Assembly: GCA_030673845.1 (NCBI GenBank)
Contig: JAUTCQ010000012.1
Coordinates: 186,001-250,000 of the forward strand
Length of the DNA stretch: 64,000 bases
Reading direction: 5' to 3'
Source of the DNA: Verrucomicrobiota bacterium JB022
GTDB lineage: Bacteria > Verrucomicrobiota > Verrucomicrobiia > Opitutales > Oceanipulchritudinaceae
The notes beneath the pieces were generated by a model. It had not been told where the DNA came from. It ran no database searches and saw only the letters and a program-made list of their open reading frames with translations. Both the position numbers and the translations under genes were made by a program. Shown here one piece after another: positions 1 through 64,000 of this stretch; position 1 is the stretch's first letter; each line of letters begins with the position of its first letter.

Positions 1-332
1 ACGACGCCCTGCTGCACGCCGAGCGCCGGGAGTGGACCGACGAGCAAGGCGTCGCGAAATGGCAGTGGTTTCTCGCGCTGCAGCCCGGGCCGGAAACGCT
101 GACCTGGCTGGAGGCTAACCCGTTTACGCTGCGCACTGTCGCCGCCGGCAACGTAGAGGCCCCGGAGGAAGGGCTGCCGCGCTGGTTCCCTTCGCAAGTC
201 GAGGTCTCCCAAGGCTGGCGCAGCGGGGCGGGAACTCACCTGATCCTGATCGAAGCCAGCTCAGGCACCGTTTATGCGACCGATCAGGGCCTCGGGCACG
301 CCCCGGCAGTGAGCGCGCCCCCAGCCGAGTAA
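1..332 (+). CDS. C-terminal part of an unrecognised protein (5' end outside window)
   Basis: The reading frame is open from base 3 and closes with TAA at 330-332, so only the last 109 residues are visible. The fragment is rich in Trp, Glu and Ala and ends in a short Pro/Ala tail (APPAE). I see no membrane segment, Cys motif or recognisable domain. It runs convergently into the BNR-type secreted protein, with three bases between the stop codons. I cannot assign a function; the missing N-terminal part would be needed. Confidence 0.6.
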   Translation, partial: DALLHAERREWTDEQGVAKWQWFLALQPGPETLTWLEANPFTLRTVAAGNVEAPEEGLPRWFPSQVEVSQGWRSGAGTHLILIEASSGTVYATDQGLGHAPAVSAPPAE

Positions 333-335
333 GAG

Positions 336-1607
336 CTACATCGAACAGGCGCAGGGAGGGCTGGCAGGCTCGACCGCAGCGGAGCTGACTTCAATGGGAC
401 GATCCTGAGCCAGATCATCAGTCGTGAATGCTCGCGTGACGACCTGCGGCGGCGAGTCGGTAGAGACCTCCGTATAGCTGATCACAAGCTGGCCGGTCTC
501 GGGATTACGCACGGCCATGCGCGGAAACCCGCTGGCACGGGACGACGACAGCGCGGCCAGCCGCAGCGGAGACCCCACCGGGCCGGTCGGGCGGAATTGG
601 CGCACATAGAGATCGGCTCCACCGCTTTCGGCGCCGACCTCCAGCCAGGAGACGATGGCCGAGCCGTCGGGCAGGCTGACGAGGTCGACCCGGCCTATCG
701 GCTGGCCCAGATCGACCGGGATCGGAGCGCCGAAGCTATCCCCGCCATCCCCTGAAAATGCCACCTGCACGCGGGCCTTGCCCCAAGCGGCGGTAAACCA
801 CGCCACGGCAGCGCGTTCGCCCATGCCATCGGCGGCGGGGCCATTGACGGGACACCCGGGGATCATCCAGCCGTCGGCGTGCAACACCTGGGGCCGCTGC
901 CAATCGCCGTTTTCGAATACCGCGACGTGGTTGTCGCGGATTTCCTCCGGCGTATGCCCGCGATAGGCGACCAGCAGGCGTCCACCGGTCAAGGCGGCCA
1001 GAGTTGTCTGGCAACAGGTGCAGACGTCGGGATCGACCACCCAGTCTTGCAGCGTCTGGCCCTCGGGGCCGAGCAATCGGGCCGACAACTGCATGGAGGG
1101 GGCGTAAGTCGCTTGATCTGCAGCGGGAGGGGCTTTTTCGAGCCACACCGCCATCATTCGCCCGCCTTCCAGCGGCGCGAGCGAGACGAATTCGTGACCG
1201 AGTGGAACAGGCGTCGACCAGCTCGCCCCATCATTGGTCGAACGCGCAAACCAGCCGTCGTAGCCGCGCCCCCCTGCCCGTCGTTGGTACCACTGCGCCC
1301 AAAGGGTGCCATCGGTCCCCACGGCGGTGGTGGCAAAATCGGCCCAGTTTTCCAGCAGCAACGGGGTCGAAACCACCGCTTGCGGAGCCGACCAGGTGGG
1401 GGCTTCGGGGGTGAGCGTAGCGTGCCAGATGGCCCGTTCCGCTTCCCCCTCGCCGGCCCCGCTCCAGGTGAGGTGCAGGGTGCCGGCAGCGTCTCGGTAA
1501 AGGCTGGGCTGAGCACTGTCGGAGCCTGGGCCAGCGGCGGAGGCAGCACCCAACCAACAAAGCAGACACAGGCCAAGCAAGCCTGCGGTGAATCGTGATG
1601 AAGTCAT
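336..1607 (-). CDS. Secreted BNR/Asp-box (sialidase-like) protein with CTCC motif
   Basis: The protein has 423 residues. A signal peptide covers about residues 1-25 (hydrophobic LLGLCLLCWLG followed by AASA). Repeated beta-propeller strands carry Asp-box motifs (STNDGASW near 123-130 and SGDGGDSF further on), the hallmark of BNR/sialidase-fold proteins. It lacks the arginine triad and FRIP motif I would want before calling a true sialidase. It carries Cys-Thr-Cys-Cys at 196-199 and ends with Cys-Ala-Cys-Ser-Met, which suggests metal or disulfide chemistry in the periplasm. It lies 11 bases downstream of the TonB receptor on the same strand and is likely co-transcribed. Together with the DUF2946-like gene this hints at a metal (possibly copper) locus; that role is inference. 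Confidence 0.75.
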   Translation of the reverse strand: MTSSRFTAGLLGLCLLCWLGAASAAGPGSDSAQPSLYRDAAGTLHLTWSGAGEGEAERAIWHATLTPEAPTWSAPQAVVSTPLLLENWADFATTAVGTDGTLWAQWYQRRAGGRGYDGWFARSTNDGASWSTPVPLGHEFVSLAPLEGGRMMAVWLEKAPPAADQATYAPSMQLSARLLGPEGQTLQDWVVDPDVCTCCQTTLAALTGGRLLVAYRGHTPEEIRDNHVAVFENGDWQRPQVLHADGWMIPGCPVNGPAADGMGERAAVAWFTAAWGKARVQVAFSGDGGDSFGAPIPVDLGQPIGRVDLVSLPDGSAIVSWLEVGAESGGADLYVRQFRPTGPVGSPLRLAALSSSRASGFPRMAVRNPETGQLVISYTEVSTDSPPQVVTRAFTTDDLAQDRPIEVSSAAVEPASPPCACSM

Positions 1608-1618
1608 CGGGAAGTGGG

Positions 1619-3877
1619 CTAGAAGCGAAGTTGAGTGGCGAATTCGACCGAGCGTGGGTCGCCGAGACGGCGCATGGTGGTACCGGCCACGGGCTCATAG
1701 GTCTCGTCGAGCAGGTTACGCCCGCGCAGGGTAAAGGTGGCCTGCCGCCAGCGGTAGCTCACCGCCAGATCGCAGAGCACGTATTCCTCGGCCACCACAG
1801 AGTTGTTGGTATTGGCGAAACGTTCGCCGACGTAGCGCAAGCCGCCTTGCAGCGTCAGGGCCTCCGTCAACTGATGGCGAATGGAAATGGAGCCGACCCA
1901 CTCGGGGATGTTGCTCGGCGTCTGGTCGGTGCGGTCAATAATGCCGCTGCCGAGGTTTTCCGCATAATCGCCATACCAGGCGTCGGTGTAGGCCAGATTC
2001 AGCTCCAGCTGCCAGGCTTCGGCAGGAGTAAATGCGGCAGCCAGCTCCACCCCGCGTGCGTTCTGGGCACCGATCTGCTGACTCAGGCGCTCGCCCGTAT
2101 CTGGGTCGATGGTCGAGCGCAGCAGGTCGTTTTTCTCGATGTCGAACAGCGCCAGCGTGAGGCCCAAGCGTTCATCAAAAAACGTCCCTTTGGCACCCAC
2201 CTCGTACTGTCGCCCCTTTTGCAGCGAGAAGGTATCGCGCGCGGAGGTGAAGCTGACCAGTTGGGTGACCGGCTCGGCCGCGCGACTGTAGCTGCCGTAG
2301 AGATTGACGTGAGAACCGACTTTCCAAACCACTCCGCCTCGCCCAGTGACTGGGCGGTAAGTCTTTTCGTAGACAGGTGTCGTGGAGTTGAGCGTTTCGC
2401 GCTCCAGCTCGATCCAGTCGTAACGCAGGCCACCCACGAGAGTGATGGTGTCGGTCAGCTCGAAGGCGTCCTCCAGGTAGACGGCGGTCGTCTCGACCAA
2501 CACGTCCGAAGTTTTCTGGAAGCGCTCGCGGTCCCCCGGGCCGTCGGCCAGCACCGGATCAAGTAGCGACACGCTGTCGAGCGTGGTGGGATAGCCGTCG
2601 GGCGTGCCGCCGCGGCCCATGTCGTTGTGCTCATAGGAGAGGCCGACCAGCAGGCGGTTGCTGCGCCCGAAGAGGTCATTTTGCGTGGTGACGTCCAGCC
2701 GGTCGCCGACGAGCACGTCGTCGCGATAGATGTGGAGGAACGAGCGGCGGTCGACCAGTTCCGTCACGGGGTTCCAGACGTTGGTTTCGAGGTTGCGCCA
2801 GCGCAGCTCCTGCGTGGCCACGTAGGTTTCGTTGCGCAGCGCCACTTCGGGCGTCAGCTCCCACTCGGCCCGAAGACGCACAAAGGCGTTTCGCGAGGCG
2901 GCGTAGTTGTCGAAGATGTTGTAGTTGGTGCGCCGCGCCCGCTCGTCGATACGCGGGTTGATCATGCGGTCGGTGCTGCTGTTAAAGGCGCGCACTTCGG
3001 CCACCGCATCCGGGTCGGTCGTGTCGAGCACGGCGTCGTAGATTACAGGAGTGCCGTAGTAGCTCTGGTTCCAGTCTTCGAGGTAGTTGGCCTGCAGGGT
3101 AAGCCGGAAGCGGTCCGACACCTGCCAGCCGAGGGCCAGCGCGCCCGCATCGTAGCGTTCGCGGCTGCGGTCGACATAACCGGCGGTCTCCTGATGGCTG
3201 TAGCCCAGCCACGTGGTCAGCGGTTGCTCGCCGCCGAGCGACAACGGGCCGCCCCAGCCCACGCCGAGCCGGTAGGTATCCCAGGAGCCGACGCTTGCCT
3301 GCAGCTCTCCAGCTGCGGCGGCAAGGGGCTCGCGCGAGAGGTAGTTGACGGCACCGCCGATGGCGCCTTCGCCAAACATCAGACCGGCGGGGCCTTTCAG
3401 GATCTCGACGCCACCGAGCAGAAACGAGTCGATCGTGCGGGACGATTGCGAGGCCGTGTTTTGCCGGATGCCGTCGCGCATCACAGTGACGGAATTACCG
3501 CTGAAGCCGCGCGTCGTGTAGCTGGGGATTGACCCGTAGTAGGTGCCGCCGGTCATGCCCACGGCGGCCTCGACCGCCTCCACGGCAGTCCGTAGCCCGC
3601 GCTGCTGCATCAGGTCTTGCGAGATAACGGAGACCGAGGCCGGTAGCTCCCAATTACTCAGGCCGAGGCGCGAACCCGTCTCGGGACGGCCTTCCAGCAC
3701 CAGAGTCGAGTTCTGGGCCGCACTGGCGGTCACGGCGAACTCCTGCAGGTCGTAAACTTCTTCGGAGGTCGCGGAAGAGGTGCCCTGCCCGCTCAAAGAC
3801 GCGGTTGCGGCCAATGATGAAACGAGTGCGACCGTGTAAAGGGATCGCGTAGAAAAGTAGCTGACAAAAGAATACAT
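1619..3877 (-). CDS. TonB-dependent outer-membrane receptor (siderophore-receptor type)
   Basis: From the chosen start the receptor has 752 residues. The signal peptide (MYSFVSYFSTRSLYTVALVSSL) begins at an ATG read from 3877; the frame continues 50 codons further up, but that stretch lacks a signal sequence and overlaps a structured leader. A TonB-box-like segment (DLQEFAVTA) precedes the plug domain, recognised by SVISQDLMQQRG, TRGFSGNSV and EILKGPAGLMFGEGAIGGAVNY. The rest is a 22-strand-type beta-barrel ending in an aromatic residue (TQLRF), as expected for BAM recognition. Receptors of this class import ferric siderophores, and some relatives import copper, using TonB/ExbBD energy. The upstream DUF2946-like and downstream CTCC proteins favour a metal substrate, but it cannot be named from sequence alone. 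Confidence 0.93.
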   Translation of the reverse strand: MYSFVSYFSTRSLYTVALVSSLAATASLSGQGTSSATSEEVYDLQEFAVTASAAQNSTLVLEGRPETGSRLGLSNWELPASVSVISQDLMQQRGLRTAVEAVEAAVGMTGGTYYGSIPSYTTRGFSGNSVTVMRDGIRQNTASQSSRTIDSFLLGGVEILKGPAGLMFGEGAIGGAVNYLSREPLAAAAGELQASVGSWDTYRLGVGWGGPLSLGGEQPLTTWLGYSHQETAGYVDRSRERYDAGALALGWQVSDRFRLTLQANYLEDWNQSYYGTPVIYDAVLDTTDPDAVAEVRAFNSSTDRMINPRIDERARRTNYNIFDNYAASRNAFVRLRAEWELTPEVALRNETYVATQELRWRNLETNVWNPVTELVDRRSFLHIYRDDVLVGDRLDVTTQNDLFGRSNRLLVGLSYEHNDMGRGGTPDGYPTTLDSVSLLDPVLADGPGDRERFQKTSDVLVETTAVYLEDAFELTDTITLVGGLRYDWIELERETLNSTTPVYEKTYRPVTGRGGVVWKVGSHVNLYGSYSRAAEPVTQLVSFTSARDTFSLQKGRQYEVGAKGTFFDERLGLTLALFDIEKNDLLRSTIDPDTGERLSQQIGAQNARGVELAAAFTPAEAWQLELNLAYTDAWYGDYAENLGSGIIDRTDQTPSNIPEWVGSISIRHQLTEALTLQGGLRYVGERFANTNNSVVAEEYVLCDLAVSYRWRQATFTLRGRNLLDETYEPVAGTTMRRLGDPRSVEFATQLRF

Positions 3878-3960
3878 GATACGAGGTGTAGCCCGTCGTA
3901 GATACCCTGCGGCCAAAGACGGCAGGCATAGGGACGGACCAGTTGGAATGCTGGATCTGC

Positions 3961-4038
3961 CACCGCAAAAGCTGCGGTGTCGGGCGGTGCCATCAAGTTC
4001 AGGCACCGCAGGATGTCCCGGTCTCAAACGGGACCGGG
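3961..4038 (-). promoter_or_regulatory. Structured leader of the TonB receptor gene with three hairpins
   Basis: The 183-base gap between the DUF2946-like gene and the TonB receptor start holds three perfect inverted repeats. They are CACCGCA 3961-3967 with TGCGGTG 3973-3979, GCGGTGCC 3984-3991 with GGCACCGC 4002-4009, and CCCGGTC 4017-4023 with GACCGGG 4032-4038. The middle strand TGCGGTG 3973-3979 can also pair with CACCGCA 4004-4010, so two of the stems exclude each other, as in an attenuator or riboswitch. I compared it by eye with cobalamin, TPP and SAM consensus sequences and found no match, so the ligand, if any, is unknown. Confidence 0.45.
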
Positions 4039-4060
4039 GTGTGGTTCGGCACAGGGCCGA

Positions 4061-4459
4061 TCAGACCAGCAAACCGCCTCGTGGGGGCGGGTGGAGCGAT
4101 TGCTTCTCCGGCTCTTCCGGGAGGGTCGACTCGATGATGGACAGGGTCGACACCGGCGCGCGCGCGATCAGCTCCGTCGCATTCAACTCCGGCAGGAGGA
4201 GGCGCAGATCGTGCAGCAACTGGAAGGCGACATCCGTCAGCCCTTCGTCCTGCGCATCCTGCACCATCGAGCAATAGCCGCAAAGCTCCTGGCCGCTGAA
4301 GGTGAACTCCAGCGCTTCCTCTGTGGGCATAAACTCGGCGTAGCGGGCAAACATCGTGCCCCAGCCCCACACCTGGATACACGCCAGCGGCAAGCCCGTG
4401 AGACCGAGCACGCATCCGACGCCCATCAGGGCAAATACTCGTTGCCAGAAGCCCAACAT
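4061..4459 (-). CDS. Small DUF2946-like membrane-associated protein with CGYC motif
   Basis: From the ATG read at 4459 it encodes 132 residues. One hydrophobic segment (about residues 8-28, VFALMGVGCVLGLTGLPLA) is followed by an extracytoplasmic part with LCGYCSMV. A Cys-Gly-Tyr-Cys or similar pair in a short one-helix protein next to a TonB receptor is the pattern of DUF2946 proteins, which are often found beside copper-type TonB receptors. The assignment rests on this motif and position, not on a full alignment. The frame continues 42 codons upstream through an rho-independent terminator and a promoter, so the later ATG is preferred. It heads a minus-strand unit with the receptor and the BNR protein. 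Confidence 0.6.
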   Translation of the reverse strand: MLGFWQRVFALMGVGCVLGLTGLPLACIQVWGWGTMFARYAEFMPTEEALEFTFSGQELCGYCSMVQDAQDEGLTDVAFQLLHDLRLLLPELNATELIARAPVSTLSIIESTLPEEPEKQSLHPPPRGGLLV

Positions 4460-4479
4460 GTATTTCGCGAAGGCGCACG

Positions 4480-4509
4480 AATGAACGTCACCAGCAGAAT
4501 TTTTGTCAA
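4480..4509 (-). promoter_or_regulatory. Candidate sigma-70 promoter for the DUF2946-TonB-BNR unit
   Basis: On the minus strand a perfect -35 box TTGACA (complement of 4504-4509) is followed after 17 bases by a poor -10 (GTTCAT). It lies about 20-50 bases upstream of the DUF2946-like start and just downstream of the ilvE terminator, which is where a new promoter is expected. The weak -10 suggests dependence on an activator, or a chance match. Confidence 0.35.
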
Positions 4510-4546
4510 ACGGATTCGCGCAAGAGAGCTTGCCCTTTCTGCCGAC

Positions 4547-4578
4547 AAAAAAGCCACCCTCTGGAAGAAGGTGGCGGC
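4547..4578 (-). terminator. Rho-independent terminator of ilvE
   Basis: Read on the minus strand, GCCACC (from 4575-4570) and GGTGGC (from 4558-4553) form a GC-rich stem that is followed at once by six T residues (complement of AAAAAA 4547-4552). It begins about 30 bases after the ilvE stop and separates ilvE from the metal-uptake-type unit downstream. Confidence 0.85.
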
Positions 4579-4603
4579 AATTCAAACCATGAAAGCGCTT
4601 CGA

Positions 4604-5470
4604 CTAGATGCGGGTGCCGTCTTCGCGCACGATGCGGTGGAAAGACTGCAGCAGGTCGAGCGTGCGCTGGCCGACAGAGCCGTCGCCAATCGTGCGGCCA
4701 TCGACTTCCACCACCGGAATGACTTCTGCGGCGGTACCGGTCAGGAACATCTCGTCGGCCGTCCACACTTCGTAGCGGGTGATGTTGGTCTCGACAACCT
4801 TGATCCCGGCCTCGCGCATGAGGTCGATCACCGCGCCACGCGTCACGCCCTTGAGCGCGCCGGCGTAGTAGGCGGGGGTCAACCATGTGTCGTGGTGGCG
4901 GATGAAGACGTTGTCGCCCGTGCACTCGGCCACGTAGCCCTCGTCGTTCAACATCAGGGCTTCGAGGCAGCCACCGTTCTGGGCTTCGATCTTGGCCAGG
5001 ATGTTGTTGAGGTAGTTGAGGCTCTTGATCATGGGCGCGAGCGCCGCCGGGTTCATGCGGCGGGTCGGCGCGGTAATGATCTTGAGGCCCTTGGTGTAGA
5101 ACTCTTCCGGGTAGAGCGAGATCGTATCGGCGATACAGATGATGCCGGGCTCGGTGCAGCTCTTGGGGCTGAGGCCAAGCGTGCCGACGCCGCGGGTGAT
5201 GATGAACCGGATATATCCGTTCTTCAGCCCGTTTTGGCGGCAGGATTCGCACACGATGTCGGCCAACTCCTGACGGCTCCACGGCAGATCGAGCATGATC
5301 GCCTTGGCCGACTTTTCGAGCCGCTCCAGGTGCTCGTCCAGACGGAATACACAGCCGTCGTACAGGCGAATCCCCTCGAATACTCCATCACCGTAGAGCA
5401 ATCCGTGGTCGAAGACCGAGATCTTCGCTTCCGCTTGATCAACAAACTGTCCATTCACGTAGACTTTCAT
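4604..5470 (-). CDS. ilvE: Branched-chain amino acid aminotransferase (class IV PLP enzyme)
   Basis: The 288-residue protein matches the usual size of bacterial fold-type IV aminotransferases. It opens with MKVYVNGQFV and the family motif DHGLLYGDGVFEG. The PLP-binding lysine is Lys149 in PMIKSLNYLNN, and the cofactor-phosphate/substrate region ECTGDNVF lies at about 182-189. The Lys149 context (KSLNYLNN) and the EG-x-R motif favour the branched-chain enzyme (EC 2.6.1.42), which transaminates 2-oxo acids to Leu, Ile and Val with glutamate, over D-amino-acid transaminase or 4-amino-4-deoxychorismate lyase. The enzyme is cytoplasmic. It follows the cytochrome gene after a 96-base gap and has its own strong terminator. 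Confidence 0.88.
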   Translation of the reverse strand: MKVYVNGQFVDQAEAKISVFDHGLLYGDGVFEGIRLYDGCVFRLDEHLERLEKSAKAIMLDLPWSRQELADIVCESCRQNGLKNGYIRFIITRGVGTLGLSPKSCTEPGIICIADTISLYPEEFYTKGLKIITAPTRRMNPAALAPMIKSLNYLNNILAKIEAQNGGCLEALMLNDEGYVAECTGDNVFIRHHDTWLTPAYYAGALKGVTRGAVIDLMREAGIKVVETNITRYEVWTADEMFLTGTAAEVIPVVEVDGRTIGDGSVGQRTLDLLQSFHRIVREDGTRI

Positions 5471-5566
5471 AAGAAGTAGGAGACTTGCCGCGAAACCGGT
5501 CGTTTGTCGAGCCTATTGCCCTTTGCATTTTTGGATGATGGGGGCTGAGCCCGCCTCGCCCTGCCG

Positions 5567-7756
5567 CTACTGCGCGAGGTAGGCTTCGAGCTGTTGGAGC
5601 TCCGGGGCGTGGGGGTGCAGCGCGCGGGCCTTGGCCAGCCATTCGCGGGCGGCCTCGGGCTGCTCTTGCTGCATGCAGGCGACCACGAGGTTGTAATACC
5701 AGCGCGAAGGAGCCTGATCGCCCGCCGATTCGACAGCCTCGGCAAAGTAGCGGATCGCCTCCTGCGGGCGTTCTCCCGCCGCCACGAGCAGGCCAAGGCC
5801 GTAGCTGGGTAAGCCGTCGCGCGGGTAAAGTGAGCGGGAACGCTCCAGAATCGCGCGGGCCTGAGGCGGCCGGCCAAGCCCGTCGAGCGCCACCGCCACG
5901 TTGTAGGCTACCCGGGGCGAATAATTGTCGAGCTTGGCCGCGCGTTCGTAGAGCGGCACCACCTCCGCTGGCTCGCTCCCTTGAGCTTGCAGCCACTGCG
6001 CCCAGCGGAAGAGCCCCACCGGCCGGTCGGCATTCGTCCGCAGGTAGGCCTCGTATTCGGGCTGGTTGGCTGCTGGCAGGGCTTGGCCTGCGCCCAACCA
6101 AGCCTGCGCTGCCGTCAGGCGCACGAGACGGGTCGGGTCATGCAGCAGCGGTGCGATCTCGGGCAGGGTGCGCGGGCTGGTCGCCAAGGCCTCGATGGCC
6201 TTCGTGCGCTCAAGCGGCAACTGGGCGGTCTTGGCCGTGCGGGCCAGTTCGAAGGTCTTCGCTGCGGGGCCAAACTGTGCCAGCCAACCCAGATAGGTTG
6301 CGCGCCAGTATGGATTTTCTTCCGCCTCGATCAACGCCTGCAGTTGCGGCACCGCCTGCGGGTCGCCCTGCTCTGCCGTCGCGATGGCATGGGCGCGGGC
6401 GCGCTCATGCAGGCGGCGGGTGGTGCCATACCAGGTGTCGGCCCATTGCTCGGCCCATTCCAGCGACTCATCGGTATGGCAGGAAGAGCAGGCGTTGGGG
6501 ATCCCAAGTTCGCGCGTTAAGGTCGGGTCTGGGCTGGTAAAGCCGTGGTCGCGACGCGGATCGCGGGCCATGTAGGTGCGCTGCGGCATGTGGCAATTGA
6601 TGCAGAGGTTGCCCGTGCTGCCGCTGGCGTGGTGCGTGTGCTCGCGCTCGGTGATGATGGTCGCGCCCTTGGTCCCACTGCCGTGGCAACTGAGGCAGAG
6701 CGCGTTGTTGTCGACCGGCAGAAGGGTGCCGCCGTGGTGGGGCTGGTGACAATCGAGGCAGCTCAGCCCCGCATGGCCCATCTTGCTGTAGTGAAAGGAG
6801 GCATAGACGAAATCTTCATCGCGGGCCTGCCCATCGGCAAAATACACCTCGGGCTGGTCGGCCAGCGCGAGGCGGAAGTGGTCTTCGTAGCGGTCGCCGG
6901 CGGTAAAGCGGTTCGGCGTCAGCTCTTCGCGACGCGAGTGGCAACTGGCGCAGTTGTCCATATGCTGCGTCGTGCTCAGGTGCTTCAGCCCGCTGAGGTC
7001 GCCGATGCGAGCCAGCGTCACGTGCTGCTCCATGCCCGGGTGACACTGGACGCACGAGATCGCCTGCGCCTGCCAGATGCTCTCGTAGGCATCGGCAGCA
7101 ATGTCGTAGCCTTTGTCATAACCCGTCATGTGGCACCAGGCGCAGTTGGCGTTCCAGTTCATGCCCTGCCCGCTCCAGTGGCCCCAGTCTCCCACCGTGC
7201 GCATGGCCCCGTCGTGCACGTCAAACCACTCTTGCCGCTCGGGATCGTAGGCCGCCGCGTGAGCTTGCCAGCGCCCGCCCGGCCCGGGCACCAGATACTG
7301 CAACAGCGGCTTGTAACCGATCACGCCCAGCGCAGGCAATGCACCCGCCACGGCAGGCGAGCCCTCCCCTGCCCATTCGGCATTCTCCGGCACCAGCCAC
7401 AGCTTGCGACCATAGGTCTCGGGCCGGTAGGTGATGCCGCCGAGCTTGACCGCACCAAGCTGCTGAAAGGCTTCCGCATCGTCTTCCCAGTTGGTCGGGC
7501 GGTTGGCGAAAAAGTGGTGACTGTGCTGCCAGTCGTCATGCGCATCGGTATGACAGGCGGCACAGGTTTCGGGACGCGCCCACTCCGGCAGTTCACCAGA
7601 ATGGCCGGCACTGACGAAGGCCACCTGCCCCCACGAGGGGACTTCGGGCGGCTGCTGCGAGTGCCATGCCCAGGCGCTGATACCCAGCACGAGGAGGATA
7701 GCGACCACAAAGAGACTGGCCCATGCACGGCGGCCGGATTGGGAAAGGGGGGGCAT
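5567..7756 (-). CDS. Membrane-anchored octahaem c-type cytochrome with C-terminal TPR region
   Basis: From the ATG at 7756 the protein has 729 residues. An N-terminal membrane anchor/signal (ASLFVVAILLVLGISAWAW) is followed by eight CXXCH haem c motifs at about residues 65, 205, 235, 269, 333, 354, 385 and 423 (CAACH, CAWCH, CVQCH, CASCH, CLDCH, CLSCH, CINCH, CSSCH). The remaining 300 residues are helical HEAT/TPR-like repeats. The long spacing after the first haem and the later clustered haems resemble the TPR-bearing multihaem cytochromes common in Verrucomicrobiota and Planctomycetota. It should work in the periplasm, passing electrons or binding a nitrogen or sulfur substrate. No catalytic lysine-type (CXXCK) haem is seen, so a nitrite reductase call is not supported. 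An in-frame TTG at 7765 is an alternative start. Confidence 0.9.
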   Translation of the reverse strand: MPPLSQSGRRAWASLFVVAILLVLGISAWAWHSQQPPEVPSWGQVAFVSAGHSGELPEWARPETCAACHTDAHDDWQHSHHFFANRPTNWEDDAEAFQQLGAVKLGGITYRPETYGRKLWLVPENAEWAGEGSPAVAGALPALGVIGYKPLLQYLVPGPGGRWQAHAAAYDPERQEWFDVHDGAMRTVGDWGHWSGQGMNWNANCAWCHMTGYDKGYDIAADAYESIWQAQAISCVQCHPGMEQHVTLARIGDLSGLKHLSTTQHMDNCASCHSRREELTPNRFTAGDRYEDHFRLALADQPEVYFADGQARDEDFVYASFHYSKMGHAGLSCLDCHQPHHGGTLLPVDNNALCLSCHGSGTKGATIITEREHTHHASGSTGNLCINCHMPQRTYMARDPRRDHGFTSPDPTLTRELGIPNACSSCHTDESLEWAEQWADTWYGTTRRLHERARAHAIATAEQGDPQAVPQLQALIEAEENPYWRATYLGWLAQFGPAAKTFELARTAKTAQLPLERTKAIEALATSPRTLPEIAPLLHDPTRLVRLTAAQAWLGAGQALPAANQPEYEAYLRTNADRPVGLFRWAQWLQAQGSEPAEVVPLYERAAKLDNYSPRVAYNVAVALDGLGRPPQARAILERSRSLYPRDGLPSYGLGLLVAAGERPQEAIRYFAEAVESAGDQAPSRWYYNLVVACMQQEQPEAAREWLAKARALHPHAPELQQLEAYLAQ

Positions 7757-7945
7757 TGGCAACAAGCGGAGTTAGATCAAAGCCCAGCATTTGGGGGGAT
7801 TCTCTAAACTTCAATCCTCTAAACCGCCTCACTAACGCGTAGTGGCCGATTCCCGACCAAGGAGGAAGCTGAAAGGTCTCAAAGGTTTGAATATGGCTTG
7901 ACGGCCTGCCCTCTACGGTTCAAATCTGATCGTTTATTTGGTGAA

Positions 7946-8022
7946 GGGCGGCTAGCTCAGTTGGTTAGAGCGTCTGGTTTACACCCAGTAGGTCGGGGGT
8001 TCGAGTCCCTCGCCGCCCACCA
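7946..8022 (+). tRNA. tRNA-Val (anticodon TAC)
   Basis: The 77-base cloverleaf includes an encoded CCA end. The acceptor stem GGGCGGC (7946-7952) pairs with GCCGCCC (8012-8018), followed by discriminator A and CCA. The D arm contains GCTCAGTTGGTTAGAGC, the anticodon loop reads TTTACAC with anticodon TAC (valine), and the T arm has GGTTCGAGTCC. A small inverted repeat TTTCGAC/GTCGAAA at 8024-8042 follows and may help end transcription, although no clear T run is present. Confidence 0.97.
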
Positions 8023-8071
8023 TTTTCGACTTTGGGTCGAAATCGTCTCCCACGTGAGGCAACCGGATTTG

Positions 8072-9682
8072 TTATTCAACCGCTGCCCGTCGCATCTCGT
8101 GATAAGCGGCTTCGAGCCGGGGCACGAATTGAGCAGGGTCGCCCAAGGGAGCGCGCTGAATGCGCTGCCGAAGCTCATGGCGCCAGGCGGTTCGAGTGGT
8201 GGCATCGTCTGCCAGTTTTTGAGCGCGGGCGAAGAAATCTGGGCGATCGGTGGCGACACATTCGCTCAAGCCGATCTGCTGAAGCAGGCTGGCGCTGACC
8301 CGCGCACTGTGGCGCTCACCCGGCAACGTGAGCACCGGCACGCCCATCCAGAGGGCTTCGAGCGTAGTCGTGGTGCCGTTGCAGGGAAAGGGATCGAGCG
8401 CGATGTCGACGCGGGCGTAGGCGGCTAAATGGTCTCCTTGCGAAGGCGTCCCAGGAAGCGTCTCAATCCGGGCAGGATCGACGCCGTGCGCCTGAAAGCG
8501 GGCACGGAGGCCCTCGCGAGTCGATTCATTGGTGAGGTTGATGGCCTTGAGCAACAGGCGGCTGGTCGGCTGGCGCTGCAGCAACTCGGCCCAGAGCGCG
8601 ATGACCTCGTCGTTGAGCTTCGTCAGGTGGTTGAAGCAGCCAAAGGTGACATGCCCCGCTGTCACCGAGGGTGCAAGCGCGGGTAGCGGCGTCTCAAACG
8701 GCGGGCAGAAGCAGTGAAAGCCGGGCTCCAGTCGACAAAGCTTTTCCGAGCTGGCGGCCTCGGTGCCGGGCGGCTCGCAAACGGCGTCCGTAAAGCGGTA
8801 GTCGAGCGAGCTGAGACCCGTCGTGCCGTTGTAGCCGATCAGGTGTGCCTGTACGGGGGCTGGCCGATGAGCGAAAAGTTGTGGACGACAGCCACCGAAA
8901 AAGCCACTGGTATCGACCAGCAGGTCGAGCCCATCGCGGCGCATGGTTGCGACGGCTTGGCGGTCGCTGGAGCGGGTCAGGTCGCGCCAGTGGTCGGCGA
9001 GGCCCCGGTAGCGCTCCGTCATTGCGTCGGGCAGTTGCGTGTCGCTGTAGAGGTAGATCTCGAAGGCCTCGCGGTCGTGCCCTTCGAGGATGGCCGGCAG
9101 GAAATACGCCAGCGAGTGCCGCCGGAAGTCAGGCGAGTAATAGCCGATGCGCAGGCGGCTAGAGGCAGACGCGGGACGAGCGCGGGCAACCGGCGGAGCA
9201 TAACGCGCTTCCCACTCGGCCCCGCACTGGCGGAGGTCTTCCGCCGATACGTCGGGCAGGTAGGCGAGGTTGAGCGCGAAGCCGAGGCCGGCTTGCGCTT
9301 GCCAGGGCCCGGGCTGGGATTCGGCGAGCTCGAAGGCGGCCAGCGCTTCCTCGACCTCCCCGCAGCCAACGCAGGCCCGAGCGTAGGCCAGCAGGAGCTG
9401 CGGATGCTCGGGCTTCAGGGCCAGAGCGGCGTGAGTCAACTGATAAGCCTCATCCACCCGCCCCCCGAGCAGGAAATGCTCGGCCAGAGCGAGTTGCGCC
9501 GGCAGGTAGTCGGCCCGCTGGGCGAGGACTTGCTGCAGGCAGTGCTCGGCGGCCTCCCAGCGACCCTCGCGCTGCAGCACGGGCACAAGTTGGGTGAGAC
9601 GCTTCCAGTCCTTGGCCTGGAGCGCCTTTTGGGCGGCCCGGAGGGTTGGGCTCTCCGGGCTGGTTTTGCCGCCGGGGGCCAC
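8072..9682 (-). CDS. SPINDLY/OGT-type glycosyltransferase (GT41) with TPR N-terminus
   Basis: The protein has 536 residues. About 140 N-terminal residues are TPR-like helices (EAAEHCLQQVLAQRADYLPAQLALAE, split across two helices), followed by a GT41 catalytic region. Conserved elements include LRIGYYSPDFRRHS, LDLLVDTSGFFGG, HLIGYNGTTG, VTFGCFNHLTKLND and the UDP-binding DIALDPFPCNGTTTTLEALWMG region with GVPVLTLPG. Enzymes of this family transfer GlcNAc or fucose to Ser/Thr of proteins. The start is a GTG directly after the TAA stop of the PEP-CTERM gene (no spacer), and there is no in-frame ATG before the catalytic domain, so translation is probably coupled. The context suggests that the PEP-CTERM protein or similar exported proteins are substrates; that is inference. 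Confidence 0.88.
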   Translation of the reverse strand: MAPGGKTSPESPTLRAAQKALQAKDWKRLTQLVPVLQREGRWEAAEHCLQQVLAQRADYLPAQLALAEHFLLGGRVDEAYQLTHAALALKPEHPQLLLAYARACVGCGEVEEALAAFELAESQPGPWQAQAGLGFALNLAYLPDVSAEDLRQCGAEWEARYAPPVARARPASASSRLRIGYYSPDFRRHSLAYFLPAILEGHDREAFEIYLYSDTQLPDAMTERYRGLADHWRDLTRSSDRQAVATMRRDGLDLLVDTSGFFGGCRPQLFAHRPAPVQAHLIGYNGTTGLSSLDYRFTDAVCEPPGTEAASSEKLCRLEPGFHCFCPPFETPLPALAPSVTAGHVTFGCFNHLTKLNDEVIALWAELLQRQPTSRLLLKAINLTNESTREGLRARFQAHGVDPARIETLPGTPSQGDHLAAYARVDIALDPFPCNGTTTTLEALWMGVPVLTLPGERHSARVSASLLQQIGLSECVATDRPDFFARAQKLADDATTRTAWRHELRQRIQRAPLGDPAQFVPRLEAAYHEMRRAAVE

Positions 9683-10333
9683 TTAGGCCTGCGTTGCGGC
9701 GAGGCGACGCTTGCGTTGGCGGTAGCCAGCCACGCCCAGGAGCGTCACCGTGCCGAGCATCAGCGCGTAGGTCGAAGGCTCGGGCACGACGGCACCGATC
9801 GCCACGGCCTCGTTGTTGCCGCCGATCGCATAGCCGATCAGCTCCAGAGTGCTAAAGGTCGTGGCTTGCAGCTCCAGGTAGCCGTAATAGGTCTCGTCGC
9901 TCCCGGCGCCTTGGTTTTCAAAGCGAAAACCAAGATAAATGGGCTCGAGGAGTTCGACGCTACCGAGGTTGGTGTAGCTGATAGTGGTGATGAACTCCAG
10001 GCTGCTGTCGACAGTGTCGCCGTCATTCAGAAAGCTGTCGTAGACGCTGCCACTCTGCTGGCCTGCAGCAATCAGCAAGATGTTGGTGTTGCAGATGGCG
10101 ACCGCGATCGGATAAGCATCGCTCGATGAATAGCTACCGGTCGTGATCTCATCGGTCAACGGATTGACATTGATCGCATCGTCAGTCACTCCCGGAGTCA
10201 GGTGGTAAGAGACGGCAGCCTGGGCGCTGCTGGCGATCACGCCAAGAGCGAGAGCCGCAGCGGCGGTGGAAGGCGCTTGCAAGCGCTGTTTACGTGCAGA
10301 GATACGTTCGCGGTAGGAGAGAGCTGTAGACAT
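9683..10333 (-). CDS. PEP-CTERM sorting-domain protein
   Basis: The protein has 216 residues. A signal peptide (TAAAALALGVIASSAQA, cleavage near residue 40) is preceded by an unusually long basic n-region (RERISARKQR). The mature part is small and rich in Thr, Ser, Tyr and Asp. The C-terminus is a textbook PEP-CTERM tripartite signal: VPEPSTYAL, a transmembrane stretch (MLGTVTLLGVAGY) and a basic cluster (RQRKRR). Such proteins are cleaved and processed by exosortase and go to the envelope or exopolysaccharide; no exosortase gene lies in this window. Its stop codon abuts the start of the GT41 gene, so the two are likely produced together. Confidence 0.9.
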   Translation of the reverse strand: MSTALSYRERISARKQRLQAPSTAAAALALGVIASSAQAAVSYHLTPGVTDDAINVNPLTDEITTGSYSSSDAYPIAVAICNTNILLIAAGQQSGSVYDSFLNDGDTVDSSLEFITTISYTNLGSVELLEPIYLGFRFENQGAGSDETYYGYLELQATTFSTLELIGYAIGGNNEAVAIGAVVPEPSTYALMLGTVTLLGVAGYRQRKRRLAATQA

Positions 10334-10447
10334 AGGGGTTTATCCTGAGATCTATAAGCTAAACCATCAAGTCTTAATGCCCTGCCTATCTTATCTTTAG
10401 CATTAGATTTACGCAACGTAACTATCAAACACTCATCCTTTCGCTAT

Positions 10448-10852
10448 CTATTCCAGTAATAACTCAACTCCATCTTCTGCTTCATCGCCATCTTCACCAT
10501 GACGATGGATAATCTCCACGAGCCAATCGAAGATAGTCGGACCAACGCCTGATTCTGCCATCGCGAGCTCGTTCTCGAGGATTGAGAAATTCCGGGGATA
10601 GCACGATTCCAACCCTTGCTGCAACTGACGCACCGTTTCCGGATACCCCAGGCGCTCCACTGATCGAGCGGAGTTGACCCACCTTAGCACAAAACCTTCG
10701 TCTGGCGTGCCAAAACCTCCTCTGAGGATGTCGTTGAAGGCATTTAGATTACGCCCCCAGGATACACCGGGAATGACGTCGCGACTCACCACATCAAAGA
10801 AGCCCTCAAGGGTATCAAAATCATTCCCGTCTATGGTGAGCACCAGCTTCAT
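10448..10852 (-). CDS. Barstar-family protein without a visible partner ribonuclease
   Basis: The 134-residue acidic protein starts MKLVLTIDGNDF. Barstar-type features are a short beta strand followed by FDTLEGFFDVVSRDVIP, then WGRNLNAFNDILRGGF, which corresponds to the Gly-x-Asn-Leu-(Asp/Asn)-Ala-x-x-Asp barnase-binding helix, and a later WVNSARSVERLG segment. The C-terminus is strongly acidic (EDGDEAEDGVELLLE). Barstar relatives inhibit barnase-type ribonucleases. The ATG at 10852 lies downstream of the glnA terminator, so the gene probably has its own promoter. No barnase-like or other toxin gene is adjacent. The frame runs upstream into glnA, but that extension is an antiphase artefact. 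Confidence 0.75.
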   Translation of the reverse strand: MKLVLTIDGNDFDTLEGFFDVVSRDVIPGVSWGRNLNAFNDILRGGFGTPDEGFVLRWVNSARSVERLGYPETVRQLQQGLESCYPRNFSILENELAMAESGVGPTIFDWLVEIIHRHGEDGDEAEDGVELLLE

Positions 10853-10884
10853 AGGTTGTCTATCGTGCTTGCTTTTCTGGCTGT

Positions 10885-10912
10885 AAATAAAAAACGCCTC
10901 ACCGGTGAGGCG
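10885..10912 (-). terminator. Rho-independent terminator of glnA
   Basis: The perfectly palindromic stem CGCCTCACC/GGTGAGGCG (10895-10912) is followed, on the minus strand, by a T-rich run (complement of AATAAAAAA, 10886-10894). It lies 35 bases after the glutamine synthetase stop and insulates the barstar-like gene. Confidence 0.9.
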
Positions 10913-10946
10913 AGGCGTTTTCGTAGAATCGTTTTTCGGACGAAGC

Positions 10947-11981
10947 TTAGGCGGTCGGGACCGTCTGGATCGTCTGGATAACGCGGGAGGCGATGGCGTA
11001 GGGGTCGCCGGAGGAGTTCGGGCGACGGTCTTCGAGGTAGCCCTTGTAGCCGTTCTTGACGAAGCTGTGCGGCACGCGGATCGAAGCGCCACGGTCGGCC
11101 ACACCCCAGGAGAACTGGTCGATGGAGGCGGTTTCGTGGAGACCGGTGAGGCGCAGGTGGTTGTCCGGGCCGTAAACGGCGACGTGCTCTTCGCGATACT
11201 TGGCGAACGCGGCCATGAGCTTTTCGAAGTATTCCTTGCCACCCACTTCGCGCATGTACTGGGTGGAGAAATTGCAGTGCATGCCGGAGCCGTTCCAGTC
11301 GAGCGGATCGTTGTAAGCGCCACGGAGGGGCTTGCAGTGCCATTCGACGTCGACGCCGTACTTCTCGGCGATGCGGGTCAGCAGGTAGCGGCCCACCCAG
11401 ATTTCGTCGGCGGCCTTCTTGGAGCCCTTGCCGAAGATCTGGAATTCCCATTGGCCCTTCGCCACTTCGGCGTTGATGCCTTCGAAGTTCAGGCCGGCAT
11501 CAAGGCAAGCGTCGATGTGCTCTTCCACGATGGAGCGAGCGATGTCACCCATGTGGCGATAGCCCACGCCGCAGTAGTAGGGGCCTTGGGGAGCCGGGTA
11601 GCCGCCTTCGGGGAAGCCGAGGGGGCGCTCGTCCTGATAGAAGAAGTATTCCTGCTCGAAGCCGAACCAGGTGCCGTCGTCGTCGGCCACGGTGGCGCGG
11701 GTGTTCGTCGGGTGCGGCGTGCCGTCGGGCAGGAGCACCTCGCACATTACGAGGTAGCCATTGACGCGGCTGCTGTCGGGGTAGCACGCGATGGGCTTGA
11801 GGAGGCAATCCGAGCTCTTGCCTTCAGCTTGACGGGTCGAGCTGCCGTCGAAGCCCCACATCGGGCAGTCTTCGAGGGAGAAGCTCGAGGCGTCGCCGTC
11901 GACAATCTTGGTCTTGCTGCGCAGGCCGGCGACCGGCGTGTAACCGTCGAGCCAGATGTATTCCAGTTTCAGTTTGGCCAT
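10947..11981 (-). CDS. glnA: Glutamine synthetase type II (GSII, eukaryote-like)
   Basis: The 344-residue enzyme starts at MAKLKLEYIWLDG; an in-frame ATG 21 codons upstream adds a stretch with no homology. The length and motifs are those of the short type II enzyme, not the 450-470 residue GSI: WGFDGSSTRQAEGKSSD, FGFEQEYFF, GINAEVAKGQWEFQ, DWNGSGMHCNFST and RVPHSFV. It ligates ammonia to glutamate with ATP (EC 6.3.1.2). GSII is normal in eukaryotes and present in some bacteria such as rhizobia and actinomycetes. The adenylylation tyrosine loop of GSI is absent, so covalent regulation by GlnE is not expected. A monocistronic unit is likely, with a strong terminator behind it and a divergent kinase/phosphatase operon in front. 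Confidence 0.93.
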   Translation of the reverse strand: MAKLKLEYIWLDGYTPVAGLRSKTKIVDGDASSFSLEDCPMWGFDGSSTRQAEGKSSDCLLKPIACYPDSSRVNGYLVMCEVLLPDGTPHPTNTRATVADDDGTWFGFEQEYFFYQDERPLGFPEGGYPAPQGPYYCGVGYRHMGDIARSIVEEHIDACLDAGLNFEGINAEVAKGQWEFQIFGKGSKKAADEIWVGRYLLTRIAEKYGVDVEWHCKPLRGAYNDPLDWNGSGMHCNFSTQYMREVGGKEYFEKLMAAFAKYREEHVAVYGPDNHLRLTGLHETASIDQFSWGVADRGASIRVPHSFVKNGYKGYLEDRRPNSSGDPYAIASRVIQTIQTVPTA

Positions 11982-12205
11982 AATACAAAAGCGAGTAACA
12001 GATAAGTTTAAGGCTACCGTTGGCGGTGAAGCCGCCCTCGACAACCGAAAACTGATGCATATGTTGGGTTTTGCGGTGCGTCAAGCGAGCACCTTACCTG
12101 TCCCAGCAGCACCACGAACTGTGCCATTTTCAAACAATTCTCACCCTTCTTTTCGCGCGTTTTAGCCCTAGACGCTTAAATCGTTGCAGGATAAAGCTCT
12201 TAACC

Positions 12206-12640
12206 ATGAACGAGATCAAGGACACCCGCCGCTCCACGGTGCACATCGGCTTCGATGGCCGCGTCCACAAACAATACCGAGGGGCCCGCGCCCGGGAGCG
12301 TTTCGACACCGAAGTAGCCGTTTTGCGCTATCTGGAGGAGAAGGGCTGTACATTTGTGCCCAGACTCCTGGAGCATGATGCCGAGCACCTGCGCATCGTC
12401 ACCACCAACTGCGGCATGCGGGTCGACCACCTGAGCTCAACCAAGCTGGCGGAGTTGTTCGAAGAGCTGGAAACCTTCGGCGTGCGCCACGAGGATCCCT
12501 TCGTTCGCAACGTTACTTATCGCAATACCGACGGCCGCTTCTGCCTGATCGATTTCGAATTCGCCACCATTCTGGAGAATCCCTCCATCTCGCTGAAGCC
12601 CGAAGAAGACCCCGAGACTCCGCCTGAAACCCATGCCTGA
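12206..12640 (+). CDS. Miniature serine/threonine-kinase-like protein
   Basis: The protein has only 144 residues but retains kinase-fold landmarks: Val-His-Lys22 (beta-3 lysine position), Glu36, a catalytic-loop motif HEDPFVRN (His95-Asp97-Asn102, matching H-x-D-x4-N) and LIDFEFA with Asp116 in the DFG position. There is no full glycine-rich loop and the C-lobe is almost absent, as in other very short bacterial kinase-like proteins (RIO/LPS-kinase-like). It could be a phosphotransferase acting on a protein or small molecule, or a pseudoenzyme. The stop overlaps the PP2C phosphatase start by 8 bases, so the two are translationally coupled. The ATG at 12206 is preferred over one 45 codons upstream because homologous-looking sequence begins there. 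Confidence 0.65.
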   Translation: MNEIKDTRRSTVHIGFDGRVHKQYRGARARERFDTEVAVLRYLEEKGCTFVPRLLEHDAEHLRIVTTNCGMRVDHLSSTKLAELFEELETFGVRHEDPFVRNVTYRNTDGRFCLIDFEFATILENPSISLKPEEDPETPPETHA

Positions 12641-13466
12641 GATCGATTCCGCCCCCACCCCACCCCTGACCGTCCACTGGTCGGGCCACACCGATGTGGG
12701 CCGCTTTCGCAAGAACAACGAGGACGCCTTCCTGGGGCTGCGTTTCGACGGCCACGAGATCAATTACCTCGGCAAGATCGGCTCCGCTTCGCTGGCCGAC
12801 TGCGACTTTGTCTTTGCCGTGAGTGACGGCATGGGCGGAAAGGCTGCGGGCGAGTTTGCGAGCAAGATTACGATCGAAAAAACGACCCAGTTGCTGCCGC
12901 GCAGCTTCCGCAGCGGCGCGGTGGGCATCGGCGCAGGCTTCAGCGATGTGCTGGAAGAGCTTTTTACGCGTATCCACAAGGCTATCACCTACATCGGCAA
13001 TTCCTACGAAGAGTGCCAAGGCATGGGCGCGACCCTCAGCCTGGCCTGGTTTACGCCGGGCTGGCTCTACTTTGGCCATGTGGGCGACAGCCGTATCTAC
13101 TACTTGCCGGCGGGGGGCGGGCTCAAGCAGTTGACGCACGACCATACGCGGCCGGGCTGGTTGCGCCGCCAAGGCAAGATCAATGAGCGCGAGGCCCGTA
13201 ACCACCCCTCGAAGAACTCGCTCGTGCAATCTCTCGGCAGCAATTTCCAGTTTCTGGAGCCGCATATCGGCGCGGTGGGCTGTGAACCGGGCGACCGTTT
13301 CCTGATCTGCTCCGACGGCCTGATCGACGGCTTGTGGGACCACCGGATCGAGGACGCGATCCGCACCCAGCATGTGCCGGAAGTCGCCCGATTGCTGGTC
13401 GACGAGGCGGTCCAGGCCTCCGGGCGCGACAACACCACGGCGATGGTGATCGAAGTGACGGCATGA
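12633..13466 (+). CDS. PP2C-family protein serine/threonine phosphatase
   Basis: The 277-residue protein shows all PP2C metal-site motifs: RKNNEDAF near 26-33, VSDGMGGKAAGEFAS near 63-77, HVGDSRIYYL, QLTHDHT, ICSDGL and GRDNTTAMV at the C-terminus. These bind the two Mn/Mg ions that hydrolyse phospho-Ser/Thr. It lacks added transmembrane or sensory domains, so it is cytosolic. It overlaps the kinase-like gene upstream (8 bases) and shares ATGA with the gamma-glutamylcyclotransferase-like gene downstream. An obvious reading is that it reverses the action of the neighbouring kinase-like protein, but no target is visible. Confidence 0.93.
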   Translation: MPEIDSAPTPPLTVHWSGHTDVGRFRKNNEDAFLGLRFDGHEINYLGKIGSASLADCDFVFAVSDGMGGKAAGEFASKITIEKTTQLLPRSFRSGAVGIGAGFSDVLEELFTRIHKAITYIGNSYEECQGMGATLSLAWFTPGWLYFGHVGDSRIYYLPAGGGLKQLTHDHTRPGWLRRQGKINEREARNHPSKNSLVQSLGSNFQFLEPHIGAVGCEPGDRFLICSDGLIDGLWDHRIEDAIRTQHVPEVARLLVDEAVQASGRDNTTAMVIEVTA

Positions 13467-13855
13467 GCGAGAGCGCGCGCCCTACCCTGGTTTTCGTCTA
13501 CGGCACCCTCAAGACTGGCGGGACGAATCACCACTACCTCAAGGGTCAAAAGCTGCTGGGCGAGGCGCGCACCGAGCCGGGCTATCGACTGTATGTCGTA
13601 GCCGATTACCCCGGTCTGGTCGCAGACCGCAGCGATCAAGAAGGCGTCCAAGGAGAGCTGTGGGCGGTCGATGCCGCAACCTTGCCCGCGCTGGATGAGC
13701 TGGAGGGGCTCGATGAGGGCCTGTATGCCCGCGAACCGATCCAGCTACAGGCTCCGTTCGACCGTCACGAGGTGGTAACTTACTATTACCTTTTCCCCGT
13801 AGCGGGCTGCCCCACGCTGCCGGATGGAAATTGGCCGGTGCACATGGGCTGGTGA
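13463..13855 (+). CDS. Gamma-glutamylcyclotransferase / AIG2-like protein
   Basis: The 130-residue protein has the GGCT-fold opening FVYGTLKTGGTNHHYL (VYGTLk motif), followed by YRLYVVADYPGLV, GELWAVD and LDELEG, where the glutamate of DELEG is the expected catalytic base. Proteins of this family release 5-oxoproline from gamma-glutamyl peptides or amines; the small AIG2-like forms have varied or unknown substrates. The start at 13463 shares ATGA with the phosphatase stop. The three genes form a compact operon divergent from glutamine synthetase, which might link glutamyl metabolism to phosphorylation control; that link is inference. Confidence 0.85.
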   Translation: MSESARPTLVFVYGTLKTGGTNHHYLKGQKLLGEARTEPGYRLYVVADYPGLVADRSDQEGVQGELWAVDAATLPALDELEGLDEGLYAREPIQLQAPFDRHEVVTYYYLFPVAGCPTLPDGNWPVHMGW

Positions 13856-13909
13856 ATCTGGTCAATTTTAGACAGCATCGCATCTGGATTGGTCATTTTT
13901 GACCACGCC

Positions 13910-15706
13910 CTAGAAGCTCCAGACCATCGGAATCACCGCCATGGCAATGACAAAGGCCAGCAGATTCAGCGGGATACCGATCTTCGCAAAATCGGAGAAG
14001 CGGTAGCCCCCCACCCCGTAGACGTAGGTATTGGTCTGGTAGCCGATGGGGGTGGCAAAGCTGGCCGAGGCGGCAATCGCGATCGCGATGAGAAAGGGCC
14101 GTGGGTCGAGCTGCATCGAGTGAGCCAGCCCCAGCGCGATGGCGGTCAGCAGCACGGCGGCGGCATTATTCGAAAGGATCTCGGTCAGGATGGTGGTCAG
14201 CAGGTAGATCCCCGCCAGCAAGGCAAAGGGCTGCCACGCTTCGGGGACAAAGGCCCCCACGCCCGCCACCAGGTGGTCGGCCAGCCAGGCGGAAGTGCCG
14301 GTGGCTTCCATCGCCGCGCCCACCCCGAGCATGGCAAAGATGATGAAGAGGATAGGCCACTGGATGGCCTCATAAGCCTCCTTCATTGTCAGGCACTTGG
14401 CCAGCAGCAGCACGACGCAGCCGACCATCGCAGCCCCGGCAATGGGCATGAGCCCGATGCTGGCCGAGCCGATCACGCAGGCGATCACGGCAAGGATGAA
14501 GGGCAGCTTGCGCCGACGCGCACCCAGGATCACCGGCGGGCGATCGAGGATGAGGAGGTCTTCGCTGCCGCGCGCGTTGTCGATGGCTTCGGTGGTGCCG
14601 AGCAGCAGGAGGATGTCGCCGCGATCCAGTGCCACTTTGTCGAACTCTCGGTGCAGGTTTTTGCCGCGGCGGTGCACGGCCATCGGGGCGAGGCGGTAGC
14701 GCTGGCGAAAGTTGAGATGCGAGAGCGTCTGGCCGATCAGCTCCGAGTCCGGCCCGATGACGGCTTCGACCATCACCCCTTGCGAAAGGCTGATCTGCTC
14801 CAGACCGTCGCCCAAGGTGTCGCGCAAGTCCAGCCCTTCAGCCTGCTGGGCCTTCGAAACCGCCCGGGGAGACATGGCCAGCAGCAAGCGGTCGCCCGCC
14901 TGAAAGACCATCTCGCCCGTCCCGTGGCGCAGTCGCACGCCGTGGCGCAGGATTTCGAGGATGCGGAGGTTCTCTACCTTTCCGAGCGACGTTTGAGGCA
15001 ACGTTTTGCCCACCAGGCTGGAATCTGCCTTTACGTAGGCTTCAAGCATGTATTCGCGGCGCTCCTCTTCGGTCAGGATCGAGGAAATAGTCTCGCGCGT
15101 GGGCAGGATCTTGGGGCCGAGCAAAGTCAGGTAGAGCGTCCCCGCCACCAGTAGCGGCAGGCCCACGGTAGCCAACTCGAACATGCCGATGGGCTCATGC
15201 CCGGCGTCGCGCGCCATCGAGCTGACGATGATATTCGTGCTGGTGCCGATCAGGGTGCACGAGCCGCCGAAGATCGAGGCGTAGGAGAGCGGGATGAGGA
15301 GCTTGGAAGCCGGCACTTGCAAGCGTTGCGCCAGGCTGAATGCCACCGGCAGGAACACGACGACGACCGGCGTATTGTTGATAAAGGCCGAGATCGCCGC
15401 CACGCCCACGATCATGACCGGCAGCACCATGTAGAGCTTGAGCGGTGGCAGGCGGTTGAGCGCGGCGGCCACATAGTCGATGGCACCACACTTCTCCAGA
15501 CCGGCGCTGAGGATGAACATGGCGGCTACCGTGATAGGCCCGGAATTGGAGAAGACTGCCATCGCCTTGTCCATCGGCAGGAGACCGAGCACGAGCAGCA
15601 GGGCAAACGCCGTCATGGCCGTTAGCTCGGCAGGTATCTTCTCCAATGCAAAGGAGACGAGAATCGCCACCAACAGCATGAGCATGAACGGTATCTCCCA
15701 CGTCAT
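13910..15706 (-). CDS. SLC13/DASS-family permease with two TrkA-C (RCK) domains
   Basis: The 598-residue protein has about a dozen membrane helices in two blocks. The first block contains AISAFINNTPVVVVFLPVA and GGSCTLIGTSTNI (the SNT sodium and substrate motifs of DASS carriers). The second contains LTEILSNNAAAVLLT and ASASFATPIGYQTN, the repeated counterpart. Between them, residues about 200-390, sit two TrkA-C domains (VGKTLPQTSLGK..ILEILRHG and IGQTLSHLNFRQRY..LAPMAVHRRG). This arrangement is typical of the large putative Na+/sulfate or dicarboxylate symporters. Sulfate is favoured by the preceding sulfate-binding-like gene 39 bases upstream and by cobA and cysH nearby. The inner-membrane location is clear; the substrate is inferred. 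Confidence 0.88.
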   Translation of the reverse strand: MTWEIPFMLMLLVAILVSFALEKIPAELTAMTAFALLLVLGLLPMDKAMAVFSNSGPITVAAMFILSAGLEKCGAIDYVAAALNRLPPLKLYMVLPVMIVGVAAISAFINNTPVVVVFLPVAFSLAQRLQVPASKLLIPLSYASIFGGSCTLIGTSTNIIVSSMARDAGHEPIGMFELATVGLPLLVAGTLYLTLLGPKILPTRETISSILTEEERREYMLEAYVKADSSLVGKTLPQTSLGKVENLRILEILRHGVRLRHGTGEMVFQAGDRLLLAMSPRAVSKAQQAEGLDLRDTLGDGLEQISLSQGVMVEAVIGPDSELIGQTLSHLNFRQRYRLAPMAVHRRGKNLHREFDKVALDRGDILLLLGTTEAIDNARGSEDLLILDRPPVILGARRRKLPFILAVIACVIGSASIGLMPIAGAAMVGCVVLLLAKCLTMKEAYEAIQWPILFIIFAMLGVGAAMEATGTSAWLADHLVAGVGAFVPEAWQPFALLAGIYLLTTILTEILSNNAAAVLLTAIALGLAHSMQLDPRPFLIAIAIAASASFATPIGYQTNTYVYGVGGYRFSDFAKIGIPLNLLAFVIAMAVIPMVWSF

Positions 15707-15745
15707 GCGCCAAGGGAATACGAGAGCCCTACGGAAGCAAGTATT

Positions 15746-16813
15746 TCATTCCGATCCTCCGGCGCGCGCCCTTAACAAGCGCTCGATGTGCGCATAGGAG
15801 CCCGACGGGCCGAGGTGATCGGCCCAAACCGCTTCCCACCCGCCGAGCGACTCATCAACGCTCCGCTGCTCCAGCATCGGGAAGGCGGGCTGTGCCATTT
15901 GCGCCGCCTCGGAAGAACGAGGGCGAAAGCCTTCCCGGGCCGCCAGCGCCTGCCCTTGCTCGGAGAAAAGGAACGCCAGGTAGGCCTGTGCGCCCGCCAG
16001 CGTGCCCCGCCGCTCCGCCTGCGGCCCCAGGATCGCCACCACCGGCTCGGCCCGGATGCTGGCCGCCGGGTAAACGATCTCGAACCCGTCCAGCGTTTCG
16101 ACCGCCCGGCGTGCTTCGCTCTCCCAGGTCAGGAGGACGTCTGCTGCCGATTCGCGGGCAAAATGGCGGAGGGCCTGTTGCGCCCCAAGATCGAGGATAC
16201 GCGCCCGCAGGTAACGATCTGCCACCCACTGCCGAGCCACCACCCCATCTCCTCCGCTTTGCTCCAGCGCATGAGTAAGCAAGGCAAGGTAGGCGTAGCA
16301 CCCCGCACCGCTGACCCTCGGGCTCGTCACCTGCAGCGCCACGTCGGCCCGCTCCAGGTCGGCCCAATCGTGAATTCCCCTGGGGTTACCCGCGCGCACG
16401 AGCAACACGACGGTGGAGGTAAAGGGCGAGGCCTGATGTGGAAATGCCTCTCGCCAGTCTTCGGCGACCAGGTGGGTCGTGCGGGCAAGATGATCCAGCT
16501 CGGCCGGGGTCGCCACACAAAGCGTATCGGCCACGAGCCCGCGCGCGACGCCTGCGGTTTGCGACATCGAGCCAGCATACGTGCTGCGCACCGTCCAATC
16601 GTCGGCCCCCTCCATAAAAGCCGTGCCGACGCCTTCGAAATAGGGGCGCGAGGCTTGGTAGGAAACGTGCAACAGCTCCGAGGCCGGGCGGAAGGGATGC
16701 CACCAGGCCCACGCGGCCACACAAGCGAGCCCTAGCAAGGCAGTGCCCCATGCTGCGCGGCGGCGAGCCGGGGCCAGAGCAGGGTTATGGGCAAACGCAT
16801 CGATCCATTTCAT
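15746..16813 (-). CDS. Periplasmic sulfate-binding-like protein (ABC-type SBP, orphan)
   Basis: The 355-residue protein starts MKWIDAF at 16813; further upstream the frame would collide with the divergent esterase gene. An N-terminal hydrophobic anchor (GTALLGLACVAAWAWW) lacks a lipobox, so it is either a signal anchor or cleaved. The body is that of the Sbp/CysP group: LLHVSYQASRPYFEG, a GVARGLVADTLCVATPAELDHLA stretch, PFTSTVVLLVRAGNPRGIHDW, TSPRVSGAGCYAYLAL and DVLLTWESEA. No sulfate ABC permease (cysTW) or ATPase (cysA) is nearby. Instead an SLC13 permease follows after 39 bases. It may bind sulfate or thiosulfate for that carrier, or serve as a sensor; neither is proven. Confidence 0.8.
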   Translation of the reverse strand: MKWIDAFAHNPALAPARRRAAWGTALLGLACVAAWAWWHPFRPASELLHVSYQASRPYFEGVGTAFMEGADDWTVRSTYAGSMSQTAGVARGLVADTLCVATPAELDHLARTTHLVAEDWREAFPHQASPFTSTVVLLVRAGNPRGIHDWADLERADVALQVTSPRVSGAGCYAYLALLTHALEQSGGDGVVARQWVADRYLRARILDLGAQQALRHFARESAADVLLTWESEARRAVETLDGFEIVYPAASIRAEPVVAILGPQAERRGTLAGAQAYLAFLFSEQGQALAAREGFRPRSSEAAQMAQPAFPMLEQRSVDESLGGWEAVWADHLGPSGSYAHIERLLRARAGGSE

Positions 16814-16961
16814 AAGCGCCTCCGGTTCTGAATTTACAACCCATAAGGTACACCCCAACCTTACACTTCGCCAGCCAAAGTGAGGTGCGCCACCGCAAGC
16901 GCGGGCGCACAATCGCTTGACCTTCTCCGCTCCGGGGCCTGTGGATAAGGCACCTTCCCTG

Positions 16962-17813
16962 ATGCATCTACCCTTCTCCCTCCGTTTTCTCCTGCTCGCC
17001 GGCGCCGCCCTGGTGGTGGCTTCTCTTCGCGCCGCCGGGCCGCCGGAAGCAGAAAAGGCCGCCGCTGCGCTCGCCTTGCTCAATCCGGAGCTGCCGTCGC
17101 TCTTCATCGCCAGCGATTCGACTGCGGCCAAGAGCTATAACCCTGGACAGGTCGGCTGGGGCGAGCCCTTTCCCCACTATTTCGACACCGACAAGCTCAA
17201 CGTGATCAACCTCGCCCGCGGAGGCCGCAGCAGCCGCACCTTTCAGACCGAGGGCTGGTGGCAGCAGTTGCTAGACCACGCCAAACCGGGCGACTTTGTG
17301 TTGATCCAGTTTGCCCACAACGACGCGACCGAAATCGACTCACCCAAGGCGCGCGGTACGATTCGCGGGCTGGGCGACGAGACCTGGGAGGTCGATAATG
17401 CCGTGACGGGCGAGCGGGAGACGGTGCACACCTTCGGCTGGTATGTGCGCCAGATGATCGCCTCCGCCCAGGAGCGTGGGCTGCGCGTGATCATCGTCTC
17501 CCCTACGATCCAGAACAGCTGGCACGATGGCCAGATTGCCCGCGACCCGGTGGGCTACCGCGCCTGGCTCAAAGTCTTGGCTAAAGAGGCGGGGCTGCCG
17601 TTCGTCGACCTCTCGGGCATGGCCGCAGACGATCTGCAGGCGATGGGGCCGGAACAGACGCGTGAGCTGTATCAGGGCAAGACGCACTTCCAGCTCGGCG
17701 GGGCAGAGTTGCACGCGCAGCTGGTCGTGATCGGCCTGCACCGCCTACCCGGTCAGCCGCTGGACGGCTACCTTTCGAAGGCGGGCGAGATTCTGGTGGG
17801 CATGCAGCCCTAG
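16962..17813 (+). CDS. Secreted SGNH hydrolase, rhamnogalacturonan acetylesterase-like (CE12)
   Basis: The 283-residue protein begins MHLPFSLRFLLLAGAALVVAS, a signal peptide ending near residue 24. The GDSL-type nucleophile lies in IASDSTAA, block II is LARGGRSSRTF, block III is QFAHNDATE with the oxyanion Asn, and the catalytic Asp/His pair sits in KTHFQLGGAELHA. These are the marks of the CE12/RhaB-type rhamnogalacturonan or xylan acetylesterases, which remove acetyl groups from pectin or hemicellulose. The alternative start at 16917 lacks a signal. The 3' end overlaps the convergent cobA gene by four bases. Its position inside sulfur genes gives no hint of regulation. Confidence 0.87.
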   Translation: MHLPFSLRFLLLAGAALVVASLRAAGPPEAEKAAAALALLNPELPSLFIASDSTAAKSYNPGQVGWGEPFPHYFDTDKLNVINLARGGRSSRTFQTEGWWQQLLDHAKPGDFVLIQFAHNDATEIDSPKARGTIRGLGDETWEVDNAVTGERETVHTFGWYVRQMIASAQERGLRVIIVSPTIQNSWHDGQIARDPVGYRAWLKVLAKEAGLPFVDLSGMAADDLQAMGPEQTRELYQGKTHFQLGGAELHAQLVVIGLHRLPGQPLDGYLSKAGEILVGMQP

Positions 17814-18568
17814 ATGCTCGGGTCGAACCACGCGAGCGAGTCGCCCAGCGCGGCGACCGCGCCGACGATCACCACTGCCGGGGCACCAATGCCCGCCTCG
17901 TAGACCCGCTCAGCGATATTGCTCAGTTGACCGCTGACGGAGCGCTGCTTGGCCGTGGTACCCCATTGCACCACCATAACCGGCGTATCGGCCGGGCGGC
18001 CGCCGTCGACCAGCGTCGCGGCAATCAGCGGCAGGCGGCCCATCGCCATATAGAGCACCAGCGTGGCATCGGTCGCGGCATGTGCGGCCCAGTCGACCAT
18101 CGGCTCGTCCTTGTCGGGCCGTTCATGGCCGCTGAGGAAGGTGACGGAGCTGGCGTAGTCGCGGTGCGTCAGCGGCACGCCCGTATAGGCGGCGCAACCG
18201 AGCGCGGCGGTAACGGCGGGCACGACTTCGTAGAGGATGCCGGCCTCTTTCAGCGTGAGCGCTTCTTCGCCCCCGCGGCCAAAGATAAATGGGTCCCCAC
18301 CCTTCAGGCGCACCACGTTTTTGCCGGCGCGGGCGAGGTGCACGAGCAGCTTCTCGATCTCTTCCTGCGGGAGCGCGTGGAAGCCTGCACGTTTGCCGAC
18401 GTAGTGGTGCTCGCAGCTGGGTTTGGTCCACCCCAGCAATTCGGGGGCAGACAAGTAATCGTAGACCAGGGCGTCGCACTCGCGGATGAGGCGCTGGGCC
18501 TTGATCGTGACCAGCTCCGGGTCGCCCGGACCGGCACCGACAAGGTAGACTTTACCAGTAACTGACAT
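17810..18568 (-). CDS. cobA: Uroporphyrinogen-III C-methyltransferase (SUMT)
   Basis: The 252-residue protein is a single SUMT domain, without the CysG dehydrogenase/ferrochelatase part. Motifs are [15 protein letters not shown] at the N-terminus, [46 protein letters not shown] and VLYMAMGRL. It uses two S-adenosylmethionine molecules to make precorrin-2 from uroporphyrinogen III (EC 2.1.1.107), the entry to sirohaem and cobalamin. Divergent from cysH with a 96-base shared upstream region, it most likely serves sirohaem synthesis for sulfite reductase, which itself is not in the window. Confidence 0.93.
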
Positions 18569-18612
18569 GGTGGTTTGGGAAGCAGCAGGAAAAACCGGTT
18601 GCGTTTTTCAAT

Positions 18613-18651
18613 CTTAAGTGTAGATTCCTACCTAAAATACTCAACTTTAAG
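18613..18651. promoter_or_regulatory. Imperfect inverted repeat in the cobA/cysH divergent region
   Basis: CTTAAGT at 18613-18619 faces ACTTTAAG at 18644-18651, which is its reverse complement with one extra T, across an AT-rich spacer between two divergent sulfur-assimilation genes. The surrounding stretch is far richer in A and T than the neighbouring coding DNA, so promoters for both genes must lie here. I cannot tell an operator from chance symmetry. Confidence 0.3.
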
Positions 18652-18664
18652 CAAGCCTGTTATC

Positions 18665-19396
18665 ATGAGCACCATTTCCGCACTCGAGCCCACACAACTA
18701 GCCGCCTGGAATCAGGAATGGCAAGGCTTGGACGCCGGGCAACGCATCGCCTGGGCGGCAGAGCAATTTGGCAACGAGCTGGTCCTCTCCACCAGCTTCG
18801 GCATCCAGAGCGCGGTGATGCTGCACCTCGTGTCGCAGAATGCCCCGCAGTTGCCCGTCGTCTTCATCGACACGGGCTACCTCTTCCCGGAGACCTACCA
18901 GTATGCCGAGCAGCTACGCGAAATACTCGACCTGAACCTGAAGGTCTACCAGCCGGTGATGACGCCTGCCCGCCAGGAGGCGCTCTTTGGCAAGCGCTGG
19001 GAACAGGGCAAGGAAGGCCTGCAGGAGTATGGCCTGATGAACAAGGTCGAGCCGATGAACCGGGCCTTGCGCGAGCTGGGCGCGACCGCGTGGCTCAGCG
19101 GGCTGCGTCGCGTGCAGGCCGAAACGCGCGAAAATCTCGCCTACATCGAGCGCCAGAAGCGCACGACCAAGCTCTACCCGATCCTCGATTGGACGGAGCG
19201 CGACGTCTATTACTACATGCAGCAGCACAAGCTGCCGCAGCACCCGCTGTGGGAGCAGGGCTACGTGAGCGTGGGCGATGTCCACAGCACGCGCCCGCTC
19301 GAAGACGGCATGCGCGCCGAAGACACCCGCTTCGGCGGCCTCAAGCGCGAGTGCGGTCTGCACGAGATCTCCGGTAACAACGATTACCAGATTTAG
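18665..19396 (+). CDS. cysH: Phosphoadenylylsulfate (PAPS) reductase, thioredoxin-dependent type
   Basis: The 243-residue enzyme starts [12 protein letters not shown] at 18665. It has the PP-loop-like [63 protein letters not shown] and the catalytic ECGLHE near the C-terminus. The two CC pairs that ligate the iron-sulfur cluster of APS reductases are absent, so the PAPS-specific, cluster-free type (EC 1.8.4.8) is favoured. It reduces PAPS to sulfite with thioredoxin. The gene is divergent from cobA and close to the sulfate-type transport genes. Confidence 0.92.
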
Positions 19397-19411
19397 GAGA
19401 AAACTATTTCA

Positions 19412-19483
19412 ACAGAAGGACGCAAAGGCCACAAAGAGGATAGAATTTATTCATCTTACTCTGCGCTCTTTGTGTTCTTCTGT
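19412..19483. repeat. Hairpin repeat of the CAAAG-type dispersed family
   Basis: Downstream of cysH, ACAGAAG (19412-19418) pairs with CTTCTGT (19477-19483), and CACAAAGAG (19430-19438) pairs with CTCTTTGTG (19466-19474), giving a long imperfect stem. The wording (ACGCAAAGGCCACAAAGAG / CTCTTTGTGTTCTTC) resembles small dispersed intergenic palindromes known from several environmental phyla. I found only this one copy in the window. It may also act as a terminator between the convergent cysH and esterase genes, although there is no T run. Confidence 0.5.
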
Positions 19484-19490
19484 ATGCCCC

Positions 19491-20414
19491 TTATTCCTTC
19501 TCTTTCGACCAGCCGTTGAACGCGAGCCACTCGGTGACGCGTTTGGGCCAGAGTGCCGTGGGGCCATATTGGGGGTCTCGGCTGTTGCCGTGGGTCCCTT
19601 CGGCATAGACGTGCATCTCGGCCGCGACGCCTGCCTCAACGAGTGCCTCGTAATAGTGGAGCGAGTTCTGGACCGGCACCGAGCGGTCGGCACGGGTGGC
19701 GATGATGATCGTGGGCGGCGTCTGAGCACTCACCTGCTGCTCCAGCGACAGGTGCTTTACCAGCTCCGCCGATGGATTTTCGCCGATGAGGTTGCGGCGT
19801 GAACCGCCGTGCGCGAAGTCTTCCTCCATCGTGATCACAGGATAGATCAGGATCGCGAAATCGGGGCGTGCGCTGACTTCGTCGAGGTCTGCGCCGGTTT
19901 GCACTTCCGGCGCGTCCCACAGCGTTGCTGCACTGGCGACGACGTGTCCGCCAGCAGAGGCTCCCATTACGCCGACGCGCTCGGGGTCGAGGCCGAATTC
20001 AGCAGCCCGGCTGCGCACGATCCGCACCGCACGGGTGATGTCCTGCAAGGGCGCGGGGTGGCCGTATTCCTTGTTGCGGTATTTGAGGACGAAGACCGTC
20101 ACGCCAAGGCGGTTGAGGAACTTCGTTTCGTACCCTCCGTCGGCGGCCACAGCGAGGCGCTCGTAGCCACCGCCCGGGCAGAAAATCACCGAGCTGCCCG
20201 TCTTGGGGGCGGTTGCGTCGGGCCTGAAGACGACCATCGTCGGGTAATGGATGCCGAAGATACGCCCGTTGATCACCTCCTCGTGCTTGGCATCGGGCTT
20301 GAGGCCGGGCACGCCTTCCGGCCAGAGCTGGACCACTTCGGGCTCGGCGGCCTGCAAAGGGGCGGTTAATAGAAGCGTGAGCGCGAAAAATAAACGGAGC
20401 GGAGTCTTGAGCAT
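19491..20414 (-). CDS. Secreted alpha/beta hydrolase (acetyl-xylan esterase / BD-FAE-like)
   Basis: The 307-residue protein has a signal peptide (MLKTPLRLFFALTLLLTAPLQA). The alpha/beta hydrolase core shows an oxyanion HGGG-equivalent (FCPGGGYERLA), the nucleophile elbow GASAGGH, an acid near ATRADRSVPVQNS and the histidine in EGTHGN. Proteins of this size and pattern are carbohydrate acetyl- or feruloyl-esterases of the BD-FAE/XynB-like group. With the CE12-like esterase at 17 kb it points to use of plant or algal polysaccharides. It runs convergently to cysH, and the dispersed hairpin repeat lies between the two genes. Confidence 0.85.
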   Translation of the reverse strand: MLKTPLRLFFALTLLLTAPLQAAEPEVVQLWPEGVPGLKPDAKHEEVINGRIFGIHYPTMVVFRPDATAPKTGSSVIFCPGGGYERLAVAADGGYETKFLNRLGVTVFVLKYRNKEYGHPAPLQDITRAVRIVRSRAAEFGLDPERVGVMGASAGGHVVASAATLWDAPEVQTGADLDEVSARPDFAILIYPVITMEEDFAHGGSRRNLIGENPSAELVKHLSLEQQVSAQTPPTIIIATRADRSVPVQNSLHYYEALVEAGVAAEMHVYAEGTHGNSRDPQYGPTALWPKRVTEWLAFNGWSKEKE

Positions 20415-20576
20415 CAGGGTATGGGGTTGGAGAACAGGTGTACCTTAGTTGCTGTCGCCGCCGGGGCAAGGGATGGATTTTTCTGACCGTGCGCATCGTT
20501 GCACACACATCCGGGCAGCGATTGCCGGCTGGCCTTGCCAAAACGTTCGTGCCCTGCCAGTATGCGACACAACCCC

Positions 20577-21431
20577 ATGAGAGAACGTCCCCTACCGAAA
20601 GACGAGCACGGCTGGCCGCCCAAGGCCTACAAGAATGTCGACTTCCTCAACAGCTCCGCCGCCCGCAAGATCCGGGTGTTGTGCGAGTTGACCGAGCCCG
20701 AAGAGCGTTTCGCACGGGAAAGGGTCGAGGACACCATCGTGATGTTTGGCTCGGCCCGCACCCTGCCGCTGGCCGAGGCGGAACAGCGGCTCCACGAGCT
20801 GGAAGCCGAACTGGAGGGCAAACGCGAGCTGACGCCCGAAGAGGCCGAAGCGCTTCAGGTCGCCCAGTCGCGGGTGCGCATGGCCCCCTACTACGAGGCC
20901 TCGCGCAAACTGGCTTGCCGGCTGACGGAGTGGTCCAAGGAGCTGCACGACAAGCATCACCGCTTTCTCGTCTGCTCTGGCGGCGGCCCCGGCATTATGG
21001 AAGCGGCCAACCTCGGCGCGCGCGATGCCAACGGCGCTTCCCTCGGGCTCGGCATCAGTCTGCCGCACGAGCAGGGCCTCAACCCTTACGTCACGCGCAG
21101 CCTGTCGTTCGAGTTCCACTACTTTTTCATCCGCAAATACTGGTTCATGTATCTGGCGAAGGCGCTCGTGGCCTTCCCCGGCGGCTTCGGCACGCTGGAT
21201 GAGCTGTTCGAAGTGCTGACCCTCGTCCAGACGGGCAAGGTGCACAAAAAGGTGCCCGTGGTGCTCTTTGGCAGCGCATTCTGGAACCAGATCGTGAATT
21301 TCGACGCGCTGGCCGACTGGGGCGTGATCAGCCGCCACGACCTCAACCTCTTCAAGGTGTGCGACGATGTGGACGAAGCGTTCGATTACATCACCAATTG
21401 GTTGACCCGGGAGTGGCTAACAGAGAAATAA
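20577..21431 (+). CDS. LOG-family protein (lysine-decarboxylase-like Rossmann fold)
   Basis: From the ATG at 20577 the protein has 284 residues; an ATG five codons earlier (20562) is also possible. It carries both LOG signatures, SGGGPGIMEAANLGA and FPGGFGTLDELFEVLTL, plus FGSARTLPLAEAE at the start of the Rossmann domain. Members with these motifs are cytokinin-activating nucleotide 5'-monophosphate phosphoribohydrolases or relatives. The roughly 50-residue insertion between the first strand and the GGGPG motif, with a charged helix (ELEAELEGKRELTPEE), belongs to the larger bacterial LOG group II. The enzyme is cytosolic. The rhodanese gene follows after 16 bases. Confidence 0.88.
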   Translation: MRERPLPKDEHGWPPKAYKNVDFLNSSAARKIRVLCELTEPEERFARERVEDTIVMFGSARTLPLAEAEQRLHELEAELEGKRELTPEEAEALQVAQSRVRMAPYYEASRKLACRLTEWSKELHDKHHRFLVCSGGGPGIMEAANLGARDANGASLGLGISLPHEQGLNPYVTRSLSFEFHYFFIRKYWFMYLAKALVAFPGGFGTLDELFEVLTLVQTGKVHKKVPVVLFGSAFWNQIVNFDALADWGVISRHDLNLFKVCDDVDEAFDYITNWLTREWLTEK

Positions 21432-21447
21432 GAAGGCGCAACTCGCT

Positions 21448-21873
21448 ATGTGGAAATTGTGGCGCGACATCCTGGTCCTGGTCTTCCTCTCCCTCGTGGC
21501 AGGGGGGCTGACAGCGTTCATCCACCCCCGGGCGCCTGAGTATGGCTCCTACCGCCCCGGAGACGGTGCTATGTCGGCCATCGAAGCACAGGCTGAGCAG
21601 CGCCCCATCCTCTGGATCGATGCCCGGGCCGAGCCCGCCTATCTGGAAGGCCACATCGAGGGCGCCATCTGGCTGAATGAAGATGCCTGGGACGAGAACC
21701 TGATCGCCGTCGTCGACGCCTGGACGCCCGATCAGGTCGTGATCGTCTACTGCGATGGCGGAGGCTGCCACGCCAGTCAGGCCGTGGCCGAGCGTCTGAT
21801 GCACGAGCTGGGCATCGAAAACGTCTACCACCTGGAAGGAGGCTACCCCGCATGGCTGGAACGCGTCCAATAA
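21448..21873 (+). CDS. Membrane-anchored rhodanese-domain protein
   Basis: The 141-residue protein has an N-terminal membrane segment (ILVLVFLSLVAGGLTAFI) and a single rhodanese domain outside the membrane. Motifs are WIDARAEPAYLEGHIEGAIWL (split by a short loop), VVIVYCDGGGCHASQAVAE with the active-site cysteine in the CDGGGC loop, and HLEGGYPAWLE near the end. Such domains carry a persulfide or handle sulfur. The gene overlaps the MauE-like gene by 22 bases, so the pair is translationally coupled. Confidence 0.88.
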   Translation: MWKLWRDILVLVFLSLVAGGLTAFIHPRAPEYGSYRPGDGAMSAIEAQAEQRPILWIDARAEPAYLEGHIEGAIWLNEDAWDENLIAVVDAWTPDQVVIVYCDGGGCHASQAVAERLMHELGIENVYHLEGGYPAWLERVQ

Positions 21874-22271
21874 ACCTCGTGCTGCGCCTCTTTGTGGCGG
21901 TCGTCTTTCTCGTCTCGGGCGCCCTCAAGCTGTGGGACCCGTCGCGTTTCCTGTTGGACGTGCTTTCGTTCCAGCTCTTCCCCTACAAGACAGCTTACCT
22001 GATCGCGCTGACCTTGCCGTGGCTGGAGGTGCTCTGCGCCCTGGCCCTGCTTGTCCGCTGCTGCCGACGCGGTGCGATCGCCCTGCTGGCGGTGCTCACG
22101 GTGTCGTTCATCGCCTTGCTGATCACGGCGGAAGCCCGCGGCATCCATACCGACTGCGGCTGCTTTGGCGATTGGCTCGTGTTCCCGAATATGGGCATCC
22201 ACGTAGCCTTCAACGTGGTCTTGCTCGGCGCACTCCTCTGGCTGGGCCTGCGGCGCAGCCGACCCGTGTAA
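21852..22271 (+). CDS. MauE/DoxX-family four-helix membrane protein with DCGCFGD motif
   Basis: The 139-residue protein has four membrane helices (LVLRLFVAVVFLVSGALKLW, TAYLIALTLPWLEVLCALALL split around the loop, IALLAVLTVSFIALLI and the last HVAFNVVLLGALLWLGL) and the motif TDCGCFGD between helices three and four. MauE-type proteins help form disulfides or load redox partners during methylamine dehydrogenase assembly. MauE relatives fused to or beside thiol proteins are common and resemble the VKOR/DsbB role. Joined to the rhodanese gene, it suggests a periplasmic sulfur or disulfide relay (inference). Transcription ends near 22271, where the convergent DUF gene stops nine bases later. Confidence 0.82.
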   Translation: MAGTRPINLVLRLFVAVVFLVSGALKLWDPSRFLLDVLSFQLFPYKTAYLIALTLPWLEVLCALALLVRCCRRGAIALLAVLTVSFIALLITAEARGIHTDCGCFGDWLVFPNMGIHVAFNVVLLGALLWLGLRRSRPV

Positions 22272-22280
22272 AATGCGCCT

Positions 22281-22688
22281 TTACTCCATCTCCTGCAGGA
22301 TCTTCATCTCAAGCTCGATCAGCAGGTGATAGGCGAGCTGCTCGGGCGACTCGGGCATGCCTTCGAGCGGCTGCGTCTTGCGGTGGAAGTCGTGCTCGAA
22401 GAGGCGGAAGCGCAACTCGATGACCCCGTGCAAGGCCAGCGGCAGGTCGTAAAGCGTGATCACCTCCTGATCCGCCTCGCGCAGGACCTTGAGCACATAC
22501 TGGACGGCACGGCTGGTATGTTCGCCGTATTGCTCGGTAAACATCTCCGCGATCTCCGGCTCTTCGTCGCGCAAAGGGTGCGGATGGTGCCGGCTGGACG
22601 ACCCCACCAACCGCTCGATCATCGGCAGAAGCAACTCGAGGACGTTGCCGCGCAAGACGAGGCGCAAAGGTTGTTTCGACTCACTCAT
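22281..22688 (-). CDS. ClpS-linked conserved protein (DUF2017-like position)
   Basis: The 135-residue protein starts MSESKQPLRLVL at 22688. It is mainly helical and charged (MIERLVGSSSRHHPHPLRDEEPE, then LREADQEVITLYDLPLALHGVIELRF in two helices), without signal or membrane segment. Its start overlaps the clpS stop by eight bases. In actinobacteria clpS is followed by a DUF2017 gene, and the same order here suggests a functional relative; I did not recognise a motif that proves membership. A role with the Clp adaptor or protease in N-degron turnover is inference. Confidence 0.6.
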   Translation of the reverse strand: MSESKQPLRLVLRGNVLELLLPMIERLVGSSSRHHPHPLRDEEPEIAEMFTEQYGEHTSRAVQYVLKVLREADQEVITLYDLPLALHGVIELRFRLFEHDFHRKTQPLEGMPESPEQLAYHLLIELEMKILQEME

Positions 22689-22968
22689 CGGTCTCGATCG
22701 TAGCGGTGAGGTGGTGTTGGTGCAACTGGTCGACATACAGCTCGGCCTGCTCACGCTCGCCTTTCCAAACGACGGAGAGCCCTTCCTGATGCACCTGCAT
22801 GGTGTGGTAGGTCGCCTTTTGGCGGTCGTAGCCGAAGATCTTGCGCAAGACATGGATCACGTACTCGATGGTGTTCACCGGGTCGTCCCAGAGGATGACT
22901 TTCCACCCGGGAGCGGTCGCGGTCCGCTCCTGGACTTCGGGGGTGGGCAGTGGAGATGATTCGGCCAT
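22681..22968 (-). CDS. clpS: ATP-dependent Clp protease adaptor ClpS
   Basis: The 95-residue protein, starting MAESSPLPTPEV at 22968, carries the ClpS core: WKVILWDDPVNTIEYVI, ATYHTMQVHQEGLSVVWKGER and EQAELYVDQLHQ. The D-D-P-(V/T)-N-T segment and the following His form the pocket for N-terminal Leu, Phe, Tyr or Trp of N-degron substrates, which ClpS hands to ClpA/ClpC. The N-terminal tail that feeds into the ClpA pore is short but present. No clp ATPase gene lies beside it. It overlaps the next gene downstream by eight bases. Confidence 0.93.
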   Translation of the reverse strand: MAESSPLPTPEVQERTATAPGWKVILWDDPVNTIEYVIHVLRKIFGYDRQKATYHTMQVHQEGLSVVWKGEREQAELYVDQLHQHHLTATIETDE

Positions 22969-23083
22969 ATCGAAACGTAACACCGTGGCAGCTAAGCACG
23001 CACGATTCAAGGCTGCCGGTGACTTCTCTGTATCAACGCTTTGTCATTGCCTAGCGTAGGCGCTTTACATTCAATCGCTTGCC

Positions 23084-23701
23084 ATGGCGGGCTTTGATGA
23101 GCTGATCGTGCGCGAGTATTTTGAACTGCACGGCTTCCTCGTCCGGCAAGTGCGCAAATATGCCGTGCAGGCGCGCAAGAAGCTGGACGAGGAGGAGATC
23201 GACTTGCTGGTCTACAACCCCGGCTACAGCGCCGAGGGCACCCGCGCGCCCAACTTCCTCATCTTTGGCAGCGAGCTGCCTCACATCCACCGGGCCGTGA
23301 TAGCGGTCAAGGCCTGGCACACGGCACAACGCTTCTCCCCCCGCATCCTGCAGAGTAGCGACGAGATCCTGAAGTTCCTCGACAAGAACGTGCTCAAGAT
23401 TGTCGACCAGATGTTTCAGGACCGGCCCAAGGACCTCCTGCCCGGCTCGACCAGCGATCCGTTGTTGAAAATCCTCGTGCTGCCTGGCCTGCCGACCAGC
23501 GAACCGCACCGCAGCGAAGCCATCGACCTGCTGCGCGAGCGCGGAGTCGACGGCATCATCAGCTTCCGCTCCATGCTCTGGGACTTGATCCAGAAAGTCG
23601 AAGCCAACCGCAACTACTCCAAGAGCGACCTGCTCCAAATCCTCCGCATCCTCAAAAACTACGATCTGATCAAGGACCCGCAGCTGGGGTTGTTCAAGTA
23701 G
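23084..23701 (+). CDS. Conserved protein of unknown function, possible degenerate nuclease fold
   Basis: The 205-residue protein begins MAGFDELIVREYFELHGFLV and is well preserved in codon use. The N-terminal half contains EEEIDLLVYNP and later HRAVIAVKAWH. The order Asp, then hydrophobic strand, then x-Lys resembles the PD-(D/E)XK core, but the acidic residue before the Lys is Ala here, so catalysis in the usual way is doubtful. The C-terminal half (about 130-205) is helical. I do not recognise a named family. It lies between clpS and ruvC, convergent with ruvC by 30 bases. Confidence 0.65.
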   Translation: MAGFDELIVREYFELHGFLVRQVRKYAVQARKKLDEEEIDLLVYNPGYSAEGTRAPNFLIFGSELPHIHRAVIAVKAWHTAQRFSPRILQSSDEILKFLDKNVLKIVDQMFQDRPKDLLPGSTSDPLLKILVLPGLPTSEPHRSEAIDLLRERGVDGIISFRSMLWDLIQKVEANRNYSKSDLLQILRILKNYDLIKDPQLGLFK

Positions 23702-23731
23702 GGGCACTTGAATTCCCACCCAAAACGCCCC

Positions 23732-24307
23732 CTACCCCTCGACCGTAAAGGCGTAGCAGATGGCGGCGGCGGTGGCGTCGGCTTCGTCGCTGGGGAGGAG
23801 GTCGGTGAGGCGCAGGAGGGCTTTGACCTGGCCTTGCACCTGTTCCTTGCTCGCCCGTCCGAAGCCGCAGACGGCCTGCTTGATCCGCAGCGGCGGGTAT
23901 TCGGCAATCGAGAGGCCGTGCGAGGCGGCGATCCCGAGCGCGGCGCCACGCGCAGCTCCCAGGATTTGCGCGGTGCGGAAGTTTTGCACGTAGATCGTCT
24001 CTTCGGCCGCGACCGCGTCGGGGCGGTGGGTGGTGATCATGAGACCGACTTCGCGGCTGATCTCGCCGAGGCAGGTGTGGAAGCTGTATTTGGGCGCGAT
24101 CTTGAGCGTCTGGCTGTAGACGAGGCGCACGGGCTCGCCCCGCGAAAAATCGACGATACTAAGGCCCGTGCCGCGCAGGCTGGGGTCGATCCCGAGCACG
24201 CGACCCGTGAACTTGCGCCCGCCGATCGTGGGGACCGGGGTGGCGCTGGGCAGGCTGGAGCCGTTGAGTTTGGCAGCCCACAGGGCGCGGGCGGAGGATC
24301 GGGCCAT
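23732..24307 (-). CDS. ruvC: Holliday junction resolvase RuvC
   Basis: From MARSSARALW at 24307 the protein has 191 residues. The family normally begins just before VLGIDPSLRGTG, so about 35 residues form a non-conserved N-terminal extension, or a downstream non-ATG start is used. Catalytic acids are Asp41 (GIDPSL), Glu102 (AEETIYVQN) and the pair in SDEADATAAAICY. RuvC dimers cut four-way junctions in recombination. The SafE-type gene ends four bases upstream and recF lies just beyond it, so repair genes are clustered here. Confidence 0.92.
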   Translation of the reverse strand: MARSSARALWAAKLNGSSLPSATPVPTIGGRKFTGRVLGIDPSLRGTGLSIVDFSRGEPVRLVYSQTLKIAPKYSFHTCLGEISREVGLMITTHRPDAVAAEETIYVQNFRTAQILGAARGAALGIAASHGLSIAEYPPLRIKQAVCGFGRASKEQVQGQVKALLRLTDLLPSDEADATAAAICYAFTVEG

Positions 24308-24311
24308 GGGC

Positions 24312-25067
24312 CTAATCCCACAACAACTTGAGCGCGGCGACAATGACGAAAAGCCAGATGAGCCGCTGAAACGTCTCCTGCTTGATCCGCTTCACGATCA
24401 GCGGCGCGAGCAGCGCACCGACTACGCAAAAGATGCAGAAGACCAGGCTCAGGCCGATCGAATCCAGCGTGATGATGCCGAGCTCGACCTGCAGGGGCAC
24501 TTTGCTGAGGTTGACGATGAAGAAGGTCCACGCTGCGGTGCCGATGAAGGCCATCTTGGGCAAGTCGACCGACAGGAAGTAGATCTGGCCGATGGGGCCA
24601 GCGGCATTGGCGATCATGGTGGCGATGCCGCCGGAGGTGCCGAGCGTGGCGGAAAACCAGCGGCTGTTGGGCACCTTTTCCAGCGGGTCTCGGCCTTTGC
24701 GCTGCAACCACCAGCGCACGATCTGGAACAGCGTCATCCCAAAGATCGTGACGGCAATGAAGATCTTGACCGCGCGGTCGCTCAGGTAGTCGAACATCAT
24801 CCAGCCGAGCACGACCCCGAGCAGCATCCAGGGCAGGAGCCGCCAGACGTATTTCCACTCGGTATGGCGCCGGTAGAGGATCACGCCGCAGATGTCGCCC
24901 GCGACGAGGACCGGCAGCAGCAGGCCTACCGATTCGCGCGCGGCAAAGGCGCTAGCAAAGAGCAGCGGCGAAATGTTGCCGACGCCGGGCAGCCCGCCTT
25001 TGGCCATGCCCATGAGAAACGCCCCCACGATGCCGAGCGCCCATTGTTGCCAGGTGAGGTCGAACAT
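24312..25067 (-). CDS. TauE/SafE-family membrane permease
   Basis: From MFDLTWQQWALG at 25067 the protein has 251 residues and about eight helices. It carries the family repeat GAFLMGMAKGGLPGVGNI at the N-terminus and its second copy around TSGGIATMIANAAGPIGQIYFL. TauE/SafE proteins export or take up sulfite, sulfoacetate or related organosulfur anions; the exact substrate is not visible. The start codon ATG overlaps the recF stop (ATGA), so it is translated after recF. The gene order recF-safE-ruvC on one strand with gaps of 0-4 bases looks like one operon. Confidence 0.88.
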   Translation of the reverse strand: MFDLTWQQWALGIVGAFLMGMAKGGLPGVGNISPLLFASAFAARESVGLLLPVLVAGDICGVILYRRHTEWKYVWRLLPWMLLGVVLGWMMFDYLSDRAVKIFIAVTIFGMTLFQIVRWWLQRKGRDPLEKVPNSRWFSATLGTSGGIATMIANAAGPIGQIYFLSVDLPKMAFIGTAAWTFFIVNLSKVPLQVELGIITLDSIGLSLVFCIFCVVGALLAPLIVKRIKQETFQRLIWLFVIVAALKLLWD

Positions 25068-26152
25068 CAGGCGGCGTCGGGGCTGAAGATTCCGTTTTCC
25101 ACCCGCCAGATCGCCCACGGGCGGCTCTGCTCGGCGCGCGGCAACTCGGTGCCTGATGCGATGACTTGGGTGTCGGGCAGCAAGGCGTTCCAGAAGCCCT
25201 GCCGTCGACGCGGGTCGAGCTCACCCAGGATGTCGTCGGCCAGGATCACGGGATGCACGCCCGTGCGCTCAAAGAACCAGCGGGCCTGTGCCAGCCGGAG
25301 CGAGAGCACGAGGCCGCGCTGTTGCCCCTCGCTGCCATATTCGCGCGCGCGGCGGTCGAAGAGGCGAAGGTTAAAGTCGTCGCGATGCGGCCCGCGCTGG
25401 GTCGATTCCATCGCCTGATCGCGCTCCAGGTGTTCTTTCCATAGCTGGCCATAGGCATCGGGCTCTTCGGCTTCCACGTTGGGAAGGTAACACAGCTCCG
25501 GCGATTCGTCTTCGGTCGCAATCGTCTGGTAGGCTTCCTCCAGATGACGGCTGAGCTGGGCCATAGCTTCACGACGCAGGCGCACGACAGCGGCCGCGTG
25601 CTCGGCGAGGGTCGGCTCGAAGGCGTTGCGCACGGCCGCGGGGCGGCGCTCCTTGAGGCAGCGGTTGCGCTCCTTCAGCGCCTGGTGGAACTTGCGCAGG
25701 TGGTCGAGGTAGCGCGCGTCGACGGCGGCGATGGCCAGATCGAGGAACTGGCGGCGGGCTTGGGGCGTGCCGCGCAGTAGCTGGATATCTTGCGACGAAA
25801 AGGGCACCGTGGGGAAGCGCCCGAGCACTTCACCTAGTCGCCCCACTTTCTCGCCGTCGAGCCATACTTGCTTGCTGCCGTGCTTGAACGACAGCTCCAG
25901 CTCGGTCTCGCCCAACTGCTCGTGCTCCAGCCGGAAGAACAGCCGGGCTTCGCCACCCCCACCCCAGCGCACGAGGGTGCGGTTTTGCGTCGTACGAAAC
26001 GAGCGTAGGGCGGTGACCAGCGAAAGCGCCTCCAGCAAATTCGTCTTACCTTGACCGTTGGGGCCGACCACAAACGCATCGCGCCCTTCCAGCGTCAATG
26101 CCTGCAACTGCACGTTGCGGTATTCGCTGAGCCGGACCTCCTTGAAACGCAT
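25067..26152 (-). CDS. recF: DNA replication and repair protein RecF
   Basis: From MRFKEVRLSEYRNV at 26152 the protein has 361 residues, the usual RecF length. Motifs are Walker A GPNGQGKTNLLEA, the coiled segment around ALKERNRCLKERR, the ABC signature SEGQQRGLVLSLRLAQ and Walker B VILADDILGELDPRRR. RecF is an SMC-like ATPase that loads RecA at gapped DNA through RecO and RecR. It is not next to dnaA/dnaN/gyrB as in many bacteria. The translated start agrees with the conserved FKEVRLSEYRN opening; the ORF upstream of it has no homology. Confidence 0.93.
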   Translation of the reverse strand: MRFKEVRLSEYRNVQLQALTLEGRDAFVVGPNGQGKTNLLEALSLVTALRSFRTTQNRTLVRWGGGGEARLFFRLEHEQLGETELELSFKHGSKQVWLDGEKVGRLGEVLGRFPTVPFSSQDIQLLRGTPQARRQFLDLAIAAVDARYLDHLRKFHQALKERNRCLKERRPAAVRNAFEPTLAEHAAAVVRLRREAMAQLSRHLEEAYQTIATEDESPELCYLPNVEAEEPDAYGQLWKEHLERDQAMESTQRGPHRDDFNLRLFDRRAREYGSEGQQRGLVLSLRLAQARWFFERTGVHPVILADDILGELDPRRRQGFWNALLPDTQVIASGTELPRAEQSRPWAIWRVENGIFSPDAA

Positions 26153-26307
26153 CGGCCCATTGGGCAACAACCCAAGGCGGAAGGCAATGCCAGAAAGTGA
26201 ACCGTGGGCGGGCTTTCTCGCGCACGGTCCACTCGATACAGAGACCCTGTGCACGCCATCTCATCACGCGCACGGGATCACGCTTAACCGTTCCTTATGA
26301 AGTCGGC

Positions 26308-26772
26308 TCAATAGACTTCGAAGGAGAACTCCACATACAGGCCATTGGCCGTGTCGCTCTGGAAGACGTAGATGGTGGAGCCGGAATCGTCGCGGTAATA
26401 CTCGGTGAGGTTGCCCCCCATACCGAAAGCACCGATGCGATAGGTGCCGGCGGCGAGGCCCGATACCGTCGCCTCGTAATCGGGCGAACCGGCGGAAAAA
26501 AGGGCGCCCGATTGATAGGCGGCTCCGTTCCAGTAGTTATAGCTGGCTGGCCAACCGCCTCCGGCTGGCGAAATGATCATGCTCGCAGCCAGACCGCTGC
26601 CCGGCGACAACTGGTTGAGATAGATTTCACCGCTGGTGTTGCCGGTGAACTGGATGTGCAGGGTTTGGCCGCTGCCGATCTGGATGTCGATTTCGCTGCC
26701 GGACAACGCGGCGGCGAGCGTGATTGAGATAAGCGCCATGCAAAGGCGGAGCAACTTTGTGATCATCGTCAT
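26308..26772 (-). CDS. Small secreted beta-rich protein of unknown function
   Basis: The 154-residue protein begins MTMITKLLRLCMALISITLAAALSG, a clear signal peptide. The mature part is rich in Gly, Ser, Tyr and Thr with alternating strands (IQIGSGQTLHIQFTGNTSG, ATVSGLAAGTYRIGAFGMGG), like a small jelly-roll or PPC-type domain. There is no PEP-CTERM tail and no cysteine pair in the mature part. It lies upstream of recF on the same strand with a 155-base gap. I do not recognise a family. Confidence 0.7.
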   Translation of the reverse strand: MTMITKLLRLCMALISITLAAALSGSEIDIQIGSGQTLHIQFTGNTSGEIYLNQLSPGSGLAASMIISPAGGGWPASYNYWNGAAYQSGALFSAGSPDYEATVSGLAAGTYRIGAFGMGGNLTEYYRDDSGSTIYVFQSDTANGLYVEFSFEVY

Positions 26773-26962
26773 ATAAGGCGGGGGGTTGATATAGGTTGCG
26801 CCTGCAGGGTGCATCACACGCACGTCTGCAAAGCGCCTGAGCATCGGCCTCCATTTTGTTAGCGACAATACTTTCGACCGTTTACTGTCAGGTTTCGCAT
26901 CTCGGCGGTCACATTTCGCGCGGCTGTTCGGTCTTCCTCGTGAAACCACTTCACCTCATCAC

Positions 26963-27967
26963 ATGAAGACTCTCCTCCGTATCGACGCCAGCGCCCGCCG
27001 CGAAGGCTCTAACTCCCGCCAGCTCGCCGACTGCTTTGAACGACACTGGCAGGCGCAGTATCCCACCAGCCAGATCGTCCGCCGCGAGATTGGCGACGGC
27101 AGCGTCCCGCACCTCGCTGCCGAAACGATCCTCGCCTTCCAGAGCCGAGGCACGATCGACGATGCTGGCTTGACGCTCTCCGACACGCTGATCGGCGAGC
27201 TACAGGCGGCCAACCACATCGTCATCAGCACGGCGCTCTACAATTTTGCGATCCCCTCCCCGCTCAAGGCGTATTTCGACCATACCGCGCGCCACGGGCA
27301 CACCATCGCGGCGGAAAACGGGCAATATCGTGGCCTGCTCACAGGGCGTAGCGCGACCGTCATCACGGTGCGGGGCGGACTGGCGGAGCAAACGGGCGGA
27401 GTCGACCCGCAGGCGGAATACTTGCGCGGCATTCTGGGCTTCATGGGCGTCGGCCCGGTCGAGATCGTGAGCCTGGAGGGCACCATCTTGCCAGAGGCGG
27501 AGCGCGACCGGCGTCTAGAAGCAGCAGAGGAGGAGATTGCCGCGTTGTTTGAGGCCGGCGAAGCCAACTGGCAAGGCGCCTTCACCTTGGCGGAGAAGGC
27601 TGCCATCGGGCGCTTGCGCCGTGGTCAGGCGAAGGCAATTCTGCAGGGCGATACCGACGCCTACGCCGCCCTCTGCACCGAAGACGTGCAACTGATGATC
27701 CCGGGGCAGGATATGATCTCGGGCTGTGAAGCGGTCCGGGAGGCAGAGCGCCGACTTTTCGAGCGCGCGGCCTTTACCGGCTTTCGCAAAACACCCAATC
27801 GCATCGAGCGCAGTGGCGATTTGGTGGTCGAAACCGGCCGGCAGGAGGTTACGATGCAAAACGGCTCAGGCGAAGGCGTGTTTGCCGTCCGCCAGAAATA
27901 CACGCATGTCTACCGCCGCACCGATACGGGCTGGCGCTTCGCCGTGCTGATGTCGAACCCTTGCTGA
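26963..27967 (+). CDS. azoR: FMN-dependent azoreductase fused to a SnoaL-like domain
   Basis: The protein has 334 residues. Residues 1-200 form an AzoR-type flavodoxin-fold quinone/azo reductase: LLRIDASARREGSNSRQLAD at the phosphate loop, STALYNFAIPSPLKAYFDH (FMN-binding loop) and VITVRGG. Typical AzoR ends here near residue 200. Here another 125 residues follow, FTLAEKAAIGRLRRGQAKAI..AYAALCTEDVQLMIPGQDMISG..FAVRQKYTHVYRRTDTGWRFAV, which is a SnoaL/DUF4440-type cone domain. The next gene, eight bases downstream, is an ECF41 sigma factor that also ends in a SnoaL domain. The enzyme should reduce azo compounds or quinones with NAD(P)H; the fusion may sense or bind the substrate (inference). 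Confidence 0.87.
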   Translation: MKTLLRIDASARREGSNSRQLADCFERHWQAQYPTSQIVRREIGDGSVPHLAAETILAFQSRGTIDDAGLTLSDTLIGELQAANHIVISTALYNFAIPSPLKAYFDHTARHGHTIAAENGQYRGLLTGRSATVITVRGGLAEQTGGVDPQAEYLRGILGFMGVGPVEIVSLEGTILPEAERDRRLEAAEEEIAALFEAGEANWQGAFTLAEKAAIGRLRRGQAKAILQGDTDAYAALCTEDVQLMIPGQDMISGCEAVREAERRLFERAAFTGFRKTPNRIERSGDLVVETGRQEVTMQNGSGEGVFAVRQKYTHVYRRTDTGWRFAVLMSNPC

Positions 27968-27975
27968 ACCGCCCG

Positions 27976-28839
27976 ATGGACCTGCAGACCGAGTCGTTTG
28001 AACACAACCGCCCCACCCTCGAAGGCATTGCCTACCGCATGCTCGGTAGCCTGAGCGAAGCCCAAGACATCGTGCAAGAGACCTACCTCCGCTGGCGCAA
28101 GGTCGAACCGGCGGAAGTCCGCGATGCCCGCGCCTGGCTGATCACCGCCTGCAGTCGCCTCGCGCTCAACCACCTGCAAAGCGCGCGAGCTCGCCGAGAG
28201 CAGTATTTCGGCACATGGTTGCCCGAGCCCTTTCCCGATGCCGCCCCCAAGCCGCTGGAGACCGACGAAACGGTTTCGATGGCGCTGATGGTCGCGCTGG
28301 AACGCCTCTCGCCCGCCGAACGTGCGGCCTACCTGTTGCACGAGGTGTTCGACTATTCTTTCGACGAGGTAGCCGCCATCCTCGAGAAAAGCAACGCGAG
28401 CTGTCGGCAACTGGCGGCCCGCGCCCGCAAACGGCTGGCGGAGGCAAAGCCGCGCTTCAGCGCCACGCCCGACGAGCACCGCCGTCTGTTGGAGGGCTTT
28501 TTCGAGGCCGCGCGCGAAGGCAATCTCGATCAGTTCAAGGCCCTGCTGGCCGACGACGCGCTACTCTTTGGCGACGGCGGTGGCAAGGCCACGGCAGTGC
28601 TTGAGCCGCTGGCAGGCCCCGCTGCCATTGGCGCATTGATGGCAGGCGTCTGGCGCAGCTATGCCGCCAAGGGTATCGCGCTAGTGACGGAGCCGCATTG
28701 GTTCAACGGCTCCCCCGGCATGCTCGTTTACGAAAACGGCGTCGTGACCACCGCCGTCACCCTCGACATTGTCGAGGGTCGCATCGCCCGCATCTACTCG
28801 ATCCGCAATCCGGACAAGCTGCGGGGGTTCAACGGCTAG
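27976..28839 (+). CDS. ECF41-group sigma factor with C-terminal SnoaL-like regulatory domain
   Basis: The 287-residue protein starts MDLQTESFEHNRPTLEGI. Sigma region 2 (YRMLGSLSEAQDIVQETYLRW, split) and region 4 (LSPAERAAYLLHEVFDYSFDEVA) are followed by a SnoaL-like domain from about 165. It has the three ECF41 signatures: WLPEP at 81-85 in the linker, DGGGK at 200-204 and NPDK at 278-281. In studied ECF41 factors this extension replaces an anti-sigma factor and modulates activity. The usual partner is a carboxymuconolactone decarboxylase, oxidoreductase or epimerase gene; here it is the azoreductase-SnoaL fusion. It overlaps the convergent desulfurase by four bases. Confidence 0.93.
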   Translation: MDLQTESFEHNRPTLEGIAYRMLGSLSEAQDIVQETYLRWRKVEPAEVRDARAWLITACSRLALNHLQSARARREQYFGTWLPEPFPDAAPKPLETDETVSMALMVALERLSPAERAAYLLHEVFDYSFDEVAAILEKSNASCRQLAARARKRLAEAKPRFSATPDEHRRLLEGFFEAAREGNLDQFKALLADDALLFGDGGGKATAVLEPLAGPAAIGALMAGVWRSYAAKGIALVTEPHWFNGSPGMLVYENGVVTTAVTLDIVEGRIARIYSIRNPDKLRGFNG

Positions 28840-29981
28840 ATCTGAATCACCATCGAATCGCTGGACGCTTCCGCTTTGAGCGCGTGCCAGCTTGCGATGA
28901 TGGCTTCGGCCAGGGCCTGCCAATCGGCGGGGGTGGTGTCGAGGCCGCCGCTGATACGGATGGCCCGCTCGGCATGGCTGCGGTCGACGCCCATGGCGGT
29001 GAGCACGTGGCTGACGCCCGGCTTGCCGGTGGCGCAGGCCGAGCCGCTGGAGACCTCGAAGCCACGGCGGTCGAGCTGGGCGATCCAACGCGCGCTGCCG
29101 TGGCGCGGTAGGAGCAGCATCACGGTATTCCAGAAGCGCGGGGCCTGCTCGCCCACCACCTGCACGTCGAGGACTTCACGCACGCGCACCACCATCTGGT
29201 CGCGGGCAGCCGCCAAGGCGGCGGTGTCGGCCTCGGCCAGCGCGGCGACGCGTTCCTTGAGCGCCGCCACCATCGCAAAAATGCTCGCCGTCGCCTCGGT
29301 GCCGCCCCGGTGGTCGTGCTCTTGCGCGCCCCCGTATTGGGCTTTGAGCCCCCCCAGGGCCGGGGACAGCTTGAGAAAGCCCACGCCTTTAGGGCCGCCG
29401 AACTTGTGCGCGCTGCCCGTGAGGAGATCGCAGGCGCCCAGCCCGTCGAGCGGACGCTTGCCGATCCATTGGGCGGCGTCGCAATGGAAGGGAATGCCCT
29501 GCGCGCGCGCCAATTCCCGCAACTCCGGCCAAGGCTGCTCCACGCCCGTCTCGTTGTTCCCTGCCATCACGCTGAGCAGCACGGGGCGTTGCGCCAAGAC
29601 GGTGCGCACGGCCTCCAGATCCACCACACCCGAGCGCTTCACGGACAACTCGATGACCCGCTCCGGAAACCAACCGTGGGCTGAGTCGATCACACAGGGG
29701 TGCTCGATGGCCGAAACGGCGACCTTCGCCTCTGCCCCGTAGTGGCGTGCGAAGTGGCGAAAGGCGGCGTTATTGGCCTCCGTCGCACCACTGGTGAAGA
29801 CGATGTCTTCGGGCTCGGCCTGCAGCAGCTCCGCCAGCTCGGCACGGGCAGCTTCGAGCGCATTGCGGGCCCGGGCAGCGGCGCGATAGGGGCTGGAGGG
29901 GTTATACCAGCTCGCCGCCAGCCAGGCTTCGCGGGCGGCGGGCGACAGCGGCGTGGTGGCGTTGTAGTCGAAATACGCCAT
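28836..29981 (-). CDS. Cysteine desulfurase-like PLP enzyme (NifS/IscS family)
   Basis: The 381-residue protein starts MAYFDYNATTPLSP, the standard opening of the NifS group. It has TSGATEANNAAFRHF, EHPCV, the PLP lysine in SAHKFGGPKGVG, RGGTEATASIFAMVAAL and an active-site cysteine loop SGSACATGKPGVSHVL with the mobile cysteine. It makes a persulfide from cysteine for iron-sulfur clusters, thio-tRNA or other uses. No iscU or sufE gene is adjacent, so its acceptor is unknown. It ends four bases into the ECF41 gene and starts 20 bases from the LysM gene, with the same orientation as that gene. Confidence 0.92.
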   Translation of the reverse strand: MAYFDYNATTPLSPAAREAWLAASWYNPSSPYRAAARARNALEAARAELAELLQAEPEDIVFTSGATEANNAAFRHFARHYGAEAKVAVSAIEHPCVIDSAHGWFPERVIELSVKRSGVVDLEAVRTVLAQRPVLLSVMAGNNETGVEQPWPELRELARAQGIPFHCDAAQWIGKRPLDGLGACDLLTGSAHKFGGPKGVGFLKLSPALGGLKAQYGGAQEHDHRGGTEATASIFAMVAALKERVAALAEADTAALAAARDQMVVRVREVLDVQVVGEQAPRFWNTVMLLLPRHGSARWIAQLDRRGFEVSSGSACATGKPGVSHVLTAMGVDRSHAERAIRISGGLDTTPADWQALAEAIIASWHALKAEASSDSMVIQI

Positions 29982-30001
29982 GCGGCAAGGCTCGCACGAG
30001 C

Positions 30002-30823
30002 CTAGGGGATGCGCAAGGTCTGCCCCACCTTCAGGCTGTTGGGGCTGGCCATGCTGTCGGTGTTGGCTTCGTAAATCTCGCGCCAGCGGTTGGGCGTGCC
30101 ATACATCTTGCGGCTGATGGTCGAGAGGCTGTCGCCTGCTGTTACGGTGTAGCTGCGCGGCCCTTGCTGGTTGTTTGCGGTCGCAGCCGGGGCTTCTTGC
30201 TGGCGCTCGGAAATGATGATCGGTGCCACCGGCTGCCCGGCCTGCGCGAGGCGCGAACGCGTCTGCTCCAGCGCGTTATTGGTCTGGCTGAGGCGCTGCT
30301 GCATCTGCTGGTACTGGGACTGGTAGGTCACCAGCTGCTGGCGGAGGCGCTCGTTTTCTTTCCCCAGCTCATCGACCTTGGCCAACAGATCAAGCCGGCT
30401 CGTCTCGTTGTCGTAAGGCTTCCCTGGCAGCTGCTTCAGGTATTCCTTTTGGGCAGTGTTGATCAACTCCCCCACGAGCGAGCTTTCCTCGGAATTGGGC
30501 CGCACTTCGAGGTAGCGGCGAAAGTGGTAGATCGCGCTGAGGGGGTCGCGAACGTGGTTGAGGTAGAGCAGCCCGGCTTCGAGGTGCGACTCCGGGGCGA
30601 TCCGGCGCGCGTCGATCACGCTGAGGAATGCCGCCAGCGCCTCGTCGTTGTTGCCTTCCTTCAGCAGGCTCTGCCCGCGGCGAAACGCCCGCTCGTCGGT
30701 CTCCTGCACCTGCGTCTGGGGTGCGTCGCAACCGGCCAGCCAGAGCTGACTGCCCCCCAAGAGCACGCCTGCGAGGCAAGCGATCCGCCAGTTGTGCCCG
30801 CACCGGAACTTTCGCCACATCAT
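30002..30823 (-). CDS. LysM-domain lipoprotein with helical (TPR/coiled-coil) region
   Basis: The 273-residue protein begins MMWRKFRCGHNWRIACLAGVLLGG; the lipobox WLAGC marks it as a lipoprotein. Residues about 45-130 contain a TPR-like stretch (RGQSLLKEGNNDEALAAF, then LEAGLLYLN), and about 140-205 form a coiled coil (LAKVDELGKENERLRQQLVTY, QYQQMQQRLSQ). The final 45 residues are a LysM domain (YTVTAGDSLSTISRKMYG, LKVGQTLRIP) for peptidoglycan binding. A cell-wall-linked scaffold or division/envelope factor is likely. The WecG-type gene upstream starts 49 bases away on the same strand. Confidence 0.88.
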   Translation of the reverse strand: MMWRKFRCGHNWRIACLAGVLLGGSQLWLAGCDAPQTQVQETDERAFRRGQSLLKEGNNDEALAAFLSVIDARRIAPESHLEAGLLYLNHVRDPLSAIYHFRRYLEVRPNSEESSLVGELINTAQKEYLKQLPGKPYDNETSRLDLLAKVDELGKENERLRQQLVTYQSQYQQMQQRLSQTNNALEQTRSRLAQAGQPVAPIIISERQQEAPAATANNQQGPRSYTVTAGDSLSTISRKMYGTPNRWREIYEANTDSMASPNSLKVGQTLRIP

Positions 30824-30872
30824 GCCGCTACTTTGGCAGAAACCGCAGGCGGGCGCTAGCGCAAAACCGCAA

Positions 30873-31649
30873 TTAGCGCCGGTGGCGTCGCTCGCGCCAG
30901 CGGTGCCAGAAAAACGGCGGGTTGAGCAGCAGGTAACGCCGCCAGAGCCGTCGGGGCTCGCAACAGAGTCGGAACACGCCCTCCAGGCCGCGCCGTTGGG
31001 CCCAGGCGGGGGCCTGCGGTTGCAGACCGGCGTGGAAATCGAACGCGGCCCCCACCCCAAGCATCACGCCGTGCCGGAGCAGCGGCTGCAAACGGGCCAT
31101 CGCCTGAACCTGCCGCCCACCTCCGAGCGCGATCCAGACCACATCCGCCCGCACCTGATGGAGCCAGTCCGCCAGATCGGCATACGAGCCGGGAATGAAG
31201 ACGCCGTCGCGCTGGACCGACTCCCCACCCCCGCGCTCCAGTTGCGCGAACTGCGGATCGGCCTCGCCTACCCAATTTGCAGCGGGGAAACGTTGCCTTA
31301 CGCCCGCGCGGGCCGCTTCCGAAGCCCCCACCAGCACGTGCCGACGCGTTTGCAGCACAGGATCCTGCAGCGCAAATGCCATCAGGTCGGGCCCATACAC
31401 GCGGTCAGGCAGAGGGTGGCCGTCTGCCCGCAGAGCCCAGACGATGGGCATACCGTCGGGCACCACGAGGTCGGCCGCGCGCAAGGCAGCGGCATAGACA
31501 GGCTCGCGAAGAGCCGTCATCACGTCGGCGACATTCGCGACCGCCACCATGCCGGGCCCTTGATTTTCCCGCAGCCATGCCAGCACGTCCGCATAGGTGC
31601 AGACCGTAAAGGGCACGCCGAGGACCTCGGACTGCGGCAGGCGGATCAT
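30873..31649 (-). CDS. WecG/TagA/CpsF-family glycosyltransferase (GT26)
   Basis: The 258-residue protein matches the GT26 pattern: NVADVMTALR, DGMPIVWALR, RVYGPDLMAFAL, ALGGGRQVQAMARL, GVGAAFDFHAG and the C-terminal APAWAQRRGLEGVFRLCCEP with RRYLLLNPPFFW. These enzymes transfer ManNAcA or ManNAc from UDP to a lipid-linked sugar in enterobacterial common antigen, teichoic acid or exopolysaccharide assembly. It is a membrane-associated cytosolic enzyme. HrpA ends only three bases upstream. Together with the ligase-type gene at 41-43 kb it suggests surface polysaccharide synthesis. Confidence 0.9.
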   Translation of the reverse strand: MIRLPQSEVLGVPFTVCTYADVLAWLRENQGPGMVAVANVADVMTALREPVYAAALRAADLVVPDGMPIVWALRADGHPLPDRVYGPDLMAFALQDPVLQTRRHVLVGASEAARAGVRQRFPAANWVGEADPQFAQLERGGGESVQRDGVFIPGSYADLADWLHQVRADVVWIALGGGRQVQAMARLQPLLRHGVMLGVGAAFDFHAGLQPQAPAWAQRRGLEGVFRLCCEPRRLWRRYLLLNPPFFWHRWRERRHRR

Positions 31650-31652
31650 GGC

Positions 31653-34600
31653 TCAACGCGCGCCTAGTGCCCGGCGAAGCTCGTCGACGCTCTGGAAGGT
31701 GGCGGGGCGCTTCTGCTTCGCTTCGCGACGGGCTTCGGCCACTTGCGGGTCTTCCGGGGCCTGCACGGGGCCAGGCTCCGGATTGTCCGCCTGCTGGGCG
31801 GCAGTGGCGGCCTGGCTGAGGATCACTTCCGACACGCGCTCTGCCGTTCCCACCTCCTGCGCGAAGACCTGGATGCGGTATTCCTCCAAGAGCCAGAACA
31901 GGCGCTGGCGGGCCGGCGTTTCGCGGCGCAACGCGTTCAACTGGCGCTCGAAAGGCGCGAGGCGACGGGCCTTCTCGGCATCCTTGATCGGGTCGACCTT
32001 GGCGCGTTCCCAGCGGCGGTAAAGCGCGGCAAGGTAGCGCGGCAAGTGCGGCAGGCGGTCCACCGAGGTGCGGCGAAGAAAGTCGGGCGCAACGAGGCGG
32101 TCCAGCCCCTCATGCAGCCATGCCGGGGCGCCCGTCGATTCGCGCACCACGGCGCCATGCCAGCGGTAGATTTCTTCCAGTTGGTCGACGTAGGCTTGCG
32201 GCCAGCCGCGCACGCGCTGCTTGGCGGTTTCGAGCGCGCGCTGGAGCTGTTTCGGGTCGAGCGGCAGGGGCTCGGCGTCAATAAACAAGGCTTCGTGCAG
32301 GTGCGCACGGGCGGCCGGCAACAGCTCCTCGACGGCGGTAGGCAGGTGACGCTGCTGGGCGTTAAGCCGGCTGGCGGCGGCTTCCAGTTTGGCCGAAAAA
32401 TCGAGGCTGCTCGTGCCGCCCTTGGTCTTCTGGATGGGCGGTTTGGGTTGGGCCTGCGGCACCTTGGCCACGCGGCGCAGCTCGCGCTCCAGATCGCGCT
32501 CGACCCAGCCGAGGTCGCGGCCCACCAGCCCGAGCGCAAACCGGCGGAAGGCCGGGTGCGTGAACTTCGCCGCCTGCTCCGGGCTCTCGAACAGGCGCAC
32601 CGCCACGCCCTTGGGCTCGGCCTTGAGGCCGGGATAGGCCAGCACCGGCAGCTCCGAGGGCGGGGCCAGTTGCACTTCCAGCGGCAGGCTCGGGTAATTC
32701 GCTTCCGTCAGCGGGGCGATCTCGTAACGCTGCGCGCCCTTGCGCCACAGCTGACGACGGCGCAGGTCCCCACCCTTCTCCTGATTCGCGCGGGCCTGCT
32801 CTTCGTATTGGCGCGCCACGGTGTCCCAATCGCGCCCCGCGGCCACCGTCTGGCCCTTGTTGTCGACCACCTCCACGCGGGGGCGCAGGTGCTCGGGGAT
32901 GGCTTCAAGGTTCCACTCGTCGGGCCAGATGTGCACGCCGTATTCGTCTGCAATCAAGCGCGTGAGGCTGCTGATCAGCGTCTCCGGCTGGGGCGAAAGG
33001 CGGCCGGTGAGCTCCTTGGCCTTGTTGCCAATAGGGTGCAGCTTCACCCGGGTTTCCTTGGGCAGGGAGCGCAGGAGGTGCTGCACTTTCTCCTCCAGGT
33101 AGCCCGGCACCATCCAGTCGAGCCGCGCCGGATCAATCGCATCCAACTCGGCAATCGACACCTTGAGCGTCGCGCCGTCGACTTCCGTCCCGGGCTGATA
33201 CTGGTAGCTCAGATCGAGGCGTGCACCGTTCATCTCCACCTGATCGGGGAAGAGGTGGCTGTCGTCCTCGCCGGCGTCTTCGAGCAAGTCGGCCTCGGAA
33301 AGGCAGAGGAAGCTCCAGATGTCGTTCTGGCCCGGCTCCGCGCGGTCCTTGGCCAGGCGGCGCAAGTCGGGCACGCTGCCGACGCCTTGCAGCCGGGACG
33401 CGTAAAACTGGTAGACGCGCTCGTCGAGGGTCCAGGCGGAGGCGTGGCGGCGGCGGGTCTGCAGATTGGTAACCTTTTCGCGCAGCTCCTGATTGTGCGT
33501 GAAGAACGGCAGGTTGGTCTTCAGTTGGCCGTCGACCAGCGCCTGCCGGATAAAGATGTCCGTCGTCTCAACCGGGTTGACGCGCAGGTATTGCACGCGG
33601 TTGGTCGCGACTTCGAGGCCGTAAAGGCGCACGCGCTCCTTGCAGAGCACGCGCTCGCTGCTGGCCTCGTAATAAGGCTCCGAATATTGGCGGGAGCAGA
33701 GGTGCGCGCCCAGCTCCAGTATCCATGCGGGCTGGATCTCGGCGCAGGTGCGGCCGTAGAGGCGGTTGGTCTCGACCCACTCGGCGCAGACGATCCACTC
33801 CGGCGTGCGTGCCTTGCCCCCACCCTCCTTGGGCTTGGGCTGGCCCTTCTTGCGCTCGGCTTTGGCGGCCTTCTTGTCGAAGAGCGCGCTGCCGGGGAAG
33901 AGCATGACGGTGCGCTGGTGTGGGGCGCGGTAGTGGTTGTTTTCGTCGCGATGGCCGACGTTGCCCAACAGGCCGGTAAGCAGCGCACGGTGGATCTGGT
34001 GATACTCGGCGGCGGCGGCGTTGGGGCGGAACTCCTTGATCTCCTTGAGGATCTGGCTGAGCTGCTGGTGGATGTCACGCCACTCCCGCATGCGCATGTA
34101 ATTCAGGAAATGCTCCTGGCAGAACTTGCGCAACTGCTTCTGCGTCAGCTTCTCCGTCTGGTCGTGGTAGGCGTTCCAGAGGTTGAGCAGCGTGAGGAAG
34201 TCGGACTTCGGGTCGGTAAACTTGCGGTGCTGCTGGTCGGCGGCCTCACGGGCGTCCATGGGCCGTTCGCGCGGGTCCTGAATACTGAGCCCTGCCGCGA
34301 TTACGAGCACCTCAGTCAGGCTGCCCTCCTTTTGTGCGGCCAGCAACATGCGCCCCACCGTCGGGTCTGCCGGCAAACGTGCGAGCTGGCGGCCCAGCGG
34401 CGTGAGCCTCTGGTCGTGGTCGAGCGCGCCGAGGTCTTGCAGCAGTTGATAACCGGCCCGGATGGCGCGCTCCTGCGGCGGATCGATAAAGGGGAAGTCT
34501 TCGACCTGCCCCAGCCCGAAGGCGAGCATGCGCAGGATGACGGCGGCGAGGTTGGCCCGCTGGATCTCCGGCGTGGCGTATTGCGGGCGCGCGAGGAAGT

Positions 34601-35852
34601 CGGCCTCGCTGTAGAGCCGGATGCAAACGCCTTCGCTGACCCGACCCGCCCGGCCCTTGCGCTGCTCGGCACTGCTTTGGGCCACCGGCTCGATGGGCAG
34701 GCGCTGGGTACGCGTGTGGGCGCTGTAGCGGCTGATGCGCGCCAGGCCGGAATCGACGACATAACTGATGCCGGGGATCGTGAGCGAGGTCTCCGCGATG
34801 TTAGTCGCCAGGATGATCTTGCGGCGGCGGCTCGACTGGAAGATGCGCTGCTGCTCCTCGTTGGTCAGGCGGCCAAAGAGCGGCAACACCTCCACGCGCG
34901 ACAGATTGCGATCTTCCAGCAGCTTGCGCAGCTCGCGGATATCCTTTTCGCTCGGGAGGAAGGTCAGGACGTCGCCCTCGCGATTGTCGGAGGTGAGGTC
35001 GTCGATTACCTGCGCGGCGGCGTCGAGGTAGCTCGTCTCGCCCCGGTCCTGCAGCACTTCGTCGACCGGCGCATAGCGGACCTCCACCGGGAAGGTGCGG
35101 CCACTGACTTCGATGATCGGCGCGTCGTCGAAGTGACGGCTAAAGGTGGCCGTGTCGATCGTGGCCGAAGTGACGATGATCTTGAGGTCGGGCCGCTGCA
35201 CACGCACGCGCTTGAGGTAGCCGAGCAGGAAGTCGATGTTGAGGCTGCGCTCGTGCGCCTCGTCGACGATCACCACCTCGTAGTCGCGCAAGAGCGGATC
35301 GCCCTGGATTTCGGAGAGCAGCATCCCATCGGTCAGTAGCTTGATCCGGGTCTGGTCGCTCGTCTGATCGGTAAAGCGGATCTTGGCGCCCACTTCGCGA
35401 CCAAACGGCACTTTCAGCTCTTCCGCGATGCGCTGAGATACGGAGAGCGCGGCCACCCGTCGCGGCTGGGTACAAGCGATGGCGCCCGCTACGCCAAAGC
35501 CGGCAGCAAGGCACATCTTGGGCAGTTGGGTGGTCTTGCCCGAGCCGGTTTCACCCGCGATAACGAGGACGGGATGCTCCTGCAGCAGCTTGGTGATTTC
35601 CTCCGCACGGGCCGTGATCGGCAGGCCCTCGGGGAAGGTCGGGGTTGGGGTGCTTTTGGCGCGCTCGGCCCGCTTCTCGGCCGAGGCCATCAGGTGCAGG
35701 GCCAACTGCTCCAGGCGGGGGAGAATCTTCTCCGGGTGGCGCGGGGGCAGCCAGCGCTGCAGCACGTCTTCCGCCTCCAGCCGGTCGCGCAGCATCGCAT
35801 CCGGCAAATACTGGCGGATCTGGTCGACGATGGCGGCAAGCGGATTTTCCAT
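31653..35852 (-). CDS. hrpA: ATP-dependent RNA helicase HrpA (DEAH box)
   Basis: The 1399-residue protein fits full-length HrpA. The N-terminal linker is followed by Walker A GETGSGKTTQLPK, motif II VIVDEAHERSLN (DEAH), SATIDTATFSRHF (motif III), TNIAETSLTIPG, QRKGRAGRVSEG (motif VI) and HA2/OB-fold regions up to about residue 800. The C-terminal third (DUF3418) contains long helical segments (EAAASRLNAQQRHL). HrpA acts on RNA structures and rescues stalled ribosomes in E. coli. The antisense strand also has a 1198-codon open frame here, but that is an effect of GC-biased codons. The gene ends 3 bases before wecG-like and starts 70 bases from the HDOD gene. Confidence 0.95.
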   Translation of the reverse strand: MENPLAAIVDQIRQYLPDAMLRDRLEAEDVLQRWLPPRHPEKILPRLEQLALHLMASAEKRAERAKSTPTPTFPEGLPITARAEEITKLLQEHPVLVIAGETGSGKTTQLPKMCLAAGFGVAGAIACTQPRRVAALSVSQRIAEELKVPFGREVGAKIRFTDQTSDQTRIKLLTDGMLLSEIQGDPLLRDYEVVIVDEAHERSLNIDFLLGYLKRVRVQRPDLKIIVTSATIDTATFSRHFDDAPIIEVSGRTFPVEVRYAPVDEVLQDRGETSYLDAAAQVIDDLTSDNREGDVLTFLPSEKDIRELRKLLEDRNLSRVEVLPLFGRLTNEEQQRIFQSSRRRKIILATNIAETSLTIPGISYVVDSGLARISRYSAHTRTQRLPIEPVAQSSAEQRKGRAGRVSEGVCIRLYSEADFLARPQYATPEIQRANLAAVILRMLAFGLGQVEDFPFIDPPQERAIRAGYQLLQDLGALDHDQRLTPLGRQLARLPADPTVGRMLLAAQKEGSLTEVLVIAAGLSIQDPRERPMDAREAADQQHRKFTDPKSDFLTLLNLWNAYHDQTEKLTQKQLRKFCQEHFLNYMRMREWRDIHQQLSQILKEIKEFRPNAAAAEYHQIHRALLTGLLGNVGHRDENNHYRAPHQRTVMLFPGSALFDKKAAKAERKKGQPKPKEGGGKARTPEWIVCAEWVETNRLYGRTCAEIQPAWILELGAHLCSRQYSEPYYEASSERVLCKERVRLYGLEVATNRVQYLRVNPVETTDIFIRQALVDGQLKTNLPFFTHNQELREKVTNLQTRRRHASAWTLDERVYQFYASRLQGVGSVPDLRRLAKDRAEPGQNDIWSFLCLSEADLLEDAGEDDSHLFPDQVEMNGARLDLSYQYQPGTEVDGATLKVSIAELDAIDPARLDWMVPGYLEEKVQHLLRSLPKETRVKLHPIGNKAKELTGRLSPQPETLISSLTRLIADEYGVHIWPDEWNLEAIPEHLRPRVEVVDNKGQTVAAGRDWDTVARQYEEQARANQEKGGDLRRRQLWRKGAQRYEIAPLTEANYPSLPLEVQLAPPSELPVLAYPGLKAEPKGVAVRLFESPEQAAKFTHPAFRRFALGLVGRDLGWVERDLERELRRVAKVPQAQPKPPIQKTKGGTSSLDFSAKLEAAASRLNAQQRHLPTAVEELLPAARAHLHEALFIDAEPLPLDPKQLQRALETAKQRVRGWPQAYVDQLEEIYRWHGAVVRESTGAPAWLHEGLDRLVAPDFLRRTSVDRLPHLPRYLAALYRRWERAKVDPIKDAEKARRLAPFERQLNALRRETPARQRLFWLLEEYRIQVFAQEVGTAERVSEVILSQAATAAQQADNPEPGPVQAPEDPQVAEARREAKQKRPATFQSVDELRRALGAR

Positions 35853-35922
35853 GCGAAACAGGCCAGTATTGGCGTCCCTGCCGGAAATTCAAGCCATCAG
35901 ACGCGGTGCGTGCGTCGACCGC

Positions 35923-36786
35923 TCAACTGACTTCCGCCCCGCTGCGTTTTTCGACCAACTCCAGCATGGGTGCGCGCAGGCGGTGGAAACGGTCGAGCGC
36001 CGCCTGCATGTGCAGGATGATGTTGGGTACCGTAAGGCCAAGCGAAGCCAGGCTGGCGGGCGGCACATCTGCCAACGGCGAGGTGATCGAGGGGCTGAAG
36101 AACGAGCGGCTGAGAATGCGGGCGACGTTGAGCCGGAGGGCAGCCGCCTTGTACTGGCCGCAGAGAGCCGGGCGCAGTTGGCCACGCACGGGGCTACGGA
36201 CCGCCTCGGGGATCTGCCACAGCTCCAGCAGGTCGTAGCCGATCGATGGGAAGTCCTTGCCCACCTGGTTGCGCTCCCACTGGCTCTGATCCTGAAAGCT
36301 TGCGCCCTCGGCCAACACGTTGCCGGTGTTGATGCGCGACAGGATGCGGGCAATAGGCACGATGCCGATGCGGTAGTAGAGCCCGGAAAGGAAGCCGTCG
36401 ACCGTCGAAGCTTCGCCCATGATCGAGAGCTGCTGAGCCCAGATAGCCACCGCGAGGCTGTTTTCGGCGAACTCCTGGCGGGTGATCCGATAGGGGCCGA
36501 AGTCGGTCTCAGTCAACAGCAGCACCAGCGCGGCGAGAGCGACAGCCTGCTTGAAGACGTCGAGCCCTTCCTCGGTCTGGAGGTAGAGAGCGAGGTCTTC
36601 CGGCTCTTCTTCGTCGAAAAACGCAGGAAAAATGACCCGCAACTGCATACGCAGCCGCTCCTGGCTCTCCAGAAACGTGATGATAGCCTGATATTGTGCC
36701 GGGCTGAGGGTACGCAGGCGGTACAACTTGGCCAACAGCTGCCAGGTCGCGGGGGGTTTCTCGTAGCCTTTCAAGACATTCAGCAT
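35923..36786 (-). CDS. HDOD-domain signalling protein
   Basis: From MLNVLKGYEKPPATW at 36786 the protein has 287 residues. It has a helical HDOD core with FAENSLAVAIWAQQLSIMGEASTVDGFLSGLYYRIGIVPIARIL (split over helices) and LLELWQIPEAVRSPVRGQL. It lacks the full His-Asp metal pair of catalytic HD hydrolases, as HDOD proteins do. They regulate c-di-GMP, biofilm or stress responses through protein contacts. No GGDEF or EAL domain is fused. It sits between hrpA and the tRNA-dihydrouridine synthase on the same strand; a start at 36864 would add 26 unlikely residues. Confidence 0.8.
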   Translation of the reverse strand: MLNVLKGYEKPPATWQLLAKLYRLRTLSPAQYQAIITFLESQERLRMQLRVIFPAFFDEEEPEDLALYLQTEEGLDVFKQAVALAALVLLLTETDFGPYRITRQEFAENSLAVAIWAQQLSIMGEASTVDGFLSGLYYRIGIVPIARILSRINTGNVLAEGASFQDQSQWERNQVGKDFPSIGYDLLELWQIPEAVRSPVRGQLRPALCGQYKAAALRLNVARILSRSFFSPSITSPLADVPPASLASLGLTVPNIILHMQAALDRFHRLRAPMLELVEKRSGAEVS

Positions 36787-36914
36787 AGGCAAAAGCGCGT
36801 GGAGGCTTCTTGCGGGCACAGACGATGCCCTACAAATGTCGCGTGAAAAACCCAAGGTCAACACCAGCGAGGGCGACCGGGGATTAAAGGTTAGTCAAAA
36901 TGTAGCGTTATCCC

Positions 36915-37946
36915 CTACGCATCCGCCGGATTACCCGCAGTATAGGTCCTCAAATGCTCGTCGGCGATGGCGGCAACATCCTCATAACGTTCCACCTTCT
37001 CCAACTGTTGACGCAGTTGGCGGCTACCTGGAATAACCTTGGTGAAGGCTTTGAGGCGGGGGCGCATCCAGCCAAGGTGGTCCCAGGCTTCGCCCCGGCG
37101 CGGGCGGTCGAGCATCTCGCGGCAGTAGCGCAGCAGCACGTTCCAACGCTCTTCGATGTCGGGCGGCGGAGGCGTGACGCCCGTCTCCAGCGTCTGCTTG
37201 ATGTCGCGAAACAGCCAGGGGTAGCCCAAGGCAGCCCGCCCGATCATGAGGCCCGCCACGCTGGTTTTCTCGCGCAGGCGGATGACGTCTTCGGCGGTGT
37301 TGATGCTGCCGTTGCCCACCACGGGCACCGGCATGGCCTGCGCCACCTGCTCGATCACATCCCAATTCGCATCGCCACGGTAGCCCTGCTCCTTGGTGCG
37401 ACCGTGCACCGCCACGGCTTCGATCCCCACGTCCACCAGACGTTGCGAGGCCTCGACCGCCACGATGGATGCGTCATCCCAGCCGATGCGGATCTTGGCC
37501 GTTACCGGCACGTCGCGGGTCACCTGATCGACGACAGCCTTGGCGACCGCCTGCAGGCGCGGTAAATCGGTCAACAGGGAAGAACCGGCGCACTGGTCGA
37601 CCACGCGAGGGGCGGGGCAACCGTAGTTGATGTCGATAAAGTCGGGCTGGAGGCGATCGACGATCTTGCGGGCGGCGAGTCCCATTTTCTCCGGCTCGCT
37701 GCCGAAGATCTGGACACCCATGGGGCGCTGCTCGGGCGAAAAATCCACCGTCTCCCACGCGATGACTTCGCCGCGCGGGTCAAGGAACTTGTTGGCCATG
37801 ACGAACTCCGTCACCATGACGTCGGCCCCTTGCTCCTTGCAGATCTGGCGGAAGACGGGGTCGGTAAAGCCCGCCATGGGTGCCAGATAGAGGGGGCACC
37901 GACCGGGTCCGAACCAGGGCAGACGCGCATTTTCTGCAAAAGCCAT
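36915..37946 (-). CDS. tRNA-dihydrouridine synthase (DUS family)
   Basis: From MAFAENARLPWF at 37946 the enzyme has 343 residues. FMN-binding and catalytic motifs are LAPMAGFTDPVFRQIC, DFIDINYGCPAPRVV with the proton-donor Cys in the NYGCP loop, TAKIRIGWDD, VHGRTKEQGYRG, GNGSI and GLMIGRAALGYPWLF. It reduces uridines in the D-loop of tRNA with NADPH. The GCP-loop and the C-terminal helical recognition region fit the DusB-like bacterial group, but I do not separate DusA/B/C firmly. The CHASE2 cyclase gene ends 47 bases upstream, so it may share its transcript. Confidence 0.92.
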   Translation of the reverse strand: MAFAENARLPWFGPGRCPLYLAPMAGFTDPVFRQICKEQGADVMVTEFVMANKFLDPRGEVIAWETVDFSPEQRPMGVQIFGSEPEKMGLAARKIVDRLQPDFIDINYGCPAPRVVDQCAGSSLLTDLPRLQAVAKAVVDQVTRDVPVTAKIRIGWDDASIVAVEASQRLVDVGIEAVAVHGRTKEQGYRGDANWDVIEQVAQAMPVPVVGNGSINTAEDVIRLREKTSVAGLMIGRAALGYPWLFRDIKQTLETGVTPPPPDIEERWNVLLRYCREMLDRPRRGEAWDHLGWMRPRLKAFTKVIPGSRQLRQQLEKVERYEDVAAIADEHLRTYTAGNPADA

Positions 37947-37993
37947 AGCGGGCCAACATACGCAGGCCGGGCCGCCGGGCAATCCCGGATTGC

Positions 37994-40639
37994 CTACTTC
38001 GATTTCATGATCCAGCGACCATCCCAGTCGGCGGGCGGAGGGTGGTGCCTCCAATAATCGCAGCGGGCAGCCATCACGAGGCTCGGGTTAGTGTCGATCC
38101 GCCTTTCCGCATCGGGCTGGAAGGGCTCGCAAGCGGCAGCGGCGAGGAACAGCTCCTGCGCGCGGCTCCACTCTTGCCGCAGGTAGTGCTCGACCGCCTG
38201 CTGGTACAGCTCCAGGCAGCGAAACGCGTTGGCGGAGAGGCTGTCGCGAAAGCCGACCAGCTCATAGACCCCCACGGGTCGGCTGCGGCCTTTGACCACA
38301 ATACGGTCGAGGTAGCGAAAAACGAGATCATCGCCTTGGCGCAGAGCCTGATCGCGCGTGTCTTCGCTCACCATGATGTGGACACCGTAGGCCTTGGCCC
38401 CGCTTTCGTTGCGGGCGGCCAGGTTGACCGTATCGCCCATCATGGTGTAGTTGAAGCGTTTGCGGGAGCCCATGTTGCCCACGACTGCGGGCCCGGTGTT
38501 GAGACCGATCCGCGTCTGCATGTGGTGGACGAGCGAGGGCCAGCGGTCGCCGAGTCCTTTCCAGTAGTCGCGCAGTTCGGCCTGCCGCTGCTGGATGAGC
38601 ACCGCCGTACGGCAAGCCTGGTAGGCGTGGCGATCGGTCCGCACCGGCGCACCAAACATGGCCACAATCGCGTCGCCGATGTATTTGTCGAGCGTCCCTT
38701 CCTCGGCCTCCATGATCTCGGTCATGGCGTTGAGGTATTCGTTCATCAGCACCACCAGCTCGTCTGGCGTCAGCACCTCCGAGAACGACGAGAAGCTCTG
38801 GATGTCGCTGAAAAAAGCGGTGATCTCGAGCGCCTGCCCCCCGAGCTGTGGCGGCTCATCGGCGTCGACGAGGCGCTGCACGACCTTGGGCGACACATAG
38901 GAGCCAAACATGCCTTGGATGCGGCTTTTGTGCTGCTCCTCGCGAATCAACTGCACGACGGCCCCAAGCATACTGGTGCTGAGCGCAGCCCCCAGCGGCG
39001 CGACGAGCGGCACCACCAGATCGAAGTAACGGAAGAGCTCGAGGCTGCCCACCACGTAACCGACCAGCAAGACCATGGCGGCGATCTTGTTGAGCCGCGT
39101 CTTGGAGCCGCCCACCATCGTCAGCGCGGTGACGCAGCCGGTGAGGGCAAAGGTGAAGATCCAGTCGGCCCAGGCGGGAAGGCGATGGATGAAGCGGCCA
39201 CTTACGATCGTCTTGTAGGCGTTGCCGTGCACGGAGACTTTCGGCACCTCGCCTGGGTCGAAGGGGGTGGGCGCAAGGTCTTGCAACAGCACGTCGGTCG
39301 GCCCCATCAGCACCGCCGTGCCCTGGAAATGCCGCCGGAACCAGTGCTCGATACCCTGCCTTACGGCTTCATCGGATGCGTAAGAGGTCGTATCGTCGGC
39401 ACCTTCCGGATCGCTCCATAGGCTCCAGCGCGCAAACATCTCCAACCGGCTCTGGCGGAGATTGGCCGCGCTCGGGTTTTGCCAGACATGATAGAGCCCG
39501 TAGACGTCGGCCATGCTGACCTGTGGGTTGTAACGGTCTTCCAGCGCAGGACGTCGACCGCGCTGCACGTCTTCCTCCAGCCAGCCGGAAAACCAGTTGA
39601 TCTCCATTGCCTGGCTTTCGACCAGCGGGACGCTTACGGCCAGGCGGCGGGATTCCCCGTCGGGCACATAGAGGAGCAGCTCATCGGCCCCAATCTCGAT
39701 TTCCGTGCCCGGGTGGGTCGCGCGAAAGAGCTCGATTGCCACGGTATAGAAAACGTGGGTGGAGGTGAGCGGCGCGGAGCCAAAGTCGAGGCCATCGGCA
39801 TCACGGATCACGAGGCGGTCGCCCGTTTCGGAGGGGTGGATGTCGAGGCTCTGGATCGTCTGGTAAAAGTCGTCGCCCACCTCTGCCGCATCGGTCGTCT
39901 TGCGCAGCCAATACATGAAGCCGAGCAGGTAGTGCTTGGAAAGGCGGTCGTTCTCCAGCTCGACAAAGGTCGGCACGTAGCGGGGTACCGGCCCTTGGTC
40001 CAGCTCCACCTCGGTGTTGATCAGCCCCACTCTGCCCTGCGGCGGCGGATAGCCGTCGGGCGATTGCAGGTCGGGCACCCAAAAGGGGAACTGCGGCAGC
40101 TCGGGGATCGGGTTGGCCACGGGATCGTAGCCGGTTGGGTTGTCGGGGCTGTGGGGGCCGTTTGCCATCCGGGGCAAGTACATGTCGCTCTGGATCAGGT
40201 CGGCCTGTGCGCCGGCATAGCTGGCGGCCATCACGATGCGGTCGGGGTGGTCGACCACGACGCCCGCCATGGCCTGGTCGGCCTCGTTCAGAAAGCGGTT
40301 GTCGAAGGCGACCCCACCGCTGAAAACCGAGAGCACAAAGTCGAGAAAAACGGCCTTGGCACCTCCCAGCTCAAGCACCGCCCGGGTACAGTCGGCATAA
40401 ACGTAGCGGGGGAAGAAGTCGCTGGAGCCGAATACTGCCGCCGCCCGGCCGTCGCGATTGACGTAGACCACCTTCTCTTTTGCCTCCAGCGGCCCACGCA
40501 CGTAATAGCGCGTGTCCATCGCGAGGTGTTTGAGATCGACGAGGGAGCCTCGCGAGCTAAGGACCATCCAGAGCACAGGCACCAGGGGCAGCCAGAGGAC
40601 ATGCCCGTGCTTGCGAAGGCTCTTGCGCAGGTCGATCAC
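37994..40639 (-). CDS. CHASE2-domain class III adenylate cyclase
   Basis: The 881-residue protein has an N-terminal membrane helix (VLWLPLVPVLWMVLSS), a large periplasmic CHASE2 sensor up to about residue 480, three membrane helices (WIFTFALTGCVTALTMV, IAAMVLLVGYVVGSLELF, PLVAPLGAALSTSMLGA) and a C-terminal cyclase domain. The cyclase has metal aspartates in FFSDIQSFS and YIGDAIVAMFGAP, the adenine-selecting pair Lys in TLDKYIGD and Asp in YTMMGDTVNLA, and N-x3-R in VNLAARNE. Hence it should make cAMP. Its start overlaps the stop of the FecR gene by four bases (ATGA). CHASE2 cyclases and FecR proteins often occur side by side, pointing to envelope stress or surface sensing. Confidence 0.93.
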   Translation of the reverse strand: MIDLRKSLRKHGHVLWLPLVPVLWMVLSSRGSLVDLKHLAMDTRYYVRGPLEAKEKVVYVNRDGRAAAVFGSSDFFPRYVYADCTRAVLELGGAKAVFLDFVLSVFSGGVAFDNRFLNEADQAMAGVVVDHPDRIVMAASYAGAQADLIQSDMYLPRMANGPHSPDNPTGYDPVANPIPELPQFPFWVPDLQSPDGYPPPQGRVGLINTEVELDQGPVPRYVPTFVELENDRLSKHYLLGFMYWLRKTTDAAEVGDDFYQTIQSLDIHPSETGDRLVIRDADGLDFGSAPLTSTHVFYTVAIELFRATHPGTEIEIGADELLLYVPDGESRRLAVSVPLVESQAMEINWFSGWLEEDVQRGRRPALEDRYNPQVSMADVYGLYHVWQNPSAANLRQSRLEMFARWSLWSDPEGADDTTSYASDEAVRQGIEHWFRRHFQGTAVLMGPTDVLLQDLAPTPFDPGEVPKVSVHGNAYKTIVSGRFIHRLPAWADWIFTFALTGCVTALTMVGGSKTRLNKIAAMVLLVGYVVGSLELFRYFDLVVPLVAPLGAALSTSMLGAVVQLIREEQHKSRIQGMFGSYVSPKVVQRLVDADEPPQLGGQALEITAFFSDIQSFSSFSEVLTPDELVVLMNEYLNAMTEIMEAEEGTLDKYIGDAIVAMFGAPVRTDRHAYQACRTAVLIQQRQAELRDYWKGLGDRWPSLVHHMQTRIGLNTGPAVVGNMGSRKRFNYTMMGDTVNLAARNESGAKAYGVHIMVSEDTRDQALRQGDDLVFRYLDRIVVKGRSRPVGVYELVGFRDSLSANAFRCLELYQQAVEHYLRQEWSRAQELFLAAAACEPFQPDAERRIDTNPSLVMAARCDYWRHHPPPADWDGRWIMKSK

Positions 40640-41493
40640 TGGTTAGCGCTCGATGGGCGGCTGATGCTGCCGCTGCCGCGCTCGGTGTAGACTTGCGGCT
40701 CGGGGGGTGGAGGTGGTGCCGTGGGGTTGGTGCGCGTGCCCTGGGCCCCACGGATTTGCTGCACGATCACGGCCACGCCTGCCTCGATTCGTTGCAGCGC
40801 TTCCGGCGTCAGGCCTTGCAGGCCCGAAAAGTTGAGGATGCGTACCTCGCCGTTGGCGCCGACTTCGCCCGAGACCTGCACTTGCTGGTTGGCCCCCACG
40901 AGGGTAGCCGCAGCAGCCGCACCGGCCCCGGCCAGACGAAACTCCACCAGCCCTTCCTTTACGCCAAGCGATGCGGTAAAGGTGCCGTCACCATTGCGCG
41001 TGAGGGTGACGACGAATTGGGTGCCACGGATGCCCGCGATGCCCACCGGCGTTACGACTTCAAAGGACGAGTCTTCGCGCAACTTGTCGACCTGCCCTAC
41101 CACCTGGCCGTAATTGAGGCGCAGGCGCGTCTCGGACCGGCCTTCTTCCTGGCTGGTGCTGGCGGGCGGAGGAGCGGCGCTGCTGCGCGTAAATTGCTCG
41201 ATCACCAGCTCCGAATCGGGCTGGAGCTGCACGCGGATGCCGTTGGAAAAGAGCAGCACCCCTGTGGCGGTGGTGCCGGTGCGCACGCGGTCGCTGCCTT
41301 GCAGGAGCATCCCGCTACGCCCCGCCGCCTGGGAGCCGTCGGCCTTGAAGACGGTCACTTCCCCGGAAACCCCGCCCAGCAGGATGCGCGTAATGGGCGT
41401 CTGTGCCGCCACTCCCACACACATAAACGAAAGCAGGAGCCACCGCCACCAGAGGAGCGGTAAGCAGAGGGAGCGAGACGACAGGTGAGGCAT
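40636..41493 (-). CDS. Secreted FecR-domain protein
   Basis: The 285-residue protein has a signal peptide (LLWWRWLLLSFMCVGVAAQ) and an N-terminal FecR-like beta domain (GGVSGEVTVFKADGSQ, GSDRVRTGTTATGVLLFSNGIRVQL, ELVIEQF, TPVGIAGIRGTQFVVTL). The C-terminal part is Pro-rich (TAPPPPPEPQ) and low in complexity. FecR domains outside sigma/anti-sigma systems serve as periplasmic ligand- or protein-binding modules. It overlaps the ligase gene by one base (TAATG) and the CHASE2 cyclase by four bases, so the three proteins are made together. A role as the periplasmic partner of the CHASE2 sensor is inference. Confidence 0.9.
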   Translation of the reverse strand: MPHLSSRSLCLPLLWWRWLLLSFMCVGVAAQTPITRILLGGVSGEVTVFKADGSQAAGRSGMLLQGSDRVRTGTTATGVLLFSNGIRVQLQPDSELVIEQFTRSSAAPPPASTSQEEGRSETRLRLNYGQVVGQVDKLREDSSFEVVTPVGIAGIRGTQFVVTLTRNGDGTFTASLGVKEGLVEFRLAGAGAAAAATLVGANQQVQVSGEVGANGEVRILNFSGLQGLTPEALQRIEAGVAVIVQQIRGAQGTRTNPTAPPPPPEPQVYTERGSGSISRPSSANQ

Positions 41494-43733
41494 TAGTCCA
41501 GGCCGATACGTAGACGCAAATCTAAGGTAGGCTGGTAGTAGGGGTCAAGCGCATAGGCTTGCTCCAGCAGCGCCTTCACGCGCTCTTCGGGGGCTCCGGA
41601 GCTCCACAGGTAGTCGGCCAGCGTCACGTAAGGCTGTGGCCGCTGCGGGGCGTGCTCGACGGCCGCCTCCAGCAGGGGCACGATCTCGCGGTCTGGCCGC
41701 TGCATCATCCACAGCGCAAGGCCTTGGTAGAGGTAGCCTTCCCAGGCGTCGGGGTAAAGCTCGTGTCCCTGCTTGAGCAACGGCAGCGCCGACTCGCCGT
41801 AGTAGGCGTCGCGGCCGGAAAGATCGGCCTGATTCTGGATGATGCGAGCCCGCCCTTGGCCGATCCAGGCGGCGCCGTGGCCGGGGTTGAGCTGGCGCGC
41901 GCGGTGGAAGCCCCAGAAGGGTTCGCCCGCCACGGCGGGATCGCGCAACACGAGGTCGGGGTTGCGCTCGGCGTATTGCAGGCTTTCCATCGCCAGGTAA
42001 TAACGATACTGAGCCTGCAGGCGGGGTGCCCCGTAGGCATACATCAGAGTAGCGCCGCCAAAGACCAGCACGACAAAGCCATACAGCACCGGACGCGGCA
42101 GGTGGCGCTCGTCATCGTCTTTGGCCGTAGCCCGGAGGCCCAACGCGAGGAACACAGCCGCCAGCCACAGGATCACGGGGATTTGAAACGGGAAATCGAT
42201 GACCGCATGCACACAGACGCCCAGCAGACCAACAAAGGTCGCCATGCCGATCAGCTTGCCGCTGGTCGTCCGCTGGACCGCACCCTCGTCCTTCAGGATC
42301 ATCAGCACGAGCACACCCAGGATCTGCACGATGGGCACGACCAGCAGATAAGCGGGATTGAGCCCTTGTAGCCACACGAACCCTGCCACCGGCAGCGCCA
42401 TGACGACAAAGGAGGTAAAGTAGACCATCGGCTTGTTGAAGCGGTCGGCCCAAGGCTGCTTGCGCTTGCGCTTCACCCGGCGACGACGACTGGATTTGCC
42501 CTCTTCGTCCTCCTTCTTCGCCTTCGAGCGCGCCGGCTTGGCCAGCCCGACCGACTCCAGCACGCGAAGGTCTTGCCCCGGTGCCATCTGCACGTAGGGC
42601 AGCTTGCGCCAGCGCAGGAAAAGCCAGACAAGCGTCGCGAGGCCGACACCAGCCCCCAGCACGAGGCCCACTACGCCCGTCTCGGCCCCCAGTTGGAGGT
42701 AATCGCTGTGCGCGTAATGGGGATCGCTAACGGGGCCTTCCGGGCGGAAAAGCTCCCACTCGCCCTCGAAGCCACCGAGGCCTTGCCCCGCGACAGGGTT
42801 GTCTCCCAGCATGTTGAGCGCGGCCTCCCACATCACCGGGCGGGTCGTCTCGCCCTGCTCGTCCACCGCCAGCATAATGCGGGCGCGGAACTGCAGGCTG
42901 AGCAGGTAGACGGTGGTGAGCAGGAAGATCCCGCCAAGGAGGAACCAGCAAAAGAGGTAGACGCGCTGCTTGAACTTGGGCATCAGCATCCAGGGCAGCA
43001 CGGCAGCGCACGTCAGCAGGCCGATCATGCCCCCGCGGCTGCCGGTCGAGACGATCGCGGCCAGCATCCCCACCGTCAGCGCGAGGCAAAAGAGCCGCAG
43101 CGGCCCGGGGAAGCGGCGCATCGAGGCGATCACGATCGTGGCAGGCCAGATCAGGACGAGGAAGGCCGCGAGGTTGTTGGGGATGCCGAAGAAGCCAGCC
43201 GCGCGCCCGGCATACTGCGCCGCCCGCTCACGTCCTTCGATCGGGAACCATTGGGGCGCAAAATAGTCCTGGTACAGCCCCACCCCGGCAGCCAACGCGC
43301 CGATGAGGACGCACAGCACGAAAAGCCAGAGCAGCTGCAGACGGGTCCGGAGCTGGTGAGCCACAATCCAGAAAAGCAGCCACGCCGCCAGCCAGTTGAC
43401 CCATGCCAGCCCACCCCACCAAGGGGCCGAACTAACAAAATGCACCTCGAAGGCACCCCAGAGGATCAGCGGCAGCGGCAACAGGGCCCAGGGGCGAAAC
43501 ACCGTCTTGCCCCGGTGCAGCACCAACCACACGGCATGCCCGCCCGCCAGGAGCCAGAGAATCTCCAGCGGCTCGACCAGCGTCGCCCCATAGGGGAGGT
43601 AGCCGCCCAGGCCGACCAGCGTCTGCACCAGCAGCCAGGCGATCCCGAAAACCATCAGCCAGTCGACGATCCGGTCGGGGTGATGACCGATATATTGAAA
43701 GAAATTCTTGAGGAGACGCTGGGGACTTAGCAT
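41493..43733 (-). CDS. O-antigen ligase/Wzy-like membrane protein with C-terminal TPRs
   Basis: From the ATG at 43733 the protein has 746 residues; a TTG at 43781 is less likely. Residues up to about 385 hold about ten membrane helices with a periplasmic loop containing HYAHSDYLQLGAETG and the ligase-type signature VMWEAALNMLGDNPVAGQGLGG. Then comes a basic linker (SKAKKEDEEGKSSRRRRVK), two to four more helices, and TPR-like repeats (YAERNPDLVLRDPA, GRARIIQNQ, AYALDPYYQPTLD). This is the Wzy_C/O-antigen-ligase superfamily with TPR, which joins or polymerises lipid-linked sugars, or glycosylates proteins (PglL-like). It starts the trio ligase-FecR-cyclase. Confidence 0.85.
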   Translation of the reverse strand: MLSPQRLLKNFFQYIGHHPDRIVDWLMVFGIAWLLVQTLVGLGGYLPYGATLVEPLEILWLLAGGHAVWLVLHRGKTVFRPWALLPLPLILWGAFEVHFVSSAPWWGGLAWVNWLAAWLLFWIVAHQLRTRLQLLWLFVLCVLIGALAAGVGLYQDYFAPQWFPIEGRERAAQYAGRAAGFFGIPNNLAAFLVLIWPATIVIASMRRFPGPLRLFCLALTVGMLAAIVSTGSRGGMIGLLTCAAVLPWMLMPKFKQRVYLFCWFLLGGIFLLTTVYLLSLQFRARIMLAVDEQGETTRPVMWEAALNMLGDNPVAGQGLGGFEGEWELFRPEGPVSDPHYAHSDYLQLGAETGVVGLVLGAGVGLATLVWLFLRWRKLPYVQMAPGQDLRVLESVGLAKPARSKAKKEDEEGKSSRRRRVKRKRKQPWADRFNKPMVYFTSFVVMALPVAGFVWLQGLNPAYLLVVPIVQILGVLVLMILKDEGAVQRTTSGKLIGMATFVGLLGVCVHAVIDFPFQIPVILWLAAVFLALGLRATAKDDDERHLPRPVLYGFVVLVFGGATLMYAYGAPRLQAQYRYYLAMESLQYAERNPDLVLRDPAVAGEPFWGFHRARQLNPGHGAAWIGQGRARIIQNQADLSGRDAYYGESALPLLKQGHELYPDAWEGYLYQGLALWMMQRPDREIVPLLEAAVEHAPQRPQPYVTLADYLWSSGAPEERVKALLEQAYALDPYYQPTLDLRLRIGLD

Positions 43734-43902
43734 GGGAGGAAGCGTCCGGTAGCTTTGACCTATACTCGGTACTGACAACAAAATTCTGGGCGTAAGGGCC
43801 TTTGCCGAAGCGGAAGGGGAGAAAGCGCTTGCGATAAATTTTGAACTCCCTCACCACTTATGGGGTCTTACCGTTTCGCAACTCACCGTAGCTGTTAGCT
43901 TT

Positions 43903-44901
<999 letters not shown>

Positions 44902-44921
44902 GCCTCCACTCATTGGCCAAC

Positions 44922-45854
44922 ATGCCACGTCCCAGCCCTCACGACATTCTCAGGCGCGTTCGGGCGGTGGAGATCCGCAGTCGCCGTCTGGTAGACGATG
45001 CCCTCGTCGGAGCCTACCACAGCTCCTTCAAAGGTTCCGGTATGGAGTTCGCCGAAGTGCGCGAATACCTGCCGGGCGACGATGTGCGCAATATCGACTG
45101 GAACGTCACCGCCAAGCAGGACCGCCCCTTCATCAAGGTCTACGAAGAAGAGCGCGAGCTGACTTTGCTGCTGGCGGTCGACCTCAGCGCGTCGCTCGAT
45201 TTCGGCTCCGGGCACCAGACCAAGCGCGAACTGGCCGCCGAACTGGCCGCGACGCTCGCCCTTTCCGCCGCCCGCAACAACGACAAGGTAGGCCTCGTGC
45301 TCTTTACGGACCGCATCGAGGTGTTCCTGCCGCCGCGCAAAGGCCGCCAGCACATGCTCCGCGTCGTGCGCGAGATCCTCTTTTACGAGCCCAAGGGCCA
45401 GAAGACAGACCTCGTGGGCGCACTCCGCCAGCTCAACAACCTGCACCGGCGCAAGGCCATCTGCTTCCTTTTCAGCGACTTCCTGACGCCGGAAACGACA
45501 AGCTGGACGCGCCCCAATGCCAGTGGTAGCAACGAGCAGGGCCTGCGTCGCGCCCTCAGCACCACCGCCCGGCGTCACGACCTCGTGGCGGTAGAGCTGC
45601 ACGACCCGCGCGAAGGCCAGCTGCCCAACGTGGGCATCATCACCCTCGAAGACGCCGAGACCGGCGAACAGGTGGAGGTGAACACCAACCGGCGCGACGT
45701 CCAGGCGCTCTACGCCCAGGTAAACCACCGCCGGCGCGACACCCTCGCCCGCATGATCCGCAAGGCCGGGGCCGATCACCTGCCGTTGACGACCGACCAG
45801 GCCTTCATCACCGCCTTGCGCGCCTTTTTTGCCCAACGCACCCACCGCCGCTAA
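44922..45854 (+). CDS. DUF58 protein (VWA-like, MoxR partner)
   Basis: From MPRPSPHDILRRVR at 44922 the protein has 310 residues. The signature of DUF58 is YHSSFKGSGMEFAEVREYLPGDDVRNIDWNVTA (split across two segments) and KVYEEERELTLLLAVDLSASLDFGSG; the last part is a MIDAS-like D-x-S-x-S loop (DLSAS). It lacks membrane helices, so it is a soluble cytosolic domain. DUF58 and MoxR genes are almost always paired. The stop codon TAA overlaps the ATG of the DUF4381-like gene (TAATG). Confidence 0.93.
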   Translation: MPRPSPHDILRRVRAVEIRSRRLVDDALVGAYHSSFKGSGMEFAEVREYLPGDDVRNIDWNVTAKQDRPFIKVYEEERELTLLLAVDLSASLDFGSGHQTKRELAAELAATLALSAARNNDKVGLVLFTDRIEVFLPPRKGRQHMLRVVREILFYEPKGQKTDLVGALRQLNNLHRRKAICFLFSDFLTPETTSWTRPNASGSNEQGLRRALSTTARRHDLVAVELHDPREGQLPNVGIITLEDAETGEQVEVNTNRRDVQALYAQVNHRRRDTLARMIRKAGADHLPLTTDQAFITALRAFFAQRTHRR

Positions 45855-46396
45855 TGCCCGTGCTGCTCGCCCAACTGCATGATATCCAGCCACCCGTCCG
45901 CTTCGCCAGCGTGCCGTGGCTGCTGCTTTCGTTGCTGATCGTGCTGCTGCTGGCCGTGCTGGCGCTCTCGCTTTTCTGGAGCCGCCGCCGCCGCACGCAA
46001 AAGACGACTGAGGAAATCCGGCTGGCCCCCATCCAGATGGCGCGCGAGGCCCTCAAGACGCTCGCGACCGAAAAGGACCTGACCGACCGTGCCTTCGCCT
46101 ACGAGCTGACAGGCATTGTGCGCCGCTACGCCGAAGCCGCGTTTCGCCTGCCCGTGACGGAGCGCACGACGGAAGAGATGCTGGACGCGCTGCAGGCCAA
46201 TCCTCCGTTTTCGCCCGAGCTGGCCCAGCGCCTGGGGCACCTGCTGCAGAGCACCGTGCTGGTGCGCTACGCCGCGCAGCCCTTCAGCGAGCAACAGCGT
46301 CAGGAATTGCTGCAAGAGGGTGCCAACTGGGTTGAACGCGCCGAGCAGGAGCGCCAGCCCGCCCCCGCCCCTGCCCAACCGTCTTCTGCCGCCTAG
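45854..46396 (+). CDS. DUF4381-like membrane protein of the Bat operon
   Basis: The 180-residue protein has one membrane helix (VPWLLLSLLIVLLLAVLALSLFW) followed by a cytoplasmic helical domain (about residues 55-150: AREALKTLATEKDLTDRAFAYELTGIVRRYAEAAF, split) and a Pro/Ala-rich tail. The position between DUF58 and BatA and the FAYELTGIVRRY pattern match DUF4381, a common Bat operon member. It probably anchors or assembles the complex at the membrane. It is directly contiguous with batA (stop TAG followed at once by ATG). Confidence 0.85.
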   Translation: MPVLLAQLHDIQPPVRFASVPWLLLSLLIVLLLAVLALSLFWSRRRRTQKTTEEIRLAPIQMAREALKTLATEKDLTDRAFAYELTGIVRRYAEAAFRLPVTERTTEEMLDALQANPPFSPELAQRLGHLLQSTVLVRYAAQPFSEQQRQELLQEGANWVERAEQERQPAPAPAQPSSAA

Positions 46397-47437
46397 ATGG
46401 ACGACCTTCCCATTTTCCGTTTTGCCGAGCCCGCCTGGCTCCTGCTCTTGCTGTTGATGCCCGTGCTCTGGTGGCTGCGTGGCCGGGCCGGGCAACGTGC
46501 CGCCGTCCGCTTTTCCTCCGTGGCCATCGCGGGGCAGATTTCCAGCCTGGTCAAGAGCCGGGCCGGGGGCTGGACGCGGGCCATCCGCCCGCTGGCGCTC
46601 GCCTGCGGCATCATTGCGCTGGCGCGCCCGCAGTTTGGCACCGAGCAACAGACGATGACCTCCAGCGGGGTCGACATCATGCTCACGGCCGACCTCTCCG
46701 ACTCGATGTGGGCGCACGACTTCATCGTCGACCGCAAGGTGGTCGACCGCCTGACTGCCGTGAAGCGCGTGATGGCCGACTTTGTGCGCGAGCGCGAGCA
46801 CGACCGCCTGGGCTTGATCGCTTTCGCCAGCGATCCTTACCTGATCAGCCCATTGACCCTCAACCATCGCTGGCTGCAGCAGTGGATCGAAGATCTGCAG
46901 ATCGGCATGATCGACGGCACACGCACGGGGATCGGCGATGCCTTGGGGCGTGCCGTCAACCGCCTGCGCAACCTCGACGCCGAGAGCAAGATCGTGATCT
47001 TGCTGACCGACGGCGAGAGCAACACGGGCAAGCTGGAGCCGAGCCTTGCCGCCGAAGCCGCGCGCGCCTCGGGCGTCAAGGTCTACACGATCGGCGTCGG
47101 CCAGTCGGGCGAAGTCCAGTATCCGCGCTTCGACCGCAACGGCAATCCTGTGCGCAACTCCTCCGGCGAGCTGCTGATGCGCTGGGTGACGACTTCGGTC
47201 AACTTCGAGTCGTTGCAGGAGATTGCAGACGTCACCGGGGGCAAGTTCTACCGCGCGACCAACTCCGAGCAACTGAAGGAGATCTACGACGAGATCGACC
47301 AACTGGAGAAGCGCGAGGTGAACATCAACCTCTGGATCGACTACGCGGAGGCCTACATCTGGCCGCTGGCACTCGCCTTTGCCCTCCTGGTCTTGGAGGC
47401 GGTGCTCGCCCTCACCCTTTACCGCAGACTGCCGTAA
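46397..47437 (+). CDS. batA: BatA: membrane VWA-domain protein
   Basis: The 346-residue protein has two N-terminal membrane helices (WLLLLLLMPVLWWLRG and AIRPLALACGIIALARPQF), a VWA domain and a C-terminal helix (YIWPLALAFALLVLEAVLAL). MIDAS residues lie in TADLSDSMWAH (D-x-S-x-S), the Thr in DGTRTGIGDALG and the Asp in LLTDGESNTG. The domain faces the periplasm. BatA and BatB are partners of MoxR in oxygen- or stress-tolerance complexes first described in Bacteroides and Leptospira. The function in this organism is inferred from that family. Confidence 0.93.
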   Translation: MDDLPIFRFAEPAWLLLLLLMPVLWWLRGRAGQRAAVRFSSVAIAGQISSLVKSRAGGWTRAIRPLALACGIIALARPQFGTEQQTMTSSGVDIMLTADLSDSMWAHDFIVDRKVVDRLTAVKRVMADFVREREHDRLGLIAFASDPYLISPLTLNHRWLQQWIEDLQIGMIDGTRTGIGDALGRAVNRLRNLDAESKIVILLTDGESNTGKLEPSLAAEAARASGVKVYTIGVGQSGEVQYPRFDRNGNPVRNSSGELLMRWVTTSVNFESLQEIADVTGGKFYRATNSEQLKEIYDEIDQLEKREVNINLWIDYAEAYIWPLALAFALLVLEAVLALTLYRRLP

Positions 47438-47444
47438 GCCTGCC

Positions 47445-50294
47445 ATGTATCTGAGCTTTGCCCAACCGATTTTTCTGTGGCTGCTGCCCCTCGCCTTGCT
47501 GGTGATGGGGCTGCTGGCCTTCAGCGCGTGGCGCCGTTCGCGCCGCCGGCTGGAGATTTTTGCCGAGGCCGACCACCGCGACTGGCTGCTGGCCAACGTG
47601 AGCCAATCTCGCCGGCACTGGAAGACGGGCCTGCTCTGCGCCGGCATCCTGCTCGTCATGATCGCCCTCGCCCGCCCGCAGTTTGGCGAAACGACGGTCG
47701 AAAAGCAGGGGCGCGGGGTCGAGCTGCTGGTGGCGCTCGACGTCTCGGCCTCCATGCGCTCCGAAGATGTGACGCCCAACCGGCTGGAGCGCGCGCGGCT
47801 GGCCATCCTCGACCTGTTGAGTCAAGCGCCGGGCAGCAAGATCGGCCTCATCATTTACACCCGCGAAGCCTTTCTGCAGGTGCCGTTGACTCTCGACCAT
47901 AACGCCTTTCTAGAAGTATTGAACGAGGTCGATACCTACACGCTGCCCCAGGGCGGCACCGACATGGCCTCGGCCCTGCGCGAGGCACAACTGGCATTTG
48001 GCCAGAACGACGCGCACCACCTGCTGTTCGTCTTTTCCGACGGCGAGGACCTAGAGGGCGAAGCCATTGCGACCGCCCGCGAAGCCGCGGAGCGCCTGCG
48101 CGTCTACACCGTGGGCGTGGGCACGGCAGAGGGCGGCCTGATCCCCGACCCTCGCAGCGGCCCAGGCAATTTCCTGCGCGACCCGGTGACCAACGAGATC
48201 GTGCGCACGCGCCTCGATGCGGGCACGCTACAGCAAGTCGCCCAACTGACCGGCGGCGACTACGCGCAACTCGGCACCTCCAGCGCCGGTTTCAGCCGGC
48301 TGGTGGATCAGGCAATCGAGAGTATCCCGGAGGCCGACCTCGGCGTATCGCACCAGACGGTGCGAATCGACCGCTTCCAGTGGCCCTTGTTGCTGGGGCT
48401 GGCCTTGCTCGCGCTGGAATTTGTGATGGGCACGCGCCGTCGCCGGGCAGTGGGCCGAGCCACGGCCCTCCCCTTCGCGCTGGGTGCGCTCTTCCTCGGC
48501 TTGGCTCAACCGGCCCCGCTCGACGCCGCCAACCTGCGGCAGGAGGCCCAGGCCGCTTACGACGCAGGTGATTACGACGCCGCCATCGAGGCTTACCGCC
48601 TCGCGCTGGAGGAAGAGCCCGACAACGCCCGCCTGCTCTACAACCTGGGCACGGCGCTCTACCGTGATCGCCAGTATCAGGAGGCAGAGCAGGCCTTTAC
48701 CCAATCGCTGCAAACCGACGAGATCGAGCTGCAGTCCAAGGCTTTCTACAACCTCGGCAACACCTACTACGAGGCGGGCGCACAGGCCTTGACCGAATCT
48801 GCCGTCAATGCGGTCGAGTCGTGGAAGAAGGCGCAGCAGAATTTCCGGGCCGCGATCGACCTCAAAGGCGGCACCTACCCCGAGGCCGAAGACAACCTGA
48901 CCTACGTTCAGGAGCGCATCCGCGAAATGATGCGCACGGTGACCCTCGCCGCCAAACCGGCCGAAGGCGGCACGGTGACGGGTGAAGGCGAATTCGTGCG
49001 CGATACGCAGGTCGAGATCGCCGCGCAGGCCAATGACGGCTGGCACTTTGCCTTCTGGGCCGGTGAGCCGGTCGGCGGCAAGCAGGAGCCGAAGCAGACT
49101 TTCAAGGTCGAGAAGGATTACAGCATCACGGGCCGCTTCATCAAGGTGTGGGACCTCACGGTGCAAGTCGAACCGGCCGAGGCAGGCACGGCCCAGAAAT
49201 CGGGCACCTACGACGCCAACAAACCGGTCGAAATCTCCACCGAAGGCAACGACTACTGGGCCTTCAAGGGCTGGGAACTCGACGGCCAGGCGGAGATTGT
49301 CGACGCAGCGCAGCCGAAGACGCAGATCTCGCTGCAGGGCGACGTGACCGCTACCGCCACCTACGTGCCGGGCTGGAAGCTCGACGTGGCAGGCGAGCCC
49401 GCGCTGGGCGTCAATGCAGGCAATCCCGGGTTTTACGAAAAGGATACCGACGTGCAGATCCAGGCGCAGGCGCGCCCGGGCTTTGAGTGGCAGGGCTGGA
49501 CGGGCGACGGCGTGGCCGATGCCACCCAGCCGCAAACGACCGTCCACCTCGACCGCGACCGCGCCGTAACCGCGCATGTCAACCGCATCTGGAACCTCGT
49601 GGTGCTGCCCGATTCGGACGAGCACGGTACGACCACCGGCGGCGGCAACTACTCGCGTGGCGAAGAGGTGGCGATCAAGGCCGAAGCCAGGGAGGGCTAC
49701 ACCTTCCAGCGCTGGGAAGGCCCCGGCGTGGCCGACCCCGAAGCCGCCGAGACGACCGTGACGAAGGAATACGGCGACCAGGACGTGATCGCGGTCTTTG
49801 AGTCCGACAATCCGCAGGATCAAAACGACCAGAACAATCAAGACCAGCAGAAGAACAGTCAGGACAACCAGGACCAAAACCAGAACGACCAGAATCAGGA
49901 TCAGGACCAACAAAATCAGGATCAGCAGCAGCCCCAGGACCAACCGCAGCAACCGCAAGACGGGGACGACCAGCAGGAGCCGCAAGACCAGCAGCCCCCG
50001 GAAAACGAAGATCAGCAGCCAGAGCAACCCGAGCAGTCCGAACCGCAATCCCCGGAAGAGCAGCCCGGGCAAGAGCAGGAGCAGCCTCAACCTCCGCCCG
50101 GCGAGCAGCCGCAAGGAGGCGAACAGGGTACCGAAGAGCAACCCGCCACCGAGATTCCCGCCGAGCTGCAGGAGATGAGCGCCGAAGAGGCCGCCGCTCT
50201 CCTGCGCCAGCTCGAAGAAGGTGGCCGCATCCTGCCTGCCTCCCGCCGAGCCCGCCACGAGGAACGCCCACCCTCCCAAGGACGCAATTGGTAA
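47445..50294 (+). CDS. batB: BatB/BatC fusion: VWA domain, TPRs, four beta-repeats and Gln/Asn/Asp-rich tail
   Basis: The 949-residue protein is built from several blocks. Residues 1-80 hold two membrane helices; 93-275 hold a VWA domain with MIDAS DVSAS (99-103), GGTDMASALR (170-179) and FSDGEDLEG; a helix lies near 313-328. TPRs follow at about 363-485 (AAYDAGDYDAAIEAYRLALE, NLGTALYRDRQYQEAEQAF), the usual BatC module. Four bacterial beta-repeats (InlB B-like) lie at about 498-566, 568-641, 642-712 and 714-786. The tail (about 790-905) is almost only Gln, Asp, Asn, Pro and Glu, and the end is charged. Separate BatB and BatC genes are the rule; the repeat block and tail are unusual and may bind the wall or partner proteins. 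Confidence 0.9.
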   Translation: MYLSFAQPIFLWLLPLALLVMGLLAFSAWRRSRRRLEIFAEADHRDWLLANVSQSRRHWKTGLLCAGILLVMIALARPQFGETTVEKQGRGVELLVALDVSASMRSEDVTPNRLERARLAILDLLSQAPGSKIGLIIYTREAFLQVPLTLDHNAFLEVLNEVDTYTLPQGGTDMASALREAQLAFGQNDAHHLLFVFSDGEDLEGEAIATAREAAERLRVYTVGVGTAEGGLIPDPRSGPGNFLRDPVTNEIVRTRLDAGTLQQVAQLTGGDYAQLGTSSAGFSRLVDQAIESIPEADLGVSHQTVRIDRFQWPLLLGLALLALEFVMGTRRRRAVGRATALPFALGALFLGLAQPAPLDAANLRQEAQAAYDAGDYDAAIEAYRLALEEEPDNARLLYNLGTALYRDRQYQEAEQAFTQSLQTDEIELQSKAFYNLGNTYYEAGAQALTESAVNAVESWKKAQQNFRAAIDLKGGTYPEAEDNLTYVQERIREMMRTVTLAAKPAEGGTVTGEGEFVRDTQVEIAAQANDGWHFAFWAGEPVGGKQEPKQTFKVEKDYSITGRFIKVWDLTVQVEPAEAGTAQKSGTYDANKPVEISTEGNDYWAFKGWELDGQAEIVDAAQPKTQISLQGDVTATATYVPGWKLDVAGEPALGVNAGNPGFYEKDTDVQIQAQARPGFEWQGWTGDGVADATQPQTTVHLDRDRAVTAHVNRIWNLVVLPDSDEHGTTTGGGNYSRGEEVAIKAEAREGYTFQRWEGPGVADPEAAETTVTKEYGDQDVIAVFESDNPQDQNDQNNQDQQKNSQDNQDQNQNDQNQDQDQQNQDQQQPQDQPQQPQDGDDQQEPQDQQPPENEDQQPEQPEQSEPQSPEEQPGQEQEQPQPPPGEQPQGGEQGTEEQPATEIPAELQEMSAEEAAALLRQLEEGGRILPASRRARHEERPPSQGRNW

Positions 50295-50302
50295 CTTCAC
50301 CC

Positions 50303-52048
50303 ATGACAACGCGCGCAACGCCAACGCCTCTCTTTTGCCTCATGCTGGGGCTCTTCGGCCTGCTCGGCCTGCATTCGCCCGCGTGGGCCCAGCAGGACAT
50401 GCAAGTCCGGGCCGCCGTCACCCCTTCCAACGTAATGCTGGGGGAGATCGGGCAATATCAGATCCTGCTCAGCAACATCCCCGCCGAGCCGGAAAACGTC
50501 GAGCCGCCCACGGTAGACGGCTTCGAATTCGGCCCGATGCAGCAGCAACGCTATCAGTCGACCAACGTGGTCAACCGCTTTGGCCAGATGCAGACCCAGA
50601 GCCAGTTGCAGCTCTCGCTGGTCTGGAATTTCCGTGCCAGCAAGCCCGGCACCTACACGATCCCGGGGCAGGTCATTACCATCCGGGGCGTCGACTACAA
50701 ACTGGAAGACAAAACGGTGACGGTGGGGCAACCGAGTCGTGATTTTCTCGATACCGTCAGCCTGCGCCTCGGCCTGCCGGAAGGCCCGGTATACGTGGGC
50801 CAACTGCTGCCCATCCGCGTGATCCTGCGCATCCGCCGCGATGCCGATGTGGCTGCCCAACGCGGTGCCGTCCTCCAACGGCTGGGCGACGACATGCAGG
50901 AGGTCTTTGCCGGGGCCCAGCCTCAGCAGAATGACGTGACGGAAGCAGGGGTGCGCTATGCCGAATTTTCGTGGGCGTATATCCTCTCCCCCACCCGGGC
51001 CGGCCCGCACGAGCTTAACTTTTCCTTCCCCATCGACTACGGCGACCCTCGCCTTGGCCGCTACCGCTCGATCACGCTCTTTACCGATCACGAGCCGATC
51101 CGCGTCTCGGCCCTGCCCGAGCAAGGACGGCCCGCAAGCTTCACCGGCGGCGTCGGCCAGTTCAGCGTCGATCACGAGTGGTCGCGCGAGGAAGTGACCA
51201 CCGGGGAGCCGGTCGAGCTGACCTTGACGGTCAATGGCCGCGGCAACATCAGCCGGATGGAAGCGCCGCAGCTCAAGGTGCCCGAAAACTGGCGCGCCTA
51301 TCCGCCCCGTGTCGACCAGACCGAGGGTGATACGCCGCTGCGGGGTACCAAGACGATCAGCTACGTGTTGATCCCGGAGAGCTCCAGCGTTACCGAGACG
51401 CCGGAAGTGCGCCTGGCGTGGTTCGACCCGGCCAAGAGCGCCTATCAGGAAGAAGTCGTCGCCCCTCAGCCGCTGAAGGTGACGGGGGAAGCGGCGGCAC
51501 CCGCACCGCGCTCATCCGGCGGCTCGACCCTGCGCAGCCCGAGCGGCCCCGGGATCGGTGCTCTCGCCACCGCGCCGGGCAGCTTTTACCCGGATAACAA
51601 ACCGCTGTTTTACCGCCCGATGTTCTGGGCGGGCAACGTCGGTTTTGCGCTCGTGCTGGGCCTGCTCGGCTACGTGCGCTGGAAGCGCCTGCGCTACGAG
51701 ACCGAGCCGGAGCTGCGCGCCCGTGCCACCCATACCCGGGCGATCGAGCAAAGCCTGAGCACTGCCCGTCAGGCTGCCGCCAAACAGGAGTCCGTCGCGT
51801 TTTACCAAGCCTCGTTCAAGGCCTTGCAGATCGCTTGCGCCGGGCCGGGGGTGCCCGCCGAGTCCGTGACGCTGGAGCAGATCGACCAGCGGCTGGCCAA
51901 GGCCGGGATGCCGGAAGACGACCGCCGCTCACTGGTTTCGCTGCTCAACCGGGGCGATGCACTGCGCTACGGCGGGCGCGCCCAGCAGACCGATTTTTCC
52001 GCCGACCTCAAGCGGGTCGAACACGCCGTGCGCCAACTCCAAGCCTGA
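50303..52048 (+). CDS. batD: BatD: oxygen-tolerance-type protein
   Basis: From MTTRATPTPLFCLM at 50303 the protein has 581 residues. It has a signal peptide (LMLGLFGLLGLHSPAWA), a large periplasmic beta region of repeated immunoglobulin-like folds (VRAAVTPSNVMLGEIGQYQILLSN; FSVDHEWSREEVTTGEPVELTLTVNGRGN, split) and one C-terminal membrane helix (AGNVGFALVLGLLGYVRW) before a cytoplasmic helical tail. The architecture and position are those of BatD. The gap to the fusion gene is eight bases. It is thought to stabilise the Bat complex; direct activity is unknown. Confidence 0.9.
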   Translation: MTTRATPTPLFCLMLGLFGLLGLHSPAWAQQDMQVRAAVTPSNVMLGEIGQYQILLSNIPAEPENVEPPTVDGFEFGPMQQQRYQSTNVVNRFGQMQTQSQLQLSLVWNFRASKPGTYTIPGQVITIRGVDYKLEDKTVTVGQPSRDFLDTVSLRLGLPEGPVYVGQLLPIRVILRIRRDADVAAQRGAVLQRLGDDMQEVFAGAQPQQNDVTEAGVRYAEFSWAYILSPTRAGPHELNFSFPIDYGDPRLGRYRSITLFTDHEPIRVSALPEQGRPASFTGGVGQFSVDHEWSREEVTTGEPVELTLTVNGRGNISRMEAPQLKVPENWRAYPPRVDQTEGDTPLRGTKTISYVLIPESSSVTETPEVRLAWFDPAKSAYQEEVVAPQPLKVTGEAAAPAPRSSGGSTLRSPSGPGIGALATAPGSFYPDNKPLFYRPMFWAGNVGFALVLGLLGYVRWKRLRYETEPELRARATHTRAIEQSLSTARQAAAKQESVAFYQASFKALQIACAGPGVPAESVTLEQIDQRLAKAGMPEDDRRSLVSLLNRGDALRYGGRAQQTDFSADLKRVEHAVRQLQA

Positions 52049-52057
52049 GACGCTTCC

Positions 52058-52786
52058 ATGAAACACCTTCTTTGGCTCATTTCCCTCCTGGCCTTCACGC
52101 TCGCGGCCCACGCCCAAAGCCCGGCGGAAGACGCCTTTTACCAAGGCAACACCGCCTACGCCAGCGGCGATTACCCCGCGGCAATCGAGGCCTACGAGCA
52201 AGCACTGGAGCTGGGCGGCACGGCAGCAGGCGTCCACGCCAACCTCGCCAGCGCATACTACCAGAACGGCGACGTCGGCCCCGCATTGCTCGAAATCGAG
52301 AAGGCGCTCGTGCTCGCTCCTGCCGACCCGGCCTACCGGGCGAAGTGGGAATTCCTCCGCACGCAGACCAACCAGCCCATCACGACGGCTCCCCTTTGGG
52401 CGCCGCACGCGCTCTCACTGCCGCTCAACGGCTGGGTCGTCGTCGGCACCCTCGCGGTGTGGCTAGTGGTGATCGGCGTGGTCTTGCCCGCCCTGCGCTG
52501 GCTGCCGACTTACCTGGGCGGCGGTCTCGCCTTTCTGGGGGTGCTGTGCTTCCTCGCCGCCCTGCCCCCACTCGTCTATTACCATTTCCAGAGCGAGCGC
52601 ATGATCGTGCTGGAGCAGGCTTCACTGCGCGTCGCGCCCACCGAGGCCAGCCCGACGACCGACGCGGTGGCGGCCGGAGCCTCCGTCAAGCGCTTGGAGC
52701 AGCACGGCGAATTTGTCCGCGTGGCCCTCGCGAATGGTGCCACCGGCTACCTCCCGGCGCAAGAGGTTGCAGCGGTGTGGGAATAG
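52058..52786 (+). CDS. batE: BatE-like protein with TPRs, two membrane helices and an SH3-type domain
   Basis: The 242-residue protein has a signal peptide (LLWLISLLAFTLAAHA), TPR repeats at about 22-95 (FYQGNTAYASGDYPAAIEAYEQ, split), two membrane helices at about 125-175 (VVVGTLAVWLVVIGVVLPAL, GGGLAFLGVLCFLAALPPLV) and a bacterial SH3-like domain at the C-terminus (VLEQASLRVAPTEAS, VAAGASVKRLEQHGEFVRVAL, GYLPAQEV). This order is the usual BatE layout. The SH3 domain may touch peptidoglycan or a partner. It ends the core Bat cluster, and the DUF456 gene starts 18 bases later. Confidence 0.88.
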   Translation: MKHLLWLISLLAFTLAAHAQSPAEDAFYQGNTAYASGDYPAAIEAYEQALELGGTAAGVHANLASAYYQNGDVGPALLEIEKALVLAPADPAYRAKWEFLRTQTNQPITTAPLWAPHALSLPLNGWVVVGTLAVWLVVIGVVLPALRWLPTYLGGGLAFLGVLCFLAALPPLVYYHFQSERMIVLEQASLRVAPTEASPTTDAVAAGASVKRLEQHGEFVRVALANGATGYLPAQEVAAVWE

Positions 52787-52804
52787 CGGTATCTTACCGC
52801 AAAT

Positions 52805-53281
52805 ATGGAGGTGCTTGCCCTCATCGTCTCCAGCACGCTGTTTTTTCTCGGCGTGCTGGGCATTTTTCTGCCGGTGCTACCCAGCACGATATTGGTCTGG
52901 GCAGGTATCGCGATCCATCAGCTCTGGATGGCACCGTTGTCGGTGGGCTGGAAGTTCGTGATCGTGGCCGGCATCATCACCTTGTTGGCCGAGTTGCTGG
53001 ACTTCGTCGCCTCCTACCTGGGGGCGAAAAAATTCGGCGCCACCTGGAAGGGCGCGTTGGGTGCCTTGGTCGGCGCCATCGTTGGCGGAATCTTTTTCAA
53101 TCTCCCGGGGTTAATCCTGGGGCCGATCATCGGCGCTATGTTGTTCGAGTTTATCGAGCAGCGTTCCTGGCGGGCCGCGAGCCGGGCCGGCATCGGTGCC
53201 ATCGTTGGTTCCCTCTTCGCCCAAGGAACAAAGCTTGCCGTTTCGGTCGGCCTCGTCATCGCTTTCTACTTTTATCTATGA
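52805..53281 (+). CDS. DUF456-family membrane protein
   Basis: The 158-residue protein has four to five membrane helices (VLALIVSSTLFFLGVLGIFLPVLP, SVGWKFVIVAGIITLLAELL, ALVGAIVGGIFFNLPGLILGP, AVSVGLVIAFYFYL, the first written across two strands) with the glycine-rich repeat SYLGAKKFGATWKGALGALVG typical of DUF456. The function is unknown. The stop overlaps the start of the next lipoprotein (ATGA), so it is co-translated. Its place behind the Bat genes may be chance or may reflect membrane homeostasis. Confidence 0.85.
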   Translation: MEVLALIVSSTLFFLGVLGIFLPVLPSTILVWAGIAIHQLWMAPLSVGWKFVIVAGIITLLAELLDFVASYLGAKKFGATWKGALGALVGAIVGGIFFNLPGLILGPIIGAMLFEFIEQRSWRAASRAGIGAIVGSLFAQGTKLAVSVGLVIAFYFYL

Positions 53282-53607
53282 AATCAGTTCTCCTGTCTGT
53301 CACGGCTCTGTTCCTGGCCAGCCTCTCCACTGGCTGCGTTTCCAGCAAGAATGTCACCCTCAGCAACAATCCGCAAACCGGTGAAGCGCTGGTGGCCAAC
53401 GGTGCCTCGCTCAACGAGATCGTCAATCTGATCGAAAAGGAGGCTGATTTTGACATCGACGTCGACATCCGCTCCAACCGTTTTCGCAGCATCACCCTGC
53501 GCCTGGCCCGCCGCGCCACCTGGGAGCAGACGCTGCAGGATCTGGCCAACCTCTACGGCCTACGGCTGGTCAAGCTCGATGAAAACGAGTATCGCTTGAG
53601 CGACTAA
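53278..53607 (+). CDS. Small lipoprotein with an STN/secretin-like domain
   Basis: The 109-residue protein has a lipoprotein signal (VLLSVTALFLASLSTGC). The mature part resembles a secretin/TonB short N-terminal (STN) domain: SLNEIVNLIEKEADFDIDVD, then FRSITLRLARRATWEQTLQDLANLYGLRLVKLDENEYRL, split over the two strands and helix. Such domains usually sit at the start of secretins or TonB-type sensors; alone they may be binding or plug-like lipoproteins. The ATG at 53278 overlaps the DUF456 stop. A frame running through batD and batE in this register is only a shadow. Confidence 0.75.
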   Translation: MKSVLLSVTALFLASLSTGCVSSKNVTLSNNPQTGEALVANGASLNEIVNLIEKEADFDIDVDIRSNRFRSITLRLARRATWEQTLQDLANLYGLRLVKLDENEYRLSD

Positions 53608-53632
53608 GACCTTTCGCACCCCTCCAACTGTG

Positions 53633-54298
53633 ATGGTGGCTTCTCATCGCACCCTCAACTGGGGCCGCACACGCTATCGCGACGCCCTCGCCCGCCAACA
53701 GGTGCTCGTGGCCCAGCGCTTGGCCAAGGCCGTGCCCGATACGCTGGTGCTGACCGAGCACGAGCCCGTCTATACCCTCGGCGCACGCCCGGGCGCAGAT
53801 CAGCACTTGCTGTGGGACGAGGCGACCCGCGCCACCGCCGGCGTCGAAGTGGTGAAGATCAACCGCGGGGGCGATGTAACGTTTCACGGCCCGGGGCAAC
53901 TCGTCGGCTATGCGTTTCTGGACCTGACTGAGCGGGGGCGCGACCTCCACGCCTACCTCCGCCAACTGGAAGAGGCCCTGATCCAGGCGCTGGCCGGGTT
54001 TGGGCTCGAAGCCGGTCGCCGCGAAGGCAAAACGGGGATCTGGCTGGCAGAGCGCAAGATTGCCGCCATCGGCGTGGCCGTCCGCCGCTGGGTGACGTAT
54101 CACGGCTTTGCGCTCAACGTCTCGACCGATTTGCGTTACTTCGGCGGCATCGTGCCTTGCGGCATCACCGATGGCAGCGTGACCAGCCTTGAAGCCGAGC
54201 TGGGCCAGCCGGTAGACGCCAAAGCCGTCGCGGAGGCCGTGACGACAAGCTTTTGGCGGCAGTTCGCCGCCCCGGCACAGGCAGTGGCCCCTAATTGA
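53633..54298 (+). CDS. lipB: Octanoyl-[acyl-carrier protein]:protein N-octanoyltransferase (LipB)
   Basis: From the ATG at 53633 the protein has 221 residues; a GTG three bases earlier (53630) is an alternative. LipB motifs are HEPVYTLGARPG, KINRGGDVTFHGPGQLVGY, TGIWLAERKIAAIGV with Lys142, and GGIVPCGITDGSVTSL with the catalytic Cys176. It moves octanoyl from ACP to lipoyl domains of the 2-oxoacid dehydrogenases and the glycine cleavage system. The lipA gene follows after 38 bases, so octanoylation and sulfur insertion are encoded together. Transcription probably comes from the upstream Bat run. Confidence 0.95.
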   Translation: MVASHRTLNWGRTRYRDALARQQVLVAQRLAKAVPDTLVLTEHEPVYTLGARPGADQHLLWDEATRATAGVEVVKINRGGDVTFHGPGQLVGYAFLDLTERGRDLHAYLRQLEEALIQALAGFGLEAGRREGKTGIWLAERKIAAIGVAVRRWVTYHGFALNVSTDLRYFGGIVPCGITDGSVTSLEAELGQPVDAKAVAEAVTTSFWRQFAAPAQAVAPN

Positions 54299-54336
54299 AG
54301 TTGCAACCACCGGCGAGCTGTGGCTTGGTGGAAATC

Positions 54337-55242
54337 ATGAGCGAACGTAAGCCTTCCTGGCTCCGCGCCAAGCTGCCCACCAGCCCGACCTACAAGACCG
54401 TCCGCGGCATCGTCGAAGAGCACGAGCTGCACACCGTCTGCCAAAGCGCCCGCTGCCCGAATATGGGCGAGTGTTGGTCGCGCCGCACGGCTACGCTCAT
54501 GATCCTGGGCAATACTTGCACGCGCGCCTGCACCTTTTGCGCGATTCAAACGGGTCGCCCGACCGAGCTCGACCTGGGTGAACCCGCCCGCGCCGCCATG
54601 GCCGTCAAACGCATGGGCCTGAAGCACGCCGTCATCACCTCCGTCTCTCGCGACGACTTGAAGGACGGCGGCGCCGGCGTCTGGGCCGCTACGATCCGCG
54701 CCATCCGCTACAAGAACCCGGAGACGGCCATCGAGGTGCTGATCCCCGACTTCCGTGGCAATCTGGATCAGCTCGACATCGTGCTCGAAGCCAAGCCGGA
54801 TATCCTGAATCACAATTTCGAGACCGTCCCCCGCCTCCAGCGCCCGGTGCGCAAGACTGCCAGCTGGGACATCACGACCAAGGTGCTCTCGCACGCCAAG
54901 TCTCGAGGCTTCACCACCAAGACGGGCATCATGCTCGGCATCGGCGAGGAGCAGGACGAGATCGAAGAGACGATGCGCCACTTTGCCGACATCAAGATCG
55001 ACATCGTGACGATCGGCCAATACCTGCAGCCCACCAAGGAGCACCGCAAGATGCACCGCTGGGTGTCGCCCGAAGAGTTCGAGCACTGGAAGCAATTCGG
55101 CCTCAGCATCGGCATCGGTGTGGTCGAAAGCGGCGCGCTCGTGCGCTCCAGCTACCACGCCGACGAGCAGAGCGACCGCTACAAGCACGGCAAGACGGCC
55201 CAAGCGCCGGTCGCCGAACCAGTCGCGGCCCCCGTGGCGTAA
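54337..55242 (+). CDS. lipA: Lipoyl synthase (LipA)
   Basis: From MSERKPSWLRAKLP at 54337 the protein has 301 residues. Two iron-sulfur sites are evident: the auxiliary cluster Cys35-x4-Cys40-x5-Cys46 (VCQSARCPNMGEC) and the radical-SAM Cys61-x3-Cys65-x2-Cys68 (CTRACTFC). It also has VTSVSRDDLKDGGAG, ILNHNFETVPRLQ and the RSSYHADE end that supplies a cluster ligand. It inserts two sulfur atoms into protein-bound octanoyl groups. A strong terminator follows 30 bases later and ends the long run. Confidence 0.97.
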   Translation: MSERKPSWLRAKLPTSPTYKTVRGIVEEHELHTVCQSARCPNMGECWSRRTATLMILGNTCTRACTFCAIQTGRPTELDLGEPARAAMAVKRMGLKHAVITSVSRDDLKDGGAGVWAATIRAIRYKNPETAIEVLIPDFRGNLDQLDIVLEAKPDILNHNFETVPRLQRPVRKTASWDITTKVLSHAKSRGFTTKTGIMLGIGEEQDEIEETMRHFADIKIDIVTIGQYLQPTKEHRKMHRWVSPEEFEHWKQFGLSIGIGVVESGALVRSSYHADEQSDRYKHGKTAQAPVAEPVAAPVA

Positions 55243-55270
55243 AAATCGCCCCCTACCCTTTTTAGAAACC

Positions 55271-55304
55271 AAACGCGCTCTCAAAACTGGGAGCGCGTTT
55301 TTTT
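55271..55304 (+). terminator. Rho-independent terminator after lipA
   Basis: ACGCGCTCTC (55273-55282) pairs with GGGAGCGCGT (55289-55298) over a six-base loop, followed by seven Ts (55298-55304). It ends the plus-strand transcript of at least lipB-lipA and probably the whole 43.9-55.2 kb run. The convergent folE2 stop lies 50 bases further on. Confidence 0.93.
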
Positions 55305-55355
55305 GTAAATTACGAGCGGGAGGACCGTTCCTCGCAAAACACGCTCTGGCCTTTT

Positions 55356-56252
55356 CTACACGATCAGGGTGCGGAAGTCGTCGAACTCGCCTTCGAAGCC
55401 GCCGGGCACGCCTTTGACGATCACTGCGACGGCGTCGTGGCTGTGCAGCGACTCCAGGTGCGCGATGGCGGCCTGGAAGTCCTGGATACGGGGTTCGGCG
55501 GCAAGCTGCGCGTAGAGGAGGCGGGCGGCGTCTTCCACAAACTTGGTCTGCTCGCCGTTGAGCTCGGCAAAGGCCTGCTCGTCGGCGCGGCGCACCATCA
55601 CCTGAGTCTCAGTCAGCAGCGCACGTTCGGCCAGTTGCTGGAGGTCTTCGATCGTGAGGCCGCTACGCGGGTCGATCTCGACGCTGATGCGGGCATTGCT
55701 GCGCTGGCTGTGCGGGATCGCCATCACGCCCCGCTCTTCCAGCGCGTGCAGCGACAGCTCGTGCGAGGCGGGGCAGGCGCTGCTGTAGACAAATTCGAAG
55801 TGGATGCGGCTGCGGAAGCGGCCTTGCGCGTCGAGCGATCCCTCAAAGCAGCAACGGTAGTATTGCCAGCCGCTGGCACCGCTGCGCAGGCTCGGGCGTC
55901 GGATCGGGTAGGAAAACCGCAGCTTGAGGCGTGCCGTGGGGCTGTTGATGCGCTCGCAATAGGCACGCAGGATGGGCTCCAGCGTGCCGGGCGTAAAGAC
56001 CTCCTGCTCAAACTCGTAGAAGGTGCGTATGATGCGGCTCATATTGATGCCCTTGTGCCCCGCCTGCAGCCCTACGGTGCCGGTGACGGAGGTCTCGAGC
56101 GTGCGCAGGTCGCCCTCGGCCGTGCGGTACTGCAGCGGCAGGCGAAAGTTGGAGATGCCCACCTGCTGGATCGGCACGTTGGCCCCCAGGATGCGCTCGG
56201 AGCCTTGGTTCTGCGTGTCGGGCAGCGGCTGTTGCTCAGTGTGTGTGCTCAC
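55356..56252 (-). CDS. folE2: GTP cyclohydrolase FolE2 (type IB)
   Basis: The protein has 298 residues from the GTG read at 56252; a TTG two codons upstream (56258) is equally possible. There is no ATG. Landmarks are [25 protein letters not shown] with the catalytic/metal Cys and [12 protein letters not shown]. The COG1469 type IB enzymes convert GTP to dihydroneopterin triphosphate for folate or queuosine precursors and can use several metals (Mn, Fe, Zn), so they are often kept for zinc shortage. I see no convincing Zur site in the 190-base gap upstream. It is convergent with the lipA terminator. Confidence 0.93.
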
Positions 56253-56446
56253 CTTCAAAATGTGCGATCGAGTCGAAACGTATAGGCATATGCCCGTGGA
56301 TACTCCCGGCGCAAGCCCAAGTTGTCTACCTGGCAGTCTGCACAGGCTGGAGAGGATGGCAAACCAAGGGTATTTTATCTTGATACAAAGGAAAATATAG
56401 CACTATTTCGCTTGCTTTTCTTACAAAATCGCCCTACTAGTAAGGA

Positions 56447-56713
56447 ATGACGGTAGTACACGCCAAAGTGACTTCCAAAGGGCAGATTACGTTACCCAAA
56501 GAGCTGCGGGAGACCTTGTCGCTTTCGGCGGGCGACCGCGTCGAATTTTCGATGGAGGATTCCGAACACGTCTCGATGAGAAAGAAGAAGGCCCCGGGAT
56601 CCTCGGCGGGCTGCGCGGCACCTTTTATTGGTGTTAAGCAACGAGCCGCTACCGTAGAAGAAATGAAGGCGGGAATCGCGCGCCATCTGCAGCAAAAGCA
56701 CGCGCGAGAATGA
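56447..56713 (+). CDS. vapB: AbrB/SpoVT-type antitoxin (VapB-like)
   Basis: The 88-residue protein has the AbrB swapped-hairpin fold opening: VVHAKVTSKGQITLPKELRE and LSLSAGDRVEFSMED. The C-terminal half (ATVEEMKAGIARHLQQK) is helical and should wrap around the toxin. It overlaps the PIN toxin gene by four bases. Antitoxins of this type bind DNA upstream of their own operon and block the toxin. The AT-rich region just upstream (56370-56440) contains the palindromic TATCTTGATA, a plausible operator, but this is not tested. Confidence 0.92.
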   Translation: MTVVHAKVTSKGQITLPKELRETLSLSAGDRVEFSMEDSEHVSMRKKKAPGSSAGCAAPFIGVKQRAATVEEMKAGIARHLQQKHARE

Positions 56714-57087
56714 TCGCCTTCGACACCAATTACCTCGTCCGCTTCCTCACCCAGGATGATCCGGAGCAATCCGCAGTCGTCACGACCACGATTCAGGCAG
56801 AGATCGAGGCGGACCGACAGATCAGGATTTACGATCTTGTGCTGCTGGAAACGTGCTGGGTGCTCAGCTCCGTCTACCAAATCAGCAAGGCCCAATGGCT
56901 CATGATCCTGGAAAACCTGCTGGATGACGCGCTGTTTGTCTTCGATGATGCAGCCCGCTTGCGCCTCGCCCTCGAACGCTACCGACAAGGAAAAGCCGAT
57001 TTCGGGGACTACCTGATCTGGGCTCGGGCCAAAACGGAAAAACACACGCTCCTCACCTTCGACAAGAAGCTGAAGAGAGATTTGTAG
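56710..57087 (+). CDS. vapC: PIN-domain ribonuclease toxin (VapC)
   Basis: The 125-residue protein shows the PIN acidic set: Asp5 (FDTNYLVRFL), Glu47 (LLETCW), Asp97 (KADFGDYLIW, with Asp100) and Asp118 (LTFDKK). These bind Mg or Mn for RNA cleavage, in VapC toxins usually of initiator tRNA or rRNA loops. It overlaps the antitoxin stop by four bases, as expected for a toxin-antitoxin module. Both genes look intact. Confidence 0.92.
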   Translation: MIAFDTNYLVRFLTQDDPEQSAVVTTTIQAEIEADRQIRIYDLVLLETCWVLSSVYQISKAQWLMILENLLDDALFVFDDAARLRLALERYRQGKADFGDYLIWARAKTEKHTLLTFDKKLKRDL

Positions 57088-57150
57088 CGATGCTCCCGCA
57101 ACTTCAGCCGTGACAGGCGTTGTGCGGTTGTGGCACCCTTGTGGATGGGC

Positions 57151-57948
57151 ATGCGGTTTCAGGTCCTCGGGAGCAGTAGCTCGGGCAACTGTGCGTTGCT
57201 GGAGACGGATGATTCGTGCGTGCTGATCGACGCAGGCTTCAGCGGGCGGCAGATCAAGACGCTGTTGCGCGAAGCGGGGCGTACGGTCGACGACTTGCAC
57301 GCGGTCTTCATCACCCACGAGCACGGGGACCACGCAACCGGCGTCAAAGGACTCTCCCAACAGCGCCCCAACCTGCCGTTTTTCGCCAATTACGATACCG
57401 CCCAAGCGATCCAGCGGCCCTTGAAGCGCGATGTACGCTGGGTGATCTTCGAGACGCAAAAGAGCTTCAAGTTTCGCGACATCGAGGTGGCGACCTGCCG
57501 GATCCCGCACGACGCCTACGAGCCGGTCGCCTACTCCTTTACCACCGGCGGCTACGATCTTTTCAACCCGCGCCGCAAGCTGGCCTGGATTACCGACCTC
57601 GGGCACACGACCGACTGCGTACGCGAGCTGGCCGCCGATGCGGATGTGCTGGTGCTGGAGAGCAATCACGACCCCGATCTGCTGGCCAACGACCCGTTTC
57701 GCCCCGCGTCGGTCAAGGCACGGATCAGCGGCACGCACGGGCACTTGAGCAACGCGGCCGCCGCCGGCTTCCTGCAGTCGTTTCACCAGCCGCGCTGGCG
57801 CCACCTCCTCCTCGCCCATCTGAGCAAGGACTGCAATGAGGTCGAACGCGTGAGCGACAGCATCCGGGGAGCGCAGACCCGTTGTGATTTTACCGTTATC
57901 GACCCGCGCGGTGGTCAAGAAGTGACGCTCGACTTGGCGGTGGTGTGA
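57151..57948 (+). CDS. MBL-fold metallohydrolase (YycJ/WalJ-like)
   Basis: From MRFQVLGSSSSGNCALLE at 57151 the protein has 265 residues; ATGs at 57145 and a GTG at 57130 are possible. The metallo-beta-lactamase motif is FITHEHGDHATGVKG (H-x-H-x-D-H), followed by CRIPHDAYEPV, ITDLGHTTDCV with a metal Asp, and LESNHDP with a His/Asp. The size and pattern fit the YycJ/WalJ group, which includes exonuclease-like and wall-related enzymes. The substrate is not visible. It may be transcribed alone. Confidence 0.85.
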   Translation: MRFQVLGSSSSGNCALLETDDSCVLIDAGFSGRQIKTLLREAGRTVDDLHAVFITHEHGDHATGVKGLSQQRPNLPFFANYDTAQAIQRPLKRDVRWVIFETQKSFKFRDIEVATCRIPHDAYEPVAYSFTTGGYDLFNPRRKLAWITDLGHTTDCVRELAADADVLVLESNHDPDLLANDPFRPASVKARISGTHGHLSNAAAAGFLQSFHQPRWRHLLLAHLSKDCNEVERVSDSIRGAQTRCDFTVIDPRGGQEVTLDLAVV

Positions 57949-58016
57949 CATTTGAAACAAAACAGCGACGCTAATAGCCTTCGCTGGCATCCCGAATCAG
58001 CTCTAATCCGCAAAAT

Positions 58017-58046
58017 ATGGGCGTTTTTGCGCAATTCTGCGCCCAT
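58017..58046 (+). promoter_or_regulatory. Inverted repeat in the pyk leader region
   Basis: ATGGGCG (58017-58023) pairs with CGCCCAT (58040-58046), and inside it GCGCA (58029-58033) can pair with TGCGC (58038-58042), so two hairpins overlap. It lies 75 bases before pyk in a 171-base AT-rich gap. It could be an operator, an attenuator or nothing; no T run follows. Confidence 0.3.
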
Positions 58047-58119
58047 GTCGCACACATTCGCTTAAACGGCCCGTAATTTTCTTTCATTCCCCGGACGCGG
58101 CTTTAAAAAAAGTAATGCT

Positions 58120-59619
58120 ATGATCTGGCAGGACCAACTACGACAGGACATCCCGGCTGACCAAAGACGTGTTGCGGCGACGCAACATCCGCACTATCGG
58201 CAGACGAAAATCATTTTTACCATCGGGCCCGCTTCGGAAAGCCCGGAGGCGCTGGAGCAGTTGATCCGCCAAGGTGTGGATATCTGCCGCATCAACATGG
58301 CTCACGCCGACCACCAGTGGACGCGCGAGATCACCCGCCGCGTGCGGGCCGTCGCCGCCCGCGTGGGCCGTGAAGTGGCCGTGATGATGGACGTAAAGGG
58401 CCCCGAGATCCGCACCGGCAAGATCGACGGCGAGTGGACGGTGGAAGAAGGCGAAATCTTCGACTTTTACTGCGACCTCGACCGCATCGACGACTTGAAG
58501 GAAGAGGGCGTGCGCGGCGTGAGCATCAACTACCCGAACTTCTGGGAAGATGTGAAGGTGGGCGATACGATGCTCGTCGACAGCGGGCTGCTGCGCTTCC
58601 GCGTCGAAGACATCCAGCCCTGCCGCGTTCGCACCAAGGTGACGGTCGGTGGGCCGCTGACCAGCCGCCGCCACGTGAACCTGCCGGGCGTGAAGGTGCG
58701 CCTCCCCTGCCTGACCGAAAAGGACCGGGAGGACATCAAGCTTGGCATCTCTGTCGACATGGACTTGTATGCCTTGTCGTTTGTGCGCGAAGCCGACGAC
58801 CTGGACATGATGCGCGCCTACTGCCGCGAACAGGGCCAGAGCGATGTGCGCATCATCGCCAAGCTCGAAGACCAGAGTGCGATCGAGAACCTTTCCGAGA
58901 TCGTGCAGGCAAGCGACGCCGTGATGGTGGCGCGGGGCGACCTGGGGATCGAGATCCCCTACGAAACCCTGCCCATCGCGCAAGACCGCGCGGTGAAGGA
59001 GTGCCTGCGCCAGGGCAAGAGCGTGATCGTGGCCACCCACATGCTCGAGAGCATGATCCAGAACCCCGTGCCGACCCGCGCGGAGATCACCGACGTGGCC
59101 CACGCCGTGACCCAGCAGGCCGACTGCGTGATGCTCAGCGGCGAGACCAGCGTCGGCAAGTTCCCGTTTGCCTGCGTCGACACCCTCAACCGCATCATCA
59201 CCTCGGTCGAAGGCCAGGATGGCCCGGGTTGGAACGACCGCATCGAGCTGAAGAGCGCCAAGGGCCTGCTCCTGCGCTCAGCCGTGATCCTCTGCCAAGA
59301 GCTAGAAGGCGCTGCCATCGTGTGCTTCACCCGCAGCGGCTTCCTCGCCAACGTGCTCAGCGCCTTGCGCCCGCGCCGATCTCCGATCTTCGCCTTTACC
59401 GATGATCCACGCGCGCTCAAACGCATGTGCCTCAACTGGGGCGTCGACCCGTTCTTCATCCAGTTCACGGAAGACGATCCGGAAGAGACGATCATCAAGG
59501 CGATGCGCATGCTCAAGGAGAGCGGCCACGCCGGCCCGGGTACCCGTCTGGTGGTGATCGCCAACGCCTTGCTCGGCGAGCGCGTGATCGAGACGATCCA
59601 GCTCCGCACCATCGAGTAA
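58120..59619 (+). CDS. pyk: Pyruvate kinase
   Basis: The 499-residue enzyme has TKIIFTIGPASESPEAL (barrel start with the ATP/PEP loop), CRINMAHADH, MMDVKGPEIRTG, DDLKEEGVRGVSINYP, IIAKLEDQSAIENL, MVARGDLGIEIPYE and the C-terminal allosteric-domain region VIVATHMLESMIQNPVPTRAEITDVAHAV (split). It converts PEP and ADP to pyruvate and ATP. The roughly 30-residue N-terminal extension before TKIIFTIGP is not conserved. A strong terminator follows 25 bases after the stop. Confidence 0.96.
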   Translation: MIWQDQLRQDIPADQRRVAATQHPHYRQTKIIFTIGPASESPEALEQLIRQGVDICRINMAHADHQWTREITRRVRAVAARVGREVAVMMDVKGPEIRTGKIDGEWTVEEGEIFDFYCDLDRIDDLKEEGVRGVSINYPNFWEDVKVGDTMLVDSGLLRFRVEDIQPCRVRTKVTVGGPLTSRRHVNLPGVKVRLPCLTEKDREDIKLGISVDMDLYALSFVREADDLDMMRAYCREQGQSDVRIIAKLEDQSAIENLSEIVQASDAVMVARGDLGIEIPYETLPIAQDRAVKECLRQGKSVIVATHMLESMIQNPVPTRAEITDVAHAVTQQADCVMLSGETSVGKFPFACVDTLNRIITSVEGQDGPGWNDRIELKSAKGLLLRSAVILCQELEGAAIVCFTRSGFLANVLSALRPRRSPIFAFTDDPRALKRMCLNWGVDPFFIQFTEDDPEETIIKAMRMLKESGHAGPGTRLVVIANALLGERVIETIQLRTIE

Positions 59620-59643
59620 GCTACGATTGATCTGTTTTTTACG

Positions 59644-59677
59644 GCGACCCGTTCCGACTGGAGCGGGTCGCTTTTTT
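59644..59677 (+). terminator. Rho-independent terminator of pyk
   Basis: GCGACCCG (59644-59651) pairs with CGGGTCGC (59664-59671), and six Ts follow (59672-59677). The convergent trkH stop lies 10 bases further on. The reverse strand has no T run, so it serves pyk only. Confidence 0.92.
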
Positions 59678-59686
59678 GCGCGTCGA

Positions 59687-61045
59687 TCAGACGACGACGT
59701 CTTCTTCTGGCGCCGTCTTGGCCCGTGCGACTGCCGAGCCGAGCAAGGCGCCTGCAAAGAGCAGCGGCCCTACCCGTCCAAAGAACATCAGCGCGGTCAC
59801 AATCAGCTTTCCGGCATCGCCCAGTTGCCCCGTGAGGCCACGGCTGAGGCCGACCGTGCCGAGCGCCGAAGCACACTCGAAGGCGATATCGACCAACGGC
59901 TGCGGCTGGAACGCGGCCAGCAGGTAGATACCGAGCCCGAGCAGCAGCATATAAAAGAGGCTCGTGGCCACCGCCAGCCTGCGTCGTACCTCGGGTATGG
60001 CCTTGCCGGCAAAAGTCGGTTCCGGTCGCCCTTTCAGCACGCTGACCATGATCGCCCAAAGCGCCGTGACGGTGGTGGTCTTCATGCCCCCACCCGTCCC
60101 GACCGGCGAAGCGCCCACCAGCATCAGCACGATGAGCAGGAGCGTCGAGGCCGATGACAATTGCTCGATCGGCAGGGTATTGAAGCCGACCGTAGTGCTT
60201 GCGGTCATCACCTGGAAAAAAGCGTTGAGCCACGCGGTGAGCCCAGAGGATGGTGCTGTCAGCGGCTCCTCGAACAGCAGCAACAGCCAGCAGACGCCGA
60301 TCAGGCAGGCCGTGCTGGCAAGGATGATCCGGCTCGTCAGCGTGAGCCCCACCTTGCGGCGGCGCAGCGAGCGCCAGAAGTCGTTGACAATGAGGAAGCC
60401 CATTGCACCGAGGATGCTGAGGGTGGAGATCACAACGTGCACCCCGGGGTTGGCTGCAAACTGGGTGAGGCTGTCGTCGTAGAGCGAAAAGCCGGCGGTG
60501 CAGAAGGCCGAGATACTGTGAAAAACGGCGCTCCAGAGCGGCTGCTCGACTCCAGCAGACGCAAAAAGCCACCAGAGCAACCCCGCCCCGACCAGTTCCA
60601 CGCAGAGGGTATAGGCGACGACAAGGCGCACGGTCGCGGCTACGTCCAGCTCTTCGGGAAGGTTGAGGGAGAGGCGCTGCGTGCGCTCGCGCCATTGATC
60701 AATGCGGCGTGAAGCGGCCAGCAAGACGAAGCTGCCGAAGGTCATGTAGCCGAGGCCACCCATCTGGATCAGCCCGATGATGACGAGCTGCCCAAAGAAG
60801 GTATAATCGTGCCCGGTGCTGAGCGTGACCAGCCCGGTGGTGGAGACGGCCGAGGTGGCGGTGAAAAGCCAGTCGAGCCAGCCGCCGTGGGTCGAGGCGC
60901 GGGCGTAGGGCAAGGCCAGCAGGCCCGTACCCGCAAGGATGTAAAACAGGTAGCCAAAGGCCAGCAGGCGCTTGGGCTCCCCTCGCACGAAGCGGGAGAT
61001 GCGGGTACGCATCCACCCGTCGATCCAGGTCCAGATCGCTTTCAT
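59687..61045 (-). CDS. trkH: TrkH/KtrB-family potassium transporter, c-di-AMP-controlled
   Basis: The 452-residue protein has the four P-loop repeats of TrkH/KtrB channels, each with a selectivity filter: TSAVSTTGLVT, ISAFCTAGFSL, TASTTVGFNT and ASALGTVGLSR. About ten membrane helices and the intramembrane loop region (VGASPVGTGGGMKTTTVT) are clear. It takes up K+, normally gated by a TrkA/KtrA ring, which is not in the window. The leader holds a c-di-AMP riboswitch and a stem that buries the AUG, so uptake should drop when c-di-AMP is high, as in other bacteria. This is the strongest regulated gene in the window. Confidence 0.95.
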   Translation of the reverse strand: MKAIWTWIDGWMRTRISRFVRGEPKRLLAFGYLFYILAGTGLLALPYARASTHGGWLDWLFTATSAVSTTGLVTLSTGHDYTFFGQLVIIGLIQMGGLGYMTFGSFVLLAASRRIDQWRERTQRLSLNLPEELDVAATVRLVVAYTLCVELVGAGLLWWLFASAGVEQPLWSAVFHSISAFCTAGFSLYDDSLTQFAANPGVHVVISTLSILGAMGFLIVNDFWRSLRRRKVGLTLTSRIILASTACLIGVCWLLLLFEEPLTAPSSGLTAWLNAFFQVMTASTTVGFNTLPIEQLSSASTLLLIVLMLVGASPVGTGGGMKTTTVTALWAIMVSVLKGRPEPTFAGKAIPEVRRRLAVATSLFYMLLLGLGIYLLAAFQPQPLVDIAFECASALGTVGLSRGLTGQLGDAGKLIVTALMFFGRVGPLLFAGALLGSAVARAKTAPEEDVVV

Positions 61046-61110
61046 CGGAAATCAGAGGTTGAAGTTACAAACGGTGCAAACAGGAGAGGCACCGGATCTG
61101 ATTTCCGATG
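61043..61110 (-). promoter_or_regulatory. Start-codon-sequestering stem (riboswitch expression platform) of trkH
   Basis: A 14-base perfect inverted repeat has its arms at 61043-61056 and 61097-61110. In the mRNA the second arm ends with the AUG start codon, so AUG pairs with CAU. The 40-base loop contains a smaller stem (CGGTGC 61072-61077 with GCACCG 61089-61094). If formed, it hides the ribosome site of trkH. It begins 14 bases after the riboswitch. Confidence 0.75.
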
Positions 61111-61123
61111 GGGCTCCCTCCGA

Positions 61124-61246
61124 AGCCGACGAGGTTAGCTGACGGGCTAGGCGCGAAAGGTCGCCTGGCAGAAGCTCTGCCTTCGCCCCGGCCTGGTCTC
61201 CCAGGCGGTTGGGTCCCCCGTTGAGCGCAATGGCGCCCACTAGGCT
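61124..61246 (-). promoter_or_regulatory. c-di-AMP riboswitch (ydaO-yuaA type) upstream of trkH
   Basis: Read on the minus strand, the conserved ydaO elements occur in order: AACGGGGGACCCAA (complement of about 61209-61222), GGGGCGAAG (about 61181-61189), and the 3' block CCCGTCAGCTAACCTCGTCGGC written as CCCGTCAGC, then TAACCTCGTCGGC (about 61125-61146). P1 can be AGCC/GGCT (61243-61246 with 61124-61127). The aptamer precedes a K+ transporter, the classic target of c-di-AMP. The match to the consensus is by eye. Confidence 0.93.
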
Positions 61247-61292
61247 ATGAGGTATAAGGATGCACAGCTCGGCCGCCGGCGCAACTGCGGCG

Positions 61293-61454
61293 TTATTCTG
61301 CCATTTCGCCGGTTGGGATGGTCTCCACCGGCTCCGGTTCGCCGAAACGCTGGTGGTAAATCATCCAGATGAGGAGCAACGAAAGGCCGAGCAGGCCGAT
61401 GATGAGGACAGCGCCGCCAATGCCGACGCGTCGGGATGGTCGCGACGATTGCAT
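61293..61454 (-). CDS. Small single-helix membrane protein (53 residues)
   Basis: An ATG read at 61454 opens a 53-codon frame ending TAA at 61293. It encodes a basic start (MQSSRPSRRV), a hydrophobic helix (GIGGAVLIIGLLGLSLLLIW) and a short acidic tail (GEPEPVETIPTGEMAE). The charge asymmetry puts the N-terminus inside and the tail outside. It lies 47 bases upstream of the trkH riboswitch on the same strand, and the 82-residue helical protein gene lies upstream of it. It may be a small subunit or a stress-response peptide; nothing specific is recognised. Confidence 0.6.
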   Translation of the reverse strand: MQSSRPSRRVGIGGAVLIIGLLGLSLLLIWMIYHQRFGEPEPVETIPTGEMAE

Positions 61455-61507
61455 GCAGGCAGGCTAGGCCCGAGGCAGGGATTTGGCGAGCGCCAACGCG
61501 CGGCGCG

Positions 61508-61756
61508 CTACGATTGGCCCTGCTGCTGCGCCTGCTCGTAAAACGGCACGAGCGTATCCAGGTGGCCCTGGACGATCTTGCCGATCGTGCGCGGCGGCAG
61601 CGTGCCCTTATGCAGCTCGAAGACCGCCGTGATCAGCGCCAGCTCGATGTCGACCTTCTTGGGCGACTGGGCTTTCATTTCCTTCACGAGGTGCATTGCG
61701 TGGTCTTCCACGCGCTTGTAGGCCTCAAACGCGGCCGCTTGTGCTTTGGCATCCAT
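61508..61756 (-). CDS. Small all-helical protein of unknown function
   Basis: The 82-residue protein, starting MDAKAQAAAFEAYKRV at 61756, is mostly helix (HAMHLVKEMKAQSP, VDIELALITAVFELHKG, TIGKIVQGHLDTLVPFYEQ) and has no signal or membrane segment. The frame continues to 61777 with a TTG start, but the ATG is cleaner. It might be a short regulatory or coiled protein. It is divergent from the GspF-like gene and shares the strand with the small membrane protein. Confidence 0.6.
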   Translation of the reverse strand: MDAKAQAAAFEAYKRVEDHAMHLVKEMKAQSPKKVDIELALITAVFELHKGTLPPRTIGKIVQGHLDTLVPFYEQAQQQGQS

Positions 61757-61856
61757 GCCGCAAAAGTGGTGGCCCAAGACGCGCCCGGGGTCAAGCGGCT
61801 ATGCACTTGCCGTCTTCACCTGTGCGCGACAGCCTGTGGGGGTGCAGGGCTCACGC

Positions 61857-62834
61857 GTGCGCGCCAACTGGTATGCGCAGCTGTCGCAAAAGACGGCGGC
61901 GGGGCTGACGCTGGTCGAAGCGCTCGAAACGACACCCGGCCCAAAGCCCGCCGATAAGCAGGCCTTGCTCGCCGCCCTCCCGGAGCTGGACCTCGCGGGC
62001 GCCTTGCAGCAACGCGCCTCCTGGTTGGGCGCGCTCGACCGCGCGGTGTGGGTGGCGGCGCTGCAGAGCGGCACCTTCCCCGAGGCGGCAGCTTCGCTGG
62101 CGGAGCATTATCGGGAGCTGGGCAAGGCACGGGGCAAGGTGATCGGTGCCCTGCTCTACCCGCTCTTGGTCGTGCATCTGGCGATCCTGTGCTTCTCGGT
62201 GCTGCACCTGACGTTCGGCGCACTGGATGTTGAAAGCACGTCTCCCTTCACCTTCGTCTGGGGCGACTATCTGGGGCAGGTGGCGGCGGGCATGGCCGGC
62301 CTGTGGGGCGCGCTGCTGCTGCTCCATGCCTGGCGGACGCTCCACCCCGGCAGCCTGCACGCGGTGCTGCGCCGCCTGCCCGGCATTGCCCAATACCTGC
62401 GTGCACAGGGGCTGGAGCGCTTTTGCCGCTTGCTCGCCGATCTGCTGGAGGCGGGCGTCTCGCTCCGGAAATCGCTGACCCTTGCAGGCGAAACGACGGG
62501 CGACCCTCGCATGGCCGCTGCCACGCGTCAATTGGCCGAGGCCGTCGGCAACGGGCGTGCGCCGGGCGGCCTGATGGGCGCGCAAGGCGTCTGGCCGGTC
62601 GATTTCGTCGCGCTCTACCAGACGGGCGAGAAAACCGGCCAACTGGAGGCAACCCTGCGCCAACAGATGCGCCATTACCGCAACTCTGCCACCCGTTGGT
62701 TGGCCGCCTGTGCGTTCTTTTATCCGCAGCTCGTCTTCCTGATCATCGCCGGGGTGCTGATGAACGAGGTGCTGCAAGCCTACGGTCACTACTTCGAGCA
62801 GCTCCAGAACTGGGACCGCCGCTCGGGCTGGTGA
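61857..62834 (+). CDS. Orphan GspF-like type II secretion / type IV pilus membrane protein
   Basis: From the GTG at 61857 the protein has 325 residues; an ATG at 61755 and GTGs at 61836 and 61842 are other options. The first conserved words are RANWYAQLSQKTAAGLTLVEAL. T2SSF domains are marked by three long membrane helices (VIGALLYPLLVVHLAILCF, AAGMAGLWGALLLLHAW, ATRWLAACAFFYPQLVFLIIAGVLMNEV, split) with the motifs FCRLLADLLEAGVSLRKSLTLA and VALYQTGEKTGQLEATLRQ. GspF-type proteins form the inner-membrane platform for pseudopilus or pilus assembly. No gspE, gspG or other pilus gene is close, so it may work with genes elsewhere or in a minimal form. Confidence 0.8.
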   Translation: MRANWYAQLSQKTAAGLTLVEALETTPGPKPADKQALLAALPELDLAGALQQRASWLGALDRAVWVAALQSGTFPEAAASLAEHYRELGKARGKVIGALLYPLLVVHLAILCFSVLHLTFGALDVESTSPFTFVWGDYLGQVAAGMAGLWGALLLLHAWRTLHPGSLHAVLRRLPGIAQYLRAQGLERFCRLLADLLEAGVSLRKSLTLAGETTGDPRMAAATRQLAEAVGNGRAPGGLMGAQGVWPVDFVALYQTGEKTGQLEATLRQQMRHYRNSATRWLAACAFFYPQLVFLIIAGVLMNEVLQAYGHYFEQLQNWDRRSGW

Positions 62835-63825
62835 GGCTCTGCGCTTCACGCCATTCGCCGGGCGTCTGGCCCTCCCAATCGCGAAATGAGCGGTAAAACG
62901 AGTTGGGGTCCTGAAAGCCCAGCAGGCACGCGACCTCGACCAGATTGAGCGTCGGCTCGCTCAGGTATTGCCGGGCCAGCTCGCGGCGGGCATCCGTCAG
63001 CAGCTCGCGAAAGCTGGTGCCCTCCTCCGCGATGCGACGCTGCAGCGAGCGAGAGCTCATGCCCAGCTCGCCCGCGACGTCCGCGATTGGCGGCAAGCCA
63101 CCCGCCATGAGGCGTTGGGCCACCCAGCGGACTTGGTCGGCAATGGAGCGGGTGGCTACACGTTTGGCCAGCGCCTGATCGAGCGAAGGGGCCAGCATCT
63201 CCAGCAGCGCAGCGTTGTAAGTCGTAAAGGGCAGGTCGAGATCGGCGCGGGCAAAGACGAGTCGGTTCGCCGACGCGCAGAACTGGACACGGCAGCCATA
63301 AAACGCTTCAAACGCCTCCACGGCCTCGGGTGCACGGGCCAGCTCGACCCGGCGGGGATTCAAGGGCAGCCCCGTCCCTCGCCTTCCCAGCTCCGTCTGC
63401 GAGGCGAAAATGGCGTCGATAAAGCGAGCCGGGGCGGGCTTGGTGCTGCCGATCCAGCGCAACTCGATCAGGCAAAGGTCGCCCTGCTCGATCAAACGCA
63501 TCTCTTCGGCACAGCAGAGCGCCTTGTAACGGGCCAAGCGTTGCAGAGCCTCCCGAAATGTCCGCGCATGGTGCGCGGCAATGCTTGCCGGGTGGAAACG
63601 CTCGCGCGGTGCGCGGCAGGCAACCCGGACGCCGATCAACGGATCGTCGGCCACTCGCTCCAGCCCTTCCCAAAAGCGAAAAAGCTGCTCGGTATCCAGC
63701 AAGAGAGGGTGCTGGCTCGCCAGCGTAAGGGGCAGGCCGGTGGCCCGGAGTACCTTTGCCGGGTCGACTCCCAGCTCGCCAAGCGTCGGGAAAAGATTCG
63801 GACTGGAATAGGTCGGGCCGGCCAT
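62743..63825 (-). CDS. AraC-family transcriptional regulator with arabinose-binding-like N-terminus
   Basis: The 360-residue protein has an N-terminal Arabinose_bd-type domain (LFPTLGELGVDPAKVLRATG to about 230) and a C-terminal AraC helix-turn-helix pair (IADVAGELGMSSRSLQRRIAEEG and LNLVEVACLLGFQDPNSFYRSFRDWEG). The last 30 residues (PSGGPSSGAARSSDRRL...) are low complexity and lie on the opposite strand of the GspF-like gene end. The two coding sequences overlap convergently by about 92 bases, so the C-terminus here may be artificially long. It probably controls a sugar or lipid-type catabolic gene not in the window. Confidence 0.88.
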   Translation of the reverse strand: MAGPTYSSPNLFPTLGELGVDPAKVLRATGLPLTLASQHPLLLDTEQLFRFWEGLERVADDPLIGVRVACRAPRERFHPASIAAHHARTFREALQRLARYKALCCAEEMRLIEQGDLCLIELRWIGSTKPAPARFIDAIFASQTELGRRGTGLPLNPRRVELARAPEAVEAFEAFYGCRVQFCASANRLVFARADLDLPFTTYNAALLEMLAPSLDQALAKRVATRSIADQVRWVAQRLMAGGLPPIADVAGELGMSSRSLQRRIAEEGTSFRELLTDARRELARQYLSEPTLNLVEVACLLGFQDPNSFYRSFRDWEGQTPGEWREAQSLTSPSGGPSSGAARSSDRRLAAPRSSAPRR

Positions 63826-63881
63826 GATTCAGGTGATGACCGGCAAAGCCGGTCTGCAACTCGTGGTTTGCCAGCAAAGGG

Positions 63882-64000
63882 CTAGCACTGCGGCTGGTAG
63901 TGCGTGCGCATGTAGGCCATGAAGGCTTCCTCGGAGGTCTCGCGCCGGGCCTGGACGATCGGCAGGATGTCCTTCGTCGCCACGTAGCGCAGGCGATCCG
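63882..64000 (-). CDS. C-terminal part of an unrecognised protein (5' end outside window)
   Basis: The minus-strand frame ends TAG at 63882-63884 and stays open to the window edge, giving 38 residues (DRLRYVATKDILPIVQARR..., ending YQPQC). It is helical and charged; no family can be named. It is oriented like the AraC gene, whose start lies 57 bases downstream. A palindrome GACCGGC-AAA-GCCGGTC (63838-63854) separates them. Confidence 0.5.
   Translation of the reverse strand, partial: DRLRYVATKDILPIVQARRETSEEAFMAYMRTHYQPQC

Follow-up and report, generated by a model that had tools for sequence, protein, structure and literature searches.

The ydaO riboswitches of Firmicutes are known to use transcription terminators (PMC9960051, PMC6488665), and earlier predictions had placed aptamers of this class before trk genes and also within Verrucomicrobia (PMC6488665). 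An established element of the ydaO fold is the pseudoknot which joins a loop to the tail (PMC5393176). For the ydaO leader of nlpC in C. glutamicum, translational control was reported in 2023 as not having been shown before: according to the authors, binding of the ligand would free an upstream strand to block initiation, in a still unproven model where one CUCC strand can pair either with the Shine-Dalgarno sequence or with a GGAG further upstream (PMC9960051). A ydaO platform that occludes a start codon was not found in the openly readable literature. We have analysed the leader of a trkH gene within a stretch of 64,000 nucleotides from a Verrucomicrobiota genome (the window), and the results obtained suggest that a c-di-AMP riboswitch represses trkH at translation initiation, a reading to which we assign a probability of about 0.7.

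The presence of a ydaO-type aptamer, claimed in the original prediction from the nucleotide sequence, was put to the covariance search which that prediction had set as its test. The search (cmscan) returned a match to the c-di-AMP family (ydaO/yuaA, RF00379) at 61256-61109 of the minus strand, covering the full model length (1-134) with 65.3 bits and E 7e-13, well over the gathering score of 38, and covariance-model searching identified this as the sole copy in the host genome. The span initially given for the aptamer, 61124-61246, is exactly that delimited by P1, although the family match is wider (61109-61256). In the Rfam alignment, the P1 strands are AGCC (61243-61246) and GGCU (61124-61127), both on the minus strand, and the core stretches CGGGGGACCCA, GGGGCGAA and AGCCCGUCAGCUAACCUCG recur without change in the crystallised ydaO RNA, the sequence of which is given in PMC5393176. 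The pseudoknot is also present, as the loop strand CCUUUCG (61154-61160, minus strand) finds its partner in the tail strand CGGAGGG (61116-61122, minus strand); the position of the former agrees with the CUCCUUCG/CGAAGGAG pairing which is readable in the solved ydaO sequence, and in the 142 aptamers collected the loop-tail pairing covaries, with a mean z of 1.2 relative to swapped tails. We would expect the window RNA to bind c-di-AMP. Upstream of the aptamer match, and ending around 37 bases before it, lies an ORF of 53 amino acids with one apparent membrane segment (61293-61454, minus strand).

The gene context is also that of the family, which is associated with genes of K+, osmolyte or cell-wall homeostasis; relatives precede KimA, KUP, TrkH, Kdp and other genes. 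Downstream of the aptamer, trkH (59687-61045, minus strand) encodes a K+ uptake channel subunit of the TrkH/Ktr family with 452 amino acids, as inferred from a PF02386 match of 165 bits and from orthologues which are 61% identical. At residue 1 the alignment of four orthologues agrees to within one residue, which supports the AUG at 61045-61043, placed by the original prediction in the second arm of the stem; because the orthologues align at this position, the next in-frame ATG (61012) was rejected as the genuine start. No Shine-Dalgarno sequence is evident ahead of the window AUG, and no promoter was recognised for trkH. The same genome encodes a diadenylate cyclase with PTS_EIIA_2, DacZ_P and DAC domains (L005:562-1920, G000:C6), a fusion of the cyclase with a PTS EIIA-type and a DacZ_P sensor domain. 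An initial contig search with a single TrkH sequence as query matched no relative.

Between the aptamer and trkH the RNA contains two strands, A (CAUCGGAAAUCAGA, 61097-61110) and C (UCUGAUUUCCGAUG, 61043-61056, which includes the trkH AUG), that form an exact inverted repeat on the minus strand. The perfect 14-bp complementarity of the arms, CATCGGAAATCAGA at 61110-61097 and TCTGATTTCCGATG at 61056-61043, bears out the claim of a repeat that buries the start codon; the spacing between the end of P1 and the first arm, previously given as 14 bases, counts 13. The whole window contains no other perfect inverted repeat that reaches 12 bp with a loop no longer than 60, and shuffled windows give averages of 0.7 such repeats for 12 bp and 0.1 for 14 bp. 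Among 2000 dinucleotide-shuffled leaders, none scores as high for a helix that joins the aptamer tail to the start region. These numbers bear on the idea that the repeat arose by chance or acts at the level of DNA, for instance as a repressor palindrome, without any control by the RNA. Promoter palindromes do often bind proteins; however, the arms are here 40 bases apart with a hairpin between them, no other repeat of this kind occurs in the 64 kb, and orthologous leaders present compensatory changes, so that we consider this explanation very improbable.

The orthologous leaders compared (L002, L003 and L004) belong to another genus of the same family, and their trkH starts were aligned with that of the window. 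They carry a shorter stem whose location with respect to the aptamer and to the start is the same, the arms being CGGUCC/GGACCG, UAUCGGUC/GACCGAUA and GUAUCGG/CCGAUAU, respectively. When the four leaders are set in a register of 11 pairs on the common CGG/CCG core, five pairs show two-sided changes, three are invariant and none shows a one-sided change; the compensatory changes for which the original prediction had called are therefore found. In this alignment 75% of the cells are paired, as compared to 60% in shuffles, with none of 500 shuffles as high; the covariation score is reached by one of 500, and sliding the partner strand lowers every measure. These values refer to four leaders, of which one genus contributes three, and to a register that was placed manually on the best helix; the orthologous stems, of 6-8 bp, individually stand barely above shuffles (p 0.135, 0.019 and 0.108). 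The finding is one of 14 bp over the AUG in the window and of orthologous stems that vary in a compensatory manner. A genome of the same genus as that of the window (G016) lacks the ydaO aptamer, and its TrkH paralogues are all distant, with 36% identity or less: the riboswitch and the trkH orthologue are there absent together.

A further element, which the original prediction had overlooked together with its connection to the pseudoknot tail, is a hairpin that competes with the start-codon stem. Strand B (UCCGGUG-C-CUCUCC, 61083-61096, minus strand) can pair with strand A through 7 bp (61110-61104 with 61096-61090), and with the tail through another 6 bp (61121-61116 with 61088-61083). As strand A is common to both structures, the A:B hairpin and the A:C stem are mutually exclusive, and the lower half of the former is made from the 3' strand of the pseudoknot. 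The local A:B hairpin can form in all four leaders, with the same layout in L002-L004, and its formation would be predicted to expose the start. Covariation of A:B is weak, as with three distinct rows 37 to 132 of 500 shuffles score as high. Swapping of tails and downstream regions over 109 leaders revealed no overall covarying tail pairing (mean z −0.07); as this procedure is blind to elements conserved across leaders, its outcome is neutral with regard to a general anti-sequestor.

These elements can be arranged in a mechanism in which the RNA that follows the aptamer would function as three strands, where A (61097-61110, extended by the tail 61116-61121) may pair either with B (61083-61096), yielding an anti-sequestor hairpin that would keep the start accessible, or with C (61043-61056), yielding the 14-bp stem in which the AUG would be buried. 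Because the lower half of the anti-sequestor and the 3' strand of the pseudoknot are the same bases and exclude each other, the ligand should favour the start-codon stem: with c-di-AMP bound, the pseudoknot would hold the tail, A:B would be deprived of its lower half and A would pair with C, switching expression OFF. When no ligand is bound, A:B would form first during RNA synthesis, and the start could remain accessible for the time that ribosomes need for loading, corresponding to the ON state.

Using folding predictions we have analysed the nascent window RNA and found that A:B is the predicted fold until around position 61056, after which A:C is ahead by approximately 10 kcal/mol. When the pseudoknot strand was withheld from pairing, as a proxy for the bound state, the predicted fold went to A:C in L002, L003 and L004; equally large gains were observed in 1.5%, 17.5% and 5% of the respective shuffles. 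In L003 the two helices lie closer in energy, and switching would there be expected at equilibrium. A distinct scenario resulted for the window RNA, in which the 14-bp stem is the equilibrium fold whether or not the pseudoknot strand is withheld. Since the stem wins either way, control in the window species would have to be co-transcriptional or kinetic, exerted during transcription or ribosome loading, and this is the weakest link of the model: without a kinetic contribution, the window switch could stay permanently OFF. It is at this point that one might see in the 14-bp repeat a lineage-specific extension, an unusually strong constitutive stem of one species which keeps trkH translation low, or dependent on a helicase, temperature or an sRNA, and which is decoupled from the aptamer. 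Such a state would fit the equilibrium model, where the pseudoknot strand has no influence on the window stem, as well as the shortness of the stems elsewhere in the family (6-8 bp), but the CGG:CCG core and its position are common to the orthologues, the aptamer core is intact and the anti-sequestor is predicted to form first in the nascent RNA. We therefore regard a decoupled stem as unlikely, and retain repression of trkH translation by the ligand-bound aptamer as the preferred reading.

The minus strand between aptamer and trkH was also inspected for an intrinsic terminator with a U-tract, and none was found. Consequently, a ydaO switch of the terminator type was rejected for this locus, and translational control, as initially proposed, is the best reading. 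Regulation of transcription could nevertheless be achieved by a real aptamer through Rho-dependent termination, or through pausing or termination of RNA polymerase, with the start-codon stem contributing no more than a low basal translation. Apart from the precedent of the Firmicutes switches, a Streptomyces ydaO element that has no canonical terminator is reported, as cited in PMC9960051, to affect transcript levels, and in the window formation of the stem is predicted irrespective of the ligand. However, such regulation is at odds with the lack of an intrinsic terminator after the stem, and would leave aside that the stem lies on the AUG, that its strands co-vary and that they compete with a hairpin which uses the aptamer tail. 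We consider it improbable, if somewhat less so than a decoupled stem, and repression at translation initiation is kept as the working model.

We have also carried out a wider survey of 143 distinct ydaO leaders from Verrucomicrobiota (class and phylum), from genomes labelled Phycisphaerae and from a few others, in which the downstream genes were named by eye from sequence and clustered by BLAST. Most of these leaders precede K+ or osmolyte genes, and the downstream products comprise KimA, KUP, SPFH-like proteins, TrkH, MscS-like channels, Kdp and others; in 18 leaders (e.g., L009, L043 and L120) the aptamer stands before one related membrane-protein family which, judging from its sequence, resembles SPFH/flotillin. 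A simple scan detected terminator-like sites within 170 nt in only five of the 143 leaders, so that the premise of the original prediction, that ydaO switches usually act through terminators, is a poor fit to this clade. The helix from tail to start is enriched in the trkH set only, where 5 of 16 leaders reach p≤0.05; the possibility that all ydaO leaders share the same stem was rejected, as those of KimA, KUP, SPFH and other genes, whose starts were chosen by a simple rule, look like chance.

Several arrangements emerge from this set. In trkH leaders of MAGs labelled Phycisphaerae (L136/L214 and L139/L215), 11 bp join the tail to GGAGGAUCG[UC]C immediately before the AUG, the aptamer tail GGCGAUCCUCC pairing with GGAGGAUCGUC or GGAGGAUCGCC and covering the Shine-Dalgarno sequence; a related MAG trkH leader (L232) keeps 8 of the 11 pairs and has an uncompensated mismatch. 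The tail GGCGAUCCUCC of leaders of the L136/L139 type can alternatively pair with a downstream GAUCCCCUU. In L031 and L034 (KimA) and in L157 (a trkH leader with an Omnitrophica title), a Shine-Dalgarno GAGG lies within the 3' tail of the aptamer, a few bases before the AUG, and folding of the ligand-bound form could hide it directly. Six KimA leaders (L213, L216-L219 and L222), obtained by an order-level search around the L136 genome, contain a CUCUC element complementary to the purine-rich aptamer tail, which in several of them is also complementary to a GGAGGU sequence resembling a Shine-Dalgarno, as was proposed for C. glutamicum nlpC. As a tentative generalization, for which we would not yet claim even odds, ydaO elements of Verrucomicrobiota and relatives may be mostly translational and use several platforms, either a tail-fed stem at the start codon or at the Shine-Dalgarno/start region, or a Shine-Dalgarno sequence embedded in the aptamer tail.

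With B. subtilis ydaO/kimA and B. thuringiensis kdp (RF00379; PMC6488665) the window leader shares the aptamer class, the core, the pseudoknot, the control of K+ uptake and the expected OFF direction; these switches have, however, an intrinsic terminator with a U-tract, whereas in the window leader there is none and a competing stem covers the start codon. With C. glutamicum nlpC (PMC9960051) it has in common the ydaO type, the lack of a canonical terminator and a most likely translational mode of action, in the case of nlpC as judged by reporter assays, but the nlpC target is a cell-wall peptidase rather than trkH. The two also differ in their shared strand, which in the window is the aptamer-proximal arm A, and in the element to be blocked, which is the AUG itself: strand B does contain CUCUCC, yet no GGAG-like sequence precedes the window AUG. 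With translational sequestor/anti-sequestor riboswitches in general the leader has in common that two mutually exclusive helices would decide the exposure of the initiation region, with the distinction that here the anti-sequestor is coupled to a ydaO aptamer through the tail strand of the pseudoknot. Translational ydaO control being on record once, for nlpC in 2023, the trkH leader adds a concrete three-strand model with comparative support, places the connection between ligand and initiation at the pseudoknot tail, and points to a bacterial group whose c-di-AMP control of K+ uptake apparently dispenses with terminators.
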